Shown: positions 1 to 64,000 of the stretch, one piece after another | Layout of the letters: every line of letters begins with the position of its first letter | Numbering within the stretch: position 1 is the stretch's first letter | Origin: Bacteroidota bacterium | GTDB taxonomy: Bacteria > Bacteroidota > Bacteroidia > Chitinophagales > Saprospiraceae | Direction of reading: 5' to 3' | Assembly: GCA_030147525.1 (NCBI GenBank) | Contig: JASBVF010000001.1 | Location: 62,001 to 126,000 of the forward strand | Length of the DNA: 64,000 bases | Notes under the pieces: model-generated | Database searches by the model: none | What the model was told of the DNA's origin: nothing | The model's input: only the letters and a program-made list of their open reading frames with translations | Position numbers and translations under genes: made by a program

Positions 1-22
1 TTTTTTTGAAAAAACTTCTCAA

Positions 23-1198
23 TCAGCCTTCGTAATAAATCCGGTAAATCGCATTCGCAAAATCATCCGACACGAGCATCGAGCCGTCGGGCAGGTGTTC
101 CAGATCGACAGGGCGGCCCCACACCTCATCCGCCGTTTCATCCAGCCAGCCGGAAGCGAAAGGCTCGTAGCTCGTCGCACGGTTTCCGTCAAGCGTCACG
201 AGTGTCACCCGGTAGCCGATTTTTTTGCTGCGGTTCCAGGAGCCGTGTTCGGCGATCAAAATCTGATGCTTGTACTGCTGCGGGAACATTTCACCCGTGT
301 AAAACTCGACGCCGAGCGGAGCGGTGTGCGGCCCGAGTTTTTGCACCGGTGGCGTGAAATCGCTACACGGGCGTTTGTTCCCGAATCGGTCGTCCGGCAG
401 GTCGCCCTGGTGGCAGTATGGGTAGCCGAAATGCATGCCGTCCTGCGGGGCGTGGTTGAGTTCGCAGGCGGGTAGGTCGTCGCCCATCCAGTCACGGCCG
501 TTGTCTGTGAACCAGAGCTCGCCCGTCACCGGGTGCCAGGTGAAACCCACCGTGTTGCGGATGCCGTGCTGCACTACTTCCCGGTTTACCCCTTTGGGGC
601 CCGAGCCGTCGGGATTGATCCGGGTGATGGAGGCGAAAATTTCATCGTCCTCTTCGCAAATGTTGCACGGGGCGCCAACGGGCACGTAGAGTTTCCCATC
701 AGGCCCGAAGGCGATGTACTTCCAGCCGTGGTGCGTCTTCGACGGGTAATTATCGTTGACGACGACGGGCTTTGGCGGGTTGGCCAGTTGGCTTTCGATG
801 TTTTCAAATTTCAAAATCCGGCTCACCTCGGCCACGTAGAGGTCGCCGTCCCGGAAGGCGACGCCGTTCGGCATCTTCAGGCCGGTGGCCAGCACGTATT
901 TTTTATCGATTTTAAAATCGCCATCCTCGTCCCGCAGGGCATACACGCTGCCCTTGTCACGGGTGCCGACGAAGAGTGTGCCGTTGGGCGAACGGGCCAT
1001 CGAGCGGGCATTTTCCACATCGCTGGCGTACACTTCGATTTTGAAGCCGTCCGGCAGTTTTATTTTTTTCAAATAATCATCCAAAACGGAGGGGTTTTCC
1101 TCAATTTCCTTCGCCGCTTTTTTATCCGGAAAATTGACCGAATTGCAGTTGAGGATCGTGAAAACGAGCAGGAGCAGGAGCCAGGTATTATTTTTCAT
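23..1198 (-). CDS. PQQ-dependent sugar dehydrogenase-like lipoprotein (sorbosone dehydrogenase family)
   Basis: A 391-residue exported protein. The N-terminus is a lipoprotein signal peptide: Lys-Asn-Asn, a run of leucines, then a lipobox ending ILNC with Cys at about residue 18. The rest resembles the six-bladed beta-propeller of soluble glucose/sorbosone dehydrogenases, which oxidise sugars or aldoses with PQQ. Visible family features are the PDGFKIEVYA opening strand, repeated NGTLFVGTRD and GKLYVPVGAP blade motifs, GIRNTVGFTWHP, and a late AEHGSWNRS segment. No cytochrome c domain or CxxCH motif is present, so the electron acceptor must be separate. Substrate and PQQ use are inferred from the family only. 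It lies downstream of the M19 dipeptidase gene on the same strand. Confidence 0.8.
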   Translation of the reverse strand: MKNNTWLLLLLVFTILNCNSVNFPDKKAAKEIEENPSVLDDYLKKIKLPDGFKIEVYASDVENARSMARSPNGTLFVGTRDKGSVYALRDEDGDFKIDKKYVLATGLKMPNGVAFRDGDLYVAEVSRILKFENIESQLANPPKPVVVNDNYPSKTHHGWKYIAFGPDGKLYVPVGAPCNICEEDDEIFASITRINPDGSGPKGVNREVVQHGIRNTVGFTWHPVTGELWFTDNGRDWMGDDLPACELNHAPQDGMHFGYPYCHQGDLPDDRFGNKRPCSDFTPPVQKLGPHTAPLGVEFYTGEMFPQQYKHQILIAEHGSWNRSKKIGYRVTLVTLDGNRATSYEPFASGWLDETADEVWGRPVDLEHLPDGSMLVSDDFANAIYRIYYEG

Positions 1199-1307
1199 GG
1201 TGAAATGTTTGGTTGAAAATGAGTGACTAATTTAAAAGGTGAAACCGGCGGTTGGGTTTAAATTTTCCTTCAATTTCCAATTTCAAAAAATTTCCAAATT
1301 TCAATTC

Positions 1308-2378
1308 CTACCCCCAAGCCCGCCGCAAAAACCGCAGCCAGTTCCCGTGCATGATGCCGGAAATTTCATCTTCCGAATATCCCCGCTTGCTGAGGATCGC
1401 CGGGATTTTCTGCAAATCCGCAATCGTCTCCAGGTCGTAAGGCATTTGCTCTGTGCCAAAGCCGCCGTCCATGTCCGAGCCGATGCCCACGTGGTGAGCG
1501 TTCCCGGCAATCTGGCAGATGTGGTCGAGGTGGTCGACGGCGGCTTCGAGATTGCAGTTCATTTCCCTGGCCGTCGATTTTTTGCGGACCCAGCCGGGCA
1601 CCACCATCCACGCATCGAAGACGAGGCCGATCACGGCATTTTTTTCGATCAAAATTTTAATCATCTCATCGCTGAACTGCCGGTTGTGATCCACGAGCGC
1701 ACGGCAGTTGTTGTGGCTCGCCCACACGTTTCCGTGAAAGTGAGCCATCGCCTGCCAGAATGCATCGTCGCAGAGGTGCGTGGCGTCGAGGATGAGGTTC
1801 AGCCGCTCCATTTCTTTGAGCAACGCCAGGCCTGCCACGCCCATTTTACCGGTGGCATCCGTTCCGTTGGCGTAGCGTCCGGGACCGTAGTGACCCGGTC
1901 CGACAGCCCGCAGTCCATACTGCCAGGCCCGTTCGAGATGCCCAACAGTGACGAGCGAATCGGCGCCTTCCAGGCTGAGGATGTAACCGATGGGTTTGCC
2001 GTCGTTGGGCTGGCCGTCGTTCCAAAGTTGGAGGTGGGCTTCCAGCGAGGGCAGGTCTTTCACCATCGTCAATTCGCCGGCTTCTTCCATCGATTTGTAC
2101 CAGGTAAGTTGGCCCTGTGTGTGCGCCCAGGCCTGTTCAGGCGAGTGCCAGCCGGGCAGCGGGTTGTCCGGCGTCACGAACCGTGCGATCTGCGTGGCGA
2201 CGACGAGGCCGATGTTTCCCTTGCGGAGTTCGGGAAGGGAGACGGTGCCGTTGCCACGGTCGGGCTTGTCGGTCAGATCTTTTTCCCGCTCACGAATGGC
2301 CCGGACGGGCTGGCGGAGGTCACGGTTCCAGTCCATGGCGTTCATGGCGAGGTCGAGGTGGGCGTCGAGGATGAACAT
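1308..2378 (-). CDS. Membrane dipeptidase family protein (peptidase M19)
   Basis: A 356-residue protein of the renal dipeptidase family, zinc enzymes that cleave dipeptides, often D-amino-acid-containing or cell-wall-derived. It begins directly with the metal-binding HxD motif (AHLDLA, near residue 7). Later metal-ligand motifs are the SLEGADS glutamate, the DATHLCD histidine and the ASHNNCRA histidine. GSDMDGGFG near residue 290 carries the late conserved aspartate. No signal peptide is visible, so it is probably cytoplasmic, as in many Bacteroidota M19 proteins. The preceding gene on the same strand encodes an S9 peptidase, so the pair may form a peptide-degradation unit; a large hairpin lies between them. 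Confidence 0.9.
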   Translation of the reverse strand: MFILDAHLDLAMNAMDWNRDLRQPVRAIREREKDLTDKPDRGNGTVSLPELRKGNIGLVVATQIARFVTPDNPLPGWHSPEQAWAHTQGQLTWYKSMEEAGELTMVKDLPSLEAHLQLWNDGQPNDGKPIGYILSLEGADSLVTVGHLERAWQYGLRAVGPGHYGPGRYANGTDATGKMGVAGLALLKEMERLNLILDATHLCDDAFWQAMAHFHGNVWASHNNCRALVDHNRQFSDEMIKILIEKNAVIGLVFDAWMVVPGWVRKKSTAREMNCNLEAAVDHLDHICQIAGNAHHVGIGSDMDGGFGTEQMPYDLETIADLQKIPAILSKRGYSEDEISGIMHGNWLRFLRRAWG

Positions 2379-2395
2379 GGTGACTGTTTTTTATG

Positions 2396-2458
2396 AACGC
2401 TGAGACACGGAGACGCAGAGCTAAACTCAAAAACTCTGCGTCTCCGTGTCTCAGCGTT
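2396..2458. repeat. Perfect 25-bp inverted repeat with 13-base loop
   Basis: Arms at 2396-2420 and 2434-2458 are exact reverse complements; the loop at 2421-2433 is A-rich. The left arm begins AACGCTGAGACACGGAGACG. It lies between the stop of the S9 peptidase gene (2463) and the start of the M19 gene (2378), both minus strand. There is no long T run on the minus strand, so it is not a textbook terminator. It could be a REP-like intergenic element, a transcript-stabilising hairpin or a weak terminator. Confidence 0.9.
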
Positions 2459-2462
2459 TATC

Positions 2463-4853
2463 TTACTTGAGTAGTGTTTTTGAAAACAACGCATAAATCC
2501 GCCGGTACTCATCCGTCCAGCTACTCGGCTCTACGAAGCCGTGATCTTCGAGCGGGAAGACGGCGAACTCCCAGTTTTCCTTTTTCAACTCGATCAACCG
2601 CTGCGCCAGCCGCACCACGTCCTGGAACTGCACGTTCACGTCGATCATCCCGTGCAGGATGAGCAGGTGATCCTGCAAACCCTCCGCATGGTAGATCGGC
2701 GAACTGCGCCGGTAGGCGATGCTGTCCTCCACCGGGGTGTTGAGGATGTTGGAGGTATAGCCGTGATTGTAGTGCGCCCAATCGGTGACGGAGCGCAGGG
2801 CTGCGCCGCTTTTGAAAACACCGGGGGCCGTGAACTGCGCCATCAGCGTGATGAAGCCGCCGTAACTGCCCCCGTAAATTCCGATGCGGTCAGCGTCGAT
2901 GCCGTGCGCTTCGGCGAGGTAGCGGGCGCCGTCCACCTGGTCGCTGAGGTCCTTGCCGCCCATGTGGCGATAGATGGCCGTGCGCCAGTCACGCCCGTAG
3001 CCGTCACTGCCCCGGTAGTCGATATCGAGCACGGTAAAGCCATTGTCGGCCAGCAGGTTGTGAAACATGAACTCCCGGTAGTAGCTGCTCCACCAGCGGT
3101 GCACGTTTTGCAGGTAGCCTGCGCCATGTACAAAAATGACGGCAGCACCGTTGCGTTTGTCCGCAGAAGGGCGGTAGAGGCGGGCGGGCACTTCCGCCCC
3201 GTCGCTGGCTTTGAACCGGACGAGTTCCGGCTCCCGCCAGGGGTATTTTTGAAATTCAGCGGTCGTGGATTTGGTCAGTTGCATCATGGCAGCGCCGGGC
3301 TGGTTCGGCATGAGGTAAAGCTCCCAGGGCTTATTCGAGTAGGAGTAGCGAACGGCCAGCCATTTTTCATCGGGCGACATTTCGACCTCGTGGTTGCCGG
3401 GCAGCGTCGTGATTTTTTGCATTTCACCGCCTTCCACCGGCATTTTATAAAAATGATGTTCGAACGGCGTCTCCCGGTTGGAGGTAATCCAGAAAAACTT
3501 TTTGTCGTTGGACAGCCGGGCGTCCCGGATCTCGAACTTGCCACTGGTCAGCGCCTTTTTTTCGCCCGTCCCCACGTTCACGGTGTAGAGGTGCGAGTAG
3601 CCGGTAGCTTCCGACTGAAACCAGACCTGTTTGCCGCCGGGCAGCCAGCCGATGTTGCCCATCGAAAAATTCCAGTTGGAAATGCCGGGACCGCCGACCC
3701 AGGCCTCGTCCCGCTGGCGGTCGAGGAGTTTCAAACCGCCGGTGGACAAGTCGAGCAGCATGATCCAGCGGTCTTTGTTGTCCTGCGATTTGACGACGAT
3801 CACGGCCTTGCCGTCCTCCGAAAACACGGGGCCGAGCCAGATGACCTTGCGTGGATTTTTATATTTTTCTTCAAACGGCACTGTGTCCCGGTGGTATTCC
3901 CGTAAAAATTCGGGCTTGTCGTAGATGCCCTCGATCTGTTTCACATCCAAGAGGTACACCGTGTCCCGTTCCCGGTCGTAGATGCCCATTTCCGTTTCGT
4001 CCTGCGGCGAGCCGACTTTGGAGCGGGAGCGCAGTTGCTCCACCTGCCCAGATTCGGTGACGTAGCTGGGCACCTCGGTCGGTTTGTCGTCGGCGGAGGT
4101 GGTGAGCCGGAAAGTCACGAAGCGTCCATCCGGAGTGATGCCGAGGCTGGACAGGCGTTTTTCACCAAAAAAATACGGCTTCGGGCGCTTCGGGTCGAGG
4201 GCTTCACGACGGTATTTTTGCGTTTCACGGGTCGCCTTGCGCTCAGCCAAGATGTCGAACAGCGCAAGCTGGTCGTCTTCCAGCCACTGGTCTTGCGGGC
4301 TTTTCTTTTTTTCTTTCCGGTCGCTGCCTTTTTTGAAATCAGTCAACTGCTCCGTCGTTCCTGCGGCGATGCTCCAGGCGTAGAGGTTGTTGTCTTTTTG
4401 AAAAATGATCTTCGACTCGTCGCCGGAAAACTCCGGACTGCCCTCCCAGTCGAGCGTATTTGTGACCTGGATTTTTTTGCCGGTGGCAATGTCAAGCAGG
4501 AACAGGTCGCCGTTTTTGCTGTACACTTTTTTGGTGCGGGCACGGTTGTAGCTGCCACGGCCGGTTTGGGCCACGAGTTCCTCACGGGTCAGTTTGGCGG
4601 GAGCGCCGGGTTTGCCGTCCTTGCCCAGCACGATTTTGTAAGTGCTTCGCAACGTGTCCCCGTCGGGATTCCAGGAGAAAAAAATGGTGCGGCTATCCTC
4701 CGACCAATCGGCGCCGTCGGGCAGGTAGCCGACGAATTTTTCGCCCTGCATGATCTGCTCAATCGTAAGGACTGAGGCGTTGGGAACAGGCTGGGCCTGC
4801 ATTTTTACGAAGAAAAAAATGGTGAAAGCCAGGAGGGCGGAAAGGTATCTCAT
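2463..4853 (-). CDS. S9 family serine peptidase (dipeptidyl peptidase/prolyl oligopeptidase type)
   Basis: A 796-residue exported peptidase with an N-terminal signal peptide (hydrophobic stretch before KMQAQPVPNA). The middle is a WD-like beta-propeller, with repeats such as SPEFSGDESKIIF and PVFSEDGKAVIVV. The C-terminal third is an alpha/beta hydrolase: nucleophile Ser about 663 in GGSYGG, Asp about 738 in HGMIDVNV and His about 771 in EDHGF make the expected triad. This order and length fit S9 peptidases that remove dipeptides or cut after proline. The KKGSDRKEKKKSP stretch is a charged loop often seen in Bacteroidota members. Exact subfamily (DPP4-like or acylaminoacyl peptidase) is not settled. 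Confidence 0.92.
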   Translation of the reverse strand: MRYLSALLAFTIFFFVKMQAQPVPNASVLTIEQIMQGEKFVGYLPDGADWSEDSRTIFFSWNPDGDTLRSTYKIVLGKDGKPGAPAKLTREELVAQTGRGSYNRARTKKVYSKNGDLFLLDIATGKKIQVTNTLDWEGSPEFSGDESKIIFQKDNNLYAWSIAAGTTEQLTDFKKGSDRKEKKKSPQDQWLEDDQLALFDILAERKATRETQKYRREALDPKRPKPYFFGEKRLSSLGITPDGRFVTFRLTTSADDKPTEVPSYVTESGQVEQLRSRSKVGSPQDETEMGIYDRERDTVYLLDVKQIEGIYDKPEFLREYHRDTVPFEEKYKNPRKVIWLGPVFSEDGKAVIVVKSQDNKDRWIMLLDLSTGGLKLLDRQRDEAWVGGPGISNWNFSMGNIGWLPGGKQVWFQSEATGYSHLYTVNVGTGEKKALTSGKFEIRDARLSNDKKFFWITSNRETPFEHHFYKMPVEGGEMQKITTLPGNHEVEMSPDEKWLAVRYSYSNKPWELYLMPNQPGAAMMQLTKSTTAEFQKYPWREPELVRFKASDGAEVPARLYRPSADKRNGAAVIFVHGAGYLQNVHRWWSSYYREFMFHNLLADNGFTVLDIDYRGSDGYGRDWRTAIYRHMGGKDLSDQVDGARYLAEAHGIDADRIGIYGGSYGGFITLMAQFTAPGVFKSGAALRSVTDWAHYNHGYTSNILNTPVEDSIAYRRSSPIYHAEGLQDHLLILHGMIDVNVQFQDVVRLAQRLIELKKENWEFAVFPLEDHGFVEPSSWTDEYRRIYALFSKTLLK

Positions 4854-5013
4854 GTTCGGTCAGTTTTATTTTGATGAAATCAGGCGGGTAAAATTAAAAT
4901 TTCGCCCGAAAGTCTCCCCGGCTTCGGGCGAAAAGGTCAGGGCAGCGGCGTTTGCGGGCAGGTTTAACAATATTTTATCAGCACCTCCAACCATCCTTTT
5001 TGCCCCGGCTCGT

Positions 5014-5021
5014 TACTTTTG
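5014..5021 (+). promoter_or_regulatory. Putative -7 box TACTTTTG upstream of small lipoprotein gene
   Basis: TACTTTTG matches the Bacteroidota -7 consensus TAnnTTTG and lies about 48 bases before the start codon at 5069. I see no TTTG at the expected -33 spacing, so support rests on the -7 box alone. The rest of 4854-5068 shows no other feature. Confidence 0.4.
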
Positions 5022-5068
5022 AGGTATGACTTTTTTCAAAAACATTTCACAAAAAAAATCTTGAGCTA

Positions 5069-5623
5069 ATGAAAATTTCACACTTTTTTCTGCTTTTTGC
5101 TGCCTTTTTCGTGGCCGCCTGTAGCGACGATGACAATCCGGTGCCAGATAATGTACTTCGCCTGGACGGCGAAAATGTATCCGGCCCGGTACTCGTTACC
5201 GGCGAACATGAATTGGCTGTACATTTCAACACGAATATAATGGCGGATTTTGCAGGCCGGCAATTGACAGAAATCGAATTTTTTGTCGGGGAAACGCTTC
5301 CTGCAAACTGTAGAGTCAGGGTCTATAATGGCGGCACAAGTGCACCCGGCACCCAGATTTATGAATTCGATGTGACCAACGGACTGCAAACCCTGAGATG
5401 GAACAAGCATATACTTGCTACTCCCATCGATCTGAACGGGGGTGATCTTTGGCTTAGTGTTTTCGTCATGTTGAACAGCGAACAGCGACCCATCGGCTGC
5501 GATGCCGGACCTCGCAAAGACGGCGGCGACTGGCTTTTCTCAAGTACCGACGGTCAATGGAGAACATTCCAGGCCCGCACTAATGAAAGCGTCAACTGGA
5601 ACATCCGGGGGACGGTGGAGTGA
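5069..5623 (+). CDS. Hypothetical lipoprotein
   Basis: A 184-residue protein I do not recognise. Residues 1-18 form a lipoprotein signal peptide ending FVAAC, followed by an SDDD stretch. In Bacteroidota an acidic segment straight after the lipidated Cys resembles the known lipoprotein export signal, which would place it on the cell surface (inference). The rest looks like an all-beta domain, alternating short hydrophobic stretches with Gly/Asn turns, such as LTEIEFFVGETLP and LRVYNGG-like segments; this recalls galactose-binding-like or fibronectin-like folds in extracellular proteins. It is monocistronic: a -7 box lies upstream and a strong terminator follows. Confidence 0.75.
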   Translation: MKISHFFLLFAAFFVAACSDDDNPVPDNVLRLDGENVSGPVLVTGEHELAVHFNTNIMADFAGRQLTEIEFFVGETLPANCRVRVYNGGTSAPGTQIYEFDVTNGLQTLRWNKHILATPIDLNGGDLWLSVFVMLNSEQRPIGCDAGPRKDGGDWLFSSTDGQWRTFQARTNESVNWNIRGTVE

Positions 5624-5645
5624 ATTGGTAAATTAGTGGATTGGT

Positions 5646-5690
5646 AAATTGGTTGAACCGGCGGGCGCCGGTTCAACCAATTTTTTTTTG
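5646..5690 (+). terminator. Rho-independent terminator of the lipoprotein gene
   Basis: Perfect 17-bp arms at 5646-5662 and 5667-5683 with loop GGGC, followed by an unbroken T run to 5689. It lies 23 bases past the stop codon at 5623. The opposite strand has no T run after the stem, so it acts on the plus strand. Confidence 0.92.
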
Positions 5691-5755
5691 ACATTTATGA
5701 AATGCATCGAGCGGCTGATGAATGCTTTTACCTTTTTATTTGGCTGTCGGGAGTC

Positions 5756-6286
5756 TCAGCAATAATTTTTTTCAATCATCTGCCGGTGGTGTATTTCATG
5801 CCCGGCGATGATGTAGGCGATGGAAAGCGGCGTAAAAGTGTAGCCGCCGGCCGTGCCTTCCCTGTCCCACATTTCATCGGTAAAATTTTCGAACAGTTGG
5901 AGGGTAGCATCCCTGACGGCTGCGTATTCCCTGACGAGTGCGGCAGGCAGCCGCTGGGGTGCGCCTGAAAATTTCACCAGTTCGTCCTGTTCAAAACCGG
6001 GCAACGGCGTCGTATCGTTGCGGGCGATGCGAAGCGCCCGGTAGGTGAAGATGCGCTCGAAGTCAATGAGATGACCGATCATTTCGGCAAGTGTCCACTT
6101 ACCGGGAGCGTAGGCGTGTTCCCATTTCTCCCAGCCGATGGTTTCGAGGAAACGGATCATTTCCGTTTTATTCCGAGCCAGCAAAGCGACAATATCCTCA
6201 TCCCGGACGGAGTCAATATAGCGCTTGAAGACCGGGTTGAATGTGGTTTCTTCGGGCCTGTGGATAGTCATTACGGTATGGTTCAT
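5756..6286 (-). CDS. DinB family protein (putative metal-dependent hydrolase/transferase)
   Basis: A 176-residue four-helix-bundle protein of the DinB/YfiT superfamily. Three putative metal-ligand histidines are visible: one in the segment LAEMIGHLIDFE near residue 72, and two in AGHEIHHRQ near residue 166. The family includes bacillithiol/mycothiol-dependent S-transferases, but many members have unknown substrates, so no reaction is assigned. The gene stands alone, with a terminator of the opposite-strand gene ending 65 bases from its stop. The 261-base region upstream (6287-6547) shows no clear promoter box. Confidence 0.85.
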   Translation of the reverse strand: MNHTVMTIHRPEETTFNPVFKRYIDSVRDEDIVALLARNKTEMIRFLETIGWEKWEHAYAPGKWTLAEMIGHLIDFERIFTYRALRIARNDTTPLPGFEQDELVKFSGAPQRLPAALVREYAAVRDATLQLFENFTDEMWDREGTAGGYTFTPLSIAYIIAGHEIHHRQMIEKNYC

Positions 6287-6547
6287 GACACTAGTTTTTC
6301 ATGTGGTTTACGGTCAGTTTCTTTTTTTCAAAATGATCATAACTACCGTTGCAGTTGAACCAAAGGTGACCGATATCCATCAAAAATCTGATGACATTCA
6401 TCAAATGAATCCATGACTTTGGACAACCGGCAAGGATTTCTGCGCTGAAATGAGTTTTATGCGAGGGAAGATTTCAGTTTTGGAAATTGCTGTTTTGCCA
6501 GACACACCAATTTTTTTCAGAATTTAGCGGACAAGAAAAAGTACTGC

Positions 6548-7378
6548 ATGTCAAATCAAAATACCGGGAACCCGCTTAAAGAAAAAATCCACGAAATCAT
6601 CTTTGAAGCAGACACGCCGCCAGGCAAAGCCTTTGACATAGCCTTACTGGTGGCGATTGTAGCGAGTGTACTGGCAGTTATTCTGGAGAGTGTCAGTGAG
6701 TATCAGGCCAAAATAGGCGGAGTACTTTACGTGCTTGAATGGATCTTTACCATATTTTTCACCATCGAATACCTCCTGCGCCTGTACTGTGTTTACAAAC
6801 CGCTTAAATATGCTACCAGCTTTTTCGGCATCATTGACCTGCTGGCGATTCTTCCTACTTACCTCAGCCTTTTCTTCCTGGGGGCTCAGACGTTGCTGGT
6901 GATCAGGATTTTACGTTTGATGCGGATTTTCAGAATATTTAAACTGGGACACTTTCTGATCGAAGGTGCAGTCATCATTCGTTCGTTAAGGGCAAGCCGG
7001 GCGAAAATCACGGTATTCCTGCTCTTCATTTTGCTGATGGTCACCATCATCGGATCAGTTATGTACCTGGTGGAAGGTGCACAGGGAAATGAAGGTTTCA
7101 GCAGCATTCCCCGGGGTATTTACTGGGCCATTGTTACATTGACTACCGTTGGCTACGGCGATATTACTCCCATCACAGAACTGGGCCAACTACTCTCCGC
7201 AATGGTAATGATTCTAGGCTATGCCGTATTGGCAGTACCGACTGGTATCGTCTCCGCTGAGATGATCCGGACATCCCGAAAGAACAATACGCAATCATGC
7301 CGCTACTGCGGACAGGAGGGCCATGATGATGACGCTGTTTTTTGCAAACACTGTGGTGAAAAACTGAATACTAAATGA
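6548..7378 (+). CDS. Voltage-gated-type potassium channel with C-terminal zinc ribbon
   Basis: A 276-residue ion transporter with a six-helix layout. S1-S3 lie at about residues 25-105. An S4-like helix with regularly spaced arginines (RILRLMRIFRIF) is near residue 120, and S5 is near 150-175. A pore loop carries the K+ selectivity filter TTVGYGD near residue 200, then S6. The C-terminus is unusual: two CxxC pairs (CRYCG and CKHCG) separated by an acidic stretch form a predicted zinc ribbon after S6 on the cytoplasmic side, where it might act in gating or assembly (inference). Monocistronic, followed by a bidirectional terminator. Confidence 0.9.
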   Translation: MSNQNTGNPLKEKIHEIIFEADTPPGKAFDIALLVAIVASVLAVILESVSEYQAKIGGVLYVLEWIFTIFFTIEYLLRLYCVYKPLKYATSFFGIIDLLAILPTYLSLFFLGAQTLLVIRILRLMRIFRIFKLGHFLIEGAVIIRSLRASRAKITVFLLFILLMVTIIGSVMYLVEGAQGNEGFSSIPRGIYWAIVTLTTVGYGDITPITELGQLLSAMVMILGYAVLAVPTGIVSAEMIRTSRKNNTQSCRYCGQEGHDDDAVFCKHCGEKLNTK

Positions 7379-7422
7379 CTGCCCTGCCAGATACTGGCAA
7401 TGCTTTTCCATGTTTTAGGGAT

Positions 7423-7460
7423 AAAAAAATGGGCGTCCGCTTTCGGACGCCCATTTTTTT
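7423..7460. terminator. Bidirectional Rho-independent terminator
   Basis: 17-bp perfect arms at 7423-7439 and 7444-7460, loop CTTT. Flanking A7 and T7 runs make it work in both directions, between the convergent K+ channel gene (ends 7378) and DUF4783 gene (ends 7482). Confidence 0.93.
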
Positions 7461-7481
7461 ATTTTTTTTTTATTTTGAAGA

Positions 7482-7868
7482 TTACTTATCAAATCTAAGT
7501 TCTTGAATCGTGTACTTCCCGCCACTTACTTTCATGTAAATGTAAACCCGGAACGTTCCGGTGGAAGCAGTCAAATTACCAATGCAATACTCAGAATCCT
7601 GTCCTTTCGAAGTACCCTGATGCACCTGGCTGAACTTGGACGGTTTGTTTGCAGCGAAGAAATTCTTCACTACTTTAACAGCATCGGCTTTGGAGTAGGT
7701 CTCCTCTTTGTCCATCACGGCAACTTCGACATTGGCGTCAAAATATTGACCGAGCATGTCAGCATTTCCGTCGCTGATGGCTTTGGTGATAGCGCTGATA
7801 TTGAGGTCATCGAGATTCACCATCGCAAGTGACGGAGCCAAAAGAATGACAAACAAGAAATTTTTCAT
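7482..7868 (-). CDS. DUF4783 domain-containing exported protein
   Basis: A 128-residue protein with a short signal peptide (MKNFLFVILLAPSLA) and one NTF2-like domain of the DUF4783 type: ISDGNADMLGQYFD, the YSKADAVKVVKNFF helix, and a closing strand pair ending IQELRFDK. This small family is typical of Bacteroidota; its members are secreted or periplasmic and have no assigned reaction. The gene is single and shares a bidirectional terminator with the K+ channel gene. I found no clear TAnnTTTG box upstream. Confidence 0.85.
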   Translation of the reverse strand: MKNFLFVILLAPSLAMVNLDDLNISAITKAISDGNADMLGQYFDANVEVAVMDKEETYSKADAVKVVKNFFAANKPSKFSQVHQGTSKGQDSEYCIGNLTASTGTFRVYIYMKVSGGKYTIQELRFDK

Positions 7869-8375
7869 GGTATAAAAGTTTTATGAACGTTTTCGACCCG
7901 TAGCCCCGAAAGGCCATCTCCATCGAGTCTGCGAAGTTCCTTCTTTTAAATCAAACGAGCAAAATTTTAAATATGTTCGTTTGACTGGCTTTTGACGAAT
8001 CCGGTGATCAAGAGTAACGAAATGAAAAGTTAAGACTTTTTCGGGCCATTTGGCATCGAAAGCAGGTACTTAACCATGGGCTGTCGATAATGGGTCTGTA
8101 CCAACTTTCAAATCAACAAATTCGAATCGGGCAATCAAGAAACAGAAGCCAGTTTAAAAACAACGGTTAAAATGAGGTTACTGCAAATTAAGTGACACAT
8201 TTAACGAACCAGCCCACCTGGTTCGTATTTGAAGAAAGTTTTTCCCCGTTCGTTAAACAATTTCCCTTGCGGCTGCTTTTTCAAAAAGTGACAGGTTACC
8301 CCCGGAAAGTTCCTATTTTTGCGATGCCTCTTCCGAATAAGCCATTACACATTTCTTCTAAAATTCAATTCGAAA
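7869..8375. other. 507-base intergenic region between DUF4783 gene and gpmI
   Basis: Divergent promoter region. It contains the inverted repeat ACGAACCAG/CTGGTTCGT (8204-8212 and 8218-8226) and a wider pair TTAACGAAC (8201-8209) / GTTCGTTAA (8248-8256). Near gpmI it holds a -7 box at 8314-8321. Nothing convincing as a coding gene is seen; the short ORF at 8192-8479 only overlaps gpmI. Confidence 0.6.
8314..8321 (+). promoter_or_regulatory. Putative -7 box TATTTTTG of gpmI
   Basis: TATTTTTG fits TAnnTTTG and lies 54 bases before the gpmI ATG at 8376. A longer reading frame begins with TTG at 8319, inside this box, which argues for the internal ATG as the true start. Confidence 0.55.
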
Positions 8376-9929
8376 ATGAATACCAAACGTTGCGCTTTGA
8401 TCATCCTCGACGGCTGGGGACATGGCCAGAAATACGATGCCGACGCCATCGCCCATGCCAATACCCCCGTCATGAATAATTTGTACAAAAAATACCCCAA
8501 CTCAGAATTGGTCACCTTCGGTGAAATGGTCGGCCTGCCGGAAGGGCAAATGGGTAACTCCGAAGTCGGCCACCTCAATATTGGCGCCGGTCGGATCGTG
8601 TACCAGGAGCTGGCCCGCATCAACAAGTCAATTCGGGATGGAGAACTTCAGCAGCATCCTGTTCTGATGGAAGCATTCCGCTACGCAAAAGAACACGGAA
8701 AATCTGTCCATTTTATCGGGTTGCTCTCCGATGGAGGTGTGCATTCTCACATTGACCATCTCAAAGCTCTCTGCGATGCTACCCAACAGCAAGGTTTAAA
8801 AAAAGTCTTCGTTCATGCCTTCATGGACGGACGGGATACAGACCCGAAAGGTGGTGCAGGATACTTGAAGAATTTAACACAAAGCATTGATAATCAAGAA
8901 GTTAAAATCTCATCTGTCATTGGACGTTATTACGCCATGGACCGTGACAAGCGCTGGGAAAGAGTAAAAATAGCCTACGATTTGCTGGTGAAAGGCGAGG
9001 GAGAAAAGTCCAGCGACCCAATTGCCACCGTCAAAAAACGCTACGAAGCAGGTGAGACGGATGAATTTTTGAAACCCATTGTCTGCACGGACGAAAACGG
9101 GCAACCTGTCGCAAAAATTCAGGATGGCGATGTCCTGATTTGTTTCAACTTCCGCACCGACCGGCCCCGTGAAATTTCTATCGTCCTGACGCAAAAAGAC
9201 ATGCCGGATTACGATATGAAAAAGCTCGACCTTCACTACGTGACTATGACACGCTACGATGAGACTTTTCAAAATATCAAAGTCGTTTTTGAAAAAGACA
9301 ATCTGACTAACACGCTCGGTGAAGTTATTTCAAAAGAAGGCATGACTCAGGTACGTATCGCCGAGACGGAAAAATATCCGCACGTAACTTTCTTTTTCTC
9401 CGGTGGGAGAGAGGAGCCATTTGAAGGAGAGCGCCGCATCATGATCCCATCTCCGAAAGTGCCTACCTACGATTTACAGCCTGAGATGAGCGCTGTCGAA
9501 ATCACGGATGCCATTATCGCCGATATCGAAAAACACCAACCTAATTTCATTTGTTTGAACTACGCTAACGCCGACATGGTCGGACACACGGGTGTTTGGG
9601 AAGCAGCCATCAAAGCTGCCGAAACGGTGGACACCTGCCTTGGCAGACTGCTCGACACAGCACTAGAGCACGACTACGAAGCCATTGTCATTGCTGATCA
9701 CGGCAACTCGGACTACCTCATCAACGAGGACGGTACGCCAAACACCGCTCACTCGATGAATCCGGTGCCTTGCGTCTACGTGAGTAAAAAGCCGGGGGAG
9801 GCAGTTTTGAAAAATGGAAAACTTGGCGACCTCGCTCCGACAATCCTCAAACTAATGGGCGTTGAACCACCCAAAGAAATGGACGGTGAGGTATTGGTCG
9901 TTCCGGTGACCACATCTGTAGAAGTTTAA
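8376..9929 (+). CDS. gpmI: 2,3-bisphosphoglycerate-independent phosphoglycerate mutase
   Basis: A 517-residue cytoplasmic glycolytic enzyme that interconverts 3- and 2-phosphoglycerate with two Mn ions and a phosphoserine intermediate. The start at 8376 puts the first metal-binding motif ILDGWG near residue 10; the upstream TTG extension overlaps the promoter. The catalytic serine is in GNSEVGHLNIGAGR near residue 64. Substrate-binding DGRDTDP follows, then RYYAMDRDKRW, and late metal ligands in NADMVGHTG and VIADHGNSD. Length matches the family (about 510). A small lipoprotein gene follows 59 bases downstream, probably co-transcribed. Confidence 0.97.
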   Translation: MNTKRCALIILDGWGHGQKYDADAIAHANTPVMNNLYKKYPNSELVTFGEMVGLPEGQMGNSEVGHLNIGAGRIVYQELARINKSIRDGELQQHPVLMEAFRYAKEHGKSVHFIGLLSDGGVHSHIDHLKALCDATQQQGLKKVFVHAFMDGRDTDPKGGAGYLKNLTQSIDNQEVKISSVIGRYYAMDRDKRWERVKIAYDLLVKGEGEKSSDPIATVKKRYEAGETDEFLKPIVCTDENGQPVAKIQDGDVLICFNFRTDRPREISIVLTQKDMPDYDMKKLDLHYVTMTRYDETFQNIKVVFEKDNLTNTLGEVISKEGMTQVRIAETEKYPHVTFFFSGGREEPFEGERRIMIPSPKVPTYDLQPEMSAVEITDAIIADIEKHQPNFICLNYANADMVGHTGVWEAAIKAAETVDTCLGRLLDTALEHDYEAIVIADHGNSDYLINEDGTPNTAHSMNPVPCVYVSKKPGEAVLKNGKLGDLAPTILKLMGVEPPKEMDGEVLVVPVTTSVEV

Positions 9930-9988
9930 TCTTTCAAACTGAAAAAATTAAAGTGATAAAACTTAACTTTTTGAAAAGCAAAAACGGG

Positions 9989-10555
9989 ATGAACAGCGCT
10001 AAGAACGTTGTTCATCTTGTTTTCACCATCGCTCTTTTTGCTTTCGCAGGATGTTCGAACACCCCGGTCGATGTCAAACTCACCGAGCAGTTGTACTTCG
10101 ATTTAAAAGGTTACTTCGATTCGGAAGTCCAACGACTCACTAAATTTCAGAAGGTAAAAAAAACAGCCACGGTGGATGGGCAGCAGGAGGAGCGAACGAT
10201 TGACTCCCTGAATTTCGAAGAGGAACTCAAGATTTTTTCGAACGCAGACATTAACCGGGCAGCCTGGTCCGACAAGTACGAAATTGACAGCGTGTTTAAT
10301 CAACAGCAGCAGCTCGTTCAGCTCAACTATACTTCCAAAGACGAAGATTTGCGTACAAAGAAAATCTCGATTGATTTTGAAGCGAACGCCATATCTAAAA
10401 TTTTTATTGAAAACAGTACCTCCAGTGCCGTTGCCGATACGAAACAACTGTTGACTTATGAGCCCGAAGTGGGGTACACCATTGAAAGCCACCAGAAAGT
10501 TTCCTTCACCGACGACAATACTTTTTTAGTAGAGGTCAGATTTTTAAAAAACTGA
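9989..10555 (+). CDS. Hypothetical lipoprotein
   Basis: Chosen start is the ATG at 9989 (189 residues), because it gives a standard lipoprotein signal peptide with the lipobox AFAGC and Cys at residue 22. A GTG at 9953 would add 12 residues. The mature part is about 165 residues, mixed alpha/beta with many charged residues, and includes RTIDSLNFEEEL and FEANAISKIFIEN segments; the layout suggests a membrane-anchored beta-sheet domain. I recognise no family. It follows gpmI and is probably in the same transcript. It converges with the EamA gene, ending 2 bases before that gene's last base. Confidence 0.7.
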   Translation: MNSAKNVVHLVFTIALFAFAGCSNTPVDVKLTEQLYFDLKGYFDSEVQRLTKFQKVKKTATVDGQQEERTIDSLNFEEELKIFSNADINRAAWSDKYEIDSVFNQQQQLVQLNYTSKDEDLRTKKISIDFEANAISKIFIENSTSSAVADTKQLLTYEPEVGYTIESHQKVSFTDDNTFLVEVRFLKN

Positions 10556-10557
10556 AT

Positions 10558-11469
10558 TTACTTCCTCGCCACGTACACGCCTGAAAGTATTACCAACATT
10601 CCTGCAAAGTGAAAAATGGTAATCACTTCCCCATCGAAAGCTCCCAGCAAAATGGCAACCATCGGCGTCAGGTAACTCACCGTCGAGGCGAACAGCGCAT
10701 TCGTCATCTTGATCAGCTTAAAATAAAACAGTGAGCCAAGCACCGTTCCGAAGACGGCAAGCAGGCAAAGATACCCCAGGGATACCCAGGCTTTTTCGTC
10801 ATACTCAAAAACCTGAACAAAATCAGACCCCGCTAAAAAAAGCATCGCCGGGATACCCACCATGGAATACGAAACGGCACTGATGGTCAGCGATCGCATT
10901 TCCGAAAGGTAATTTTTGATGACGTTGGTGCTCAATCCATAAAAAAGACAGGCCAGCACTACGAGCAAGCCAAATTGAAATCCGGTCCATTCACCACCGT
11001 CCTTGTCCATGAGCAAGAGCCAGACAGCTCCGGCCAGACCCATCAAAACGCCGGTAATTTTCGTCCAGGTAGCTGTTGTTTTAAAAAAAGAAATACCAAT
11101 GAGCAGGGTAGCGAGCGGCGTAAGTGAACTAAGTACTCCCGTTAGCGAACTGCTGATTTTCGTCTGTGCCGTAGCGAAAAGCAACGCAGGGAAAAAACTG
11201 CCCACAAACCCTACGAGGGCCAGGTACTTCCATTTCGACCAATCAACTTTTTTTCTTTGAAAAATAAAAAACGGCAAAAAACAGAGGAACGTCACGGACA
11301 TCCTAACGCAAGCTACCTGCTGAGAGGTGAAGGACACCAGACCTTTTTTTATCAAAAAATAGGAAGAGCCCCAGGTCAGGGCAAGCACAAGCAAGATGAG
11401 CCAGGAAACTACGGACACCCCGCCTAATTCTCTTTCATACTTCCGCTGAGTTCGTTCTTTGATTTCCAT
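10558..11469 (-). CDS. EamA/DMT family transporter
   Basis: A 303-residue inner-membrane protein with ten predicted transmembrane helices in two EamA repeats. The first repeat opens LVLALTWGSSYFLIKKGL, and the second begins near FGLLVVLACLFYGLSTNVI. The family exports metabolites such as amino acids or purines; the substrate cannot be read from the sequence. The start at 11469 (MEIKERTQ) is preferred over a longer frame reaching 11574, whose extra 35 residues are Cys-rich and would run through the thrC terminator and a parS-like site. It lies downstream of thrC on the same strand but behind a terminator. Confidence 0.85.
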   Translation of the reverse strand: MEIKERTQRKYERELGGVSVVSWLILLVLALTWGSSYFLIKKGLVSFTSQQVACVRMSVTFLCFLPFFIFQRKKVDWSKWKYLALVGFVGSFFPALLFATAQTKISSSLTGVLSSLTPLATLLIGISFFKTTATWTKITGVLMGLAGAVWLLLMDKDGGEWTGFQFGLLVVLACLFYGLSTNVIKNYLSEMRSLTISAVSYSMVGIPAMLFLAGSDFVQVFEYDEKAWVSLGYLCLLAVFGTVLGSLFYFKLIKMTNALFASTVSYLTPMVAILLGAFDGEVITIFHFAGMLVILSGVYVARK

Positions 11470-11508
11470 ATTTTTCTTAGAGCAATGCACGAAGCAATTA
11501 AAAATCAA

Positions 11509-11542
11509 AAGCCGGAAAGCATTACACAGCGCTTCCCGGCTT
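11509..11542 (-). terminator. Rho-independent terminator of the thr operon
   Basis: Stem AAGCCGG/CCGGCTT extended by AAGC/GCTT with one A-C mismatch (arms 11509-11520 and 11531-11542). On the minus strand it is followed by TTGATTTTT. It lies 48 bases past the thrC stop. Confidence 0.75.
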
Positions 11543-11546
11543 CCGA

Positions 11547-11562
11547 TGTTCCACGTGGAACA
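11547..11562. promoter_or_regulatory. parS: parS-like site 1 (ParB-binding palindrome)
   Basis: TGTTCCACGTGGAACA is a perfect 16-bp palindrome and matches the conserved bacterial parS pattern (B. subtilis TGTTNCACGTGAAACA; the CC/GG variant is known from other phyla). It lies in the 120-base gap between thrC and the EamA gene. An identical second copy lies 381 bases away, which makes chance very unlikely. Confidence 0.85.
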
Positions 11563-11589
11563 ACTCAAACACAAAATTGATGTTAGTGT

Positions 11590-12894
11590 TTAAAATTCAT
11601 TCAGCAGCCAATCCTTGAAGGGCTCATACGCTACACCCAGTCGCTTGGCACGTTTTTCTTTATTTGCCAAAATAGCCAACCTTTCGGGCACGTCGATTTT
11701 TTGTTGCAAAATTGATTCTACATCCGGCAAAAACTTTGAGGGGTGAGCTGTCTCCAAAATTACCCCGTTGAAATTACCCGGATTGTCTTTTTGAAACTGC
11801 CTGAAAGCGAGGTAACCCACCGCACCATGCGGATCAATGACGTAGTTGTATTTTTCAAATACCTCCCTGACTGCCGCCATTGTTTCTTCATCGCTGAAAG
11901 CGTAGCCAGAAATCTCCTCTTTTAAATTGTTCCACGTGGAACAATACAAATCAAGCATGCGGGCAAAATTAGAAGGATTACCAACATCCATCGCATTCGA
12001 AAGGGTAGGGACTGAAGGCCGTGGCGTGTACACGCCAGACTTCAAATATTCAGGCACGACGTCGTTCACATTTGTTGCTGCGATAAACCTGTGGATGGGC
12101 AACCCCATTCTTTTTGCAAAAAGCCCGGCAGTGAGGTTGCCAAAATTGCCACTGGGGACACAGAACACGACTGGTCTGCCATTGTCCACCAATTGTTTGA
12201 ACGCTTCAAAATAATAAAAGGACTGCGGGATCAACCGGGCGATATTGATTGAGTTGGCTGAGCTGAGCCTGATTTTAGCAGTCAAATTTTCATCCAGAAA
12301 AGCCTTTTTCACCAAAGCCTGGCAATCGTCGAAAGTACCGTCGACCTCAATGGCAGAAACATTTTCTCCAAGTGTGGTCAATTGTTTTTCCTGTAAGTGA
12401 CTCACTTTGCCAGAAGGGTAGAGGATGACCACCCGAATACCGGGTGTTTTAAAAAAACCTGCTGCCACTGCTCCGCCTGTGTCTCCGGAAGTCGCAACGA
12501 GGATCACCAATTCCCGATCATCTCCACGATTAAAGTAGCTCATCAACTGGGCCATAAATCGGGCCCCAAAATCTTTGAAGGCCAGTGATGGTCCATGAAA
12601 CAACTCAAGAATGTTCGTTTCATCATCCAAACTAACCACAGGCGCCGGAAAGGTGATTGAGTTTTCGATAATCTCTCTCAAGTCATTTTCAGGAATAGCG
12701 CCGGTGAAAAGGTGTTTACAGATTTCAAAACCAATGTCCTGAAAGGAGTAGTCTTTAAGGTTTTTGATAAAACTATCAGGCAGGCGTGGAAGCGATTCAG
12801 GCATGTAAAGCCCGTTATCCTCAGGCAAACCTTTGAAAACAGCCTCTTTGAGTGAGACGAATTTAGCCGTATTTTTTGTGCTGTAAAGTTTCAT
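11590..12894 (-). CDS. thrC: Threonine synthase
   Basis: A 434-residue PLP enzyme that converts O-phosphohomoserine to threonine, the last step of the pathway. The ATG at 12894 (MKLYSTKNT) is chosen; the longer frame adds nine poorly conserved residues. Family signatures are the EDNGLYMPESLP N-terminal segment, the PLP-lysine motif HGPSLAFKDFGARF, ATSGDTGGAVAAGF, the phosphate-binding VPSGNFGNLTAG, and HGAVGYLAF near the end. Third gene of a minus-strand thrA-thrB-thrC operon, 55 bases after thrB. Oddity: a parS-like palindrome at 11926-11945 lies within the coding sequence, read as Cys-Ser-Thr-Trp-Asn-Asn near residue 318. Confidence 0.96.
   Translation of the reverse strand: MKLYSTKNTAKFVSLKEAVFKGLPEDNGLYMPESLPRLPDSFIKNLKDYSFQDIGFEICKHLFTGAIPENDLREIIENSITFPAPVVSLDDETNILELFHGPSLAFKDFGARFMAQLMSYFNRGDDRELVILVATSGDTGGAVAAGFFKTPGIRVVILYPSGKVSHLQEKQLTTLGENVSAIEVDGTFDDCQALVKKAFLDENLTAKIRLSSANSINIARLIPQSFYYFEAFKQLVDNGRPVVFCVPSGNFGNLTAGLFAKRMGLPIHRFIAATNVNDVVPEYLKSGVYTPRPSVPTLSNAMDVGNPSNFARMLDLYCSTWNNLKEEISGYAFSDEETMAAVREVFEKYNYVIDPHGAVGYLAFRQFQKDNPGNFNGVILETAHPSKFLPDVESILQQKIDVPERLAILANKEKRAKRLGVAYEPFKDWLLNEF
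11926..11945. promoter_or_regulatory. parS: parS-like site 2, inside thrC
   Basis: A 20-bp perfect palindrome, ATTGTTCCACGTGGAACAAT, containing the same 16-bp core as site 1. parS sites inside coding genes are known (for example within B. subtilis spo0J). No ParA/ParB genes lie in this window. Confidence 0.85.
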
Positions 12895-12949
12895 TGTTGT
12901 TTCATGCTGCGCAACTCCCACTTCGTAAAAACGAATAAGGAGTTGCGGG

Positions 12950-13882
12950 TTACAGTTTTACCGCCCCTTCCTGATTGATGGGCGAGATAAAAAGTTCGTG
13001 CCCGATTCCGGCAGTTGAAAAAATGCGCTTCATCGCTTCGCCTGCGTTTTCAGCAATCTGTTTGCTGGCGGCCAACGCAAATATTGAAGGCCCCGCTCCG
13101 GAAATGCTACATCCTAAAGCCCCTGCCTTCAAGGCCGTTTCTTTCACTTCGTAGAAATGCGGGATCAGCCTCGCCCTTTGTGGTTCAATAATCACATCCT
13201 GTAAAGCCCGTCCAATCAAGCCGATATCTGAATTATACATTCCGATGATGAAAGCGCCAAGATTGGCATTTTGTTGGATAAATTTCTTCAGCGGCACGGC
13301 GTCACTCAGAATACTTCGAGCATCTTTTGTCAAAACTTCCACCTGCGGGTAAATCACAGCAGCGTACATTCCATCCGGCACTGGCAATCGGTGAACGTCT
13401 AATGACTCGTGATCACGCACGAGCAACAAGCCTCCAAGCAGGCAGGGCGCCACATTATCCGCATGCATTCCACCTGAAGCCAGAAACTCTCCCTGCATGG
13501 CAAAGGGGAGCAAATCTTTTTTCTTCAAAGGCCTTCCAAGCAATTCATTGACAGCAAAAACGCCTGCCACGGCACTCGCTGCGCTACTGCCTAAGCCGCT
13601 ACCGATAGGCATCTTTTTATGTAACTCCATTTCAATGCCTCGCCCATCTTCTCCCAAATGCTCCAGTAATTTCAAAGCAGAAAATCCGGCCGTGTTTTTC
13701 ACCGGGTCGTAAGGCAATTTACCTCCTGCTCCGGTAATTTCTGTGATACGCAGTCCGGGTTCGTCAGAAAAACGAACAATGACTTCATCGCCTGGGCGAT
13801 CCAGGGCAAATCCCATGATATCGAAACCGACTGCAGCATTACCTACAGAAGCCGGGGCAAAAACTTTTATTTCAGCATTCAT
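12950..13882 (-). CDS. thrB: Homoserine kinase
   Basis: A 310-residue GHMP-family kinase that phosphorylates L-homoserine with ATP. Visible motifs are FAPASVGNAAVGFD at the N-terminus, the ATP-binding PIGSGLGSSAASAVA near residue 92, and the late glycine-rich LGCSISGAGPSIFAL. Length is typical (about 310). The start codon abuts the thrA stop codon with no gap (thrA ends at 13883), so translation is probably coupled. It feeds O-phosphohomoserine to ThrC. Confidence 0.96.
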   Translation of the reverse strand: MNAEIKVFAPASVGNAAVGFDIMGFALDRPGDEVIVRFSDEPGLRITEITGAGGKLPYDPVKNTAGFSALKLLEHLGEDGRGIEMELHKKMPIGSGLGSSAASAVAGVFAVNELLGRPLKKKDLLPFAMQGEFLASGGMHADNVAPCLLGGLLLVRDHESLDVHRLPVPDGMYAAVIYPQVEVLTKDARSILSDAVPLKKFIQQNANLGAFIIGMYNSDIGLIGRALQDVIIEPQRARLIPHFYEVKETALKAGALGCSISGAGPSIFALAASKQIAENAGEAMKRIFSTAGIGHELFISPINQEGAVKL

Positions 13883-16339
13883 TTATGACAAGTAGTTTCC
13901 AATGCGAATAATTTCGGCAAAAACACCGGCAGCTGTAACTTCAGCGCCAGCGCCAGGGCCACGAACCACCAAAGGGCGCTCCTTGTAGCGCTCCGTTGTG
14001 AAAACAATCATGTTGTCACTTCCGCTCAGTGAATAAAACGGATGTGAGGAGTCTACAGCTTTCAGGCCGATACTTGCCATTCCGTTATCGAGGCTGGCGA
14101 TCATTCGGAGCACCTTGCCTTCCTTCGCTGCTTTGGCAGCTATTTGAGAAAAGTGATCGTCTGACTTTTCCAATTCTTCAAAAAATGCTTCGACGCTGTC
14201 TGCTTCCTCAGCAGCTTTTGGAAGGATACTTTCTATTTTTACTTCAGCGGCTTCCAGCGCCAGGCCGGTTTCCCGGGCCAGGATGATCAATTTCCGGCGA
14301 ACGTCAGCACCGCCAATGTCTTCCCGGGGGTCAGGTTCCGTGTAGCCCAGTTTTTTTGCTTCCCTGACGATTTCACTAAACTTCATCCCTTCCTTGAATT
14401 GATTAAAAATGAAGGACATTGTACCCGAAAGCACACCCTCTATTTTTATGATCCGGTCGCCGGATGCAATCAAATCTTCCAGCGTTGATAAGACCGGCAG
14501 ACCGGCTCCAACGTTCGTTTCATATAAAAACTGTACTCCACGCCTGGTAGCAATGTTTTTTAGCCGCTGGTACTGCAGGTAAGAGGAAGACGTGGAGATT
14601 TTATTCGGCGTCGAAATGGAAATACTGCTTTCGAGAATGGTTTCATAAAAATGCGCTACTTGTTCGTTCGCTGTGTTGTCCACAAAAATGGTATTTGAAA
14701 GGTTCAGGCTTTTCATTTTTTGGATAAACCCGGCCAGGTCTACAGGTTCGCCATTCGAGACCAAATCCTCCTTCCAGCTGTCGAGCGCAATTCCGTCTTC
14801 GTTGAACAGCATTTTCTTGCTGTTTGCCAAACCCACAATCCGAACTTCGAGGCTGCGTTTTTCTTTCAAATATTTCGCCTGCGCCTTTACCTGTTCGATC
14901 AGTGTCGAACCAATCAACCCTACGCCGACCATGAATAAATGAAGCTCTTTCGTATCCGACAGAAAGAATGCCTCGTGCAGCGCATTCATGGCCTTCGCTT
15001 CGTCAGAATAAGAAACTACGACTGAAATATTCAGCTCTGAAGACCCCTGAGCTATGGCTACCACATTCACACCGTTTTTACCGAGTGCCTGAAACATCCG
15101 CCCGGCGATACCGGGGCGGTAGCGCATATTTTCACCAATGATCGCCACAACGGAAAGGTCCATCTCGACCTTCACCGGCTCGACCATCTTCTTCTCCATT
15201 TCATACTCGAACTCGCTTTCCACCTGCTGTCTTGCTTTTTCTGCCAGGTCCGGCGGAATGGCAAAAGTAATGGAGTGTTCCGACGAACCCTGGGTAATCA
15301 AAATGATATTGATCCCCGCAGCAGCCAGGCTCCCAAACAAGCGCCCTGCAATACCCGGAACACCGAACATGCCACCGCCCTGCAGTGTCAGCAAAGCCAC
15401 TTTATTGATGGATGAGATTCCAGTGACGGCATGTCCGGTGGGGTCTCGTTTATCGGTGACGTATGTCCCCTCAAAAGATGGATTAAATGTATTTTTAATA
15501 TAAAGCGGAATACGTTTTTGCAGCGCCGGTTGCAGGGTTGGTGGATAGATGACCTTCGCCCCAAAGTGGGACATTTCCATTGCTTCGGCATAGGTCATTT
15601 TGGGAACGGTGAATGCTTTTTTCACCTTTCTCGGGTCGGCTGTAAGTACGCCATCCACATCGGTCCAGATTTCAATGGCAGAAGCATTCAACCCTGCCGC
15701 AATGATGGCAGCGGTGTAATCCGAACCGCCACGGCCCAACGTGGTAGTCAGGTCGTCTTTTGTTGAGCCAATAAATCCTGTAACTACCTGAATTTCAGGA
15801 TGTTGTAGATAATACTGCTTGATGAGCGGATAGGATGCCGCAAAGTCAACCCTTGCTCCACCGAAGCTGTCATTTGTTCGGATAATTTTCCGGGCATCGA
15901 GGAAAGAGGAAGGGATTCCTGCCTGCTGCAAAGTATTGGCAATGATGTACGAAGAGCTTCGTTCTCCAAAACTCACCACGTAGTCCATGGTTCGTGGAGA
16001 AGCTTCCCGCACAAGAAAAACGCCGTTGAGTACATTGCCGAGCGATTCGTGGCTTTGCGCCATTTCCAATTGTACCTGCTGACAAAGCGGACCTTCCATC
16101 AATGCGGTGATGGCATCCTGGTGCCGTTGTTTAAATTGTTGAAAAAGGTCCCGGTAAGTTTCGTCGCCGTTTGAAGCTCGTTTGCTCATTTCAAGCAAAC
16201 TATCCGTCACGCCGCTAAAAGCAGAGAATACGACCGTGAAGCGTTCGCCTTTGCTGTAATAGTTTTTCAGAATTTCGATCAGACCTTTGATACGCTCGGG
16301 CGTACCTACGGAGCTTCCGCCAAATTTTAAGACTCTCAT
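13883..16339 (-). CDS. thrA: Bifunctional aspartate kinase/homoserine dehydrogenase I
   Basis: An 818-residue fusion. The N-terminal aspartokinase starts MRVLKFGGSSVGTPERI and carries TTLGRGGSDYTAA near residue 205 and two ACT repeats (LLTLQGGGMFGVPGIAG; VAIIGENMRYRPGIAG). The C-terminal homoserine dehydrogenase begins near residue 465 with the NAD(P)-binding MVGVGLIGSTL and contains YTEPDPREDIGGADVRRKL near residue 660. It controls entry to threonine and methionine synthesis; the ACT domains imply feedback inhibition by threonine. The ATG at 16339 is chosen because a -7 box at 16391-16398 lies inside the longer frame that reaches 16411. First gene of thrABC. Confidence 0.97.
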   Translation of the reverse strand: MRVLKFGGSSVGTPERIKGLIEILKNYYSKGERFTVVFSAFSGVTDSLLEMSKRASNGDETYRDLFQQFKQRHQDAITALMEGPLCQQVQLEMAQSHESLGNVLNGVFLVREASPRTMDYVVSFGERSSSYIIANTLQQAGIPSSFLDARKIIRTNDSFGGARVDFAASYPLIKQYYLQHPEIQVVTGFIGSTKDDLTTTLGRGGSDYTAAIIAAGLNASAIEIWTDVDGVLTADPRKVKKAFTVPKMTYAEAMEMSHFGAKVIYPPTLQPALQKRIPLYIKNTFNPSFEGTYVTDKRDPTGHAVTGISSINKVALLTLQGGGMFGVPGIAGRLFGSLAAAGINIILITQGSSEHSITFAIPPDLAEKARQQVESEFEYEMEKKMVEPVKVEMDLSVVAIIGENMRYRPGIAGRMFQALGKNGVNVVAIAQGSSELNISVVVSYSDEAKAMNALHEAFFLSDTKELHLFMVGVGLIGSTLIEQVKAQAKYLKEKRSLEVRIVGLANSKKMLFNEDGIALDSWKEDLVSNGEPVDLAGFIQKMKSLNLSNTIFVDNTANEQVAHFYETILESSISISTPNKISTSSSYLQYQRLKNIATRRGVQFLYETNVGAGLPVLSTLEDLIASGDRIIKIEGVLSGTMSFIFNQFKEGMKFSEIVREAKKLGYTEPDPREDIGGADVRRKLIILARETGLALEAAEVKIESILPKAAEEADSVEAFFEELEKSDDHFSQIAAKAAKEGKVLRMIASLDNGMASIGLKAVDSSHPFYSLSGSDNMIVFTTERYKERPLVVRGPGAGAEVTAAGVFAEIIRIGNYLS

Positions 16340-16390
16340 GGGAGGATACGGGTTTGGGAATTTAAGGTTCAATTCGTTAAGGCAGGAAGG

Positions 16391-16420
16391 CAAAGATACC
16401 ATTTCAGCCAATTCGACGAA
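16391..16420 (-). promoter_or_regulatory. Putative promoter of thrABC
   Basis: On the minus strand: TTCG (16417-16420), an 18-base spacer, then TATCTTTG (16391-16398), a full match to the -7 consensus TAnnTTTG. This predicts a transcript start near 16384 and a leader of about 45 bases. I see no leader peptide rich in Thr or Ile. Confidence 0.65.
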
Positions 16421-16562
16421 TTAAGTTTTTTGTCAATTCATTATTTTTCACCCTATTACGAAAAATAAGTGCCAAAAGTGGCGGTTTTCGAAAATCGGGA
16501 GTTATTTTTACTCGCCTGGCCATAAATTTCCGGCCAGCCAACGAAACCCTGAATTTCAATCT

Positions 16563-17267
16563 ATGGAAAACTACCCGCCCGCTCCTTACCTGCCCATCAC
16601 TGCATGGGCTGAAGATGACCGCCCCCGTGAAAAACTCCTGAACAAAGGCAGGCTTTCCCTTTCCGATGCTGAACTGATTGCTATTCTGATCGGCTCCGGC
16701 TCCAGAAACGAATCGGCGGTAGATCTTGCAAAAAAAATTCTCAACTCCGTTGAACGAAACCTAAACGAACTCAGTAAGCTCAGTCTGACAGAGCTGATGA
16801 AATTCAAAGGAATCGGCGAGGCCAAAGCCATCACTATTGCTGCAGCCCTTGAGTTGGGCCGGCGGCGCCAGACTTCCGACTTTCTGGAATTGCCCGTCAT
16901 TCGGGGTAGCCAGGATGCTTTTCGGGCCATTGCTCCTGTTTTACAGGATTTACCGCATGAAGAGTTCTGGATTTTGGTTTTAAACAAAGGGAATAAAGTG
17001 TTAGGAAAAGAGCAGGTGAGTGTCGGAGGAACGGATGCCACCATCGTCGACGCCAGAATTGTTTTCAGAAAAGCCATCGAAGCCAAGGCTATTTCTATCA
17101 TTGTTTCCCACAACCACCCTTCCGGAACCATGCGCCCAAGCCAGGCCGACATTGAGCTAACCCGCAAGCTGAAAAATGCAGGCGAGATGCTTGGCATCCC
17201 TGTTCTTGATCACCTGATCATTGTTGACAAAGGATACTACAGTTTTGCCGACGAAGGAATGATGTAA
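16563..17267 (+). CDS. radC: RadC family JAB-domain protein
   Basis: A 234-residue RadC protein. It has an N-terminal helix-hairpin-helix region (LMKFKGIGEAKAITIAAALELG, near residues 80-100) and a C-terminal JAB/MPN domain with the JAMM metal motif HNHPSGTMRPSQAD near residue 180. The upstream glutamate of the site lies in the HEEFWILVLN segment. Named for DNA repair, but its reaction is unproven; JAMM proteins are often metalloproteases or nucleases. It is divergent from thrA across a 223-base gap, and ftsK follows 181 bases downstream with its own promoter. Confidence 0.93.
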   Translation: MENYPPAPYLPITAWAEDDRPREKLLNKGRLSLSDAELIAILIGSGSRNESAVDLAKKILNSVERNLNELSKLSLTELMKFKGIGEAKAITIAAALELGRRRQTSDFLELPVIRGSQDAFRAIAPVLQDLPHEEFWILVLNKGNKVLGKEQVSVGGTDATIVDARIVFRKAIEAKAISIIVSHNHPSGTMRPSQADIELTRKLKNAGEMLGIPVLDHLIIVDKGYYSFADEGMM

Positions 17268-17308
17268 TTCGATGTTAAAAAAAATAAATCCATGCACGCT
17301 GAAGCCTG

Positions 17309-17340
17309 TTTTCGCATAACGACGGGAATACATACCTTTG
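17309..17340 (+). promoter_or_regulatory. Putative ftsK promoter
   Basis: TTTTCG at 17309-17314, an 18-base spacer, and TACCTTTG at 17333-17340, a full TAnnTTTG match. It has the same geometry as the thrABC promoter. The leader to the start at 17449 would be about 100 bases. Confidence 0.6.
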
Positions 17341-17448
17341 CTTTTTAGCCTTGAAATTATTTGTTTAAAAAAAATCAATCAAATCATGACCGGCAGCGGC
17401 ATGTTTTGAAAAAAATAGAGGAGATACCTCACCCTGACTTGAGCGAGC

Positions 17449-19917
17449 ATGGCAGCTAAAAAAAAATCCAATCAACTAAGTTTCAATTTAGGCAACGATG
17501 ACAGGATACCTAAATTAATAGGTGTGCTGCTGATGTTCCTGTCGGCCTATCTATTCATTGCTTTCGCATCCTATCTGTTCACCTGGACAGACGACTACGA
17601 CGACGTAAACAGCAAACCGCTGGGCGAACTTTTCAGTGAAGGTTTTCAGGCTTCCAATCTTTTGGGCCGGTTGGGAGCTATCGTTTCAAATACCTTTTTC
17701 TGGTGGGGATTCGGGCTGCCGTCTTTCATCCTGGCATACCTGGTTGCCATATACGGTTGGTCAATGGTGAAACGAGTACCGATTCGGGTACACCGTTCGC
17801 TGCTTCGGCAGTCAATTGTCATCCTGCTACTGTCCTCTGTTTTTCTGGAGTTTATTTTTGGAGAAGCAGTTTTTCCGTGGGGCGGCGCTTTCGGAGAGGC
17901 TGTAAGTGTGTGGATGACGAGTTTTGTGGGCGTCCTTGGCATGATCGTCTTGTTCCTCTTTATTTTTATAGGTATAATAGTTTGGTTCGTCAACCCCAAC
18001 TTCAACGAACTCACCCCTCAGAAAGCCTGGTATGAGACGAAGCTTTGGTTCAGTGACATTCTGAACCGCCGCTACACCGGCCGCAAAACGAAACCTGCCA
18101 CCTCCGGTAATCCGACACCGGCCCGACCTCCTTCACAGCCACTACGACCAACAACCCCAACAGCAGAAAAAGTTGAAAACGGCCAGGTGAACTTCAGCCT
18201 GGAGGAAGACAGCAACAAACCGGAAAAACCTAAAACACTCAAGCCGGGAGATTCTGATTTTGAGATTGATGATTCTTCCGAAGATGGAGCCGGCTCGCCG
18301 GAACTGGAAGAGACTAAAGTTCAACCCGCCGGACCTGCCCCGCAGGCTTCCCTCTTCCCCGACATCCAGGCTACGAAGCCTAACGAAAATTTCAGTGAGC
18401 CTTACGACCCGACGCTGGAACTCTCCTCCTACGAGTATCCCGTACTCGCCTTGCTAAAAGATTACGCAGATCAAAAAGTCGAGATTGACCGGTCGGAGCT
18501 CGAAGCAAACAAAGACCAGATCGTCGAGACTTTGCTGAATTATAAAATTGAAATCGTCAAAATACGGGCAACGATCGGCCCGACGGTTACACTATACGAA
18601 ATTGTGCCTGCCCCCGGCGTTCGTATTTCACGAATCAAAAACCTGGAAGATGACATCGCCCTCAGCCTTGCCGCTTTGGGTATTCGTATCATCGCCCCAA
18701 TTCCCGGCCGTGGGACAATCGGTATCGAGGTGCCGAACAAGAACAAGCAAATCGTAGCGCTGAAGGAATTGTTGATGCATGAAAAATTCAAGCGCTCCAA
18801 AATGGACCTACCCATTGCCCTCGGTAAGTCTATCGCCAATGAAGTTTTTGTGGTGGACCTCGCCAAGATGCCCCACCTGCTCATCGCAGGGGCTACCGGC
18901 CAGGGTAAGTCGGTGGGTATCAACGCCGTCATTCTTTCTATTTTATATAAAAAACATCCCTCTCAGGTCAAACTGGTTTTGATCGACCCTAAAAAAGTTG
19001 AGCTTTTCCCCTACGCTCGTTTGCTGTACCATTTTCTGGCCTTCCTTCCAGAGCAGGAGGAACCAATTACAACAGAAACCAACAAGGTCGTTTACACCCT
19101 CAATTCGCTCTGCATTGAAATGGACACCCGGTACGACCTGATGAAAAAAGCGCACGCCCGAAACATCACGGAGTACAACGAGAAATTCGTTGCCCGAAAA
19201 CTGAACCCAAACAACGGGCACAAATTCATGCCGTTCATCGTGCTGGTGATTGATGAGTTTGCCGACCTGATCATGACGGCTGGTAAAGAAATCGAGTTAC
19301 CCATCGGCCGTTTGGCGCAACTGGCTCGGGCAGTCGGGATTCACCTGGTCATTGCCACACAGCGCCCGTCTGTCAATATCATCACCGGTGTGATCAAGGC
19401 TAACTTCCCGGCACGTATCGCCTATAAAGTTTCTGCGAAGGTTGATTCACGTACCATCCTCGACGCCAGCGGCGCCGAACAATTGGTAGGCCGGGGTGAC
19501 ATGTTGTTCTCAGTCGGAGGCGACATGGTCCGCCTGCAATGTGCATTCGTCGATACGCCCGAAGTGGAAGACGTAATCAATTTCATCGCTGATCAACGAG
19601 GCTATCCTGATCCTTACCACCTCCCTGAATTCCACGGAGACGAAGACGGACTGGGTGAGCCGGGTGCCTTCGACCCCAACGATGTGGACGAAATGATGGA
19701 GGATGCAGCCCGCTTAGTAGTACAAAGTCAGCACGGTTCAACGTCCATGATTCAGCGCCGTTTGAAACTGGGTTATAACCGCGCCGGACGTATTATGGAT
19801 CAATTAGAAGCGATAGGCGTGGTAGGGCCTTCAGAAGGAAGTAAGCCTAGAGAAGTTTTAATATATGACGAGATGGAATTGGAACGGTATTTGGACACAT
19901 GGAAAAATAGGAAATAG
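17449..19917 (+). CDS. ftsK: DNA translocase FtsK/SpoIIIE
   Basis: An 822-residue septal DNA pump that moves chromosome ends at division. Four predicted transmembrane helices lie within residues 20-185, followed by a Pro/Glu-rich linker (about 205-310). The motor follows: Walker A GATGQGKSVG near residue 481 and Walker B LVIDEFADLI near 599. The C-terminal winged-helix gamma domain (SMIQRRLKLGYNRAGRIMDQLE, about 763-784) normally recognises KOPS-type guide sequences and contacts XerCD. Length is typical for Bacteroidota. A terminator follows directly. Confidence 0.97.
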   Translation: MAAKKKSNQLSFNLGNDDRIPKLIGVLLMFLSAYLFIAFASYLFTWTDDYDDVNSKPLGELFSEGFQASNLLGRLGAIVSNTFFWWGFGLPSFILAYLVAIYGWSMVKRVPIRVHRSLLRQSIVILLLSSVFLEFIFGEAVFPWGGAFGEAVSVWMTSFVGVLGMIVLFLFIFIGIIVWFVNPNFNELTPQKAWYETKLWFSDILNRRYTGRKTKPATSGNPTPARPPSQPLRPTTPTAEKVENGQVNFSLEEDSNKPEKPKTLKPGDSDFEIDDSSEDGAGSPELEETKVQPAGPAPQASLFPDIQATKPNENFSEPYDPTLELSSYEYPVLALLKDYADQKVEIDRSELEANKDQIVETLLNYKIEIVKIRATIGPTVTLYEIVPAPGVRISRIKNLEDDIALSLAALGIRIIAPIPGRGTIGIEVPNKNKQIVALKELLMHEKFKRSKMDLPIALGKSIANEVFVVDLAKMPHLLIAGATGQGKSVGINAVILSILYKKHPSQVKLVLIDPKKVELFPYARLLYHFLAFLPEQEEPITTETNKVVYTLNSLCIEMDTRYDLMKKAHARNITEYNEKFVARKLNPNNGHKFMPFIVLVIDEFADLIMTAGKEIELPIGRLAQLARAVGIHLVIATQRPSVNIITGVIKANFPARIAYKVSAKVDSRTILDASGAEQLVGRGDMLFSVGGDMVRLQCAFVDTPEVEDVINFIADQRGYPDPYHLPEFHGDEDGLGEPGAFDPNDVDEMMEDAARLVVQSQHGSTSMIQRRLKLGYNRAGRIMDQLEAIGVVGPSEGSKPREVLIYDEMELERYLDTWKNRK

Positions 19918-19957
19918 GAGGCTCCTTGGCAAGTGTAAGATTCGTCAAGGACTAATT

Positions 19958-19995
19958 AAGCCCGTCGGACTTTCGTTCGCCGGGCTTTTTTCTTT
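19958..19995 (+). terminator. Rho-independent terminator of ftsK
   Basis: Stem AAGCCCG (19958-19964) / CGGGCTT (19981-19987) with a partly paired interior, followed by a long T-rich tract. It lies 41 bases after the ftsK stop; no T run on the opposite strand. Confidence 0.85.
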
Positions 19996-20017
19996 TTTTG
20001 TAAAATAACTTTTCTGC

Positions 20018-20755
20018 TCATTTATATTTCACCTCTGTCAAAAACAACCCATGGGCCGGCACACTCCAGCTTTTTTCAAGCGAAGTCTGTTGCTCCAGTG
20101 CCTGCCTGACCGAATCCGGTGAAATTTTACCCAAGCCTACATTCAGGCACATACCCACTATCAACCTGACCATGCCCCTGAGAAAGCGGTTGGCCGAGAT
20201 GTGATAAACCCACCTGCCAGTCTTCTCATCAACGACCCATTCCGAATGCATCAGGTCGCATTCCATCGTTTTCGCATCGTTATTTGTTTTGCAAAATGGG
20301 GCAAACTCGCCAAACTTCGTCAGCAAGGCAGCCGCCTCCTGCACCAGTTCAAACCTTGGTTTTTCAGCAAAGGGGAAATGCCAGGCCGTTTTTATTTCAA
20401 AAGGATTTTTTTCGAAAAAAAGATGATACTCATAGCTCCGGCGAATAGCATCAAAGCGTGCATGAGCCGATTCCTCTACTTCGAAAATTTGCCGGATTGC
20501 AATGTCCTGCGGTAAAAATTTATTGACACGATTGAGAAAGGCCTTCGGAAAATTTCCCTCAAAATCAAAATGCATGAAATATTGGCTTGCATGAACGCCG
20601 GTGTCTGTTCGGCCGCATCCGACTATTTCGATCTCCGTTCCGAGTATCGTAGAAAGAGCTTGTTCGATCGTCTCCTGGACAGATGCGGCATTTGGTTGTT
20701 TTTGCCAGCCGTTGTAATTCGTGCCATTGTAGGCAAGCTCAGTAAAGTAGCGCAT
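20018..20755 (-). CDS. truA: tRNA pseudouridine(38-40) synthase
   Basis: A 245-residue enzyme that isomerises uridines 38-40 in the anticodon arm. The start MRYFTELAYNGTNYNGWQKQPN matches the family N-terminus. The catalytic aspartate is in CGRTDTGVHA near residue 52. RRSYEYHL and the C-terminal RFLRGMVRLIVG motifs are present. Length is standard. It converges with ftsK and lies downstream of the DoxX-like gene on the same strand, separated by a terminator-like hairpin. Confidence 0.96.
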   Translation of the reverse strand: MRYFTELAYNGTNYNGWQKQPNAASVQETIEQALSTILGTEIEIVGCGRTDTGVHASQYFMHFDFEGNFPKAFLNRVNKFLPQDIAIRQIFEVEESAHARFDAIRRSYEYHLFFEKNPFEIKTAWHFPFAEKPRFELVQEAAALLTKFGEFAPFCKTNNDAKTMECDLMHSEWVVDEKTGRWVYHISANRFLRGMVRLIVGMCLNVGLGKISPDSVRQALEQQTSLEKSWSVPAHGLFLTEVKYK

Positions 20756-20784
20756 GCCGAAAGGTAGGAATTTCCTAAAAATAG

Positions 20785-20819
20785 AAATGCACCCGCAAAC
20801 AAACTTTGCAGGTGCATCT
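20785..20819 (-). terminator. Terminator hairpin after the DoxX-like gene
   Basis: ATGCACC (20787-20793) pairs with GGTGCAT (20811-20817), with an inner GCAAA/TTTGC helix. On the minus strand it is followed by TTTCTATTTTT. It also separates that gene from truA. Confidence 0.7.
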
Positions 20820-20841
20820 TTACGAGTTCGATTAAATCCTA

Positions 20842-21222
20842 TCAGCCAATGACAGCGTTGTCCTTCGCCATCGATTTGGCATACATCCAGGCTGCTCCGG
20901 CAAGTGCCAGGTCTTTCAATAATCCACTCATCGACATGCTGGCAGCCATTTCATCAGCAGCATTGGCTACACCAGCTGCATGAACGAGCAGGGCCGTCAG
21001 CAGCAAAAAGACTCCAAGCAAAACCGTAGCAAGTTTATCCATTTTGCCAATGATGATGCTGACAGCACCAGCTATCAGCGCTAAACCAGTGACATAAATA
21101 ATAAATGAACCGCCAAATGGGGCCATGCCTGCCATCGCATCGGCATTCATCAGGTGCATGACTCCAAAAATTGCGAATGGAACAGCGAACAAATACTTCC
21201 CGGCGTTAAGAACTGCATTCAT
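20842..21222 (-). CDS. DoxX-like integral membrane protein
   Basis: A 126-residue protein with four predicted transmembrane helices (about residues 5-25, 38-58, 64-86 and 102-120). The arrangement, with the first helix running into GVMHLMNADAMAGM, is that of small DoxX/DoxD-related proteins of unknown reaction, sometimes tied to respiratory or redox functions. Assignment is by layout more than by motif. Single gene with a terminator of its own. Confidence 0.65.
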   Translation of the reverse strand: MNAVLNAGKYLFAVPFAIFGVMHLMNADAMAGMAPFGGSFIIYVTGLALIAGAVSIIIGKMDKLATVLLGVFLLLTALLVHAAGVANAADEMAASMSMSGLLKDLALAGAAWMYAKSMAKDNAVIG

Positions 21223-21385
21223 AATTAAAAATTTTAGTTGGTTAATACTGTTTTGAATGATGTATCTACAATGATACGCAGTGAAGGTATGTCTTTAATT
21301 TTTTATTTAAAACAAAATGCGGAACATTGAACCAAAAAATATGTAATCACCGGTACAATATTTTAAAAAAGCAGTGTAGTGAAAA

Positions 21386-21423
21386 GCAAAACGCCTCCCG
21401 GTTTGATTCCGAAAGGCGTTTTG
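21386..21423 (-). terminator. Terminator of clpX
   Basis: CAAAACGCCT (21387-21396) pairs with AGGCGTTTTG (21414-21423), with an inner CGG/CCG pairing. On the minus strand TTTTGCTTTT follows. It lies 79 bases past the clpX stop and closes the tig-clpP-clpX group. The rest of 21223-21501 shows nothing else. Confidence 0.85.
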
Positions 21424-21501
21424 TTTTACTTTTTACACCTGAAAGAAAGTCATTGCCCAAAACACAGAAACTTAAACCTCCGCTTCAGATATAGTTTTTC
21501 C

Positions 21502-22758
21502 CTATGCCGCTTTCAACAAGCCAAACTTTGATTTATCGAGCCGCTCCATGGCGTAACTTTCCGTCACTTTGAATTCTCTTGTTTCACGATCAGAAGGCAG
21601 CTCAAACATCGCATCTTTCATGACTGCTTCGCAAATGGACCGAAGCCCTCTTGCGCCCAGTTTGAAATCCAGCGCTTTGCTGGCAATGTAGTCAATCGCT
21701 TCATTGGTAAAACTGATACGAATGCCTTCCAGTGCAAATAGTTTGGTGTACTGCTTGAGCAGCGCATTTCTCGGCTCGGTAAGAATACGGCGGAGTGTCT
21801 CATGGTCAAGTGGCTCAAGGTAAGTCGCTACCGGTAGGCGGCCCACCAGCTCAGGAATCAGGCCAAAACGCTTGAGGTCCTGGTGGTTGACGTATTTGAT
21901 GAGATTATCTCTGTCAATGATGTTATTTTCTTCTGCTTTAAACCCGATCACATGGGTATTCATCCGCCGGGCGATGTGCTTCTCGATACCGTCGAAAGCA
22001 CCTCCGCAGATGAAAAGAATATTGTGCGTATTGACTTTCACCAATTTCTGCTCCGGGTGTTTGCGACCTCCCTGTGGCGGAACGTTTACGTCTGTACCTT
22101 CCAGCATTTTCAACATTCCCTGCTGAACGCCCTCGCCGGATACGTCACGTGTGATGGATGGGTTGTCGCTCTTTCGTGCAATTTTATCTATCTCATCAAT
22201 GTAAACGATGCCTCTTTCTGCAGCCTCAACATCGTAGTCGCACACCTGAAGCAGGCGTGAAAGAATACTTTCGACATCTTCACCAACGTACCCCGCTTCT
22301 GTGAAAACTGTGGCATCCACGATGGCGAAGGGGACATTGAGAAATTTGGCGATGGTTTTAGCCATCAGGGTTTTTCCGGTACCCGTTTCACCTACAAAAA
22401 GTAAATTGGATTTTTCAATTTCGATATCATCCTGAATGACTTGCCCAAGCCGTTTGTAATGATTGTAAACAGCTACGGAAAGCGTTTTTTTTGCTTCCTC
22501 CTGTCCGATGACATATTGATCAAGATGGGTTTTAATCGCCTTTGGGGTCAGATCTTCGGGGAGCCTGAAGTCCTTAGCTTTCGGAGTAGGTGTTGCATGT
22601 TGTTTTTTGTTGCCATATAATTCCTCCTCAACGATATCGACTGCTTGCTCCACGCAAACCTCACAGATATGGCCCTCGATCCCGGCTATCAGAATAAGCG
22701 CCTCGGACTTGTCTTTTCCGCAGAATGAACAACGGTAACTTTGTTTACTTCGCCGCAT
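21502..22758 (-). CDS. clpX: ATP-dependent Clp protease ATP-binding subunit ClpX
   Basis: A 418-residue AAA+ unfoldase that recognises tagged substrates and threads them into ClpP. The ATG at 22758 is preferred over a TTG at 22782, giving [17 protein letters not shown]. The N-terminal zinc-binding domain has two CxxC pairs (CSFC; CEVC). Walker A is [11 protein letters not shown], Walker B is VYIDEIDKI, and the pore loop region GYVGEDVES is present. The ClpP-docking loop falls near the [10 protein letters not shown] area. Third of the chaperone-protease group on the minus strand. Confidence 0.97.
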
Positions 22759-22872
22759 TTGACTTTTATTTGATCGAAACAAAAAAGAAAGAAATCAATG
22801 GATTGAAAGTCAATGAATTAACTCCTGAAATCCTTGGTCTTAAATATTTCGCTAACCAGTTCTTATTAAATT

Positions 22873-22910
22873 TCAAAGTCCAAGGCCTGACACAGGACCT
22901 TGAACTTTGA
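22873..22910 (-). repeat. Imperfect hairpin between clpP and clpX
   Basis: TCAAAGTCCAAGGCCTG faces CAGGACCTTGAACTTTGA with a 3-base loop and a few mismatches. It lies just after the clpP stop and 115 bases before clpX. No T run follows on the minus strand, so it may be a processing or partial-attenuation hairpin that lets clpX be read through. Confidence 0.6.
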
Positions 22911-22926
22911 TTTTTTTTACTTGCGA

Positions 22927-23631
22927 TTAAGCCTTCTTCAACTGAGGGCGCTCCAGCACCTCATCGATCAGACCGTATGTTTTGGATTCGTTTGCGGTCA
23001 TCCAGTTATCCCGGTCACAGTCTTTCTCAATCGTTTCGTATTCCTGGCCTGTGTGGCTTGCCAGAATTTCATAGAGATCTTTTTGCATTGCTTTGATCAG
23101 GCGGTAAGAAATTTCCATGTCCGTCACCTGTCCCTGCATTCCACCCAACGGCTGGTGAATCATCACCCGGGAATGCGGAAGACCGGTACGCTTTCCTTTC
23201 GTACCTGCGCACAACAATACTGCACCCATGGAAGCAGCAATACCTGTACAAATAGTGCCTACATCCGGTGAAATATATTGCATGGTATCATAAATACCGA
23301 GGCCTGCCGTCACTGAGCCACCCGGGCTGTTGACGTACATTTGTACATCACGCTTGTTGTCGGTAGAGTCCAGAAACAACATTTGCGCCTGCACCACATT
23401 GGCTACGTAATCATTAATGGGAACGCCCAGAAATATGATGCGGTCCATCATCAAACGGGAGAAAACGTCGAGGCCAACGATGTTCATCGGTCTTTCTTCA
23501 ATAACATTTGGGGTGAAGCCCTGGATGTTAGGAGCGGCCGAATGCGTTTTTTCAGCATAGTGCTCAAGGTGCATGGTACTCATGCCAAGGTGCTTGGTAG
23601 CGTATTTGAGGAATTCGTCTTTGTGAAACAT
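22927..23631 (-). CDS. clpP: ATP-dependent Clp protease proteolytic subunit ClpP
   Basis: A 234-residue serine protease subunit that forms the barrel closed by ClpX. The start at 23631 (MFHKDEFLKYATKHLG) fits Bacteroidota ClpP; a further start at 23667 adds 12 residues. Catalytic residues are Ser in GIAASMGAVLL, His in MIHQPLGG and Asp in EKDCDRDNWM. The YVNSPGGSV substrate-groove motif is present. It sits between tig (127 bases upstream) and clpX, the classic order. Confidence 0.97.
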   Translation of the reverse strand: MFHKDEFLKYATKHLGMSTMHLEHYAEKTHSAAPNIQGFTPNVIEERPMNIVGLDVFSRLMMDRIIFLGVPINDYVANVVQAQMLFLDSTDNKRDVQMYVNSPGGSVTAGLGIYDTMQYISPDVGTICTGIAASMGAVLLCAGTKGKRTGLPHSRVMIHQPLGGMQGQVTDMEISYRLIKAMQKDLYEILASHTGQEYETIEKDCDRDNWMTANESKTYGLIDEVLERPQLKKA

Positions 23632-23758
23632 AAAATATGTGAGTTTTTTCGTTAGGGTTGGATTCATGACTCATTGCCATGAATCCAAATGACGTTATTA
23701 GAACGCCTTTTTTTAAATGTGGTTGAAATAAATTAAAAATCAACTACCCTCCCCCACA

Positions 23759-25192
23759 CTATTCTTCTTCGTCAGACGCCAGGTTCGGGTTTTTCAACTT
23801 AGCCTGTCTCTCCTCTTCCTCCATGATGGCCTGGTACTTTTCAGTGAATTCACTTTCTGAAATTTTGATGTCTTTCAGCGTCACTGACTCCTTGAATTTT
23901 TTCAACAACTTATCCGTCAGCAGGTCACTAACCAGGCTATTCAACTGGTCAGTGTCTTCCATCATTCGCTGAACGATGGGGTCAAGCATGTCCTGCTGGT
24001 AGTAGCCGCCGAAGTAGCTGGCCACCCGATTGTAGGCGAGGTCACGGATTTCCGCTTCCTCAACCTTGAAATCATACTGCTTGTAAAGTTTGTTTTTGAT
24101 CAAACTCCAGCGCATATCATCAGCAAAACTTTCATAGTCGGCGAGGATTCTTTCCGCATCTTTCTCATGACCGACCTTCAACCAGCGCTTGATAAAATCA
24201 TCGGGTAAGGGCATGGTCTCACGGTTCATTTCGATCAAACGGCTGCGCATGTCCCTAAACACCAGCGAATCGGCCTGGCCCTGGAAGCTCAGTCCCATAT
24301 TTTCAGCCAGTTTTTTGCGTGCTTCCTCTTCGGTAGAAACTTCGCCTTCACCAAACACCTCATCAAATAACTTCTGGTTCATCTCGGCTGGCGTCAGGCG
24401 GCTCACCTTTTCGATGACGGCTTCGTACATCTCACCGGTTTCAGTACCTTCTTCAATGTCAGTTTGGGTGAAATTGAGCAGGTATTTTTTTACTTGTTCC
24501 TGGCTGGCACCATCTTCCAGTTCGTACACATTGAAGCGGATAGTGTCACCCTTCTTTTTGGTTAAAACTTCCTCCTTGACGGGGCCCTCCGTGATACGAT
24601 TCACAAGAATAGAAAAAGTCGTTTTCCAGCCATCTTCCTTAGGCGCATCGCCATCCAGTTCAACAGCATTCAACGTAATCATGTCCTCTTCTTCGATGGT
24701 GTCCTCCGTTTCGTTGCGTTCGCCCCTGCGCTTGCGAATGTACTCAAGGCGCTCGTCCACCTTCTCGGTAGGAATTTCCACCTTAAAAATTTCGAACTCG
24801 GTGTCGCTGTCTACCCCCTTCACTTCGAAATCCGGCGCTTTACCCAAATCAAATTTAAAAATATAATCCTTAAAATTATTCGGGTCAAATTCTACTGCCT
24901 CCTGGTCATCCGTTGGGATAGGCTGGCCCAGGAAAGTGACCTCCTCGCTATTCATCACCGCGGATACTTCCTGTTGGAGCATTTCCGTCACGATATCACT
25001 GAGCAGGCCTTTGCCGTACATTTTTTTCAAAAACCCGGTTGGCGTTTTGCCCTTGCGAAAACCTTTAATGGCCGCCTTATCTTTGATTTTGTTGAGCTCT
25101 TTTTTGAACTTAGGTTCGTAGTCGTCTTTTGCAATGTTGACAGTGAGCACAGCATTCAGTGCATCAATATCCTTTCTGGCTACTTTAGGCAT
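23759..25192 (-). CDS. tig: Trigger factor
   Basis: A 477-residue ribosome-bound chaperone. The N-terminal ribosome-binding signature is conserved as KGFRKGKTP near residue 44 (consensus GFRxGKxP). The middle PPIase domain is divergent: EEDMITLNAVELDG aligns with it, but the usual FKBP active-site residues are not obvious, as in many Bacteroidota homologues. The C-terminal helical arms (about 290-460) end in an acidic tail, SDEEE. It heads the tig-clpP-clpX group. Confidence 0.93.
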   Translation of the reverse strand: MPKVARKDIDALNAVLTVNIAKDDYEPKFKKELNKIKDKAAIKGFRKGKTPTGFLKKMYGKGLLSDIVTEMLQQEVSAVMNSEEVTFLGQPIPTDDQEAVEFDPNNFKDYIFKFDLGKAPDFEVKGVDSDTEFEIFKVEIPTEKVDERLEYIRKRRGERNETEDTIEEEDMITLNAVELDGDAPKEDGWKTTFSILVNRITEGPVKEEVLTKKKGDTIRFNVYELEDGASQEQVKKYLLNFTQTDIEEGTETGEMYEAVIEKVSRLTPAEMNQKLFDEVFGEGEVSTEEEARKKLAENMGLSFQGQADSLVFRDMRSRLIEMNRETMPLPDDFIKRWLKVGHEKDAERILADYESFADDMRWSLIKNKLYKQYDFKVEEAEIRDLAYNRVASYFGGYYQQDMLDPIVQRMMEDTDQLNSLVSDLLTDKLLKKFKESVTLKDIKISESEFTEKYQAIMEEEERQAKLKNPNLASDEEE

Positions 25193-25325
25193 GAGTGTAT
25201 TTACTTTTAATGAAATAGATTAGGAAGGGAGGGTGTGCAGTTTAAGCGTAAAAAGGTTTAATAGCTTCAGCACCAAAGGTTTAACCTTTAAAACGCATCT
25301 ACTATTAAACCTCCTCCAAAAAAAG

Positions 25326-25407
25326 TGCGGGTGGAGGGACTCGAACCCCCACGCCTCGCGGCTCCAGATCCTAAGTCTGGCGCGTCTACCAATTTCGCCA
25401 CACCCGC
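25326..25407 (-). tRNA. tRNA-Leu (anticodon UAG)
   Basis: Minus-strand cloverleaf of 82 bases. The acceptor stem is GCGGGTG/CACCCGC with discriminator A. The anticodon arm is CCAGA-CTTAGGA-TCTGG with anticodon UAG. A long variable arm, typical of class II leucine tRNAs, and a T arm with GGTTCGAGTCC are present. The 3' CCA is not encoded. Confidence 0.97.
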
Positions 25408-25456
25408 AACTAACTGATTATCAAATAGAAATTTTTGCCCTTCGGAAAAAGTGGGG

Positions 25457-25464
25457 CAAAGATA
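25457..25464 (-). promoter_or_regulatory. Putative -7 box of the tRNA-Leu gene
   Basis: On the minus strand TATCTTTG is a full match to TAnnTTTG, 50 bases before the tRNA 5' end. The -33 box is not clear. Confidence 0.55.
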
Positions 25465-25600
25465 AACACCTTTTTGGGAAATTGAGTTTTGGAGCGTTTC
25501 AAAATATTTTCCTCCGAAAGGTTGAAGTCCATGAAAAAAAACAATTTTTCAAAAACTGGTCGCATTTTAGCAGCGCAAGACGTTTAAAAGAGAAATTATT

Positions 25601-25608
25601 TAGTTTTG
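25601..25608 (+). promoter_or_regulatory. Putative -7 box of the rsh gene
   Basis: TAGTTTTG matches TAnnTTTG, 67 bases before the start codon at 25675. No good -33 match. Confidence 0.45.
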
Positions 25609-25674
25609 TAAAAAGGTCATTGCAAGGTTCGTTCCCTGATCTGACGTTTTTATTCATCAATATTCACTAGCATT

Positions 25675-27897
25675 ATGCCAGCTTCTGCCGCTCCGTCCAT
25701 TAACCAAGACGACCACCTGTTGATTCAACGGGCGTACCGGCAACTTCTGCGTACGCTCCAAAACAAAATGGACACGCTGGACAAGGAGCAAATCCGGCAC
25801 GCCTTCGAACTGGCGGCCAACGCCCATTCCAAACAGCGCCGCAAATCTGGAGAACCTTACATCCTCCACCCCATCGAAGTTGCTCGCATATGCATCGACG
25901 AAATCGGCCTTGGCCCTACCGCCGCCGTCTGCGCCCTCCTTCATGACGTCGTTGAAGACACCGACTATACCCTGGACGATATTCAAAAAGAATTTGGTGA
26001 AAAAATAGCCCTTATCGTTGACGGCCTGACCAAACTGGATGGGTCCACCACCTTTGAAAGCCCGCAGGCTGAAAATTTCAGGAAAGTTCTCAGCACGCTG
26101 GTCATGGATGTGAGGGTCGTGCTCATCAAAATGGCCGACCGCCTGCACAACATGCGTACTTTGGGCTCCATGCCTCGCCACAAACAATTGAAAATTGCGG
26201 CAGAAACCAGCTACATCTACGCCCCTCTTGCCCACCGGCTGGGCCTCTACAATATCCGGTCGGAGTTCCAGGACCTTTGCCTCAAAATCACTGAACCGGA
26301 AGCCTACGAGGAAATTGCCCACCAGCTCAACGTAACACAGAGCGAACGGGAACGCTACATCAATGAATTCCTGAAGCCCATCCAGCAGCAATTGGATGAA
26401 ATCGGCGTGCCCTATCGTTGCTTCGGCCGAGCCAAATCCGTCTCTTCCATTTATAATAAAATAAAAACCAAGCACACCCCATTCGAAGAAATCTACGACA
26501 TCTTCGCCGTCCGCATTGTTGTGGATGTAGAACGCAGGCGGGAAAAAACACTGTGCTGGATGGTTTACTCCATCGTCACGGATATTTACAAGCCCATCCC
26601 AGAACGACTCAAGGATTGGGTAACGGTGCCAAAATCTAATGCCTACGAATCACTCCACACCACCGTCATCGGCCCTGGCGGCCGTTTCGTGGAAGTGCAA
26701 ATCCGAAGCGAACGGATGGATGAAATTGCCGAACGTGGCTTCGCCGCTCACTGGAAGTACAAAGGCATCAACAACCAGCCCGACGTTTATGAAAAGTGGC
26801 TCGACCAAGTGCGGGAATTGCTGGAAAACCCCAACTCTGATGCGCTGGAGTTCATCAGCGATTTCAAAAACAACCTCTACTCCGAAGAAATTTATGTCGT
26901 GACGCCCCGCGGCGACATGATCAACCTGCCGAAAGGCGCCACCGCTCTCGACTTTGCCTTCCACATTCACACCGACATCGGCTACCACTGCAAATCGGTG
27001 AAGGTGAACAACCGCATCGTGCCCATGGGCTACAAACTCAACATGGGCGACCAGCTGGAAGTGATTACCGACCGGAATCAAAAACCCAACGAAAGCTGGC
27101 TCCGAATCGTGGTTACAGGAAAAGCACGCTCGAAAATCCGTTCCGCCATGAAGGAGGAACGTCGCAAAAAAGGCGAACTCGGCAGGGAAGCCCTCGAGCG
27201 CAAGTTCAACAACATGAAAGTGAACTTCGAGCAGGGGGTGGAAACTTTGGTTAAATATTTCAACCTCCAATCACACGTCGACCTCTACTTCGCCATTTCC
27301 ACCGGTGAAATCAACCTGATCGATACGCTCAAAAATTTTGACGTCAAGGAGCAAAAATTAATTGAAACCCAAACGCCGGCCGCCGCTCCAGCCGCCGCCC
27401 CTGAGAAAAAACCGGAGGTAACCCGTCAGCGCATTTCACCCAAAACAAAAATCCTGGTAAACGGAGAACCCGCCGAGCTTTACCACTACAAACTCGCCAA
27501 CTGCTGCAACCCCGTGCAGGGTGACGACATTTTCGCCTTCCTCACTTCAACCGAAGGGCTGAAAATCCACCGGGCCAACTGCCCAAACGCCACCAACCTG
27601 CTCGCCAAATACGGCTACCGGGTGATGAAGGCCGAATGGGTCGTGAGTACTGACAACACGTTCGTGGCCGACCTCATGATTACGGGTGTGGACGAAGGTG
27701 TCGGCGTAATCGAACGATTGACGAAGGAAATTTCAGGCCTCAGCGTAAACATTCGTTCCTTCCACATCGAAGGGGGCGACGAGGGATACTACGAAGGAAA
27801 AATCAGCCTCCTCGTGGCCAACAAGGATCAGCTTCACATCGTCATGCGGGCACTGAAAAAACTGGATTTTGTGGAAACCGTGAACCGAATCGACTGA
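25675..27897 (+). CDS. rsh: Bifunctional RelA/SpoT homologue (ppGpp synthetase/hydrolase)
   Basis: A 740-residue stringent-response enzyme that makes and degrades (p)ppGpp. Domain order: HD hydrolase (about 40-195) with the intact catalytic motif LLHDVVEDTDY, so hydrolysis should work; synthetase (about 235-350) with GRAKSVSSIYNKI and DIFAVRIVV; TGS (about 400-460, VVTPRGDMINLPKGATALDFA); a zinc-finger/CC region with NCCNPVQGDD and HRANCPNA; and a C-terminal ACT domain ending KLDFVETVNRID. Length is standard. Its TGA overlaps the ATG of the next gene (TGATG-type overlap), so the glycosyltransferase is translationally coupled. Confidence 0.97.
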   Translation: MPASAAPSINQDDHLLIQRAYRQLLRTLQNKMDTLDKEQIRHAFELAANAHSKQRRKSGEPYILHPIEVARICIDEIGLGPTAAVCALLHDVVEDTDYTLDDIQKEFGEKIALIVDGLTKLDGSTTFESPQAENFRKVLSTLVMDVRVVLIKMADRLHNMRTLGSMPRHKQLKIAAETSYIYAPLAHRLGLYNIRSEFQDLCLKITEPEAYEEIAHQLNVTQSERERYINEFLKPIQQQLDEIGVPYRCFGRAKSVSSIYNKIKTKHTPFEEIYDIFAVRIVVDVERRREKTLCWMVYSIVTDIYKPIPERLKDWVTVPKSNAYESLHTTVIGPGGRFVEVQIRSERMDEIAERGFAAHWKYKGINNQPDVYEKWLDQVRELLENPNSDALEFISDFKNNLYSEEIYVVTPRGDMINLPKGATALDFAFHIHTDIGYHCKSVKVNNRIVPMGYKLNMGDQLEVITDRNQKPNESWLRIVVTGKARSKIRSAMKEERRKKGELGREALERKFNNMKVNFEQGVETLVKYFNLQSHVDLYFAISTGEINLIDTLKNFDVKEQKLIETQTPAAAPAAAPEKKPEVTRQRISPKTKILVNGEPAELYHYKLANCCNPVQGDDIFAFLTSTEGLKIHRANCPNATNLLAKYGYRVMKAEWVVSTDNTFVADLMITGVDEGVGVIERLTKEISGLSVNIRSFHIEGGDEGYYEGKISLLVANKDQLHIVMRALKKLDFVETVNRID

Positions 27898-29063
27898 TGG
27901 CGCAAGGTTGGCAGATCGCACTGATCGCTGTGCCGCTCGGGCTGGCAGCATTTTACGTTTTTATCATTTTCAGATACCTGTACGGCTGGCGCTTGTTGCC
28001 TGAATGGAACATTCCGGCAGGGTTTCAGCCCAAAACAAAAGTCAGCGTTCTCATTCCCGCCCGCAACGAAGCCGGCAACATCCTCGCCTGCCTCGAATCC
28101 ATCTCACAGCAGTCCTACCCCACTCCACTCTTCGAGGTCATCGTGTTGGACGATCACTCCGAGGATGACACATTTTTTTTGGTGAAAAATTTCTCCCAAA
28201 CCCGGAACAACGTGCGCATCGTGCGCCTGAACGATTTTGTCAAATCCGGCGATACGCAGTCTTTCAAGAAAAAAGCCATCGAAACGGGCATCAGCCTCGC
28301 TGCCGGGGAGCTCATCGTCACCACCGACGCTGATTGCATCGTGCAGCGGGACTGGCTGGCACTGCTGGTTTCCTTTTTTGAAAAAAAACAAGCCAAATTC
28401 ATTGCTGCACCCGTCAATTTTTATGGTGAAAAAAACCTACTCGAACGTTTTCAGTCACTCGATTTCCTGGGTATGATGTGCGTTACCGGCGCTGGCATCC
28501 ACCTGCGAACGAACCAAATGTGCAACGGCGCCAACCTCTCCTACCCCAGGCAGGTATTTCACGAAGTAGGAGGTTTTGAAGGCATCGACCACCTTGCCAG
28601 CGGCGACGACATGTTGCTCATGCAGAAAATAGCCGCCCACCACCCTTCCGGAATTTATTTTTTAAAAAATCAAAACGCTACTGTTTTCACCCAGGCCAAA
28701 CCAGACTGGAAATCTTTCCTCTCGCAACGGCTTCGATGGGCCACCAAATCGGCGAGCTACCAGGATTGGCGGGTGACGGCCATCCTCGGCATGGTATTTT
28801 TATTCTGTTGGGCAATCGTTCTCAGCCCGTTGGCAGTAGTTTTTTTGGGGTGGAAAATGGCAGCTTTTGCAACCACGCTGTTTTTAGTAAAAACCATCGC
28901 CGATTACTTTTTTTTGGGTGAAATGGCCCGCTACTTCCGTCGCCAGGATTTGATGAAAAGTTTCCTCGCTTCGCAGCTGCTGCACCTGGCATACATTGTC
29001 TGCGTAGGCACCCTGGCAAACCTGATCAAACGCTACGAATGGAAAGGCCGCAGGGTGAAGTAA
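27897..29063 (+). CDS. Family 2 glycosyltransferase, membrane-bound
   Basis: A 388-residue inner-membrane glycosyltransferase. One helix at about 8-28 precedes a GT-A domain: VSVLIPARNEAGNI, VIVLDDHSEDDT, the metal/nucleotide motif TTDADC near residue 143, the acceptor-site GDDMLL near 240, and SQRLRWATKSA, which gives the processive QxxRW signature near 277. Two to three C-terminal helices follow (about 295-375). This layout fits enzymes making or extending surface polysaccharides or glycolipids; the sugar is unknown. It overlaps the rsh stop by one base, an unusual coupling to the stringent-response gene. Confidence 0.9.
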   Translation: MAQGWQIALIAVPLGLAAFYVFIIFRYLYGWRLLPEWNIPAGFQPKTKVSVLIPARNEAGNILACLESISQQSYPTPLFEVIVLDDHSEDDTFFLVKNFSQTRNNVRIVRLNDFVKSGDTQSFKKKAIETGISLAAGELIVTTDADCIVQRDWLALLVSFFEKKQAKFIAAPVNFYGEKNLLERFQSLDFLGMMCVTGAGIHLRTNQMCNGANLSYPRQVFHEVGGFEGIDHLASGDDMLLMQKIAAHHPSGIYFLKNQNATVFTQAKPDWKSFLSQRLRWATKSASYQDWRVTAILGMVFLFCWAIVLSPLAVVFLGWKMAAFATTLFLVKTIADYFFLGEMARYFRRQDLMKSFLASQLLHLAYIVCVGTLANLIKRYEWKGRRVK

Positions 29064-29064
29064 C

Positions 29065-29096
29065 ATTGACGGAACGAGAGTTTTTCTGTAAGTTTG
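29065..29096 (+). promoter_or_regulatory. Putative promoter of the TPR protein gene
   Basis: ATTG at 29065-29068, a 20-base spacer, and TAAGTTTG at 29089-29096, a full -7 match. The predicted start near 29103 leaves a leader of only about 13 bases. Confidence 0.6.
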
Positions 29097-29115
29097 AAAA
29101 AATTAACTGCATAAA

Positions 29116-29997
29116 ATGGAGCATCACCACGAAGAACATTCAAACGTTGAGCACCTCTACCGAATGGTCGTCGAGTACGACCGGAAGGGCGATGTGTACA
29201 ACGCAGTGAAGCTCTGCAAGCGGCTGGCAAAACTGGCTCCCGACTGGTCAGCGCCCTTCGCCTTCCTGGGCCGGATGTATCGGTCGAGGCAGGAATGGAA
29301 ACCGACTTTTCATTACTGCCTGCGGGCGGTAGAGCACAATCCTTTCGATGAAAATTTGTGGGAAACGCTCGGCCTCGCTGCCACTGCCATCGGCGAATGG
29401 GAAACCGCCCGCTACGCCTGGAACCAACTGGGTTTTCATTTTAAAAAAACTGATGAAGAATTACACCTCGACCTCGGCATAGTGCCGGTTCGGCTGAATC
29501 CTTTCACCCAGCCGGAAATCGTTGCCGTTCGCAGGATCGACCCTGTTCGTGCAATCATTGAAAGTATTCCGCAGCCATCTTCGGGCAGGCGTTACAAAGA
29601 TTTGGTTTTGATTGAAAGCAAGCCAAATGCACGGCTGGTTCAGCAAAACAAAAAGCTGCCGATCCACGATGAGCTGCAACTGCTGAAACAGTCGCCCTGG
29701 CAGACCTTCGCTACCCTTCTTCACACCGATTCGCAACGAGACGTTGACACGCTCGCCAACCTGTGCCTGGAGACTAACCTCGGCTTCGACAACTGGTCGA
29801 ACGCCAGCCGTTTTTTTCAACCTAACCTCCACGAGAAAGTCTCCGAATATTTTGATCACTCCATTTTCGGCAAGTTGGAGCGGGATAATTTTCTGGTGGC
29901 CATCGCTTCACGTAATTCCAAAGCTGTGACGGATGTTTTAAAAAAATGGGAAGTCATTACGCTGAAAAAATGGGACGAACCGGAGTGCTTGTTTTAA
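29116..29997 (+). CDS. Hypothetical TPR-containing protein
   Basis: A 293-residue cytoplasmic protein. Residues about 12-115 form three TPR-like helical hairpins (LYRMVVEYDRKGDVYNAVKL; WSAPFAFLGRMYRSRQEW; ENLWETLGLAATAIGEWETA). The C-terminal half has no family I recognise; it includes KLPIHDELQLLKQ and a helical end, FLVAIASRNSKAVTDVLKKW. The N-terminus is His/Glu-rich (MEHHHEEHSN), which might bind metal but is also common by chance. Probably an adaptor protein; the partner is unknown. Confidence 0.75.
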   Translation: MEHHHEEHSNVEHLYRMVVEYDRKGDVYNAVKLCKRLAKLAPDWSAPFAFLGRMYRSRQEWKPTFHYCLRAVEHNPFDENLWETLGLAATAIGEWETARYAWNQLGFHFKKTDEELHLDLGIVPVRLNPFTQPEIVAVRRIDPVRAIIESIPQPSSGRRYKDLVLIESKPNARLVQQNKKLPIHDELQLLKQSPWQTFATLLHTDSQRDVDTLANLCLETNLGFDNWSNASRFFQPNLHEKVSEYFDHSIFGKLERDNFLVAIASRNSKAVTDVLKKWEVITLKKWDEPECLF

Positions 29998-30073
29998 TGA
30001 AATTCAGATTTGTCAATTTTTCAGGATTTGATAAATCTTGCCGGTCAAAAGCCTATCACTCACACGCAAACAC

Positions 30074-30559
30074 GTGAAAAAAAATACTTCGAAAAAATAC
30101 CTGTCCAAAACGGACGCACTCGCCAAACTCCAAAGCTACTGCGCCTACCAGGAGCGCTGCCACCGGGAAGTTCGCAGCAAACTGCTCAACCTCGGTATCT
30201 ACGGCGATGACCTCGAAGAAATCATCGCCAGCCTCATCGAAGAAAATTTTCTGAACGAAGAACGCTACGCCCGCTCTTTTGCCCGTGGTAAATTCCGCAT
30301 GAAACAGTGGGGCCGCAACCGAATCGTCCGGGAGCTAAAAATGCGGGACATTTCAGACTACTGCATCCGCAAGGCGATGACGGAAATTGACGAGGAGGAA
30401 TATTTGAAAACACTGGAAGCTGTGCTGGAAAGGCAGGCTGAAAAAGTCAAGGCGGACAACGATTTTGCGAAGCAAAACAAACTGGCGCAGTACGCCATTC
30501 AACAGCGGGGGTTTGAAGCAGAGCTGGTGTGGGATGCTGTAAAAAAAATGGCTGAGTGA
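30074..30559 (+). CDS. recX: RecX family regulator
   Basis: A protein of about 161 residues made of three-helix RecX repeats, which bind and modulate RecA filaments. Recognisable segments are CAYQERCHREVRSKL, EEIIASLIEENFLNEERYARSFARGKFR (the best-conserved RecX block) and the C-terminal QRGFEAELVWDAVKKM. No ATG lies before the conserved region: a GTG at 30074 (giving MKKNTSKKY) is preferred, with TTG at 30038 as alternative. recA is not in the window. It follows the TPR gene in the same direction and converges with dsbD. Confidence 0.88.
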   Translation: MKKNTSKKYLSKTDALAKLQSYCAYQERCHREVRSKLLNLGIYGDDLEEIIASLIEENFLNEERYARSFARGKFRMKQWGRNRIVRELKMRDISDYCIRKAMTEIDEEEYLKTLEAVLERQAEKVKADNDFAKQNKLAQYAIQQRGFEAELVWDAVKKMAE

Positions 30560-30596
30560 AAACACCCAGCCATTCCGAATTATTCCGATGGATTTT

Positions 30597-33152
30597 TTAT
30601 TGATTGGAGCCCAGCACTTCTTTACCGCTCAATTCATTGAACCGGTCAAGACCACACTGCAGGAAGTTGGAATACTCCTCCGAGTCCGGCGTGTAACCAA
30701 CGGGGCTGTTCAACATTTTCCCGTCGGGCGATAGCAGGACGTAGTAAGGCTGGGAGTTATTTTCAAAAGTTTCTGTCTGGAGGTACTGCCACTTGTGGCC
30801 GGTTGTGCGCAGTTTGAACGTGCCGCCTGTTTTCACAGGTAAAACTTTTTGCTCGGCCTCGGGCAGTTCGATTTTTTCATCCACGTAGAGTGAGATGAGC
30901 ACAAATTCATCTTTCAAAAACTTATACACCTCCGGTTCCGGCCAGACGTGCTCTTCCATCTTGCGGCAATTCACGCAGGCATGGCCGGTAAAATCAATCA
31001 TGATCGGTTTGTTCATCTTTCGGGCGTAGGCCAGCCCTTGTTCGTAATCTTTAAAACAGTCCAGGTTTTGCGGACACTCCTTCGGGTAAAACCAGCTGTA
31101 ACCGGCAGGCGGCGCCAAGCCACTGAGCAGTTTCAACGGGCGAAGCGAGCCGGCGCTTTCGTCGTAAATGAAACCCGTTGCCAGGTAAGCAGCGAAGGCG
31201 AATGACAGGACTCCGGTGACGATGCGTGCAGGTGCCAGTTTTTTAATGGGCGAATCGTGCGGGAATTTGATTTTTCCAAAAAGATAAAAACCCATTGCCA
31301 CGAAAACGAGGATCCACAACAGCAGGAACGGCTCGATTTTCAGCAGGCCCCAATGCTTTACGAGGTCGGCATTTGACAAAAACTTAAGCGCCAGCGCCAA
31401 CTCCAGGAAGCCGAGTACGACCTTCACAGTCGTCATCCATCCACCGGATTTTGGTAACGAATTCAACCAACTCGGGAAGGCAGCGAACAGGCCAAACGGC
31501 AGTGCCAGCGCCAATCCGAAGCCTCCCATGCCCGCCGAAAGTTGCCAGGCTCCGCCTTCGGAAGACAGCGCTCCGGCCAGCAAGGAGCCGAGAATCGGAC
31601 CGGTGCAGGAGAACGAAACCAAGGCCAGGGTGAGGGCCATGAAAAAGATACCAATGGCGCCGCCCACACCTTCCGCAGCGGCCGCTTTGTTGGCCCAGCT
31701 TGCGGGTAGCGTCAGTTCGTAGTAGCCAAAAAACGAAAAGGCAAACACCAAGAAAATGACGAAAAAGGCGATGTTCAGCCAGACGTTGGTTGAGATTTCA
31801 TTTAAAATACCAGGGCTGACAGAGTCAAGCAGGTGAAACGGAATGCTCAGCAACAGATACACCAGCAGAATGTAAAATCCGTACATGAAGGCATTGACCA
31901 GCCCTTTTTTCTTGTTTTCGCTGCCTTTGGTGAAAAAACTTACCGTCAGCGGGATCATCGGGAACACGCAGGGCGTGAGCAAGGCCAGCAATCCTCCGAG
32001 AAAACCGAGGATAAAAATCGCCCAGATGCCTTTGCCTTCTTTTTCTTCCACTACGCTGCCGCACGAGGCTGCCGTGGTTTTATCAATTTCCGGAAGTCCG
32101 GCCTCTGTTAATTCAACCTGACCAGCCGCATCCACGGGCATGGTAGCCGTCAGTGTGGCAGGAATTACACGAAACGGAACTTCCTTGGCCGGCAGGCAAC
32201 GTGCGTCGTCGCAAGTCATAAAATACACCTGCCCGGTGACGGGCTGCGAGGGGTCCGTGACTTTTATTTTTTGGTTAAAAACAACTTCCTCCTTGAACTT
32301 GATGACGTTCATGCCGAACATTTCATCGAAGCCTTCGACTTTGTGGGCGCTTTTTTCCACTGCCTTGCCGAGTACTTCGACATTCGGGTTTTCTGGAAAT
32401 TCAACCGCTGTCGGTTCCGGTCCGTCCTCTTCGATGTGCTGCGAGTAGATATACCAGCCTTTTTCCATGGTGGCTTTTAAGGCGAGGTTGTACTCCTGCT
32501 CGTTGATTTTTTCGACGGTCAACGACCATTTCACCGGGTCGAAAATGCCGTCGTTCGAAGTGGATTGAACGGGAGGTACGATGGTTTCGGTGGTAGGTTC
32601 GAGCGGTGTTTCCGGAGTAGCTGCGGTTTTTTCCTGTGCTTTGGCAGGGTCAGCTTTCTCGGTTGAGGCAGCTTTTTCAGTTTTGCCGGCGTCATTTTTT
32701 AGCGTAAAAGAAAAATCCACTTCCTTCGGTGGCAGGCAGCGTTCGCTATCGCAAGTCATGAATTCGAGGTAGCCGGTGATGGGCTTGGAGAAATCTGCGA
32801 CTTTTACTTTTTGGGTGAAAACGACCTTGTCGGAAAACTTGATGACTTTCATGTTGTCAAACAAGGGGTCGTTCAGTTCCTTCCGGTGGTCGGATGTTTC
32901 AACATTTTTACCCACCAGTGAAAAATGGGTGCCTTTCTCGTAATTAAAACTCGTCTTGATCGGCCCATCATCGCTTTCCAGATACTGCGAATACACATAC
33001 CAGCCACTCTCGATGTTAGCCGTGAATTTCAGATTGTATTCAGAGTCGTTGACTTTTTCAGAGGAAAAACTCCACTTGACGGGATCGAAGATCTGCCCGT
33101 AGGCGAGGGCTGTGAAGAAAAGCAAAGCCGAAAATATCGCTGTCTTTTTCAT
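30597..33152 (-). CDS. dsbD: Thiol:disulfide interchange protein DsbD with duplicated N-terminal domain
   Basis: An 851-residue membrane reductant carrier that passes electrons from cytoplasmic thioredoxin to periplasmic partners. The signal peptide start [13 protein letters not shown] is at 33152. There are two nDsbD-like domains (about 20-150 and 205-340), each with a FDPVKWS start and a CxxxxC redox pair (CDSERC; CDDARC). The multi-helix core (about 370-690) has its paired cysteines in LLTPCVFPM and VSFSCTGPI. The C-terminal thioredoxin-like domain carries ACVNCRKM near residue 727. E. coli DsbD has one N-terminal domain; the doubling is unusual. A separate nDsbD-like protein is encoded just upstream. 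Confidence 0.95.
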
Positions 33153-33227
33153 GACGAAGATTTGTTGAAATTTTAGTTGGAAAACCAACTTTTAGGTGTT
33201 CGTAAAACCGGGTTTCAAAAAAGTACG

Positions 33228-33257
33228 CAAAGCTACGGTCTTGAGGCAAAAGGCAAA
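33228..33257 (-). promoter_or_regulatory. Putative dsbD promoter
   Basis: Minus strand TTTG (33254-33257), an 18-base spacer, TAGCTTTG (33228-33235). Both boxes match consensus. The predicted leader is about 70 bases and includes the small hairpin AGTTGG-AAAA-CCAACT (33175-33190). Confidence 0.7.
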
Positions 33258-33288
33258 AAATAAGCGGGGAAATGGTCAGCGTCTGACC

Positions 33289-33735
33289 TTATTCCAGGCC
33301 AAACCGGAAATTTACCTCTGCCGGTGGCAGGCATTTCTCATTGTCGCAAGTCATAAATTCGAGGTAACCGGTCAGTGCAGTCGGTGATTTTACCCTGATT
33401 CGCTGCGTGAAAGTCGGTTCGCCGCTGAATTTTACGATGTTCATGGCAAACAAGTCGTCGTAGCCTTCATACTTGCGGCCTTCCTCTGTAGCTTTCCCGA
33501 TGAGTTCCACGTTTGCGTTTTCTTCAAAATTGAAAGAGGTGCGAATGGGTCCGTCGTCAGATTCCAGATATTGAGAGTACACGTACCAACCGTCCTGAAT
33601 ATGGGCGGTGAAGATGAGATCGTACTCGCCGTCTGTCACTTTTTTGGCTTCATACGACCACTTGACAGGATTCATCTGACCGAAAACAGCGCCGGCAGCA
33701 AGCAAGGCCACGGCAAAAAAGAGTAATTTTTTCAT
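33289..33735 (-). CDS. Free-standing DsbD N-terminal-domain-like protein
   Basis: A 148-residue exported protein: signal peptide MKKLLFFAVALLAAGAVFG, then a single nDsbD-like domain that is clearly a third copy of the repeats in the neighbouring DsbD (same NPVKWSYEAKKV start, [17 protein letters not shown] block and LEFMTCDNEKCLPP end with a CxxxxC pair). It probably receives electrons from DsbD in the periplasm or acts as a separate reductase of target proteins (inference). The start at 33735 is chosen on the signal peptide; a longer frame to 33804 adds 23 non-conserved residues. It has its own -7 box. Confidence 0.88.
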   Translation of the reverse strand: MKKLLFFAVALLAAGAVFGQMNPVKWSYEAKKVTDGEYDLIFTAHIQDGWYVYSQYLESDDGPIRTSFNFEENANVELIGKATEEGRKYEGYDDLFAMNIVKFSGEPTFTQRIRVKSPTALTGYLEFMTCDNEKCLPPAEVNFRFGLE

Positions 33736-33765
33736 GTGCATAATTTTGAATTTCAGGGAAGTCTG

Positions 33766-33773
33766 CAAAAATA
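33766..33773 (-). promoter_or_regulatory. Putative -7 box of the nDsbD-like gene
   Basis: Minus-strand TATTTTTG matches TAnnTTTG, about 31 bases before the ATG at 33735. It lies inside the longer alternative frame, which supports the short start. Confidence 0.5.
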
Positions 33774-33878
33774 ATGCGCCAAACCTTCTCAGGTTGTGGC
33801 GCACCGGAACGATAATATTTTTTTAACGACAGTTTTAACAAAATGTATACCGCCGAATGTGACTCAAGTCATTGTTGA

Positions 33879-34322
33879 TTAAAACCAACCTGCTCCAAGA
33901 GCCTCCCTGAATGGCCAGGGAATGCCTGCCAAGAGTACGATCAATGCACTGAGAAAGTAAATGAAGGCTGACCTGAATTTCTGCGAATCTTCGATCGCTT
34001 TTTTTGAGCGGGTGTACCCGATCGTGATGAGTACGATGGCCAGCAACATCATTACGCTATGTTCTACTGTAAAAAAACGAGTGACGGCCTCACTCATAGT
34101 TTCGGCTGTAAATTGAACCTTCGGACTGATGAAATACATCACGAGTCCGAGTATGAGCTGGACGTGAGCGGAAATCATGGTAAAAAGATTCAGCTTCCGG
34201 TCGCCATCAGTGAAAGGGGCATTGGAGCGCCATTTCAACAAAGCTTTAAACATCGCAACCACAAGTAACAACAGAACGACCCAGCGAAGGCCGGAATGTG
34301 CATGCAATAATCCATTGTACAT
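33879..34322 (-). CDS. Small four-helix membrane protein, cytochrome b-like
   Basis: A 147-residue protein with four transmembrane helices (about 12-32, 48-68, 85-105 and 120-140). Conserved-looking histidines in or near helices (LLHAHSGLRW, SAHVQLILG, VEHSVMML) resemble the haem-ligand pattern of small Bacteroidota proteins often labelled cytochrome B. Haem binding is inference from the spacing. It is a single gene between the nDsbD-like gene and the LOG-family gene, all on the minus strand. Confidence 0.75.
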   Translation of the reverse strand: MYNGLLHAHSGLRWVVLLLLVVAMFKALLKWRSNAPFTDGDRKLNLFTMISAHVQLILGLVMYFISPKVQFTAETMSEAVTRFFTVEHSVMMLLAIVLITIGYTRSKKAIEDSQKFRSAFIYFLSALIVLLAGIPWPFREALGAGWF

Positions 34323-34387
34323 AAGTCTTTAATTTTAGGTGAGTTGTTTACAAATGTTATGTTTTCAGGTTGGCTGAAATTTGAAGG

Positions 34388-35134
34388 TCAAACCCTTTCA
34401 AAAAACCACCAAGCCGGCTTTTCTCTTTTTTTTACGGTGTAATTTTTCTCGATGTATTTCTGAATGTGATCCGTTGCCTCTTCGATGCTGTCGGTTAGTT
34501 TCACCAACTTCAGGTCTTCCGGAGAGATGGTTTTTTCCTGAACCATCAGCAACAGGTAGTCCATCAATGGAGAGTAGTACTCCGTGCCGATCAAAACGAC
34601 CGGGAAATTATGTATTATTTTGGTTTGCACGAGGGTAAGTGTTTCAAACATCTCATCCATCGTACCCCAGCCGCCGGGCATAATCACGAAAGCGTAGGAA
34701 TATTTCAGCAAAAGCACCTTGCGCACGAAAAAGTAGCGGAGTGTAACGGATTTGTGCAAGTATGGGTTTTCATGTTGCTCGAAAGGCAGCACAATATTGA
34801 CGCCAACGGATTTTCCGCCCGCTTCGAAGGCTCCACGGTTAGCAGCTTCCATGATTCCCGGGCCGCCGCCGGTCATTGTGGTGAAACCCATCTGGGCAAT
34901 TGCCTTTCCTACCTCTCTGGCTTTTTCGTAATGCGGGTGCCCTTCCTTGAACCGTGCAGAACCGAACACCGTGATGCAGGGTCCAATGAAGTGGAGCGCC
35001 CGAAACCCTTTGATAAACTGAAAAAACACTCTGAATGCAAAAGCCAGCTCCGTGTGGCGGTTTTTGGGGCCCTCGAGGTAATGAACTTCACCCGGGGCTA
35101 ATTTTGGTAATGAATTCCTGGAAGAAGCAGACAT
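34388..35134 (-). CDS. LOG family protein (TIGR00730-type Rossmann fold)
   Basis: A 248-residue protein with the lysine-decarboxylase-like Rossmann fold. Signature motifs are TMTGGGPGIMEAANRGA near residue 90 and PGGWGTMDEMFETLT near 165 (PGGxGTxxE). Experimentally studied members are cytokinin riboside monophosphate phosphoribohydrolases or nucleotide-monophosphate hydrolases, so the old label of lysine decarboxylase is probably wrong. The ATG at 35134 is chosen; the frame can be extended to a TTG at 35143. Cytoplasmic. Confidence 0.9.
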   Translation of the reverse strand: MSASSRNSLPKLAPGEVHYLEGPKNRHTELAFAFRVFFQFIKGFRALHFIGPCITVFGSARFKEGHPHYEKAREVGKAIAQMGFTTMTGGGPGIMEAANRGAFEAGGKSVGVNIVLPFEQHENPYLHKSVTLRYFFVRKVLLLKYSYAFVIMPGGWGTMDEMFETLTLVQTKIIHNFPVVLIGTEYYSPLMDYLLLMVQEKTISPEDLKLVKLTDSIEEATDHIQKYIEKNYTVKKREKPAWWFFERV

Positions 35135-35232
35135 AAAACTCAATTGTTTTTAGGTGGATCTTTTGAAAACTTTGAAGACTTGTTAGGAACACCTCATAAC
35201 CATGTTGGTTTTTTTATCATACACCTGCACCG

Positions 35233-35589
35233 TCAAAAGATCAACGGTTTAAACCCCAACACCAGTTGCCAGATGATCGCGACCACTGAGAGTACCGGGT
35301 ACAATACCCGGCGAATAAAAAATTTTAATTTCATCCTGTTAGGCCGAAAACCCATCGCTTCCAGGATGTCGGTGTACAGGATTTTATCATCCTCTTCATC
35401 CAGGTTGTGCAGGTTGTTCATCAGGCAGCGGCCAAAAATGGCAAACTGTAAATGAACAATAGCATAAGTCGCCAGAACCAGCGGCCACCAAAATAAAAAC
35501 GGAAGCGCCCAGGCTGAAATGGTGATCAGGAGGTGAATCCAGAAAATAAAGTTAAGCTCGCTTTGTGTGGAAGTAGCCATCTTTTTCAT
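35233..35589 (-). CDS. Hypothetical membrane protein
   Basis: A 118-residue protein with two clear hydrophobic segments near the N-terminus (about 15-32 and 34-52) and one near the C-terminus (about 95-112). Between them is a polar loop, NLHNLDEEDDKILYTDIL. I recognise no family. Alternative start ATG at 35580 (MATSTQ). No close operon partner: the upstream gene ywbE is divergent and the LOG gene lies 98 bases downstream. Confidence 0.65.
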   Translation of the reverse strand: MKKMATSTQSELNFIFWIHLLITISAWALPFLFWWPLVLATYAIVHLQFAIFGRCLMNNLHNLDEEDDKILYTDILEAMGFRPNRMKLKFFIRRVLYPVLSVVAIIWQLVLGFKPLIF

Positions 35590-35780
35590 GGGCTGAAAGA
35601 TAGTGGGACGAAATCAAAACAAAGGAAAATCCTACCAGTTATTTACCTCAAAGGATTCAAATTTTAATAAGCCTACGGCAAAGTCGCCCCAGTCTTTTAC
35701 TTTCGCTTTTTTTGTAAAAAAGAATTGGAGCCTAAGATTTGGGCATACTTTCTTGTTTTACAAAAAGCTCACAATCAAAA

Positions 35781-35987
35781 ATGATGGAAGGAAATTTCAG
35801 AAAAAACATCCAAACAGGGCAGCTTGTCCGGGTAGTTCAAAAGCAGGACCAGCGTTCCGGTGAACTGACTGAAGGTATCGTTGTGGCCATTTTAACGAAA
35901 TCACCACAACACCCGCACGGCATCAAAGTCAGGCTGGATACGGGCGAGGTGGGCCGCGTAAAAGAAATCGTACCGGAAGACGAGTAA
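35781..35987 (+). CDS. ywbE: YwbE family protein (DUF2196)
   Basis: A 68-residue protein. The core, QLVRVVQKQDQRSGELTEGI followed by TKSPQHPHGIKVRLDTGEVG, matches the YwbE family of Bacillus and Bacteroidota almost throughout; its role is unknown. Compact beta-barrel-like proteins of this kind often bind nucleic acid (inference). The start at 35781 is chosen because the family begins at this point; the frame can be extended upstream by 14 residues with no similarity. Confidence 0.9.
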   Translation: MMEGNFRKNIQTGQLVRVVQKQDQRSGELTEGIVVAILTKSPQHPHGIKVRLDTGEVGRVKEIVPEDE

Positions 35988-36063
35988 AACTGAATGGCCA
36001 GGCCATCGCCAATTCCTGCCAATTTTACTGCACCTTATCATTTTCTCATTTATTAAAATACCA

Positions 36064-37053
36064 ATGAAAATCACACTTTTCTCTGCCAATCAATTCGAAA
36101 GAAAATACATCGAACAGGCCAATGCCGGCCGCCACGAACTTTTATACGTCCCCACTTACCTCACCCCGGAGACCGCCATTCTGGCTAAAGACTCGGATGC
36201 AGTCGCAATTTTTGTGAATGACAACGGCTCAGCTGAGGTGCTGCAGCAGTTGCACGAATACGGAGTGCGATACGTTGCCTGCCGCTCAGCGGGCTTTAAC
36301 CATGTGGATTTACAGGTGGCAGAAGAGCTTGGGCTGAAAGTGGCGAATGTGCCGGAGTATTCACCCTACTCGGTGGCCGAACACACCGTCGCCCTCATGC
36401 TGGCCCTCAACCGGAAACTGGTGAAAGCCCACAGCCGGGTGCGTGACCTGAATTTTTCTCTCGAAGGACTCACCGGTTTCGACATGCATGGAAAAACCGT
36501 CGGAATCATCGGCGCTGGAATCATCGGCGGCAAAGTAGCGAAGATACTGAACGGCTTCGGCTGCCACCTCCTCGGCTTCGACCTGCACCCCAACGAGGAA
36601 CTGACCGAACGCTACGGCATGGAATACACGGACCTCGACGAGCTGTGCCGCCGCTCCGACATCATCACGCTGCATGCTCCGCTGAACAAGCATACACATC
36701 ACCTGGTGAACCGGGAACGGATCGGAAAAATGAAGAAGGGCGTCATGCTGATCAATACGAGCCGTGGTGGTTTGGTGGACACGGTAGCCGTCATCGATGG
36801 TTTGAAAAAAGGGTATATCGCCTATCTCGGACTGGATGTTTACGAAGAAGAAAAAGGTCTGTTTTTCGAGGATCACTCCGATGGCATTTTGCAGGACGAC
36901 GTGATTGCACGCCTGCTGACTTTCCCGAACGTGCTCATCACCAGCCATCAGGCATTCCTGACTGACTCGGCGCTGAAAAACATCGCCGATACGACTTTTT
37001 ACAATCTCAATTGTTGGGTGGATGGGACAAAAAGCAAGTACGAGTTAACATGA
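36064..37053 (+). CDS. 2-hydroxyacid dehydrogenase, D-lactate dehydrogenase-like
   Basis: A 329-residue NAD-dependent dehydrogenase of the LdhA-like D-isomer-specific group. Features are the CRSAGFNHVDL substrate-loop region near residue 79, the catalytic arginine/glutamate region, the NAD-binding GIIGAGIIGGKVAKIL near residue 150, and the catalytic histidine in ITSHQAFLT near residue 296. NTSRGGLVDT is the usual cofactor-side signature. D-lactate from pyruvate is the likely reaction. It sits 76 bases after ywbE, same strand. Confidence 0.92.
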   Translation: MKITLFSANQFERKYIEQANAGRHELLYVPTYLTPETAILAKDSDAVAIFVNDNGSAEVLQQLHEYGVRYVACRSAGFNHVDLQVAEELGLKVANVPEYSPYSVAEHTVALMLALNRKLVKAHSRVRDLNFSLEGLTGFDMHGKTVGIIGAGIIGGKVAKILNGFGCHLLGFDLHPNEELTERYGMEYTDLDELCRRSDIITLHAPLNKHTHHLVNRERIGKMKKGVMLINTSRGGLVDTVAVIDGLKKGYIAYLGLDVYEEEKGLFFEDHSDGILQDDVIARLLTFPNVLITSHQAFLTDSALKNIADTTFYNLNCWVDGTKSKYELT

Positions 37054-37173
37054 AAAATACTTTTTTCACAAAATCGTAAAAAACAAACATTGACGAAGCT
37101 GCCATGCCTGCCAATGCTCAAAATATTGGATATTTGTGCCGCAGAAATTGGCCGTTTTTCAAAATATAACAAC

Positions 37174-38121
37174 ATGACTACGCAAACCGAAGCTCCAAAG
37201 CAAGATTACTACTGGGTAGACGACCGGGAACCACACTTCCAGCGCCGGAAGGAAATTCTGAAAAAACACCCGGAAGTCACCAAGCTTTTCGGAGTCAACC
37301 CTCGCCTGAAATACTGGACAGTTGCACTTGTGGCAATCCAGCTCACGGTAGCGCTTTTCATCGGGCAGCTGCATTGGTTGCCATTCATCCTGGTGACGTA
37401 TCTCGTGGGGGCGACGATCGCCCATGCGTTGTTTTTGGCCATTCATGAAATCACGCACGACCTGGCTTTTAAATCGAAAAAAAGCAACAACATACTGGCC
37501 CTGATCGCCAACCTGCCCATCGTGTTCCCTTACGCCATGTCGTTCAAAACCTACCACGCCCTGCACCACTGGGACCAGGGCAAAGACGGCATCGACGTGG
37601 ACATCCCGACGGAAGCCGAGGCCAAACTTTTCAAAGGTTTCATCGGAAAATTCCTGTGGTTCCTCAACCAGATCGTTTTTTACGCTGCAAGGCCGGTGTT
37701 TGTAAAACCGATCAAACTGGAAAAATGGCAGATTTACAACCTCATTTTCCAAGTGGCGGTCATGGCGATTTTCCTGCCGATCGCTGGTTGGTCAGGCGTG
37801 ATTTACCTGCTGCTTTCGCTGGTGCTGGCGGGCAGCCTCCACCCTACTTCGGGGCATTTCATTTCAGAGCATTACGTTTTCCATGAAGGCCAGGAGACCT
37901 ACTCCTACTACGGCCCGCTGAACCTGATCACGTTCAACGTCGGTTATCACAACGAACACCACGACTTCCCGACCATCCCCGGCAGCCGCCTGCCGGAGTT
38001 AAAAAAACTGGCGCCGGAGTACTACGATAACTTGCACTCCTACAACTCCTGGACGAAAGTGATCGTGGATTTTCTTTTTAGGAAGGATGTGACGTTGTAT
38101 TCAAGGACGAAGCGGAAGTAA
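37174..38121 (+). CDS. Fatty acid desaturase, sphingolipid delta-4 desaturase (DES1)-like
   Basis: A 315-residue membrane di-iron desaturase. The three histidine boxes are HEITH (H91), HALHH (H128) and HNEHH (H259), the same types as HEIAH, HxxHH and HNEHH in eukaryotic DES1/DEGS1. Long blocks read almost as in animal DES1: DGIDVDIPTEAE, LHPTSGHFISEHYVF, ETYSYYGPLNLITFNVGYHN and AEYYDNLHSYNSW-like (here APEYYDNLHSYNSW). Even the PHFQRRKEILKKHPEV opening matches. Human DEGS1 is about 323 residues. The enzyme would put a 4,5-trans double bond in dihydroceramide. The ATG at 37174 gives the family N-terminus; a frame to 37090 adds 28 residues. Confidence 0.9.
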   Translation: MTTQTEAPKQDYYWVDDREPHFQRRKEILKKHPEVTKLFGVNPRLKYWTVALVAIQLTVALFIGQLHWLPFILVTYLVGATIAHALFLAIHEITHDLAFKSKKSNNILALIANLPIVFPYAMSFKTYHALHHWDQGKDGIDVDIPTEAEAKLFKGFIGKFLWFLNQIVFYAARPVFVKPIKLEKWQIYNLIFQVAVMAIFLPIAGWSGVIYLLLSLVLAGSLHPTSGHFISEHYVFHEGQETYSYYGPLNLITFNVGYHNEHHDFPTIPGSRLPELKKLAPEYYDNLHSYNSWTKVIVDFLFRKDVTLYSRTKRK

Positions 38122-38125
38122 TTTC

Positions 38126-38162
38126 AAAAAAAATGGCGGCCACGATGGCCGCCATTTTTTTT
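38126..38162. terminator. Bidirectional Rho-independent terminator
   Basis: 17-bp perfect stem (38126-38142 and 38146-38162) with a 3-base loop CGA and flanking A8/T8 runs. It serves the desaturase gene (plus) and the xisHI pair (minus, ends 38201). Confidence 0.93.
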
Positions 38163-38200
38163 AGTAAACTTCACTTAATCCTGATCAAACACTACTAGTG

Positions 38201-38539
38201 TTAAGCCACTGCAAATCCCGACAATTCACGTTTATATGGCGCATGAAACCCCAGCACAATATCAGATTTCGGAACTCCTGCATCCAGCAATCGTTGTACG
38301 ATCGGCACGTCTGTGGCATCGTGTTGCACCCATATTTTACCGTCTTTTATATCCATTTGAAAAACGATGTAATACACCCGCTTCCGGTTTTCAAAACCGT
38401 GACGGAGCAATTGATAAACATTACGCTTTTCATCAAAAACCAATTGATTTTCGATGTCAGGCAGGTTTGCAGGTTTTATTTTAGCGTATTCTTCAAGCAA
38501 TTCCTGTACTACTCTACGGTAATCTTTTATTTTTTCCAT
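38201..38539 (-). CDS. xisI: XisI family protein
   Basis: A 112-residue protein matching the XisI family: N-terminal EKIKDYRRVVQELLEEYA helix, then DIENQLVFDEKRNVYQLL, the RKRVYYIVFQMDIKDGKIW beta hairpin and the conserved end DAGVPKSDIVLGFHAPYKR. XisH and XisI were first described as controlling factors for excision of the fdxN element in heterocystous cyanobacteria; outside those strains their role is unknown. It lies immediately after xisH. If the xisH frameshift is repaired, the two genes overlap by 13 bases, suggesting tight coupling. Confidence 0.93.
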   Translation of the reverse strand: MEKIKDYRRVVQELLEEYAKIKPANLPDIENQLVFDEKRNVYQLLRHGFENRKRVYYIVFQMDIKDGKIWVQHDATDVPIVQRLLDAGVPKSDIVLGFHAPYKRELSGFAVA

Positions 38540-38584
38540 AAGACAATGGTTTTGGTATCTCCATTTGCAACAACTAATTTCATA

Positions 38585-38941
38585 TCAAGTTCTGCAATAA
38601 CCATTTTGGGCAAACGGCAATTTGAAAACTTCCTCATAGGTGTCTTCAAGAATTCCGACAAAAAGTTTACGCTCAGGATCCTTTTCCTTCAATGCCCGGC
38701 GGTAGTCAACAAATTGTCCGACTGCAAGGTGAAAATCATACACCTTCGAATAACCAGCAAAGCTTTTTATTTCAACGGCAATTTTTTCTCCTCCTTTTTC
38801 GGCAGCTACCAACTCCTCCGCACCAAGATCTATTTCCATTTCGAAACCACCAACCTGAATAGGATATGGATCATGCGTGATTTTCCAACCATCTTTTTCA
38901 AGGGCTTTACGAACGATTTGATGGATGAGGTCTCTGGCCAT
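38585..38941 (-). CDS. xisH: XisH family protein, frameshifted near the C-terminus
   Basis: A 118-residue open frame matching XisH: MARDLIHQIVRKALEKDGW, EMEIDLGAEELVAAEKGGEK and AVEIKSFAGYSKVYDF. Asp38 and the ExK at 57-59 look like a PD-(D/E)XK nuclease site. The normal C-terminus is missing, but the +1 frame at once supplies it: MVIAELDMKLVVANGDTKTI then VLWKK, stop at 38527. Removing one A from the A4 run (T4 at 38604-38607, plus strand) restores a 137-residue protein of normal length. So this is a recent frameshift, a sequencing error or a slippage site. Confidence 0.88.
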   Translation of the reverse strand: MARDLIHQIVRKALEKDGWKITHDPYPIQVGGFEMEIDLGAEELVAAEKGGEKIAVEIKSFAGYSKVYDFHLAVGQFVDYRRALKEKDPERKLFVGILEDTYEEVFKLPFAQNGYCRT

Positions 38942-38955
38942 GGTTTAACTTTTGA

Positions 38956-38963
38956 CAAAAATA
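38956..38963 (-). promoter_or_regulatory. Putative -7 box of xisHI
   Basis: Minus-strand TATTTTTG, a full TAnnTTTG match, only 15 bases before the xisH ATG, implying a near-leaderless transcript. It sits between the stop of paaZ (38966) and xisH. Confidence 0.45.
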
Positions 38964-38965
38964 AC

Positions 38966-41014
38966 CTAATCCTGCTTCAATTTTTTTACCATCGTCAAAA
39001 TCGTCGCCAGCGCCACTGTCTCGCCTGTTTCATCGTACACATCCACGAGGAATTTTACAATGCCTTTGGCAACGTCCTCCTCGCTCTTTTTCTCCTGGTC
39101 AATTTTTTCTTTCACTGTAAAACGCACTCCGATCGTCATGCCGGGGTAAACCGGTTTGGTGAAGCGGCACTCGTCGATGCCGTAGTTCAACAGCACGGGG
39201 CCTTTTTTCGGGTCGACGAAAAGACCGGCGGCTTTGGATAAAACAAAGTAACCATGCGCCACCCGCTGCTCGAAAATGGTGCCTTCCAGCGAAGTGGAGT
39301 CCATGTGGGCGTAGAAGTTGTCGCCGCTCACGTTGGCGAAATTGGTGATGTCCGCCTCGGTGACAGTGTGCCTGGCGGTGACGACTGTCTCGCCGATTTC
39401 CAGTTCCTCGAAGTGTTTGCGGAAAACGTGGACGGGCTTTTCGGTCTGCCGTCCGCCATACTGGTACTGGTTTGTCACGGCAGTGATGAAGGTCGGGTGG
39501 CCCTGGATGGCGGTGGTTTGGAGGTAGTGCTTCACGCCCCTTGCGCCGCCGAGTTCTTCGCCGCCGCCAGCCCGGCCGGGGCCTCCGTGCATGAGTTGCG
39601 GGAGCGGCGAGCCGTGGCCCGTGCTTTCTTTTGCGCAGCTTTCATTTAAAATCAAAATGCGGCCGTGGTAGGGCGCCGAGCCGATGACGTAGTCCCGTGC
39701 GATGCGCTCGTCGGCGGTGACGATGCTGCTGACGAGCGAGCCTTTGCCCATGTTCGCAATTTCGATGGCCTCGTCCAGCGAGCGGTACGGCATGATCGTA
39801 CTCACCGGTCCGAAGGCTTCGATGTTGTGCGAGTCCTGTTTTTTAAACGGATCGTCGTTAAGGAAAATGATGGGGTTGAAAAACGCCCCCTTGCTCCGGT
39901 CAGCTCCGATGACTTCGAAATCATCCAGGTTGCCGATAACGATATCGGTGCCGGCGTTCAATTCCTCCACCCGGCGGCGCACTTCCTCCACCTGCACTTT
40001 GTGAACGAGGCTGCCCATGCGCACTCCCTCTACCTGCGGGTCGCCGATGGGCGTGGTGGCGATGCGTTTGCCGAGGGCGATTTGCACGTCTTCGACCAGT
40101 TTTTCCGGCACGAGGATGCGGCGCACGGCGGTACATTTTTGACCTGCCTTCGTCACGATTTCACGATGGACTTCTTTGATGAAAATGTCAAACTCCGGTG
40201 TACCCGGCACAGCGTCTTCGCCAAGTACGGAAGCGTTGAGACTATCGGCTTCCATGTTGAACGGCACGGCATTTTCGATGATTTGCGGCAGCGATTTCAG
40301 CATCCGGCCCGTAACGGCCGAGCCGGTGAAGGTGACCACGTCCTGCGAAGTGACGGGGTCGAGGATGCCGACGCCCGTGCCGCAGACGAGTTGCAGCGCC
40401 CCCTCCGGCAGGATGCCCGAGTTGATGATGTCTTTCACCATCTGCTGGGTTAGGAAGCTGGTCAGCTCGGAAGGTTTGACGATGGACGGCATGCCGGCCA
40501 GAAAGGTCGGTGCCAGTTTTTCCAGCATCCCCCAAATCGGGAAGTTGAAGGCATTGATGTGGATAGCAACCCCGTGCCTTGGCGACAGGATGTGGTGCCC
40601 CATGAAGGTGCCTTCCTTCGAAGATTTCACCGCCTCGCCGTCAACGTAGAAAGTTTCGTTGCCAAACTTACGCCGCAGACTGGCATAGGCGAACAGCGTC
40701 CCGATACCGCCTTCGATGTCCACCCAGCTATCCACTTTGGTAGCGCCGGTGGCGTAGCTGAGCGGGTAGTAGCTCTTGCGCCGCTCGTGGAGGAAGAGCG
40801 CCAGTTTTTTCAGCATGAGTCCCCGCTGGTAGAAAGTCATTTTGCGGAGGCCAGGGCCGCCGGTTTTTCTTGCATAGTTGGCGATCTCAGCATAGTCGAG
40901 GCCCTCACTGCCTGCGGTAGCGATGAGTTCGCCGGTGATGGCGTTGAATTGTTCAGTGCCTTTTCCCTGGTGGGGGTGCCAGGCGCCGAGGGTGTAATTG
41001 TGGAGGTTTTGCAT
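38966..41014 (-). CDS. paaZ: Bifunctional oxepin-CoA hydrolase/semialdehyde dehydrogenase (PaaZ)
   Basis: A 682-residue two-domain enzyme of phenylacetate catabolism: it opens the oxepin-CoA ring and oxidises the resulting aldehyde with NADP. Residues about 1-520 are an aldehyde dehydrogenase with [25 protein letters not shown] near 245, and the catalytic cysteine in [10 protein letters not shown] near 295. Residues about 540-680 are a MaoC-type hot-dog hydratase ([40 protein letters not shown]). Both domains look complete. No other paa genes are in the window, so either the rest lies elsewhere or this copy serves another CoA-thioester. Confidence 0.95.
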
Positions 41015-41124
41015 GGTTAGGAAAATTTTTCAGCTAAAGTTGATTAGATGCGAAATTAAGACCTTTCACTTCATTCAATTAAATTTTCACTGCTCACTCC
41101 TTTCCTTTGTGAAAAAATAGCATC

Positions 41125-41865
41125 ATGAAAAACTCCCCCACTCCCCCCACCGCCATCGTCACCGGCGGCGCCCAGGGCATCGGCAAAGGCATCACCATAC
41201 ATTTGTTAAAAGCCGGCTACCAGGTGTTTATTTGGGAAATCGATGTTGAAGCCGGCGAGGAAACTGTTGCCGAATTTTCCGGTTTGGGTACAATCCAATT
41301 TTTGCCTTGTAATGTCGCTGAAGAAGCACAAGTCATCAGTACATTGGAAGAAGTGAAATCACGGGCCGGCCGCCTGGACCTGCTCGTCAACAACGCCGGT
41401 ATCGGACGCTTCAAGCCACTGGCAGAACTGTCCCTCGACGACTGGAACGCCGTGATCGGCACGAACCTGACCGGCACGTTCCTCTGCTCGAAATACTGCG
41501 CACCGCTGCTGCGGGAGAGCAAAGGCGCTATCGTGAACATTGCCTCCACCCGGGCACACATGTCGGAGCCAAATACGGAAGCTTACTCGGCCTCGAAAGG
41601 CGGCGTGCTGGCTCTGACGCATGCGCTGGCCATCAGCCTGGGTCCGGAGGTGCGGGTGAATTGCATCAGCCCCGGTTGGATCGACGTAAGTTTTTACCGG
41701 AAAAAAAGTGAACGAGAACAGGAACAACACCCCGTTGACCGCATCGGAACACCGGATGATATCGCTGAGATGGTACTTTTTCTGGCCGGTGAAAAGGCGG
41801 GTTTCATTACCGGGCAGGAGTTCATCATCGATGGGGGTATGACCCGGAAGATGATTTATGTGTGA
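41125..41865 (+). CDS. SDR family NAD(P)-dependent oxidoreductase
   Basis: A 246-residue classical short-chain dehydrogenase. Visible are the cofactor motif TGGAQGIGKGI near residue 13, DxxD-like acidic residues, NNAGIG near 88, a serine in NIASTRAHMS near 140, the catalytic YSASKGG near 153, and the PG-motif ISPGWIDV. The end FIIDGGMTRKM is typical of the 3-oxoacyl-ACP reductase/glucose dehydrogenase group. Substrate unknown. It is divergent from paaZ, so a shared catabolic role is possible but unproven. Confidence 0.9.
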   Translation: MKNSPTPPTAIVTGGAQGIGKGITIHLLKAGYQVFIWEIDVEAGEETVAEFSGLGTIQFLPCNVAEEAQVISTLEEVKSRAGRLDLLVNNAGIGRFKPLAELSLDDWNAVIGTNLTGTFLCSKYCAPLLRESKGAIVNIASTRAHMSEPNTEAYSASKGGVLALTHALAISLGPEVRVNCISPGWIDVSFYRKKSEREQEQHPVDRIGTPDDIAEMVLFLAGEKAGFITGQEFIIDGGMTRKMIYV

Positions 41866-41882
41866 CTTTTTTGAAGAAAAAT

Positions 41883-42407
41883 CTATTCTAAAACGCCGCT
41901 GCGTTTCTTTTTTACGTAGTGCACCCCGGCGCCGTACACCCAGCCGACGGTACCACGCTTGGTTTTCACTTTCACGTAAGGTTCGTCGGCCATTTCCTTC
42001 CCAAGGTTGACCTCGTAGGTACTATCGGTGACTTCGTCTTGGTAGTAAACTTCATCGAAAAGTTTCAGTTCTCCGAGTAACTCACCTTTTAGTCCGGGCG
42101 TTTTGCGGAGTTTGAGTTTATCGATGATGACATAAAGTTTTGAGCCCTGAGTTTCCTGTGATGGAGCTGGTTGAGCGGCAACAGGTTGTGTAGCAGCAGC
42201 TTTTGTAGTATCAGCACCGGCTGGTGACGGCGTGTTGACGGCGGGCAGTTTAGCAGCGTTGGCAAGACTGTCTTCCTTTGCTTCAATGGCAGCCTCGTCC
42301 TGGGCTTGTTCTTTATGAGAGTTGCATTTAGAGATGGCCCACATCAGGAAAATAATGGCAAATATTCCGATGATAATGTACTCGAATTTTGAAAGTAATC
42401 CTTTCAT
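41883..42407 (-). CDS. Membrane-anchored SH3-like domain protein
   Basis: A 174-residue protein. One transmembrane helix (about 10-27) leads to a low-complexity Ala/Pro/Thr/Gln-rich linker (about 35-85), then a bacterial SH3-like domain (about 90-165) with YVIIDKLKLRKTPGLKGELLGELK and a closing RGTVGWVYG. Such domains often bind peptidoglycan or peptides outside the membrane. The specific ligand is unknown. The gene converges with the SDR gene. Confidence 0.75.
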   Translation of the reverse strand: MKGLLSKFEYIIIGIFAIIFLMWAISKCNSHKEQAQDEAAIEAKEDSLANAAKLPAVNTPSPAGADTTKAAATQPVAAQPAPSQETQGSKLYVIIDKLKLRKTPGLKGELLGELKLFDEVYYQDEVTDSTYEVNLGKEMADEPYVKVKTKRGTVGWVYGAGVHYVKKKRSGVLE

Positions 42408-42426
42408 CTTTTTTAAGGGTTTAAAT

Positions 42427-42434
42427 TAAGTTTG
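42427..42434 (+). promoter_or_regulatory. Putative -7 box of dprA
   Basis: TAAGTTTG matches TAnnTTTG, 75 bases before the dprA start at 42509. No good -33 box. Confidence 0.4.
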
Positions 42435-42508
42435 CAGTTAGCTTTTACCGCTTGGCCGTTCGCCGCCCAAGCTAAAGGCAGACAACTAAAAAGCCAATAG
42501 CAAAAGTA

Positions 42509-43612
42509 ATGAAAGACCTTGTTTATAAAGTAGCATTGACCAAAATACCCCTCGTTGGGGCGGTAACGGCCAAAAACCTGGTCAGTTATTGCGGTGGAGT
42601 CCGGGAGATATTTGAAGCTAATAAAAATCAGCTCACTAAAATTCCCGGTATCGGTGAACAGATTGCTCGTAATGTTTTGCATCAAAACGTTTTAGAAGAA
42701 GCAGAACGGGAAATTGAATACCTGGAGCAGCATGGTATTCAGCCGCTTTTTTACCTGGATAAAAATTACCCCCAACGGCTGCGCCCTTTCGCCGATGCGC
42801 CAGTGATGCTTTACTACAAAGGAACTGCCAATTTGAATCATCACCGTACGATTGGCATTGTTGGTACGAGAACACCGTCTCCACACGGACTGAAGATCTG
42901 CGAAGAGTTAGTCGAGGGTTTTCTTCCCTACAAGCCGATCATTGTCAGTGGACTGGCTTACGGCATTGACATTGCAGCGCACCGAAAATGCATGGAAAAA
43001 GGGATGGAAACAGTGGCTGTTTTAGGTCATGGGTTGTCGAGAATCTATCCGCAACAGCACCTGAAAACAGCCATGGAAATGACGGAGCAGGGCGGATTAC
43101 TGACTGAGTTTGCAAGCCATGTGGGGCCAGAGCGGGAAAATTTTCCGATGCGAAACCGCATTGTTGCTGGCATGTGCGATGCTGTGGTAGTGGTGGAAAC
43201 GGCAACCCGTGGCGGCTCCATCATCACTGCCCAACAGGCAAATGGTTACAACCGGGACGTTTTTGCCGTTCCGGGAAGGATCAAGGATAAGTTTTCGCAG
43301 GGCTGTCATTTTTTAATTAAAAACAACATGGCATCCCTGGTTGAAAGCGCAGGTGATGTAGCCAAAGTACTTCGATGGCCAGAAAAAGACGAAGAAAAAA
43401 ATGGAAAGTCGGCCCAACCAGCTTTGTTTTATGAATTAACCGAACCTGAAAAAACCATCGTTGATATTCTTCAGCAAGCTGAAGAAATTGGAGTAGACCA
43501 ACTGAGCTATCAATCCAAAATTTCGAACAGTGAACTGGCCTCCTTGCTGCTGAATCTGGAATTTAAAGGGCTCGTTCGTTCACTGCCGGGTAAGCGGTAT
43601 GTGCTTTGCTGA
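42509..43612 (+). CDS. dprA: DNA-processing protein DprA
   Basis: A 367-residue protein that protects incoming single-stranded DNA and loads RecA during natural transformation. An N-terminal helix-hairpin-helix region (about 5-60, LTKIPGIGEQIARNVL) is followed by the Rossmann core: GIVGTRTPSPHGLKICEEL, IIVSGLAYGIDIAAHR, GHGLSRIYPQQH, TEFASHVGPERENFPMRNRI and GGSIITAQQAN. A C-terminal winged-helix-like DML1 domain lies at about 310-365. Complete and of usual length. Confidence 0.95.
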   Translation: MKDLVYKVALTKIPLVGAVTAKNLVSYCGGVREIFEANKNQLTKIPGIGEQIARNVLHQNVLEEAEREIEYLEQHGIQPLFYLDKNYPQRLRPFADAPVMLYYKGTANLNHHRTIGIVGTRTPSPHGLKICEELVEGFLPYKPIIVSGLAYGIDIAAHRKCMEKGMETVAVLGHGLSRIYPQQHLKTAMEMTEQGGLLTEFASHVGPERENFPMRNRIVAGMCDAVVVVETATRGGSIITAQQANGYNRDVFAVPGRIKDKFSQGCHFLIKNNMASLVESAGDVAKVLRWPEKDEEKNGKSAQPALFYELTEPEKTIVDILQQAEEIGVDQLSYQSKISNSELASLLLNLEFKGLVRSLPGKRYVLC

Positions 43613-43701
43613 CAGTTTCATGTTATTGTTTTTCAATACTTTGTGTGAGCTAACGAGGCGTTTTAACTAATTTCACCCCGAATTTACAATCACCCTTTTT
43701 T

Positions 43702-44832
43702 ATGAAAAAACTATTGTTTTTAGCGCTCCTTTTTGCTGTGGCTGCCTGCCATACGAAGCAGGTGAACGACGCCAACAAACTGGAAAACACTATTTTTCCG
43801 GAGGATACAATCGCTTTTACCCCACCTAAAAATATCATCCTGATGATCGGCGATGGCATGGGGCTGACACAGATCACCGCCGGGATGTACGCTAACGGGA
43901 ACAAGCTCAACCTTGAGCAATTCAAATTCATCGGGCTTCATAAATCTTACGCCAGTAATGATTTGGTTACTGACTCTGCCGCCGGGGCAACGGCTTTCTC
44001 CTGCGGGGTGAAAACTTACAACGGCGCTATCGGCGTTGACAAAGATGTGAAGCGCATCAGGACGATCCTGGAGGAAGCCGAATTTACCGGCATGGCTACC
44101 GGTTTGGTGGTTACTTCATCTATTACCCATGCGACGCCGGCCAGTTTTTACGCACATCAAAAAGACAGGAGCATGATGGAAGAAATTGCCGCTGATATGA
44201 TGGCGGTGGATGTTGATTTTTTTGTGGGCGGTGGTCTGAAGTATTTCATCCGGCGGAAGGACGAACGTAACCTACTGAGCGAACTGGCAAACAAAGGCTA
44301 CGTGATATCAAATTTCATTGATCAGGAATTCAATGATATTTCGATTGATTTCAATAAAAAATTTGGCTACTTCACCGCCAACGAAGAGCCTCTGCCAAAA
44401 TCGCAGGGCAGAGATTATTTCGTGCAGGCAAGCCAGACTGCGGTGACCTATTTGTCCAGCCAGCAGCAAAAAGGCTTTTTCCTCATGATCGAAGGAGCGC
44501 AGATTGACTGGGGAGGCCATGCCAACGACTCAGATTACATTATTTCTGAAATGATTGAATTTGACGAAGCTATCGGCGCTGTACTGGAGTTTGCAAAACA
44601 AGACGGAGAGACGCTCGTGATTGTCACTGCTGATCATGAAACAGGAGGGTTTGCTATCAATCCAGGCTCGACCATAGATAGCATTATTCCCGCTTTTACC
44701 ACTGATAAACACACTGCAGCTTTGATCCCGGTTTTTGCTTTTGGTCCTGGAGCTGAGCTTTTTACCGGTATTTATGAAAATACAGCCATTCACCGGAAAA
44801 TGAGAAAAGCACTTGGTTTTATAAAAACATGA
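43702..44832 (+). CDS. Alkaline phosphatase family lipoprotein
   Basis: A 376-residue exported phosphomonoesterase. The lipoprotein signal ends AVAAC with Cys at residue 16. Motifs of the PhoA superfamily are all visible: metal-binding MIGDGMGLTQI near residue 50, the catalytic serine in VTDSAAGATAFSCGVKTYNG near 93, TADHETGGFAI near 315, and a late histidine in TDKHTAAL. The DSA arrangement marks it as a true alkaline phosphatase rather than a sulfatase. Likely periplasmic or surface phosphate scavenging. I see no Pho box that I can read. Confidence 0.92.
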   Translation: MKKLLFLALLFAVAACHTKQVNDANKLENTIFPEDTIAFTPPKNIILMIGDGMGLTQITAGMYANGNKLNLEQFKFIGLHKSYASNDLVTDSAAGATAFSCGVKTYNGAIGVDKDVKRIRTILEEAEFTGMATGLVVTSSITHATPASFYAHQKDRSMMEEIAADMMAVDVDFFVGGGLKYFIRRKDERNLLSELANKGYVISNFIDQEFNDISIDFNKKFGYFTANEEPLPKSQGRDYFVQASQTAVTYLSSQQQKGFFLMIEGAQIDWGGHANDSDYIISEMIEFDEAIGAVLEFAKQDGETLVIVTADHETGGFAINPGSTIDSIIPAFTTDKHTAALIPVFAFGPGAELFTGIYENTAIHRKMRKALGFIKT

Positions 44833-44855
44833 AAGCAAAAAACCACCAGAAAAGA

Positions 44856-44894
44856 AGCAGCCGGAAGGAAGTGATCAACTTCAATCCGGCTGCT
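44856..44894. repeat. Hairpin after the alkaline phosphatase gene
   Basis: Arms AGCAGCCGGA (44856-44865) and TCCGGCTGCT (44885-44894), with an inner GAAGT/ACTTC helix. No T run follows, so it may be a 3' stabilising hairpin rather than a terminator. The rest of 44833-45051 is empty. Confidence 0.6.
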
Positions 44895-45051
44895 GGTATA
44901 AACCCGAGAACTATGAAAAGACAAAACTACATTCTGAACTAATCGGCTTTGGCTATCAGTTTTTCGAGCTTTCTTTAACTACTATTCTCTATGAAAAAAA
45001 CGAAGATTAAATTTTAAAAAACCGGTTTTGGGTTTTGTGCAGCTGATTATT

Positions 45052-45993
45052 TTAACTAACCCTGAAGCTGACCGAGCCAATCCAACCATTTTCTGTATAA
45101 ACTGCCGCACGATAGTAACCCGGCTCCAATTTCTGCTCAAGAGGATAGGTGAAACCTAACCGCTGTGTGCTTGTCACATTAACTTCTTTCACTTGTTGAG
45201 ACACGACTTCTGATTTTTTATCAGCAGGTCCCACTTTTACAGGTTTATTATTTTTACCGGAAATGGGCGTCCCTTTGTTATCTGTGATAGCGAGGTAAAT
45301 TTTCTGCACTCCGTGCATATTTTCCGGTACATCCATCAGGTCGAAACTGATGCTCAACTCTCTGGCCTTTTTACCTTTCACAGTAAGTTTGTCATTGCGT
45401 TTTTCAACTTCCACCCGGAAGGCGCTTGCCCGAATACCCCCGGGAGCAATGGCTTCCTGAATCGATTTGAGGTTCTGGCTCATCACGGTGAGTTCGCCCA
45501 CTTTGTCCACCAATACCTGATTCTCATTTTTCACTTTGCGTAGCTCACCGCTGAGGCGCTCATTTTCAGCACGAAGACTCTCATTCTCCTTTTGAAGTGC
45601 TGAAAGTTCTGCTTCCAGGTTAATTTTTGCAGTCCTCATCATCTGGATATCTTTTTTCAATCCTTCCAGATTTTTACGGTCCAGCGTCTGTTGCTTTTTG
45701 ATTTTTCCAAGTTCAGCACTTTTCTCAGCGATCACTTTTTCATTCAATTCCACCGTACCTTTTAACTGACCATTTTCAGCCATTGCGAGGTCATAAGTTT
45801 GTTTCAGGTTGTCCAATTGGGCAGCAAGCAGGCCTTTTTCAACCAGAAGTGATTCCTTTTCCATCTCTATGGCATTCCGCTCCAGTTCTCTGTTAGTGGA
45901 CGCATTCCAAAAGTAGGCGCTGGAAGCAATGGAGAAAGCAAGAAGGCCGGTAACTGCCACTGAGTATAACTTGATATTTTTTTCCATTTTCAT
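45052..45993 (-). CDS. Hypothetical membrane-anchored coiled-coil protein
   Basis: A 313-residue protein. One transmembrane helix near the N-terminus (about 11-30) leads into a long coiled coil (about 33-180; heptad-rich, e.g. LEAELSALQKENESLRAENE). A C-terminal beta-sandwich domain (about 190-313) with REL-SISFDLMDVPENMHG and YYRAAVYTENGWIGSVSF ends the protein. It probably spans from the membrane into the periplasm as a spacer or scaffold. I know no named family. Bacteroidota encode many proteins of this layout. A near-consensus -7 box (CATCTTTG) lies about 44 bases upstream. Confidence 0.7.
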   Translation of the reverse strand: MKMEKNIKLYSVAVTGLLAFSIASSAYFWNASTNRELERNAIEMEKESLLVEKGLLAAQLDNLKQTYDLAMAENGQLKGTVELNEKVIAEKSAELGKIKKQQTLDRKNLEGLKKDIQMMRTAKINLEAELSALQKENESLRAENERLSGELRKVKNENQVLVDKVGELTVMSQNLKSIQEAIAPGGIRASAFRVEVEKRNDKLTVKGKKARELSISFDLMDVPENMHGVQKIYLAITDNKGTPISGKNNKPVKVGPADKKSEVVSQQVKEVNVTSTQRLGFTYPLEQKLEPGYYRAAVYTENGWIGSVSFRVS

Positions 45994-46202
45994 AAAATTG
46001 TTGTTCTGTTTTTTTGATGATTAAATTGAACGACACAAAGATGGGGGTGCCCCCTTTAAAGGGCGATTAAGCTGAAATTAAATGGTTATTAAACTGTAAA
46101 GAAAAAATTGGCAGGTAATTAACAGGCGAAAAAAATTCTATCTATTTCAAAATGAGCTACTTACGGTTTATTTTCGATTAAATTTAATTAAATATCAATA
46201 AA

Positions 46203-46235
46203 AAAGCCCCGGCAGATGCATTCTGCCGGGGCTTT
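46203..46235 (-). terminator. Rho-independent terminator of hppA
   Basis: 14-bp perfect arms (46203-46216 and 46222-46235) with loop TGCAT, followed on the minus strand by a T run. It lies 55 bases past the hppA stop. The rest of 45994-46289 is AT-rich and shows no gene. Confidence 0.92.
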
Positions 46236-46289
46236 AAATTTAGGAGTATGTTTAGTGCTTGCTTTTGTTTTTTATCAAATTTGATGACA

Positions 46290-48503
46290 TTAAAGTAGTG
46301 GTGCAATAACCAATGCTACAACCGACATCAATTTCAGCAGGATGTTCAATGAAGGACCGGAGGTATCTTTGAAAGGATCTCCTACCGTATCTCCAACCAC
46401 TGTTGCTTTGTGTGGGTCAGAACCTTTGTAGTACATTTTGCCGTTGATTTCAACGCCTTCTTCAAACATCTTCTTGGCATTGTCCCATGCACCACCGGCG
46501 TTAGACTGGAAAATGGCCATCAACACACCAGTAACTGTTACACCCGCCAGCAAACCGCCGAGCATTTGTGCGCCTAATAAGCTACCATCGCCAAGACCAA
46601 CGAGGCCGGGCGTCAAACCAACCACAACTGGTACCAATACCGCCAGCAAACCTGGTCTTACCATTTCACGAATAGATGCCTTTGTTGAAATTTCAACGCA
46701 CTTGCCGTATTCTGCTTTACCATGAGCTTCGACAAATGTTTTTTCATCTTCCTTGCTCCAGTCTTTACGATCTTTTCCATCATTCTTTTTCATGACAGCC
46801 AAAGCTGCCTTCAATTCAGGAATATCAGCAAACTGACGGCGTACTTCCTGAATCATATCCATAGCTGCACGGCCAACCGCACCCATCGAAAGTGCAGAGA
46901 ACAGGAAAGGCAACATGCCTCCCACAAACAATGCAGCGGTTACGTATGGATTGGTCACGTCGATGCCTGTTAACTTAGCATCCTGGTGTGACATGTTGTA
47001 AGCTGTAACGAAAGCAGCAAACAAAGCCAAGGCCGTCAAAGCCGCAGAACCAATTGCGAAGCCTTTTCCAATAGCCGCCGTGGTGTTACCAACGGCATCG
47101 AGTTTGTCGGTGCGGCCACGCACTTCTTTGGGCAGTTCGCTCATTTCAGCAATACCACCTGCGTTGTCGGAGATAGGTCCGTAAGCATCCACAGCAAGCT
47201 GAATGCCTGTGTTGGAAAGCATACCAACCGCAGCGATAGCGATACCATATAAACCGGCGAAGGTGTAAGAACCCACGATAGCTACCGCAAGGATCAGGAT
47301 CGGAATCGCCGTTGATTGCATACCGACACCTAAACCAGCAATAATATTCGTAGCTGAACCTGTGATGGATTGATCTACGATGCTTCTCACCGGCTTGGTA
47401 CCTGTGCCAGTGTAGTATTCCGTAATTAACCCTATTCCCAAGCCACCTGCAAGTCCAAAGATTACGGCCCAGAAGATACCCATTGAGGTATAAGTAGTTC
47501 CTTCATGGCTCCAGGTTTCGGGAAGCATCCAATTCACGATTAAAAATGTGGCAGCAAGCATAAGGGCAGAGGATAAAAACTCGCCCCGATTCAATGCTTT
47601 TTGTGGATCACCACCTTCTTTAACTCTCACGAAAAAAGTACCAATCACGGAAGTAAGAATACCAACACCTGCCAAAAGCAGCGGTAATAACACGGCATTC
47701 AACCCACCGAATTCATTCGTATTTTCAAATCCGGCAACATTAATAAAAACAGCCCCCAATACCATCGTACCGATAATGGAACCAACGTAGGACTCAAAAA
47801 GGTCGGCGCCCATACCGGCTACGTCACCAACATTATCGCCAACGTTATCGGCAATGGTCGCAGGGTTCAATGGATGATCTTCAGGGATACCGGCTTCTAC
47901 TTTACCCACGAGGTCAGCGCCTACGTCTGCTGCTTTGGTGTAAATACCTCCGCCCACACGTGCAAAAAGTGCGATGGAAGATGCACCAAAAGAAAAGCCA
48001 GTAATGACGGTGATAACTTTTGCAATGTCCCATCCCATGTTTGAATAGGCAAGGAAAAGCGCACCCAAACCAACAACGCCCAAACCAACAACGCCCATAC
48101 CCATAACCGAGCCGCCTGCGAAGGCAACTTCAAGCGCTTTGCCCAGGCTGCTTCTTGCAGCGTTGGTAGTTCTGACGTTAGCTTTGGTGGCTACTTTCAT
48201 ACCAATGAAACCAGCCAAACCGGAACAAAAAGCCCCAACAATAAATGACAAACCAACAAGTGGTGACGAACCTTCTGTATTACCACTGACAGCCAGCAAA
48301 ATGGCAACAATTGCCACAAAAATTGCCAGCACTTTGTATTCTGCTCTAAGAAATGCCATTGCCCCATCCTGGATAGCGGCTGCAATGCTTTTCATCAGAT
48401 CTGTCCCTTCATCCTGTTTGCTTACCCAGGAAGTTTTCCAGAACGTGTACAGCAGGCCTATTACCCCCAGTACAGGAATCAAGTAAATTAAATTCTGCCC
48501 CAT
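46290..48503 (-). CDS. hppA: Membrane-bound ion-translocating pyrophosphatase
   Basis: A 737-residue integral membrane protein with about 16 helices that couples pyrophosphate hydrolysis to cation pumping. The catalytic motifs are present: [31 protein letters not shown] and [16 protein letters not shown]. The K+-dependence position reads GNTTAA (Ala, not Lys), which points to the K+-dependent type (established for Ala/Lys460); these may pump Na+ or H+, and the ion cannot be settled by eye. The leader is about 145 bases and holds an inverted repeat. Confidence 0.95.
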
Positions 48504-48568
48504 AATTTTTTGTTGTTTAGTTGAATTTTGATAAAATGGTTAGATGAGCCTGAGGCCTGAAATACGAA

Positions 48569-48624
48569 AGGTTCAATGATCCTGTTTCCGAAAAAACCAG
48601 AAAAAAATATGGAACATTGAACCT
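48569..48624. repeat. Inverted repeat in the hppA leader
   Basis: AGGTTCAATGATCC (48569-48582) and GGAACATTGAACCT (48611-48624) pair with one mismatch around a 28-base loop. The segment GGAACATTGAACC also occurs at 21321-21333, so it may belong to a small repeat family. Confidence 0.6.
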
Positions 48625-48654
48625 CGACTTTTCCAGGTCTTTCGTTTTGACCGG

Positions 48655-48686
48655 CAAAAGTAGAACAAAACTTATTTTTGGCCAAA
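48655..48686 (-). promoter_or_regulatory. Putative hppA promoter
   Basis: Minus-strand TTTG (48683-48686), a 20-base spacer and TACTTTTG (48655-48662): both boxes and the spacing match the Bacteroidota consensus. The start is predicted near 48648. Confidence 0.72.
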
Positions 48687-48774
48687 CTGATTGATAATTA
48701 GGGCATTCGAAAGGGATGGCTTCATTTATAAAATGCAAGGATTAAAATCACCCTTTTTAAAATACGAACCTTCT

Positions 48775-49470
48775 TCACGGTGCCTCCAGCACAAATCCGG
48801 ACCCGTGAACATTCACAATCCGGATTCGCTCATCTTTAGACAAATACTTGCGAAGGCGGGATATGAATACATCCATGCTCTTGCGGGCCAGGAAGTCCTG
48901 CCTGCCCCAGATTTTTTCCAAAACAACCTCCCGGCTGACGAGATGGCCCTTTTTTTCGCACAACGTTTTTAAAAGCCTGGACTCCATCTCAGTTAAATCC
49001 ATCCGGTCATTTTCAAATTGGAGATAGCGTTTTTCACCATTAAATATATAGTCGCCGATTTGGTACACGGTATGGTTCCCCGGCCCGGCAGCTGTTACTT
49101 CAGCACCCGTGCGTTTCAAGACTGCATGAATGCGGGCCACCAGTTCCTCCTCATTCACGGGTTTGATGATGTAATCATCAGCGCCGGCTCTGAATCCTTT
49201 CACGACGTCGGTGTGCAAGGATTTGGCTGTGAGGAAAATGACGGGGAGATCAGGCCGGCGATTGCGAAGCAACTCAGCCACGGTCAAGCCGTCGAGCGCC
49301 GGCATCATCACATCGAGCAGGCAGAGATCGTATCGATCTTCGTTGAACATGCGAAGTGCTTCCACTCCGTCTTTTGCCCAATGCACCTCAAAATTTCGGC
49401 TAAGCAAAAATTCAGTGAGCAGGAAACCCAGCGTTTCGTCGTCTTCGGCAAGCAGGATTTTAGTTTGCAT
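48775..49470 (-). CDS. OmpR-family response regulator
   Basis: A 231-residue two-component regulator. The receiver domain (about 1-120) has the acidic pair LLAEDDE, the phospho-acceptor aspartate in CLLDVMMPALDG near residue 53, the FLTAKS threonine/alanine switch and the GADDYIIKP lysine. The C-terminal winged-helix domain (about 130-231) has ETVESRLLKTL-like and MDVFISRLRKYLS recognition-helix segments. No histidine kinase is adjacent, so its partner is encoded elsewhere. Divergent from ribA with only 73 bases between start codons. Confidence 0.93.
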   Translation of the reverse strand: MQTKILLAEDDETLGFLLTEFLLSRNFEVHWAKDGVEALRMFNEDRYDLCLLDVMMPALDGLTVAELLRNRRPDLPVIFLTAKSLHTDVVKGFRAGADDYIIKPVNEEELVARIHAVLKRTGAEVTAAGPGNHTVYQIGDYIFNGEKRYLQFENDRMDLTEMESRLLKTLCEKKGHLVSREVVLEKIWGRQDFLARKSMDVFISRLRKYLSKDERIRIVNVHGSGFVLEAP

Positions 49471-49491
49471 AGTCAGATGGTTGTACTTTTG
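49464..49491 (+). promoter_or_regulatory. Putative ribA promoter
   Basis: TTTG at 49464-49467 and TACTTTTG at 49484-49491; the spacer is 16 bases, a little short. The -33 box abuts the start codon of the divergent regulator gene, so that regulator could affect ribA (inference). Confidence 0.5.
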
Positions 49492-49543
49492 CGAACTTAA
49501 TGACTTTGGACGTGTTCCTTTTTCCTAATTACGATTCACTACA

Positions 49544-50128
49544 ATGCAACGACAAGTTGAAGCTTTTCTGCCGACCGATTGGGGAAATTTTAACATTATC
49601 GCCTACGCTAATTCGCCTGACGATTTGACGCCTCATGTGGCTTTGGTTCATGAAAAATTTGATCCTTCAAAGCCGGTCCTCGTTCGCATTCACTCGGAGT
49701 GCCTTACCGGAGACCTTTTTCATTCTCGCCGATGCGACTGTGGAGAGCAGTTGGCTAAGGCCGTGGAGTTAGCTAATTTGCAGGGAGGCGTTGTCGTTTA
49801 CCTCCGCCAGGAAGGAAGAGGTATCGGGCTAATCAATAAACTCAAAGCTTACAACCTCCAGGACAAAGGCCTCAATACTGCTGATGCCAATACCCATCTC
49901 GGCTTTGAAGTGGATGCCCGGCAGTATGACCTTGCTGTGGAAATTCTAAACGATCTCGGCATCGACCGCATTCACCTTATCACTAACAATCCGCTGAAGA
50001 TTGAAGCCATTGAAAACTCCGGTATCGAAATCGTGAGCAGGGTACCACTGCTCATCGAACCAAAAAAAGAAAATCAGTCCTACCTTCGAACAAAGCGGGA
50101 GCTGATGGGACACCTGATCAATATTTGA
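49544..50128 (+). CDS. ribA: GTP cyclohydrolase II
   Basis: A 194-residue zinc enzyme that begins riboflavin synthesis from GTP. The zinc ligands are in ECLTGDLFHSRRCDCGEQL (three cysteines near residues 51-64). YLRQEGRGIGLINKLKAYNLQD is the GTP-binding/catalytic block near residue 86, and TNNPLKIEAIENSGI follows. This is the stand-alone RibA, without the fused RibB domain many bacteria have. It converges with the exonuclease III gene, ending 2 bases from it. Confidence 0.96.
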   Translation: MQRQVEAFLPTDWGNFNIIAYANSPDDLTPHVALVHEKFDPSKPVLVRIHSECLTGDLFHSRRCDCGEQLAKAVELANLQGGVVVYLRQEGRGIGLINKLKAYNLQDKGLNTADANTHLGFEVDARQYDLAVEILNDLGIDRIHLITNNPLKIEAIENSGIEIVSRVPLLIEPKKENQSYLRTKRELMGHLINI

Positions 50129-50130
50129 TT

Positions 50131-50901
50131 TTACAAATCAATTTTCATCCACACCGGACAATGGTCGGAGTGTTTTACTTCGCCCAGGTGCCGTACATCA
50201 ATAACTTTTTCCTTTAAATTATTCGTGACTGACTGATAGTCAATCCTCCATCCTTTGTTGTTGGCTCTGGCGTTGGCCCGGTAGCTCCACCAGCTGTATT
50301 CCGTTTTTTCGGGATGCACCTGCCGGAAAGCATCCGTAAATCCATTACCGAACCACTTGGTCATCCAGGCCCGCTCTTCAGGTAAAAAACCGGAAGAGTT
50401 TTGATTGGTCTTTGGGCTATGGATATCATTTTCAGTGTGGGCAATGTTATAGTCGCCTACCACAATTAATTTAGAGCGCTCTTTTTTCAGCTCCTCAACC
50501 CAGTAAAAAAAGTCATCGAGGAATTCATATTTTACCTGCTGCCGGATATCGCCGGTGGTACCGGATGGAAAATAGCAATTCAGCAAGGTCCAGTCACCAA
50601 AATCTGTACGGATGATACGGCCTTCCTGGTCGTACTTTTCAATTCCGCAACCTTCCACCACCCTGTCGGGCTGAACCTTCGAGAGCGTAACGACGCCACT
50701 GTAGCCTTTTTTTTCGGCTGAATGCCAGTAGTGGTGGTACCCAAGTTTTTCAGCAAAAGCAAAGTCAACCTGCTCAGGCTGGGCTTTCGATTCCTGAAGG
50801 CAGATGATATCCGGGTTTTCCTCTGCGAGCCACTGGTCAAAACTTTTATTGATGGCTGCACGAATGCCGTTAACGTTGTAGGAAATTATAGAGATGGGCA
50901 T
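50131..50901 (-). CDS. xth: Exodeoxyribonuclease III
   Basis: A 256-residue AP endonuclease/3' exonuclease for base excision repair. Diagnostic motifs are ISYNVNGIRAAI at the N-terminus, the metal glutamate in ICLQESKAQ near residue 37, VVGDYNIAH near 150, YSWWSYRANAR near 206 and the catalytic histidine/aspartate in VKHSDHCPVW near 246. Length is standard. A -7 box (TAAGTTTG) lies just upstream. Confidence 0.96.
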   Translation of the reverse strand: MPISIISYNVNGIRAAINKSFDQWLAEENPDIICLQESKAQPEQVDFAFAEKLGYHHYWHSAEKKGYSGVVTLSKVQPDRVVEGCGIEKYDQEGRIIRTDFGDWTLLNCYFPSGTTGDIRQQVKYEFLDDFFYWVEELKKERSKLIVVGDYNIAHTENDIHSPKTNQNSSGFLPEERAWMTKWFGNGFTDAFRQVHPEKTEYSWWSYRANARANNKGWRIDYQSVTNNLKEKVIDVRHLGEVKHSDHCPVWMKIDL

Positions 50902-50920
50902 AGTTTTGATTTTTGTGGCG

Positions 50921-50928
50921 CAAACTTA
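50921..50928 (-). promoter_or_regulatory. Putative -7 box of xth
   Basis: Minus-strand TAAGTTTG, a full TAnnTTTG match, 20 bases before the xth ATG. Confidence 0.45.
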
Positions 50929-51038
50929 GGGAAATGCAGGGAGGAAGAATAACGCACGGATTGAATGGAAGATGGAAAAGTTTTTTAAATTTCGCCGGAG
51001 CTGCCTCCCACCTTTAAGTTTTTTAAATTTTGAAAACT

Positions 51039-52880
51039 ATGCAATTAAAGAACACCCGGCTTAGCCTTTTCTTTTTAGCTGCTTTCGCAATCGGTCTTTC
51101 CGCTCAATCTAAAATCTCCCGTATAGAACCGCCCAATTGGTGGGCCGGCATGCAAAACCCGAAAGTACAGTTGCTGATTTATGGTGAAAAAATTGGCGAT
51201 CTAAACCCAGGCATCAACTACCCCGGCATCAGCATTGAACGGGTAATCAAAGTGAAAAACGACAATTACCTGTTCGTGGATCTGTTGATTGAAAAGACAG
51301 CAAAACCGGGCACATTGCAGCTCGACTTTTCAAAAGATGGAAAACTCATCGAATCGCATAATTGGCCACTTTTACAACGAGCGCCCGGTTCCGCTCAACG
51401 CACCGGTTTCGATAATTCCGATGTACTTTACCTCATTACGCCGGATCGCTTCGCTAACGGCGATCCTACTAATGACGCCATGCCGGGTATGAGGGAAAAA
51501 CCCAACCGCTCCTTCCCGGGAGGCCGGCACGGCGGCGATATCGAAGGCATCAGGCAGCAGCTGGATTACCTCAAGGATATGGGCTTCACCGCCATTTGGG
51601 TCAATCCCGTTCTAGAAAATGACATGGAGCGATATTCCTACCATGGCTATTCTACCACTGATTTTTATAAAGTTGACCCTCGCTTCGGTTCTAATGAAGC
51701 CTACCGGCAGTTGGCATCCGAAGCCAAAGCCAAAGGAATTAAGATCATCATGGACATGATCGTAAATCATTGTGGGTCAGAACACTGGTGGATGAAAGAC
51801 CTCCCCTGCGACGATTGGATAAATACCTGGCCTACCTACACGGAAACCAACCACCGAAAGTCGGCCATGCAAGACCCCTACGTTTCAACTATCGATAAAA
51901 AAACATTTACTGATGGCTGGTTCGTGCCTACCATGCCCGACCTCAATCAACGCAATGAGCTGATGGCTAACTACCTCACTCAAAATACCATCTGGTGGGT
52001 AGAATACGCCGATATTTCCGGCATCCGGATGGACACTTACCCCTACCCGGACGAAGATTACATGAGCGAATGGACCAGGAGGGTGATGGAGGAATACCCT
52101 CATTTTAACATCGTCGGGGAGGAATGGAACGAGAATCCGGCCATCGTTGCCTACTGGCAAAAAGGAAAAATAAACCCAAATGGTTACACCTCCCAATTGA
52201 AAAGCCTGATGGATTTTCCCGTACAAATGGCACTTGCCAAAGCACTCCAAAAAGACGGCAACTGGAATATTTTGTACGAAACCGTAGCCCAGGACTTCCT
52301 CTACGCTGATCCCCTCAATCTCGTTACGCTACCCGACAACCACGACATGCCACGCTTTTTTGCGCAGGTGGGTGAAGATTTTGGACTTTTTAAACTGGGA
52401 ATTGCTTTCACGCTAACAGTAAGAGGCATCCCTCAGATTTTTTACGGTACTGAAATTTTGATGACCAGCCCGAGAGAGCGAAATGACGGCATCATCCGGA
52501 GCGACTTCCCCGGCGGCTGGGCCGGCGACAAAGTGAATGGTTTCACTGGTCAGGGACTGTCAAAACAACAAACGGAAGCTCGTGATTTTCTTAAAAAAAT
52601 CTTGCGGTGGCGCCTGCGTTCAAGCGCCGTTCAGACCGGTAAAATGATGCATTTTGCTCCGCAAAATGACGTCTATGTTTTTTTTAGATACGACCAGCAA
52701 CAGCGGGTCATGGTTATTTTAAATAAAAATGAATCGGTTCAAATGCTGAATTTGGATAGATTTGCCGAAATGCTTCATGGCGTGAGCGAAGGGAAGGATG
52801 TTCTGACCGATGTTACTTACGAGCTTAAAAAGAAACTGGAACTACCCGCTAAAACGCCACTCATCCTTGAACTGAAATAA
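51039..52880 (+). CDS. Alpha-amylase family glycoside hydrolase (GH13, cyclomaltodextrinase/neopullulanase-like)
   Basis: A 613-residue exported enzyme: signal peptide (RLSLFFLAAFAIGLSAQS), an N-terminal beta-sandwich domain of the cyclomaltodextrinase type (about 25-120, RIEPPNWWAGMQNPKVQLLI), a TIM barrel and a C-terminal beta domain. The catalytic nucleophile is in GIRMDTYPY near residue 330, the acid/base in IVGEEWNE near 362, and the third acid in LPDNHDMPR near 435. Start at 51039 is an ATG; a TTG nine bases upstream is less likely. SusA-like periplasmic starch degradation is probable, giving sugars for the adjacent glucokinase. Confidence 0.93.
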   Translation: MQLKNTRLSLFFLAAFAIGLSAQSKISRIEPPNWWAGMQNPKVQLLIYGEKIGDLNPGINYPGISIERVIKVKNDNYLFVDLLIEKTAKPGTLQLDFSKDGKLIESHNWPLLQRAPGSAQRTGFDNSDVLYLITPDRFANGDPTNDAMPGMREKPNRSFPGGRHGGDIEGIRQQLDYLKDMGFTAIWVNPVLENDMERYSYHGYSTTDFYKVDPRFGSNEAYRQLASEAKAKGIKIIMDMIVNHCGSEHWWMKDLPCDDWINTWPTYTETNHRKSAMQDPYVSTIDKKTFTDGWFVPTMPDLNQRNELMANYLTQNTIWWVEYADISGIRMDTYPYPDEDYMSEWTRRVMEEYPHFNIVGEEWNENPAIVAYWQKGKINPNGYTSQLKSLMDFPVQMALAKALQKDGNWNILYETVAQDFLYADPLNLVTLPDNHDMPRFFAQVGEDFGLFKLGIAFTLTVRGIPQIFYGTEILMTSPRERNDGIIRSDFPGGWAGDKVNGFTGQGLSKQQTEARDFLKKILRWRLRSSAVQTGKMMHFAPQNDVYVFFRYDQQQRVMVILNKNESVQMLNLDRFAEMLHGVSEGKDVLTDVTYELKKKLELPAKTPLILELK

Positions 52881-52974
52881 AATTTTATCAAAAAAATATC
52901 CAGTGAAATAATGGCAAAACCCTCATCAAAATAATCCAAATCATTGAACTTTGCCACTCGAAATTTAAGATATT

Positions 52975-54033
52975 ATGCACTCATTCTTCATACCCATTGC
53001 ATTCCCGGACAAGGGAGACCCGCAGGAAAACCTGATAATACTTGCCGCCGACTCCGGCGGCACCAAAACCCACATGGCGCTTTTTCAGGTAAAAAACGGC
53101 GCACTTTCCATCATTCGGGAAAATATTTACAAATCGCAGGATTGGGCTTCTTTCACCGATATGGTGCTTGATTTTGGAGTGACTTCACCGAAACCTGACA
53201 GAATAAGCTTCGCCGTCGCAGGGCCGGTACAGGATGGAAAAGTGCAAATGACCAACCTCAACTGGATCATCGACAGCCAGGAGTTGAAGGAAAAAACCGG
53301 TGTGGATAACGTTTTTCTTATCAACGATTTGAAAGCCATCGCTTACGGACTTGCCGCACTCGAACCTGCCGATTTGGTTGAAGTTTACATGCCGGATAAC
53401 CGGCAGGAAGGAAACGCCGCCATCATTGCACCCGGAACCGGACTCGGCGAAGCCGGACTTTTCTGGGACGGCGAGGAGCTTCATCCATTCGACACGGAAG
53501 GCGGCCATACGGATTTTGCCTCCCGCAGCGAACTCGACGATGAGCTTTTTTATGTTTTACAAAAAAAACATGGTCATGTGAGCTGGGAGAGGGTCGTTTC
53601 AGGTATGGGTATCGTAACAATTTACGAGTTTCTGAGAGATGTAAAAAAGCAGGAAGAGCCCGAATGGCTGAGGGAAAAAATGAAACAAGGCGACAAAGCA
53701 GGCCACATCGGTCAGGCAGCGAAAGAAGGTTGCCCGATTTGCGTGGAAACTATCCGGCTGTTTGTGCACTACCTTGCCGTGGAAGCTTCTAACCTGGCTC
53801 TGAAAATGAAGTGTACCGGTGGTCTTTTCATCGGGGGAGGTATTCCGCCGAAAGTATGGAATGATTCACTGCAAACATATTTCCTCGAACACTTTTTCCA
53901 GGTAGGCCGTCTGCGTCCTTTGCTGGAGGCAATGCCAATTTACCTGATCACCAACCAGCAATCGGCACTGCTGGGAGCTGCCTATTTTGGAACTTTTGGT
54001 GTTGCTCAAAATACAGCACCTCAGGTAGCCTGA
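52975..54033 (+). CDS. glk: Glucokinase
   Basis: A 352-residue ASKHA-fold sugar kinase of the glucokinase (PF02685) type, not ROK. It shows LAADSGGTKTHMALF phosphate-binding near residue 22, the NDLKAIAYGL motif, IIAPGTGLGEAGLFW near 145, and EGGHTDFA, which contains the family's His/Asp sugar-binding signature. GLFIGGGIPPKV near 290 is the adenosine motif. Phosphorylates glucose to glucose-6-phosphate. It lies 94 bases after the GH13 gene on the same strand, consistent with one maltodextrin-use unit. Confidence 0.93.
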   Translation: MHSFFIPIAFPDKGDPQENLIILAADSGGTKTHMALFQVKNGALSIIRENIYKSQDWASFTDMVLDFGVTSPKPDRISFAVAGPVQDGKVQMTNLNWIIDSQELKEKTGVDNVFLINDLKAIAYGLAALEPADLVEVYMPDNRQEGNAAIIAPGTGLGEAGLFWDGEELHPFDTEGGHTDFASRSELDDELFYVLQKKHGHVSWERVVSGMGIVTIYEFLRDVKKQEEPEWLREKMKQGDKAGHIGQAAKEGCPICVETIRLFVHYLAVEASNLALKMKCTGGLFIGGGIPPKVWNDSLQTYFLEHFFQVGRLRPLLEAMPIYLITNQQSALLGAAYFGTFGVAQNTAPQVA

Positions 54034-54042
54034 ATTAAAAAA

Positions 54043-55599
54043 CTACCCTGCCCATCCTTCCCGGTCGAGGCTGCGGTATTGAATGGCTTCGGCAATGTGT
54101 TCGATTTTGATGTCCGGGCTTCCGGCAAGATCTGCGCTTGTGCGGGCGACCTTCAGGATTCGGTCGTAGGCTCTGGCGGATAGTTTCTGCACTTCCATTG
54201 CTTTTTTCAACAGGGCAGTACCCGCCGTATTCAGTTGGCATACTTCCCGCACCAACCGGCTTGGCATTTGTGCGTTGCAAAAAATTCCTTTGTAATTTTT
54301 GAAGCGTTCTTCCTGTATCTCTCTCGATTTCACAACTGCCTCGGCGATTTCCTTGCTGGTTTTCGAGGTAACTTCGTACTTCGAAAGTTCTTCGTAGGAA
54401 ACCGGCGTCACTTCCACATGCAAGTCAATCCGGTCCAGCAGCGGTCCTGAGATTTTACTCAAATAACGCTTCACCACGCCAGGGCCGCAAACACACTCCT
54501 TCGACGGGTGATTGTAATATCCGCAAGGGCAGGGATTCATCGAGGCAACGAGCATAAAATTGGCGGGATAGTCAATCGTCACTTTTGCCCGTGAAATCGT
54601 TACCCTCCGCTCTTCCATCGGTTGACGCATCACTTCCAGCACAGAACGCTTAAACTCCGGCAATTCATCCAAAAATAAAACACCGTTGTGAGCCAGGGAA
54701 ATTTCTCCCGGCATAGGGTTTGAGCCTCCGCCTACCAATGCCACATCGCTGATGGTGTGATGAGGCGAACGAAACGGACGATTGGAAATCAGGGAAGCTT
54801 CAGCTGGTAAAATACCGGAAACGGAGTGGATTTTTGTCGTTTCCAGTGCCTCAAAAAGTGAAAGTTGTGGAAGTATGGTCGGCATTCTCCTTGCCAGCAT
54901 CGTCTTACCAGCTCCCGGCGGACCTATTAATATAGCATTGTGTCCACCCGCCGCTGCAATTTCGAGCGCTCGTTTTACATTTTCCTGGCCTTTCACATCA
55001 GAAAAATCGACGGTGAAAATCTCACGGTTTTCAGCAAATTCCGCCCTGGTATCCACCACAGTGGGGTCCAGCTGTATCCGGCCATTAAGAAAATCAACAG
55101 CTTCCAGGAGGTTATTTACACCATATACTTCCAGGTTGTTGACGATGGCCGCTTCCCTGGCATTTTGTTTTGGTAAAATAATGCCCTTAAACTTTTCCGC
55201 CCTGGCCTGAATGGCGATGGGCAAGGCACCCTTGATGGGCCGCAGGCTGCCGTCGAGCGACAACTCCCCCATCATGATATACTTGTCGAGATCCTTGTTG
55301 GTAATCTGTTCGGTGGCGGCAAGAATGCCCACGGCAATAGGCAAGTCGTAGGCAGATCCTTCTTTTCGGATGTCGGCCGGCGCCAGATTGACGACCATTT
55401 TCATCCGCATCATCTGGTATTGGCTGGTTTTAATGGCGGATTCGATTCTTTGAAATCCTTCCTTTACTGCGATATCCGGAAGCCCTACCAAAAAATAGAA
55501 CGGACCGTTTCCACTGGGTTGTCCTCCTGCATTTACTTCAACGGTAATGGTTTGAGCGTCGACGCCATGAACGGCTGAGGCATAGGTTTTTACGAGCAT
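54043..55599 (-). CDS. yifB: YifB/ComM family AAA ATPase
   Basis: A 518-residue Mg-chelatase-like helicase; in Vibrio, ComM drives branch migration during natural transformation. The N-terminal Lon-like (ChlI) domain covers about 1-180 (VGLPDIAVKEGFQRIESAI). The AAA core has Walker A LIGPPGAGKTMLARRMP near residue 222 and Walker B GVLFLDELPEF near 305. A cysteine-rich insertion (NPCPCGYYNHPSKECVCGPG) is a predicted zinc-binding loop near 355. The C-terminal helical domain ends REGWAG. With dprA also in the window, transformability is plausible. Confidence 0.94.
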   Translation of the reverse strand: MLVKTYASAVHGVDAQTITVEVNAGGQPSGNGPFYFLVGLPDIAVKEGFQRIESAIKTSQYQMMRMKMVVNLAPADIRKEGSAYDLPIAVGILAATEQITNKDLDKYIMMGELSLDGSLRPIKGALPIAIQARAEKFKGIILPKQNAREAAIVNNLEVYGVNNLLEAVDFLNGRIQLDPTVVDTRAEFAENREIFTVDFSDVKGQENVKRALEIAAAGGHNAILIGPPGAGKTMLARRMPTILPQLSLFEALETTKIHSVSGILPAEASLISNRPFRSPHHTISDVALVGGGSNPMPGEISLAHNGVLFLDELPEFKRSVLEVMRQPMEERRVTISRAKVTIDYPANFMLVASMNPCPCGYYNHPSKECVCGPGVVKRYLSKISGPLLDRIDLHVEVTPVSYEELSKYEVTSKTSKEIAEAVVKSREIQEERFKNYKGIFCNAQMPSRLVREVCQLNTAGTALLKKAMEVQKLSARAYDRILKVARTSADLAGSPDIKIEHIAEAIQYRSLDREGWAG

Positions 55600-55708
55600 T
55601 GAGTCTTCTCATTTATGTTTTTAGGAAGTTTTTTAGCGGGCCTAAATTATCGCAATTTTTCATTTTGGTGAAAAACATTTGAAAGATCGATTCCGCATTT
55701 CTGACTCT

Positions 55709-56386
55709 TTAGAAAAGTGTAGGCGGTTCAGGGATTTCGAAATGCAGTTCCGGGGAGTTATTCACCACGGAATTTACCAGCTCCGACACACGGTACATTT
55801 TTATGGGACAGCCTGGCGGCGTCTGCATCAGGTTGGCTATTTCATCCAAATCGTCGGTCTCCAGCCAGCGTTTTTGCGATTCGGGATCGGTAAGTATCAC
55901 AGGCATTCTGTTGTGAATGAATGAAACATCTTCGTTTGCGTCAGTGGTGATGATGGAAAAAGTTTTCAAGCCGTAGTCTCCGCTATACCAGATATCCCAG
56001 ATACCTGCAAACAACATCAACTCACCATTTTCCAGAAAAATACGATAGGGAATTTTCCTGACGCCTTCTCTGCGCCATTCATAAAAACTATCGGCGGGGA
56101 TCAGGCAGCGCCGCTTGCGGATAGGAATGCGGAAAGATGGTTTTGTTTCGATGCCCTCCCGACGGGCGTTGATGAGACGTCCGGTATTTTTACCGTCATT
56201 TGACCAGTGTGGAACAAGCCCCCAGGTCAGGTATTGCAGTCGCTCCGGTTGATCGTCCGTTACCACATAAGCATGTTGGGTAGGTGCAATATTGTAACTG
56301 ACACGTAAAGTTTCGGTAGTTTCCACAAAAGGCAGCTGCTGTTGCAATTTTTCTTTGGATGTGGCCAGTGAAAAACGTCCGCACAT
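55709..56386 (-). CDS. SOS response-associated peptidase (SRAP, YedK/HMCES family)
   Basis: A 225-residue protein that crosslinks covalently to abasic sites in single-stranded DNA. The catalytic Cys2 is exposed after Met removal (MCGRFSLATSKEK). The conserved asparagine/arginine region GLVPHWSNDGKN, the glutamate in DSFYEWRREG near residue 103 and the histidine in VSFIHNRMPVIL near 165 complete the active site. Length is typical. Placed beside yifB, also a DNA-handling gene. Confidence 0.94.
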   Translation of the reverse strand: MCGRFSLATSKEKLQQQLPFVETTETLRVSYNIAPTQHAYVVTDDQPERLQYLTWGLVPHWSNDGKNTGRLINARREGIETKPSFRIPIRKRRCLIPADSFYEWRREGVRKIPYRIFLENGELMLFAGIWDIWYSGDYGLKTFSIITTDANEDVSFIHNRMPVILTDPESQKRWLETDDLDEIANLMQTPPGCPIKMYRVSELVNSVVNNSPELHFEIPEPPTLF

Positions 56387-57135
56387 GTTTAAGCTGGTAG
56401 TTTATTTAGTAAAACGGGATGTTTGTAATGTTGTAAAATATTTCACCGCCTTTCCTGTCCACCAACACTATTCCACAACAAAGAACAGGTCCTCCACAAC
56501 AGATATTTGGAAGCAAAAACAAATCGTTTGGAGGGGTTCAATCCTGTTTTAAACACCTCTAAAAAATAATTTTCATAAAGGTATAAAAATCAGAGGGTTG
56601 GCAAAACGCTCTTTCAACAGAATATGTGGGAAAAGATGTGAAGAGTGAGCTATGTTATGAACAGTTATTAAGATCGAGCGTTTACCTCGCAATTTTTCAG
56701 GTACACATCAAAGTAATATTGTGTGAAACCATCGATGGTTATTGACATTTACACAGCTCTTGTTAGTGTGTTAAAATCAAAAATTTTTCATCATCCAGTC
56801 TTCTCCACAAGCTGTGAATAAGTTTACAAGTACTTGATATTGAATTTACATAGCTGTTAGTCGCGTGTGAATAACCTGTACCTAAAACAGGAGTTATTAA
56901 ATCCGAAATTCTCCGTTCTTTTTTTCTCAACGTACTAACACCCTTAATAATAAGGGGCTTAAATTTTTTTAAAAAATAAAATCATTAAAACTATTAGAAC
57001 TGACTTTCCCGTGAATCTCCGTCAAACAAAACAATTTAGTTTTGCTTCGGTCTTTCAAGCTTCGTTTCAGGGGGTTTATGATTTTCAGAAATGCCTCAGT
57101 TCAAGGTTTGATTGTGCACGATTACAGTTTAAAAT
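56387..57135. other. AT-rich intergenic region, left part of a candidate oriC
   Basis: A 749-base gap with no credible gene. DnaA-box-like motifs (TTWTNCACA or one to two changes) are TATTCCACA (56469), TCCTCCACA (56490), TGTGGGAAA (56625), TTCTCCACA (56801), TGTGAATAA (56813) and TGTGAATAA (56866). Both TGTGAATAA copies fit TTWTNCACA exactly on the other strand. A CCCTTA-ATAA-TAAGGG hairpin (56941-56956) precedes a very AT-rich run. A -7 box of ctaA lies at 57037. Confidence 0.55.
57037..57044 (+). promoter_or_regulatory. Putative -7 box of ctaA
   Basis: TAGTTTTG matches TAnnTTTG, about 92 bases before the ctaA start. The -33 box is not clear. Confidence 0.35.
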
Positions 57136-58218
57136 ATGAGTACTTTACAAAAAAACATAGCTAAACCGGTCCGGCTTTGGTTGCTGGCCGGCGTCGTCAT
57201 GGTATTCTTTCAGGTTGTCATTGGCGGCGTAACCCGTTTGACGGATTCCGGCCTTTCGATTACTGAATGGGCCGTGATTCAAGGTACACTGCCGCCGCTT
57301 AACGAAGCGGAATGGTTAGAAGCATTTGAGAAATATCAAGTTGCAGCAAAAAAGCAATTCGAAACGCTGCATGCGGATATGGCACTCAGCGAATTCAAAG
57401 TGATTTTTTTCTGGGAGTATGCACACCGGCTTTGGGCCAGGCTGATGGGTTTTGTTTTTCTCTTTCCTTTTCTTTGGTTTTTGTGGAAAAAACAATTGCC
57501 CGGATGGCTGCTCAGGCGGTTGGGTATAGTCATAGTACTGGCGGCATTAGCGGCAGTGTTTGGCTGGATCATGGTGGCAAGTGGATTGAATAATGATAGC
57601 CGCACCTGGGTGAGTGCCTACAAACTCATTATTCACCTGGGCATAGCCACGACTCTGTTCGGATATCTTTTCTGGACCTGGCTGCGGGCTGACCAGCCAG
57701 AAACCGCTGACAGTGGCCTGGGAGGGCTTAGGCGGTTCGGTTGGGTTGTAGCCTTGGTATTGTTTGTTCAGATTATATTCGGCGGGCTGATGGCGGGAAT
57801 GAGGGCAGGACTGATTCATCCTTATTTTCCGGTTTTTGTAGAGGGAAACCGTTTTTGGGAGGCGCTCAGTGCTCCTACGACTGCAGGAATCGACCAAATC
57901 GTGGATTATGAGCCGTATCTATTTGTCAAAGCTGTCGTACAAATATTACATCGCAGTACTGCATGGATTCTAAGCGGCTTGATTATTTTCTTTTTTCTGA
58001 AAATGAAAAAACACACAATTTCAAGCCGTCTGAAATTAGGAGGGAATTTATTGGTTTTCATGCTCTTAGTGCAGTTTTTATTGGGCGTTTTCACAGTTAT
58101 CAACAGTATTGGACGAATTCCACTGCTATGGGGAGTGGTGCATCAGGCTGGGGCTTTATTACTTTTAGCAGTAGTTTTATTTGTAAATTATCAGTTTACA
58201 CAGCGAAAAACAGCTTGA
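57136..58218 (+). CDS. ctaA: Heme A synthase (CtaA/COX15 family)
   Basis: A 360-residue inner-membrane haem enzyme with eight predicted helices in two halves. Conserved features: the GGVTRLTDSGLSITEW block near residue 30, histidine in FWEYAHRLWARLMG near 97, a histidine in LIIHLGIATTLFG near 170, FGGLMAGMRAGL near 215, and late histidines in ILHRSTAW and WGVVHQAGALLLL. It converts haem O to haem A for cytochrome aa3 oxidase. No other cytochrome oxidase genes are in the window. It sits between two DnaA-box-rich gaps. Confidence 0.95.
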   Translation: MSTLQKNIAKPVRLWLLAGVVMVFFQVVIGGVTRLTDSGLSITEWAVIQGTLPPLNEAEWLEAFEKYQVAAKKQFETLHADMALSEFKVIFFWEYAHRLWARLMGFVFLFPFLWFLWKKQLPGWLLRRLGIVIVLAALAAVFGWIMVASGLNNDSRTWVSAYKLIIHLGIATTLFGYLFWTWLRADQPETADSGLGGLRRFGWVVALVLFVQIIFGGLMAGMRAGLIHPYFPVFVEGNRFWEALSAPTTAGIDQIVDYEPYLFVKAVVQILHRSTAWILSGLIIFFFLKMKKHTISSRLKLGGNLLVFMLLVQFLLGVFTVINSIGRIPLLWGVVHQAGALLLLAVVLFVNYQFTQRKTA

Positions 58219-58500
58219 TGTGGAAAAATATGTGGATTTTAATTTCAAATTTGAAAAGGTTATAAAATCCTTAATTAACTACTTGTAAATCAAGTGGTTA
58301 ATTAATCACCTTAAATCTAACCCTGTTTTATGAAAATGTGGATAAAGTGTGGAATAACGACTATTTCCCAATTATTTTTGCCGCATCTGACAATTGAGTT
58401 ATTGTTGATTTGATAAGACAGGATATTTTCACTAATTTATAGATTTAGATAATGTTGATTTTTGGAAATTAACAAATGTGGAAAAGTTTGTGGAAAACTA
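58219..58500. other. oriC: DnaA-box cluster, right part of a candidate oriC
   Basis: Six same-direction DnaA-box-like 9-mers within about 280 bases: TGTGGAAAA (58219), TGTGGATTT (58231), TGTGGATAA (58337, exact E. coli consensus), TGTGGAATA (58348), TGTGGAAAA (58477) and TGTGGAAAA (58489). TGTGGAAAA fits TTWTNCACA. The region is very AT-rich and contains a 15-bp near-perfect inverted repeat. The density and shared orientation are hard to explain as chance in a 50% GC genome. The rest of the gap to 58660 holds only the next gene's promoter. Confidence 0.65.
58271..58305. repeat. AT-rich inverted repeat inside the DnaA-box cluster
   Basis: TTAATTAACTACTTG (58271-58285) and CAAGTGGTTAATTAA (58291-58305) pair with one mismatch around the loop TAAAT. 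Not followed by a T run, so not a clear terminator of ctaA; it could be part of an unwinding element (inference). Confidence 0.7.
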
Positions 58501-58600
58501 ATTTAGAGTAAATGAAACATTGAGTATGTTGCGTCAGGTGTTTAGAAACGATACGCAGAACATTCATGACAAATTTCACTTTTATAGTTAATCATTGGAA

Positions 58601-58631
58601 TTGTTGTGCTGAACTGAAAAGACTATTTTTG
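58601..58631 (+). promoter_or_regulatory. Putative promoter of the alpha/beta hydrolase gene
   Basis: TTG at 58601-58603, a 20-base spacer and TATTTTTG at 58624-58631, a full -7 match, ends 29 bases before the ATG at 58661. Confidence 0.6.
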
Positions 58632-58660
58632 CCCAATCAATTATTACAATCAGGTACTAA

Positions 58661-59431
58661 ATGGATTATCCAGTCATTGAAGAAGGTGGGTTTAAATACA
58701 TAGAAACGAAAGGCGGAGAGCAAAACCTCTTATTGCTTCACGGTCTGTTTGGAGCGCTGAGCAATTTCAATGGTATTCTCCATCATTTCGGGACCTCGTA
58801 TAACGTGGTCGTTCCTATTCTCCCGATTTTTGAAATGCCGCTTCGCAAACTTTCCGTCTCCGGCCTAGTCGATCACGTGGCAAAATTTGTTGAAAAAAAA
58901 GGCTACAAAAACGTCCACGTACTCGGCAATTCGCTGGGCGGGCACATATCGTTGCTCTACGCCCTCGCCCATCCTAAAAAGATTGCATCTATCACGCTGA
59001 CCGGCAGCTCCGGGCTTTTTGAAAGCGCCATGGGCAGCACTTTTCCCAAGCGTGGCGATTATGATTTTATCAAAAAGAAAACGGAAGCTACGTTTTACAA
59101 TCCCGAAGTCGCTACCAAAGAACTGGTGGACGAAGTATTCGACACCGTCAATGACCGGAACAAAGCCATCCGGGTGATCGCCACTGCCAAATCGGCCATC
59201 CGCCACAACCTGCGGGATAAACTGAATCAAATCAAAGCGCCCGCTCTACTGATCTGGGGGAAAGAAGACAATGTCACGCCTGCTTTCGTCGGTGAGGAAT
59301 TTCATAAACTTATGCCCAACTCCCGGCTCCACATGCTTGAAGAATGTGGCCATGCGCCGATGATGGAACATCCGAAGATTTTCAACCAACATCTGGAAGA
59401 GTTCTTGACGGAAGTGACCGTCGCCGCCTGA
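58661..59431 (+). CDS. Alpha/beta hydrolase
   Basis: A 256-residue cytoplasmic hydrolase of the BioH/MhpC-like group. The oxyanion-hole HGLFGALSNF is near residue 27, the nucleophile elbow GNSLGGHIS near 90, the aspartate in WGKEDNVTP near 205 and the histidine in EECGHAPMMEHP near 233. The triad is complete; the ester or other substrate is unknown. Followed at 4 bases by the convergent MoxR gene. Confidence 0.9.
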   Translation: MDYPVIEEGGFKYIETKGGEQNLLLLHGLFGALSNFNGILHHFGTSYNVVVPILPIFEMPLRKLSVSGLVDHVAKFVEKKGYKNVHVLGNSLGGHISLLYALAHPKKIASITLTGSSGLFESAMGSTFPKRGDYDFIKKKTEATFYNPEVATKELVDEVFDTVNDRNKAIRVIATAKSAIRHNLRDKLNQIKAPALLIWGKEDNVTPAFVGEEFHKLMPNSRLHMLEECGHAPMMEHPKIFNQHLEEFLTEVTVAA

Positions 59432-59434
59432 TTT

Positions 59435-60520
59435 TCAAATCAAATCCTTGCAGGCCCGGTACACATCGCCCCAGTCTTTCCGCTCTTTCACGACTGTTTC
59501 CAGGTATTCCAGCCAGATATTTTTATCCTGAACCGGATCTTTTACGATCGCACCTGTGATACCGGCTGCCAGGTCGTGTGCTTTCAACACGCCGTCGCCA
59601 AAGTGAACAGCCAGCGCCTGCCCGCTGTGCACCACTGAAATTGCTTCGGCGGTGCTGAGGGTGCTGCTGGGCATTTTGAGTTTCGTGCGGCCGTCTTCCG
59701 TTTTTCCGCTTCGCAATTCCCTGAAAATAGTCACCAGCCGCTGGATTTCCTTCACCGGTGCCGATGCTGCAGGCAGTTCTAGCGACTGCCCGATTTTTTC
59801 CACACGGGTTTTCACAATATTGACTTCCTCCTCCAAAGAATTTGGCAGCGGCATAACCACCGTGTTGAAACGGCGGCGCAGGGCGCTCGACAGTTCGTTG
59901 ATACCCCGATCCCGGTCGTTGGCGGTAGCGATCACGTTGAAACCCCGCTGCGCCTGCACTTCCGAACCCAACTCCGGAATCGGCAGCGTTTTTTCCGATA
60001 AAACAGTGATCAATGTATCCTGCACGTCGCTGGGAATGCGGGTGAGTTCTTCCACTCTTGCGATTTTGCCGTCCCGCATGGCATTCATTACGGGGCTGGA
60101 TACGAGTGCTTTTTCTGACGGACCTTCGGCCAACAGGCGGGCATAATTCCAGCCGTAGCGGAGGGCTTCTTCGTTCATGCCTGCGGTGCCTTGCACAAGT
60201 AGCGTCGAGTCGCCGGAAATAGCAGCAGCGAGATGCTCCGACACCCAGGTTTTCGCCGTGCCGGGAATGCCGATGAGCAGCAACGCCCGGTCAGTAGCCA
60301 GCGTCGCCACGGCGATTTCGATGAGGCGGCGGTTGCCAAAATATTTGGGTTCGATTTCCGTACCGTCGTCCAGTTTTCCGCCGAGCAGGTAACTGACGAC
60401 TGCCCAGGGGGAGAGCTTCCAGTTCGACGGGCGGGGCTTGTTGTCCAGTTTGGTCAGCGCCTCAAGTTCTGTGGCGTAGATTTGTTCGGCGTGGGGGCGT
60501 AGGATTTGGAGGTTTGACAT
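59435..60520 (-). CDS. MoxR-type AAA ATPase
   Basis: A 361-residue AAA+ protein. Walker A is LIGIPGTAKTWVSEHL near residue 85. Walker B is degenerate in the usual place: IARVEELTR carries the acidic pair. Sensor 1 is in VIATANDRDRGINELSSALRRRF, close to MoxR's canonical ATxNP region and with the arginine finger. MoxR proteins usually work with a VWA-domain partner to assemble or activate complexes; none is adjacent here, and the neighbours (hemW, a hydrolase) give no clear client. Similar bacterial ATPases occur beside SWIM and VWA genes, which must be sought elsewhere. Confidence 0.85.
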   Translation of the reverse strand: MSNLQILRPHAEQIYATELEALTKLDNKPRPSNWKLSPWAVVSYLLGGKLDDGTEIEPKYFGNRRLIEIAVATLATDRALLLIGIPGTAKTWVSEHLAAAISGDSTLLVQGTAGMNEEALRYGWNYARLLAEGPSEKALVSSPVMNAMRDGKIARVEELTRIPSDVQDTLITVLSEKTLPIPELGSEVQAQRGFNVIATANDRDRGINELSSALRRRFNTVVMPLPNSLEEEVNIVKTRVEKIGQSLELPAASAPVKEIQRLVTIFRELRSGKTEDGRTKLKMPSSTLSTAEAISVVHSGQALAVHFGDGVLKAHDLAAGITGAIVKDPVQDKNIWLEYLETVVKERKDWGDVYRACKDLI

Positions 60521-60568
60521 GCAGGTTTGTTTAGAATAGAATTAATGAAAAATGAACAATTCAAAACG

Positions 60569-60633
60569 AATTGACGCAATTTTCACAAATTCAGTCAACT
60601 TGTTGACTGAATTTAGCCGAATTCGGTCAATTC
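60569..60633. repeat. Nested palindromes upstream of the MoxR gene
   Basis: A 12-bp perfect hairpin, AAATTCAGTCAA/TTGACTGAATTT (60587-60598 and 60603-60614, loop CTTG). It is flanked by GAATTGAC (60569) and GTCAATTC (60626) and a CCGAATTCGG palindrome (60617-60626). It lies in the 122-base gap before the MoxR start. Possible operator or transcript hairpin; no T run. Confidence 0.7.
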
Positions 60634-60642
60634 AGGTTAAAA

Positions 60643-61770
60643 CTACTCGTTTTCCACAAACAACTCACTCGCTACCCCATCCGCCAAAAATTTCCCTTTC
60701 GCCGTCAGTTTGAAAACAGATTCGGTGCGTTCCACGATCCCTTCCGACAGGTACGGCTCCACATTTTTTAAAAAATGCGACTCGAAACCCAGCTCGTCGA
60801 TTTTTTTCAAATCGCAGCCCCACATCGTGCGAAGGGAAGTCATCACGTATTCGTTGTAGCGTTGTTCCGGTGTGAGGATTTCTTTTTCGAAAGGAATTTT
60901 TCCCTCGTTTAGCGAACGAAGGTAGGCAGCATTGTTCGCCACGTTCCACTGGCGGCTGAGGCCATCGAACGAGTGCGCTGACGGGCCGATGCCCAGGTAT
61001 TTTGCACCTTTCCAGTAGCTCGAATTGTGGCGGGAATGCCAGCCCGGCTTCGCAAAATTTGAAATTTCGTAGTGCTCGAATCCCTGCGCTTCCGTTTGTT
61101 TCACCAAAAATTCAAACTGCCGGGCAGCCTGCTCCTCGTCCACGGGGCGTGCCTTGCCGGTGTTGACGAAATGTGCCAGTGCCGTTTTTTCCTCCACCGT
61201 CAGGCAGTAGCTGGAGAGGTGCGGTATTTCAAAATCAAAAACCTGCTGCAGGTTGGCGGCCCACTGCGCATCGGAAGTGGTCGGAGAGCCGTAGATCAGA
61301 TCCACGGTCAGGTTTTCGAAGCCGGCATCCTGGACGTTTTGAACGCAGGCGAGCGCTTCACGGGCGTTGTGTGCCCGGTTCATAAATTTTAAATCCTCCT
61401 CTGAAAACGACTGGATGCCGATGCTGAAACGGTTGACCAGCGTTTGACGCAACTCCCTGATTTTCTGCGGAGTAAGGTCATCGGGGTTGGCTTCCAGCGT
61501 GATTTCAAGTTCGTCAGGCCTGGTTGGGTAATGTTTAAAAATTTTATCAAAAAACAAATCCAGATCCCGCCGGTCGAGCAGCGAAGGTGTGCCGCCGCCG
61601 AAGTAGATCGTCTCGACGGGTTCGCCGCTAAGGTACGCCTGTTGCAATTCGAGCTCCCGGAGCATGGCGGCCACCATCTCGTCCTTGTACTTCAGCGAAG
61701 TGGAAAAGTGAAAATTGCAGTAATGACAGGCCTGCTTGCAAAACGGGATGTGAAAGTAAATTCCGGCCAT
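60643..61770 (-). CDS. hemW: Radical SAM family heme chaperone HemW
   Basis: A 375-residue protein. The frame is open upstream to 62031 but the extra 87 residues overlap the next gene and are arginine-rich shadow; the ATG at 61770 gives MAGIYFHIPFCKQACHYCNF with the radical-SAM CxxxCxxC cluster near residue 10. ETIYFGGGTPSLL, the HemW-type block HNSSYWKGAKYLGIGPSAHSF near residue 240 and a C-terminal HemN-like winged region follow. HemW is a haem-binding chaperone, not the coproporphyrinogen dehydrogenase HemN. Confidence 0.92.
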   Translation of the reverse strand: MAGIYFHIPFCKQACHYCNFHFSTSLKYKDEMVAAMLRELELQQAYLSGEPVETIYFGGGTPSLLDRRDLDLFFDKIFKHYPTRPDELEITLEANPDDLTPQKIRELRQTLVNRFSIGIQSFSEEDLKFMNRAHNAREALACVQNVQDAGFENLTVDLIYGSPTTSDAQWAANLQQVFDFEIPHLSSYCLTVEEKTALAHFVNTGKARPVDEEQAARQFEFLVKQTEAQGFEHYEISNFAKPGWHSRHNSSYWKGAKYLGIGPSAHSFDGLSRQWNVANNAAYLRSLNEGKIPFEKEILTPEQRYNEYVMTSLRTMWGCDLKKIDELGFESHFLKNVEPYLSEGIVERTESVFKLTAKGKFLADGVASELFVENE

Positions 61771-61802
61771 GTAGTTTTTTCTTTTTTGGCTACTGAAACA
61801 AC

Positions 61803-62636
61803 TCAGGAGGCGATTTGGTAAAATCCGGCGGCAACTTTTCCCATCACCTCCGCTTTTTCTTCGGGTGAAAAATGCTCGAAGTAGCGCCGGACGATGCCTA
61901 ATACGTCGCCGTAGCTGCCCGCCACTAGGCTCACCGGCCAATCGGAGCCGAACATCAGCCGCCGGGTGCCGAACACTTCCGTCACCAGGTCGAGGTAGGG
62001 CACGAAGTCCTGGTATTTCCAGTTTTTCCAATCCGCTTCGGTGACCATACCGGAAATTTTACAAAAAACATTTTCCTGCTTCGCAATCTCTCGCATCATC
62101 GTTGCCCAACCGTCAAATTTGCTGTCCCGGATGTAGGGTTTGGCGAGGTGGTCAATCACGAATTTTTGATGGGGAAACCGCCGCACGAAATCCAGCACAG
62201 CCCCGAGCTGGTGCGGAAAAACCAGGATGTCGTAGGTGAAACCGTGCGATTCCAGCGCCGCAATACCCCGGCAGAAATTTTTGCGAAGCAAAAAATTCAC
62301 GTCCCGCTCCGCCTGCACGATGTGGCGGAAACCGGCCAGTTTTTCAAATTTTGAAAAATAGTCCAACCGCTCGCCAACGTTATCAGCCTGCAGGTCCACC
62401 CAACCAACAACGGCTTTGATAAAATCATGTTTTTCAGCGAGTTGCAGTAAAAAATGAGTCTCTGCTTCCGACTGGTCGGCCTGCACAGCGACGCAACCTT
62501 CCACATCGTGGGCATCGAGTTCGGGTTTCAGATCGGCGGGCAGGAAGTTCCGCCGGATGACTTTCATCGAGTCGTCGATCCAGGCGTCCCGCACGGGGTC
62601 GAAGTGCCAGAAATGTTGGTGGGCGTCGAGGGTCAT
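61803..62636 (-). CDS. Amidohydrolase family protein (lactonase-like)
   Basis: A 277-residue TIM-barrel hydrolase of the amidohydrolase_2 type. The ATG at 62636 gives MTLDAHQHFWHFDP, the metal-binding HxH motif; the frame extends upstream to 62690 without similarity. A histidine is in VIDHLAKPYI near residue 163, the late aspartate in LMFGSDWPVSL near 227. The closest relatives by layout are L-fucono-1,5-lactonase and 2-pyrone-dicarboxylate lactonase; the substrate cannot be decided. Upstream of hemW, same strand, 32 bases apart. Confidence 0.87.
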   Translation of the reverse strand: MTLDAHQHFWHFDPVRDAWIDDSMKVIRRNFLPADLKPELDAHDVEGCVAVQADQSEAETHFLLQLAEKHDFIKAVVGWVDLQADNVGERLDYFSKFEKLAGFRHIVQAERDVNFLLRKNFCRGIAALESHGFTYDILVFPHQLGAVLDFVRRFPHQKFVIDHLAKPYIRDSKFDGWATMMREIAKQENVFCKISGMVTEADWKNWKYQDFVPYLDLVTEVFGTRRLMFGSDWPVSLVAGSYGDVLGIVRRYFEHFSPEEKAEVMGKVAAGFYQIAS

Positions 62637-62656
62637 GCAGCTGAATTTTTGTGCTG

Positions 62657-63334
62657 CTAAAGGTCGGAAATTTTCCAAACGACCATGCATTTGTCAGCAA
62701 AAACGCCGTCCATCTCCGTACACTGCTCGTTGATTTCCGCTACTAGTTCCGGGAAGTTGAAGGGTGGTTTGAAAAAATTCAGGGGCCGCCAGCCGCCAGT
62801 CGGGATGTCCAAATTTTCCGGTTCTTCGTGAAAATGCGTGGTGGCGAGGTAAGTCGCTCCGCTTCGTTTGATGTTGGCCAGTGCGGCGTGAATATCATCG
62901 AATGAAAGATGCACGAGGCAGTCCCGGCAAAAAATCAGGTCGCATTTAGGGAGCGGATCTGAGAGTAAATTGAGGTGAAGGAAGTGGCGATTTTCGCTGG
63001 CAAAGCGGGCATTGTTTTTTTCAACCAAAGCCTGCACGATATCACCGCCGGTGTATTTTATGTTTTGAAAATCAACATGTTGCATCCAGTTGAAGTCGCC
63101 GCAGGGCAGGTCGAGGAAGGATTTCACGCCCAGCTTTTTCAAAAGAGATGGCAATTCGGCGGCAAGAACTTTGGTTTGTTCGATGGAGGAACCTTCACCG
63201 GAGACGGACTCGGGGTTTTTTACCAGCCAAGCCTGCGTATCGTGGATTTTGGTGAAAACTTCGGCTACGTCCAGCCCTTCCAGTTCTTGTTTCTTAGCGT
63301 AAGTGTAGAGATGGGCCCTGGATGTTGATTTCAT
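62657..63334 (-). CDS. Class I SAM-dependent methyltransferase
   Basis: A 225-residue cytoplasmic methyltransferase. The SAM-binding motif I reads FLDLPCGDFNWM near residue 95, with motif II acidic end at YTGGDIVQ near 117 and DLIFCRDCLVHLSFDD near 152. An N-terminal helical extension of about 75 residues precedes the Rossmann fold. Substrate unknown; the RDC/HL arrangement resembles small-molecule or glycan methyltransferases. It may form a unit with the amidohydrolase (20 bases between them). Confidence 0.85.
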   Translation of the reverse strand: MKSTSRAHLYTYAKKQELEGLDVAEVFTKIHDTQAWLVKNPESVSGEGSSIEQTKVLAAELPSLLKKLGVKSFLDLPCGDFNWMQHVDFQNIKYTGGDIVQALVEKNNARFASENRHFLHLNLLSDPLPKCDLIFCRDCLVHLSFDDIHAALANIKRSGATYLATTHFHEEPENLDIPTGGWRPLNFFKPPFNFPELVAEINEQCTEMDGVFADKCMVVWKISDL

Positions 63335-63348
63335 TGGTGGAGGATTGG

Positions 63349-63407
63349 CTCCCGCAGATTGAGCAGATGTGCGCAGCTTTTTCAGCTATCAGCGCAATCT
63401 GCGGGAG
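63349..63407. repeat. 13-bp inverted repeat with 33-base interior
   Basis: CTCCCGCAGATTG (63349-63361) pairs with CAATCTGCGGGAG (63395-63407). The interior has further partial pairing (GCGCAGC, AGCT). It lies between the lpdA and methyltransferase genes and resembles the other long hairpin at 2396-2458. The CGCAGATT/GCGCAG wording is common in intergenic repeats of this phylum (from memory). Confidence 0.75.
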
Positions 63408-63413
63408 AATATT

Positions 63414-64000
63414 TTAAATATGCAACGCCCGGTTATCCGTCGCAGCCAGCGCCGCTTCCTTCACCGCTTCCGCAAAGGTCGGGTGCGCATGGCTCATGCG
63501 GGCGCAGTCTTCCGCTGAGGCCCGGAATTCCATGAGCGCAACGGCTTCGGCGATCAAATCAGCGACCCTTGCGCCGACCATGTGCATGCCGAGAATTTCA
63601 TCCGTTTCCTTGTGGGCGAGGATTTTTACCATGCCCTCCGTGTCGGTGCTGGCACGGGCACGGCCGAGGGCTTTCATCGGAAATTTACCGGATTTGTAAG
63701 GCACGCCGGCCTCCTTCAATTGCTCCTCAGTCTGACCGACGCCAGCTACTTCCGGCCAGGTGTACACCACGCCAGGGATGAGGTTGTAGTCGATGTGCGG
63801 GTGCTGCCCGGCGATGGTTTCGGCGACGAAAACGCCTTCCTCTTCGGCTTTGTGGGCAAGCATAGCGCCCTGCACTACGTCGCCGATGGCGTAGATGCCG
63901 GGGACGTTGGTTTGCAAATGTTTGTCCACCTTGATGCGGCCTTTTTCATCTTTCTCGACGCCGGCATTTTCCAGGCCGAGGTTATCAGTGTAAGGCCTGC
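63414..64000 (-). CDS. lpdA: Dihydrolipoyl dehydrogenase, C-terminal part (gene continues beyond the window)
   Basis: The minus-strand frame stays open to the window edge, so the gene is cut off; a start codon must lie beyond 64000. The visible 195 or so residues begin RRPYTDNLGLEN, then the second FAD signature TNVPGIYAIGDVV and the dimerisation domain with GVVYTWPEVAGVGQTEEQL. The catalytic histidine motif SHAHPTFAEAVKEAA sits near the end. This E3 subunit reoxidises lipoamide in pyruvate and 2-oxoglutarate dehydrogenase complexes. The internal GTG that could be read as MDKH is not the start. Confidence 0.93.
   Translation of the reverse strand, partial: RPYTDNLGLENAGVEKDEKGRIKVDKHLQTNVPGIYAIGDVVQGAMLAHKAEEEGVFVAETIAGQHPHIDYNLIPGVVYTWPEVAGVGQTEEQLKEAGVPYKSGKFPMKALGRARASTDTEGMVKILAHKETDEILGMHMVGARVADLIAEAVALMEFRASAEDCARMSHAHPTFAEAVKEAALAATDNRALHI

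Follow-up and report, generated by a model that had tools for sequence, protein, structure and literature searches.

A putative chromosomal replication origin, possibly bipartite, around ctaA in a Saprospiraceae-like genome

Where does chromosome replication start in a genome of the Saprospiraceae, a large and mostly uncultured family that is common in activated sludge and in the sea? The position of the origin in this family matters for growth-rate estimates based on read depth, for genome finishing and for the design of oriC plasmids (for example, for cultured members such as Saprospira). The question is raised here by a heme A synthase gene (ctaA) and the two AT-rich gaps that flank it, in a stretch of 64,000 nucleotides that was analysed as a whole (the ‘window’). 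The window is part of the 266.6-kb contig 55 (C55) of a Saprospiraceae-like genome (G000) of 7.08 Mb in 59 contigs, and the relatives named by a search with CtaA are mostly Saprospiraceae assemblies. The dnaA gene of this genome is on contig 19 rather than on the contig that carries ctaA, in keeping with the sequence-only reading of the window, for which no dnaA needed to be nearby. Such a separation is expected for Bacteroidota, where, in the Ori-Finder/DoriC predictions described in the relevant part of PMC4755523, oriC is found away from dnaA, as on the large chromosome of Prevotella intermedia. The locus offers a testable case of an origin that has persisted while unlinked from dnaA.

The answer proposed here is that the locus around ctaA is very probably the chromosomal replication origin (oriC), most likely with a core that resembles the basal unwinding system (BUS) and possibly bipartite around ctaA. 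Its backing consists of a clustering of DnaA boxes, a switch in GC skew, a gene order common with relatives and a conserved element that is unique in the genome; the origin assignment originally made from the sequence alone is supported by the first, second and last of these.

The locus has three pieces: a left gap of 749 bp (56387-57135, 66% AT), ctaA itself (57136-58218, plus strand; COX15-CtaA, Pfam PF02628, E 1.1e-76) and a right gap of 442 bp (58219-58660, 72% AT). An SRAP-family gene on the minus strand (55709-56386; PF02586) is the left neighbour, and an alpha/beta hydrolase gene on the plus strand (58661-59431; PF00561) lies to the right. The SRAP gene is also the left neighbour of ctaA in S. 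grandis, in the family member G041, in G260 and at locus L103 (all by Pfam), and in seven of eight loci viewed (judged by the beginnings of open reading frames), with a Crp-like regulator in its place in the eighth (L097). An Rfam search of 55500-59500 gave no match up to E 1, so that no known RNA element lies there. The DnaA protein of this genome contains, in its end region, the letters GGRDHSTV, which are typical of a box-binding DnaA. A plasmid region was considered and rejected: the CtaA matches in a plasmid collection comprise 12 records (from Paracoccus, Sinorhizobium, Sphingomonas, Shinella and Falsirhodobacter), all below 60% identity, and thus give no sign that the locus is plasmid-borne.

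Box clusters, unstable DNA and the skew switch

Both gaps contain DnaA-box-like words, as the sequence-only reading described them. In the right gap, six TGTGG-type 9-mers lie on the plus strand within 279 bases (starting at 58219, 58231, 58337, 58348, 58477 and 58489): one exact box, TGTGGATAA (58337-58345), three copies of TGTGGAAAA and two words with two mismatches. The first TGTGGAAAA occupies 58219-58227, and the other two form a tandem pair, TGTGGAAAA-N3-TGTGGAAAA, at 58477-58497. The AT-rich 15-bp inverted repeat that had been noticed amid this cluster is real (58271-58285 and 58291-58305, with 14 of 15 positions paired and a 5-nt loop); it is not evident by eye in aligned relatives. 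The left gap has three boxes within one mismatch of TGTGGATAA, namely TGTGGAGAA on the minus strand (also given as TTCTCCACA; 56801-56809) and, on the plus strand, the two copies of TGTGAATAA (56813-56821 and 56866-56874) that had been reported together with near-matches, of which five more, with two mismatches, were found.

This clustering goes beyond chance expectation. Sites within one mismatch of TGTGGATAA number 26 in the window, compared with 11.65 +/- 3.77 in 100 shuffles, none of which reaches 26, and the densest 300-, 500-, 1000- and 2200-bp stretches of the 64 kb for such boxes all fall here; for boxes with up to two mismatches, the densest 1000-bp stretch starts at 55901, partly to the left of the locus. 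On the whole contig, 9 of 34 boxes (five types) lie within 2.3 kb at the locus, where 0.29 would be expected, and the next-best 2.3-kb window has two. The claim that the locus would rank first in box density therefore stands for the 64 kb (at one mismatch) and for the contig, but fails for the genome, in which a cluster on contig 25 is denser. The DNA beside the boxes is AT-rich and unstable: the least stable 300-bp window of the whole contig starts at 58227, inside the right gap, and the 50-bp window from 56944, in the left gap, ranks fourth in instability among the contig's non-overlapping windows of that length (99.991 percentile). As in a bipartite origin, there are two box clusters with a gene, here ctaA, between them.

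The cumulative GC skew of the contig has the form of a V, with its minimum at C55:117542 (window position 55542), 0.85 kb to the left of the locus and about 1.5 kb to the left of the 57-58.5 kb at which a minimum had been predicted; the prediction thus holds on the contig, and it does so more sharply in G041 and S. grandis. None of 10000 block permutations gave a V as deep. A two-mean change-point analysis gave C55:117 kb (90% interval 106-131 kb, about +/-12 kb), a range that runs from 44 kb in the window to 5 kb past its right end, so that the skew puts the switch around the locus and does not resolve single genes. Skew at 4-fold sites, corrected for gene direction, prefers 95 kb (27.6) to 120 kb (19.0) on this contig, and the plus-strand share of coding bases is 42% to the left and 51.5% to the right of the locus (from crude ORF calls); the leading-strand gene bias, and the change of gene direction at the locus, are weak.

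A negative-to-positive skew switch is found in three genomes: in the contig itself, in G041 and in S. grandis. In G041, a 160-kb stretch shows a deep V (-4380) whose lowest point is 377 bp upstream of the ctaA match, and direction-corrected 4-fold-site skew switches at the same place, to within the 1-kb grid. For the complete genome of S. grandis Lewin (G100), a half-circle origin model was fitted to 40 sampled stretches of 20 kb; the best model places the origin in the range 1.96-2.04 Mb (p 0.0015 from 2000 permutations), compared with 2.05 Mb for ctaA. In the 20 kb that surround ctaA, skew reaches its minimum at 2052643, between the end of ctaA (2051827) and the SRAP gene (from 2053237); in G041, too, the local minimum falls within the gap between these two genes. 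The dnaA gene of S. grandis Lewin, at position 617 of the record, scores -8251 as an origin and is near the opposite pole, and the start of the record is therefore closer to the terminus than to the inferred origin.

Other relatives give a poorer signal. In the contigs of four same-genus genomes, the skew is shallow, and its minimum is 121 kb (G004), 15 kb (G005), 49 kb (G007) or 26 kb (G008) away from ctaA; ctaA is not singled out in any of them by direction-corrected 4-fold-site skew, which in G008 steps in the opposite direction at this gene. When flanks of 10 kb were compared, skew rose across ctaA in 10 of 24 loci with at least 60% CtaA identity, in 6 of 14 with 45-59%, and in 9 of 10 below 45%, these being the only loci with enough flank on both sides among the 42, 24 and 14 of the respective classes. 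We read the poor signal in the same-genus contigs and in this test as weak skew in such genomes; it is partly unexplained.

A short conserved element in the left gap

The sequence-only reading gave most weight to the right cluster. The boxes there are present, but comparison identifies the left gap, with a short element within it, as the part that is shared with more distant relatives. This element (56924-57001) consists of a degenerate tandem pair of boxes 8 bp apart on the plus strand, TTCTCAACG (56924-56932) and GTACTAACA (56932-56940), a CCC spacer (56941-56943), a trinucleotide run and AT-rich DNA; the place equivalent to the box pair reads TTATCCACT / TTATCCACA in S. grandis. The run, TTA-ATA-ATA on the plus strand (56944-56952; 3'-AAT-TAT-TAT-5' on the opposite strand), resembles DnaA-trios under the rule of three 3'-NAN-5' units given in the pertinent section of PMC8287927. 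The stretch 56944-57001 is a candidate DNA unwinding element, as judged from its 50-bp instability and from the conserved block in which it lies.

Used as a DNA query, the left gap finds blocks of 65-83% identity in 10 of 13 same-genus genomes, the best of which (56921-57043) is 77-83% identical in four of them; in four more distant genomes the same query gives only short matches, located elsewhere. Family-wide, the recurring arrangement is two boxes spaced 8 bp apart, followed by three bases, CTAATRATRATR and an AT-rich stretch. Among loci below 60% identity, 14 of 38 score at least 13 of 16 on the core motif, and controls reach no more than 12; the match at L103, counted among the 14, is probably spurious, given its position. 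G041 has a score of 10, no better than that of its control, and has no match to the strict pattern described below, its gap holding only a diverged look-alike (by eye).

A strict form of the core, ACRWRYYMACANNNYTRATRATRR, matches the genome of the window only once, on the plus strand at 56930-56953 (G000:C55:118930-118953). Among 100 genomes (this one included) it matches once per genome in 34, while the reversed control gives two matches. In all 28 family genomes that have both the core and ctaA, the match is 117-646 bp upstream of the ctaA match and on its strand; two further family genomes have the core, but no ctaA was found in them, and four genomes of other families have it elsewhere than at ctaA. 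Conversely, of 54 family genomes in which ctaA is present, 26 lack a strict match near that gene. Across 395 genomes drawn from the phylum (6 from the family, 13 from elsewhere in the order and 376 from outside it, as rows counted by eye), there are three strict matches: the window's own, one beside ctaA in G260, of the same family, and one in G213, of the order. The strict core is thus absent from four of the six family genomes in that set and from all 376 outside the order. The pattern was written after viewing loci that overlap the 100 searched genomes, and its sensitivity is therefore not an independent result, unlike the finding that it occurs once per genome and not at all outside the order.

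Six strict matches were not seen beside ctaA: G056:C3:14195, G068:C2:36115, G069:C47:54291, G090:C5:31655, G099:C45:100083 and G213:C1:451426 (L269). They comprise the four genomes of other families, G213 (in which ctaA was not sought) and G056 (in which none was found), and they may mark relocated origins. The family genome G047 also has a core match (G047:C27:53123) and no ctaA found.

The element can be compared with a BUS, which is described in the pertinent part of PMC8287927 as a DnaA box or pair of boxes, a spacer and at least three 3'-NAN-5' trinucleotides. The limits adopted from the same text were at most two mismatches in one box and at most four in the second, with at least three trios within 16 bp. 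The core boxes of the window have three and four mismatches and lie outside the box limits, while its trios (AAT-TAT-TAT) conform to the trio rule. For relatives, 81 loci were listed, two of them without upstream DNA; of the remaining 79, the 50 with a core-like match were scored and 29 were dropped. Boxes and trios both fall within the limits in 23 of these 50 preselected loci (S. grandis included), and GAT is the first trio in 20. At least three trios are found in all 50, a count that is not independent, since these loci were picked by eye from the 79.

The left gap is also spanned by a 20-nt inverted repeat (85%), with arms at 56510-56529 and 57029-57048, both of which lie within blocks conserved among same-genus relatives. 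Its right arm overlaps TAGTTTTG (57037-57044), which resembles the -7 promoter element of Bacteroidota and is perhaps an element of the ctaA promoter.

One gap or two, and other readings of the boxes

Whether the right gap belongs to the origin is a separate matter. One version of the oriC reading, with which its probability overlaps, would confine the origin to the left gap and regard the boxes after ctaA as an accessory or regulatory set of this lineage that is unneeded for initiation. The core element and the long conserved blocks sit in the left gap, as do the skew minima of G041 and S. grandis; moreover, the kilobase or so upstream of ctaA in S. grandis contains 11 (Lewin) and 13 (DSM 2844) boxes, and only about 92 bp separate ctaA from the next open reading frame in Lewin. 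The downstream cluster is therefore not general, and S. grandis likewise argues against any general requirement for both subregions and looping. Against a confined origin stands the distribution of boxes in closer relatives. Where CtaA identity is 60% or more (42 loci), 69 exact TGTGGAWAA words are found in the 500 bp downstream of ctaA (3.45 per kb) and 24 in the 500 bp upstream (1.2 per kb), with reversed controls of 0.05 per kb on either side. The tandem pair TGTGGAWAA-N3-TGTGGAWAA has 44 matches in 33 of 100 genomes (the reversed pattern has none in the same 100, the window's own genome being counted in both); it is within 1.5 kb of ctaA and on its strand in 19 of the 33, and 18 of these 19 carry it 27-288 bp downstream of the ctaA match. 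Upstream boxes dominate in the 24 loci of 45-59% identity (2.17 per kb in the first and 2.58 per kb in the second 500-bp bin, compared with 1.58 downstream), and the 14 loci below 45% have few on either side (0.57 per kb upstream, 0.29 downstream). On balance, an origin confined to the left gap is a serious possibility, to which we give somewhat less than an even chance.

One relative, G035, has very many box words at its locus (G035:C349, L044:2800-4035), 29 of them within one mismatch in 4 kb; several recur about 212 bp apart downstream of ctaA, in what looks like a box-bearing tandem repeat adjoining the putative origin.

A different explanation is that the boxes are DnaA-responsive promoter or titration sites (nrd-, datA- or DARS-like) and that the origin is elsewhere in the interval of the skew switch, or beyond it. 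Clusters of the same 9-mer do exist elsewhere among the 174 exact TGTGGAWAA matches of this genome. The densest (among the 100 of these 174 matches that were listed, none past contig 46) is at C25:210110-210208 (L209:10110-10208), with five copies of TGTGGAAAA, direct and inverted, in 99 bp; it is flanked by a CorA gene and a ribonucleotide reductase gene and lies upstream of the latter (by Pfam; the B12-dependent type by eye only), and possibly reflects control of that gene by DnaA. A tandem pair, TGTGGAAAACTATGTGGAAAA, is found at C58:189468-189488 (L127:9468), in a gap adjoining a PorP/SprF gene; the 21-mer is identical, and off the ctaA contig, in eight same-genus genomes (this one included), with conserved flanks in the four aligned, and it may represent either a solitary (orphan) DnaA site or the beginning of a small open reading frame. 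The weak or misplaced skew of several relatives could likewise be taken to favour promoter or titration sites. However, skew is one-signed across both of these contigs, which makes either cluster unlikely as an origin, whereas the ctaA locus is at a switch, and switch and locus coincide in three genomes; we consider this explanation improbable. Chance, with box-like words arising from AT-rich gaps and the skew minimum an accident of local gene content, is scarcely credible, for although such gaps raise expected word counts and the window has 194 sites within two mismatches, reversed-word controls are near zero in the same gaps and the core element is conserved and unique.

Proposed mechanism and known origins

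For an origin at ctaA, the events at the locus (binding by DnaA, the site of opening and looping) are those that we infer from its sequence. DnaA, supplied from another contig, would bind boxes in both gaps that flank ctaA; a DnaA filament would grow from the box pair at 56924-56940 over the trinucleotide run at 56944-56952 and would open the AT-rich stretch from 56944 to about 57001, where the helicase would be loaded. A second subregion for DnaA binding could be provided by the boxes that follow ctaA (among them the pair at 58477-58497); it would assist through looping, with ctaA sitting in the loop much as dnaA is looped out in the origins of B. subtilis or H. pylori. For the Saprospiraceae more widely, it may tentatively be proposed, with rather more doubt than confidence, that the family has a bipartite origin specific to it, in which ctaA stands where B. 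subtilis has dnaA. Opening would occur at a BUS variant whose boxes overlap (8-bp spacing) and whose trio run reads GAT-TAC/TAT; among related families of the order, the core would have moved off ctaA. For part of the family, this short pattern may be usable to mark the origin.

Literature searches, in which mostly the top matches were considered, gave no paper that treats an origin in the Saprospiraceae or places ctaA at one; an in-silico entry in DoriC may exist. In our judgement, the origin is ordinary in kind, and its place and architecture are without report in the literature searched.

Among known systems, the origin of the Prevotella intermedia type, as presented in the corresponding part of PMC4755523, likewise has a DnaA-box cluster at a GC-skew switch with dnaA far away; the neighbours of the origin here, in contrast, are SRAP and ctaA. 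The bipartite origins of B. subtilis, H. pylori and C. difficile, in the account given in the relevant section of PMC7561715, have two box-bearing gaps flanking one gene, with a likely unwinding site in one of the gaps, as is seen here. The parts of such origins are usually separated by dnaA (same section), and a distal box can act via a loop (according to a passage of PMC6669920), whereas the gene between the gaps is ctaA in the present case and looping is only inferred. The orientation of the core, with trios on the CACA side, is the same as in the C. difficile example of that section of PMC7561715. As in a BUS, a box pair is followed by a short C-rich spacer, repeated NAN trinucleotides and then AT-rich DNA; unlike in a BUS, the core boxes overlap, at a spacing of 8 bp, and the distal trios are mostly TAC/TAT rather than GAT.
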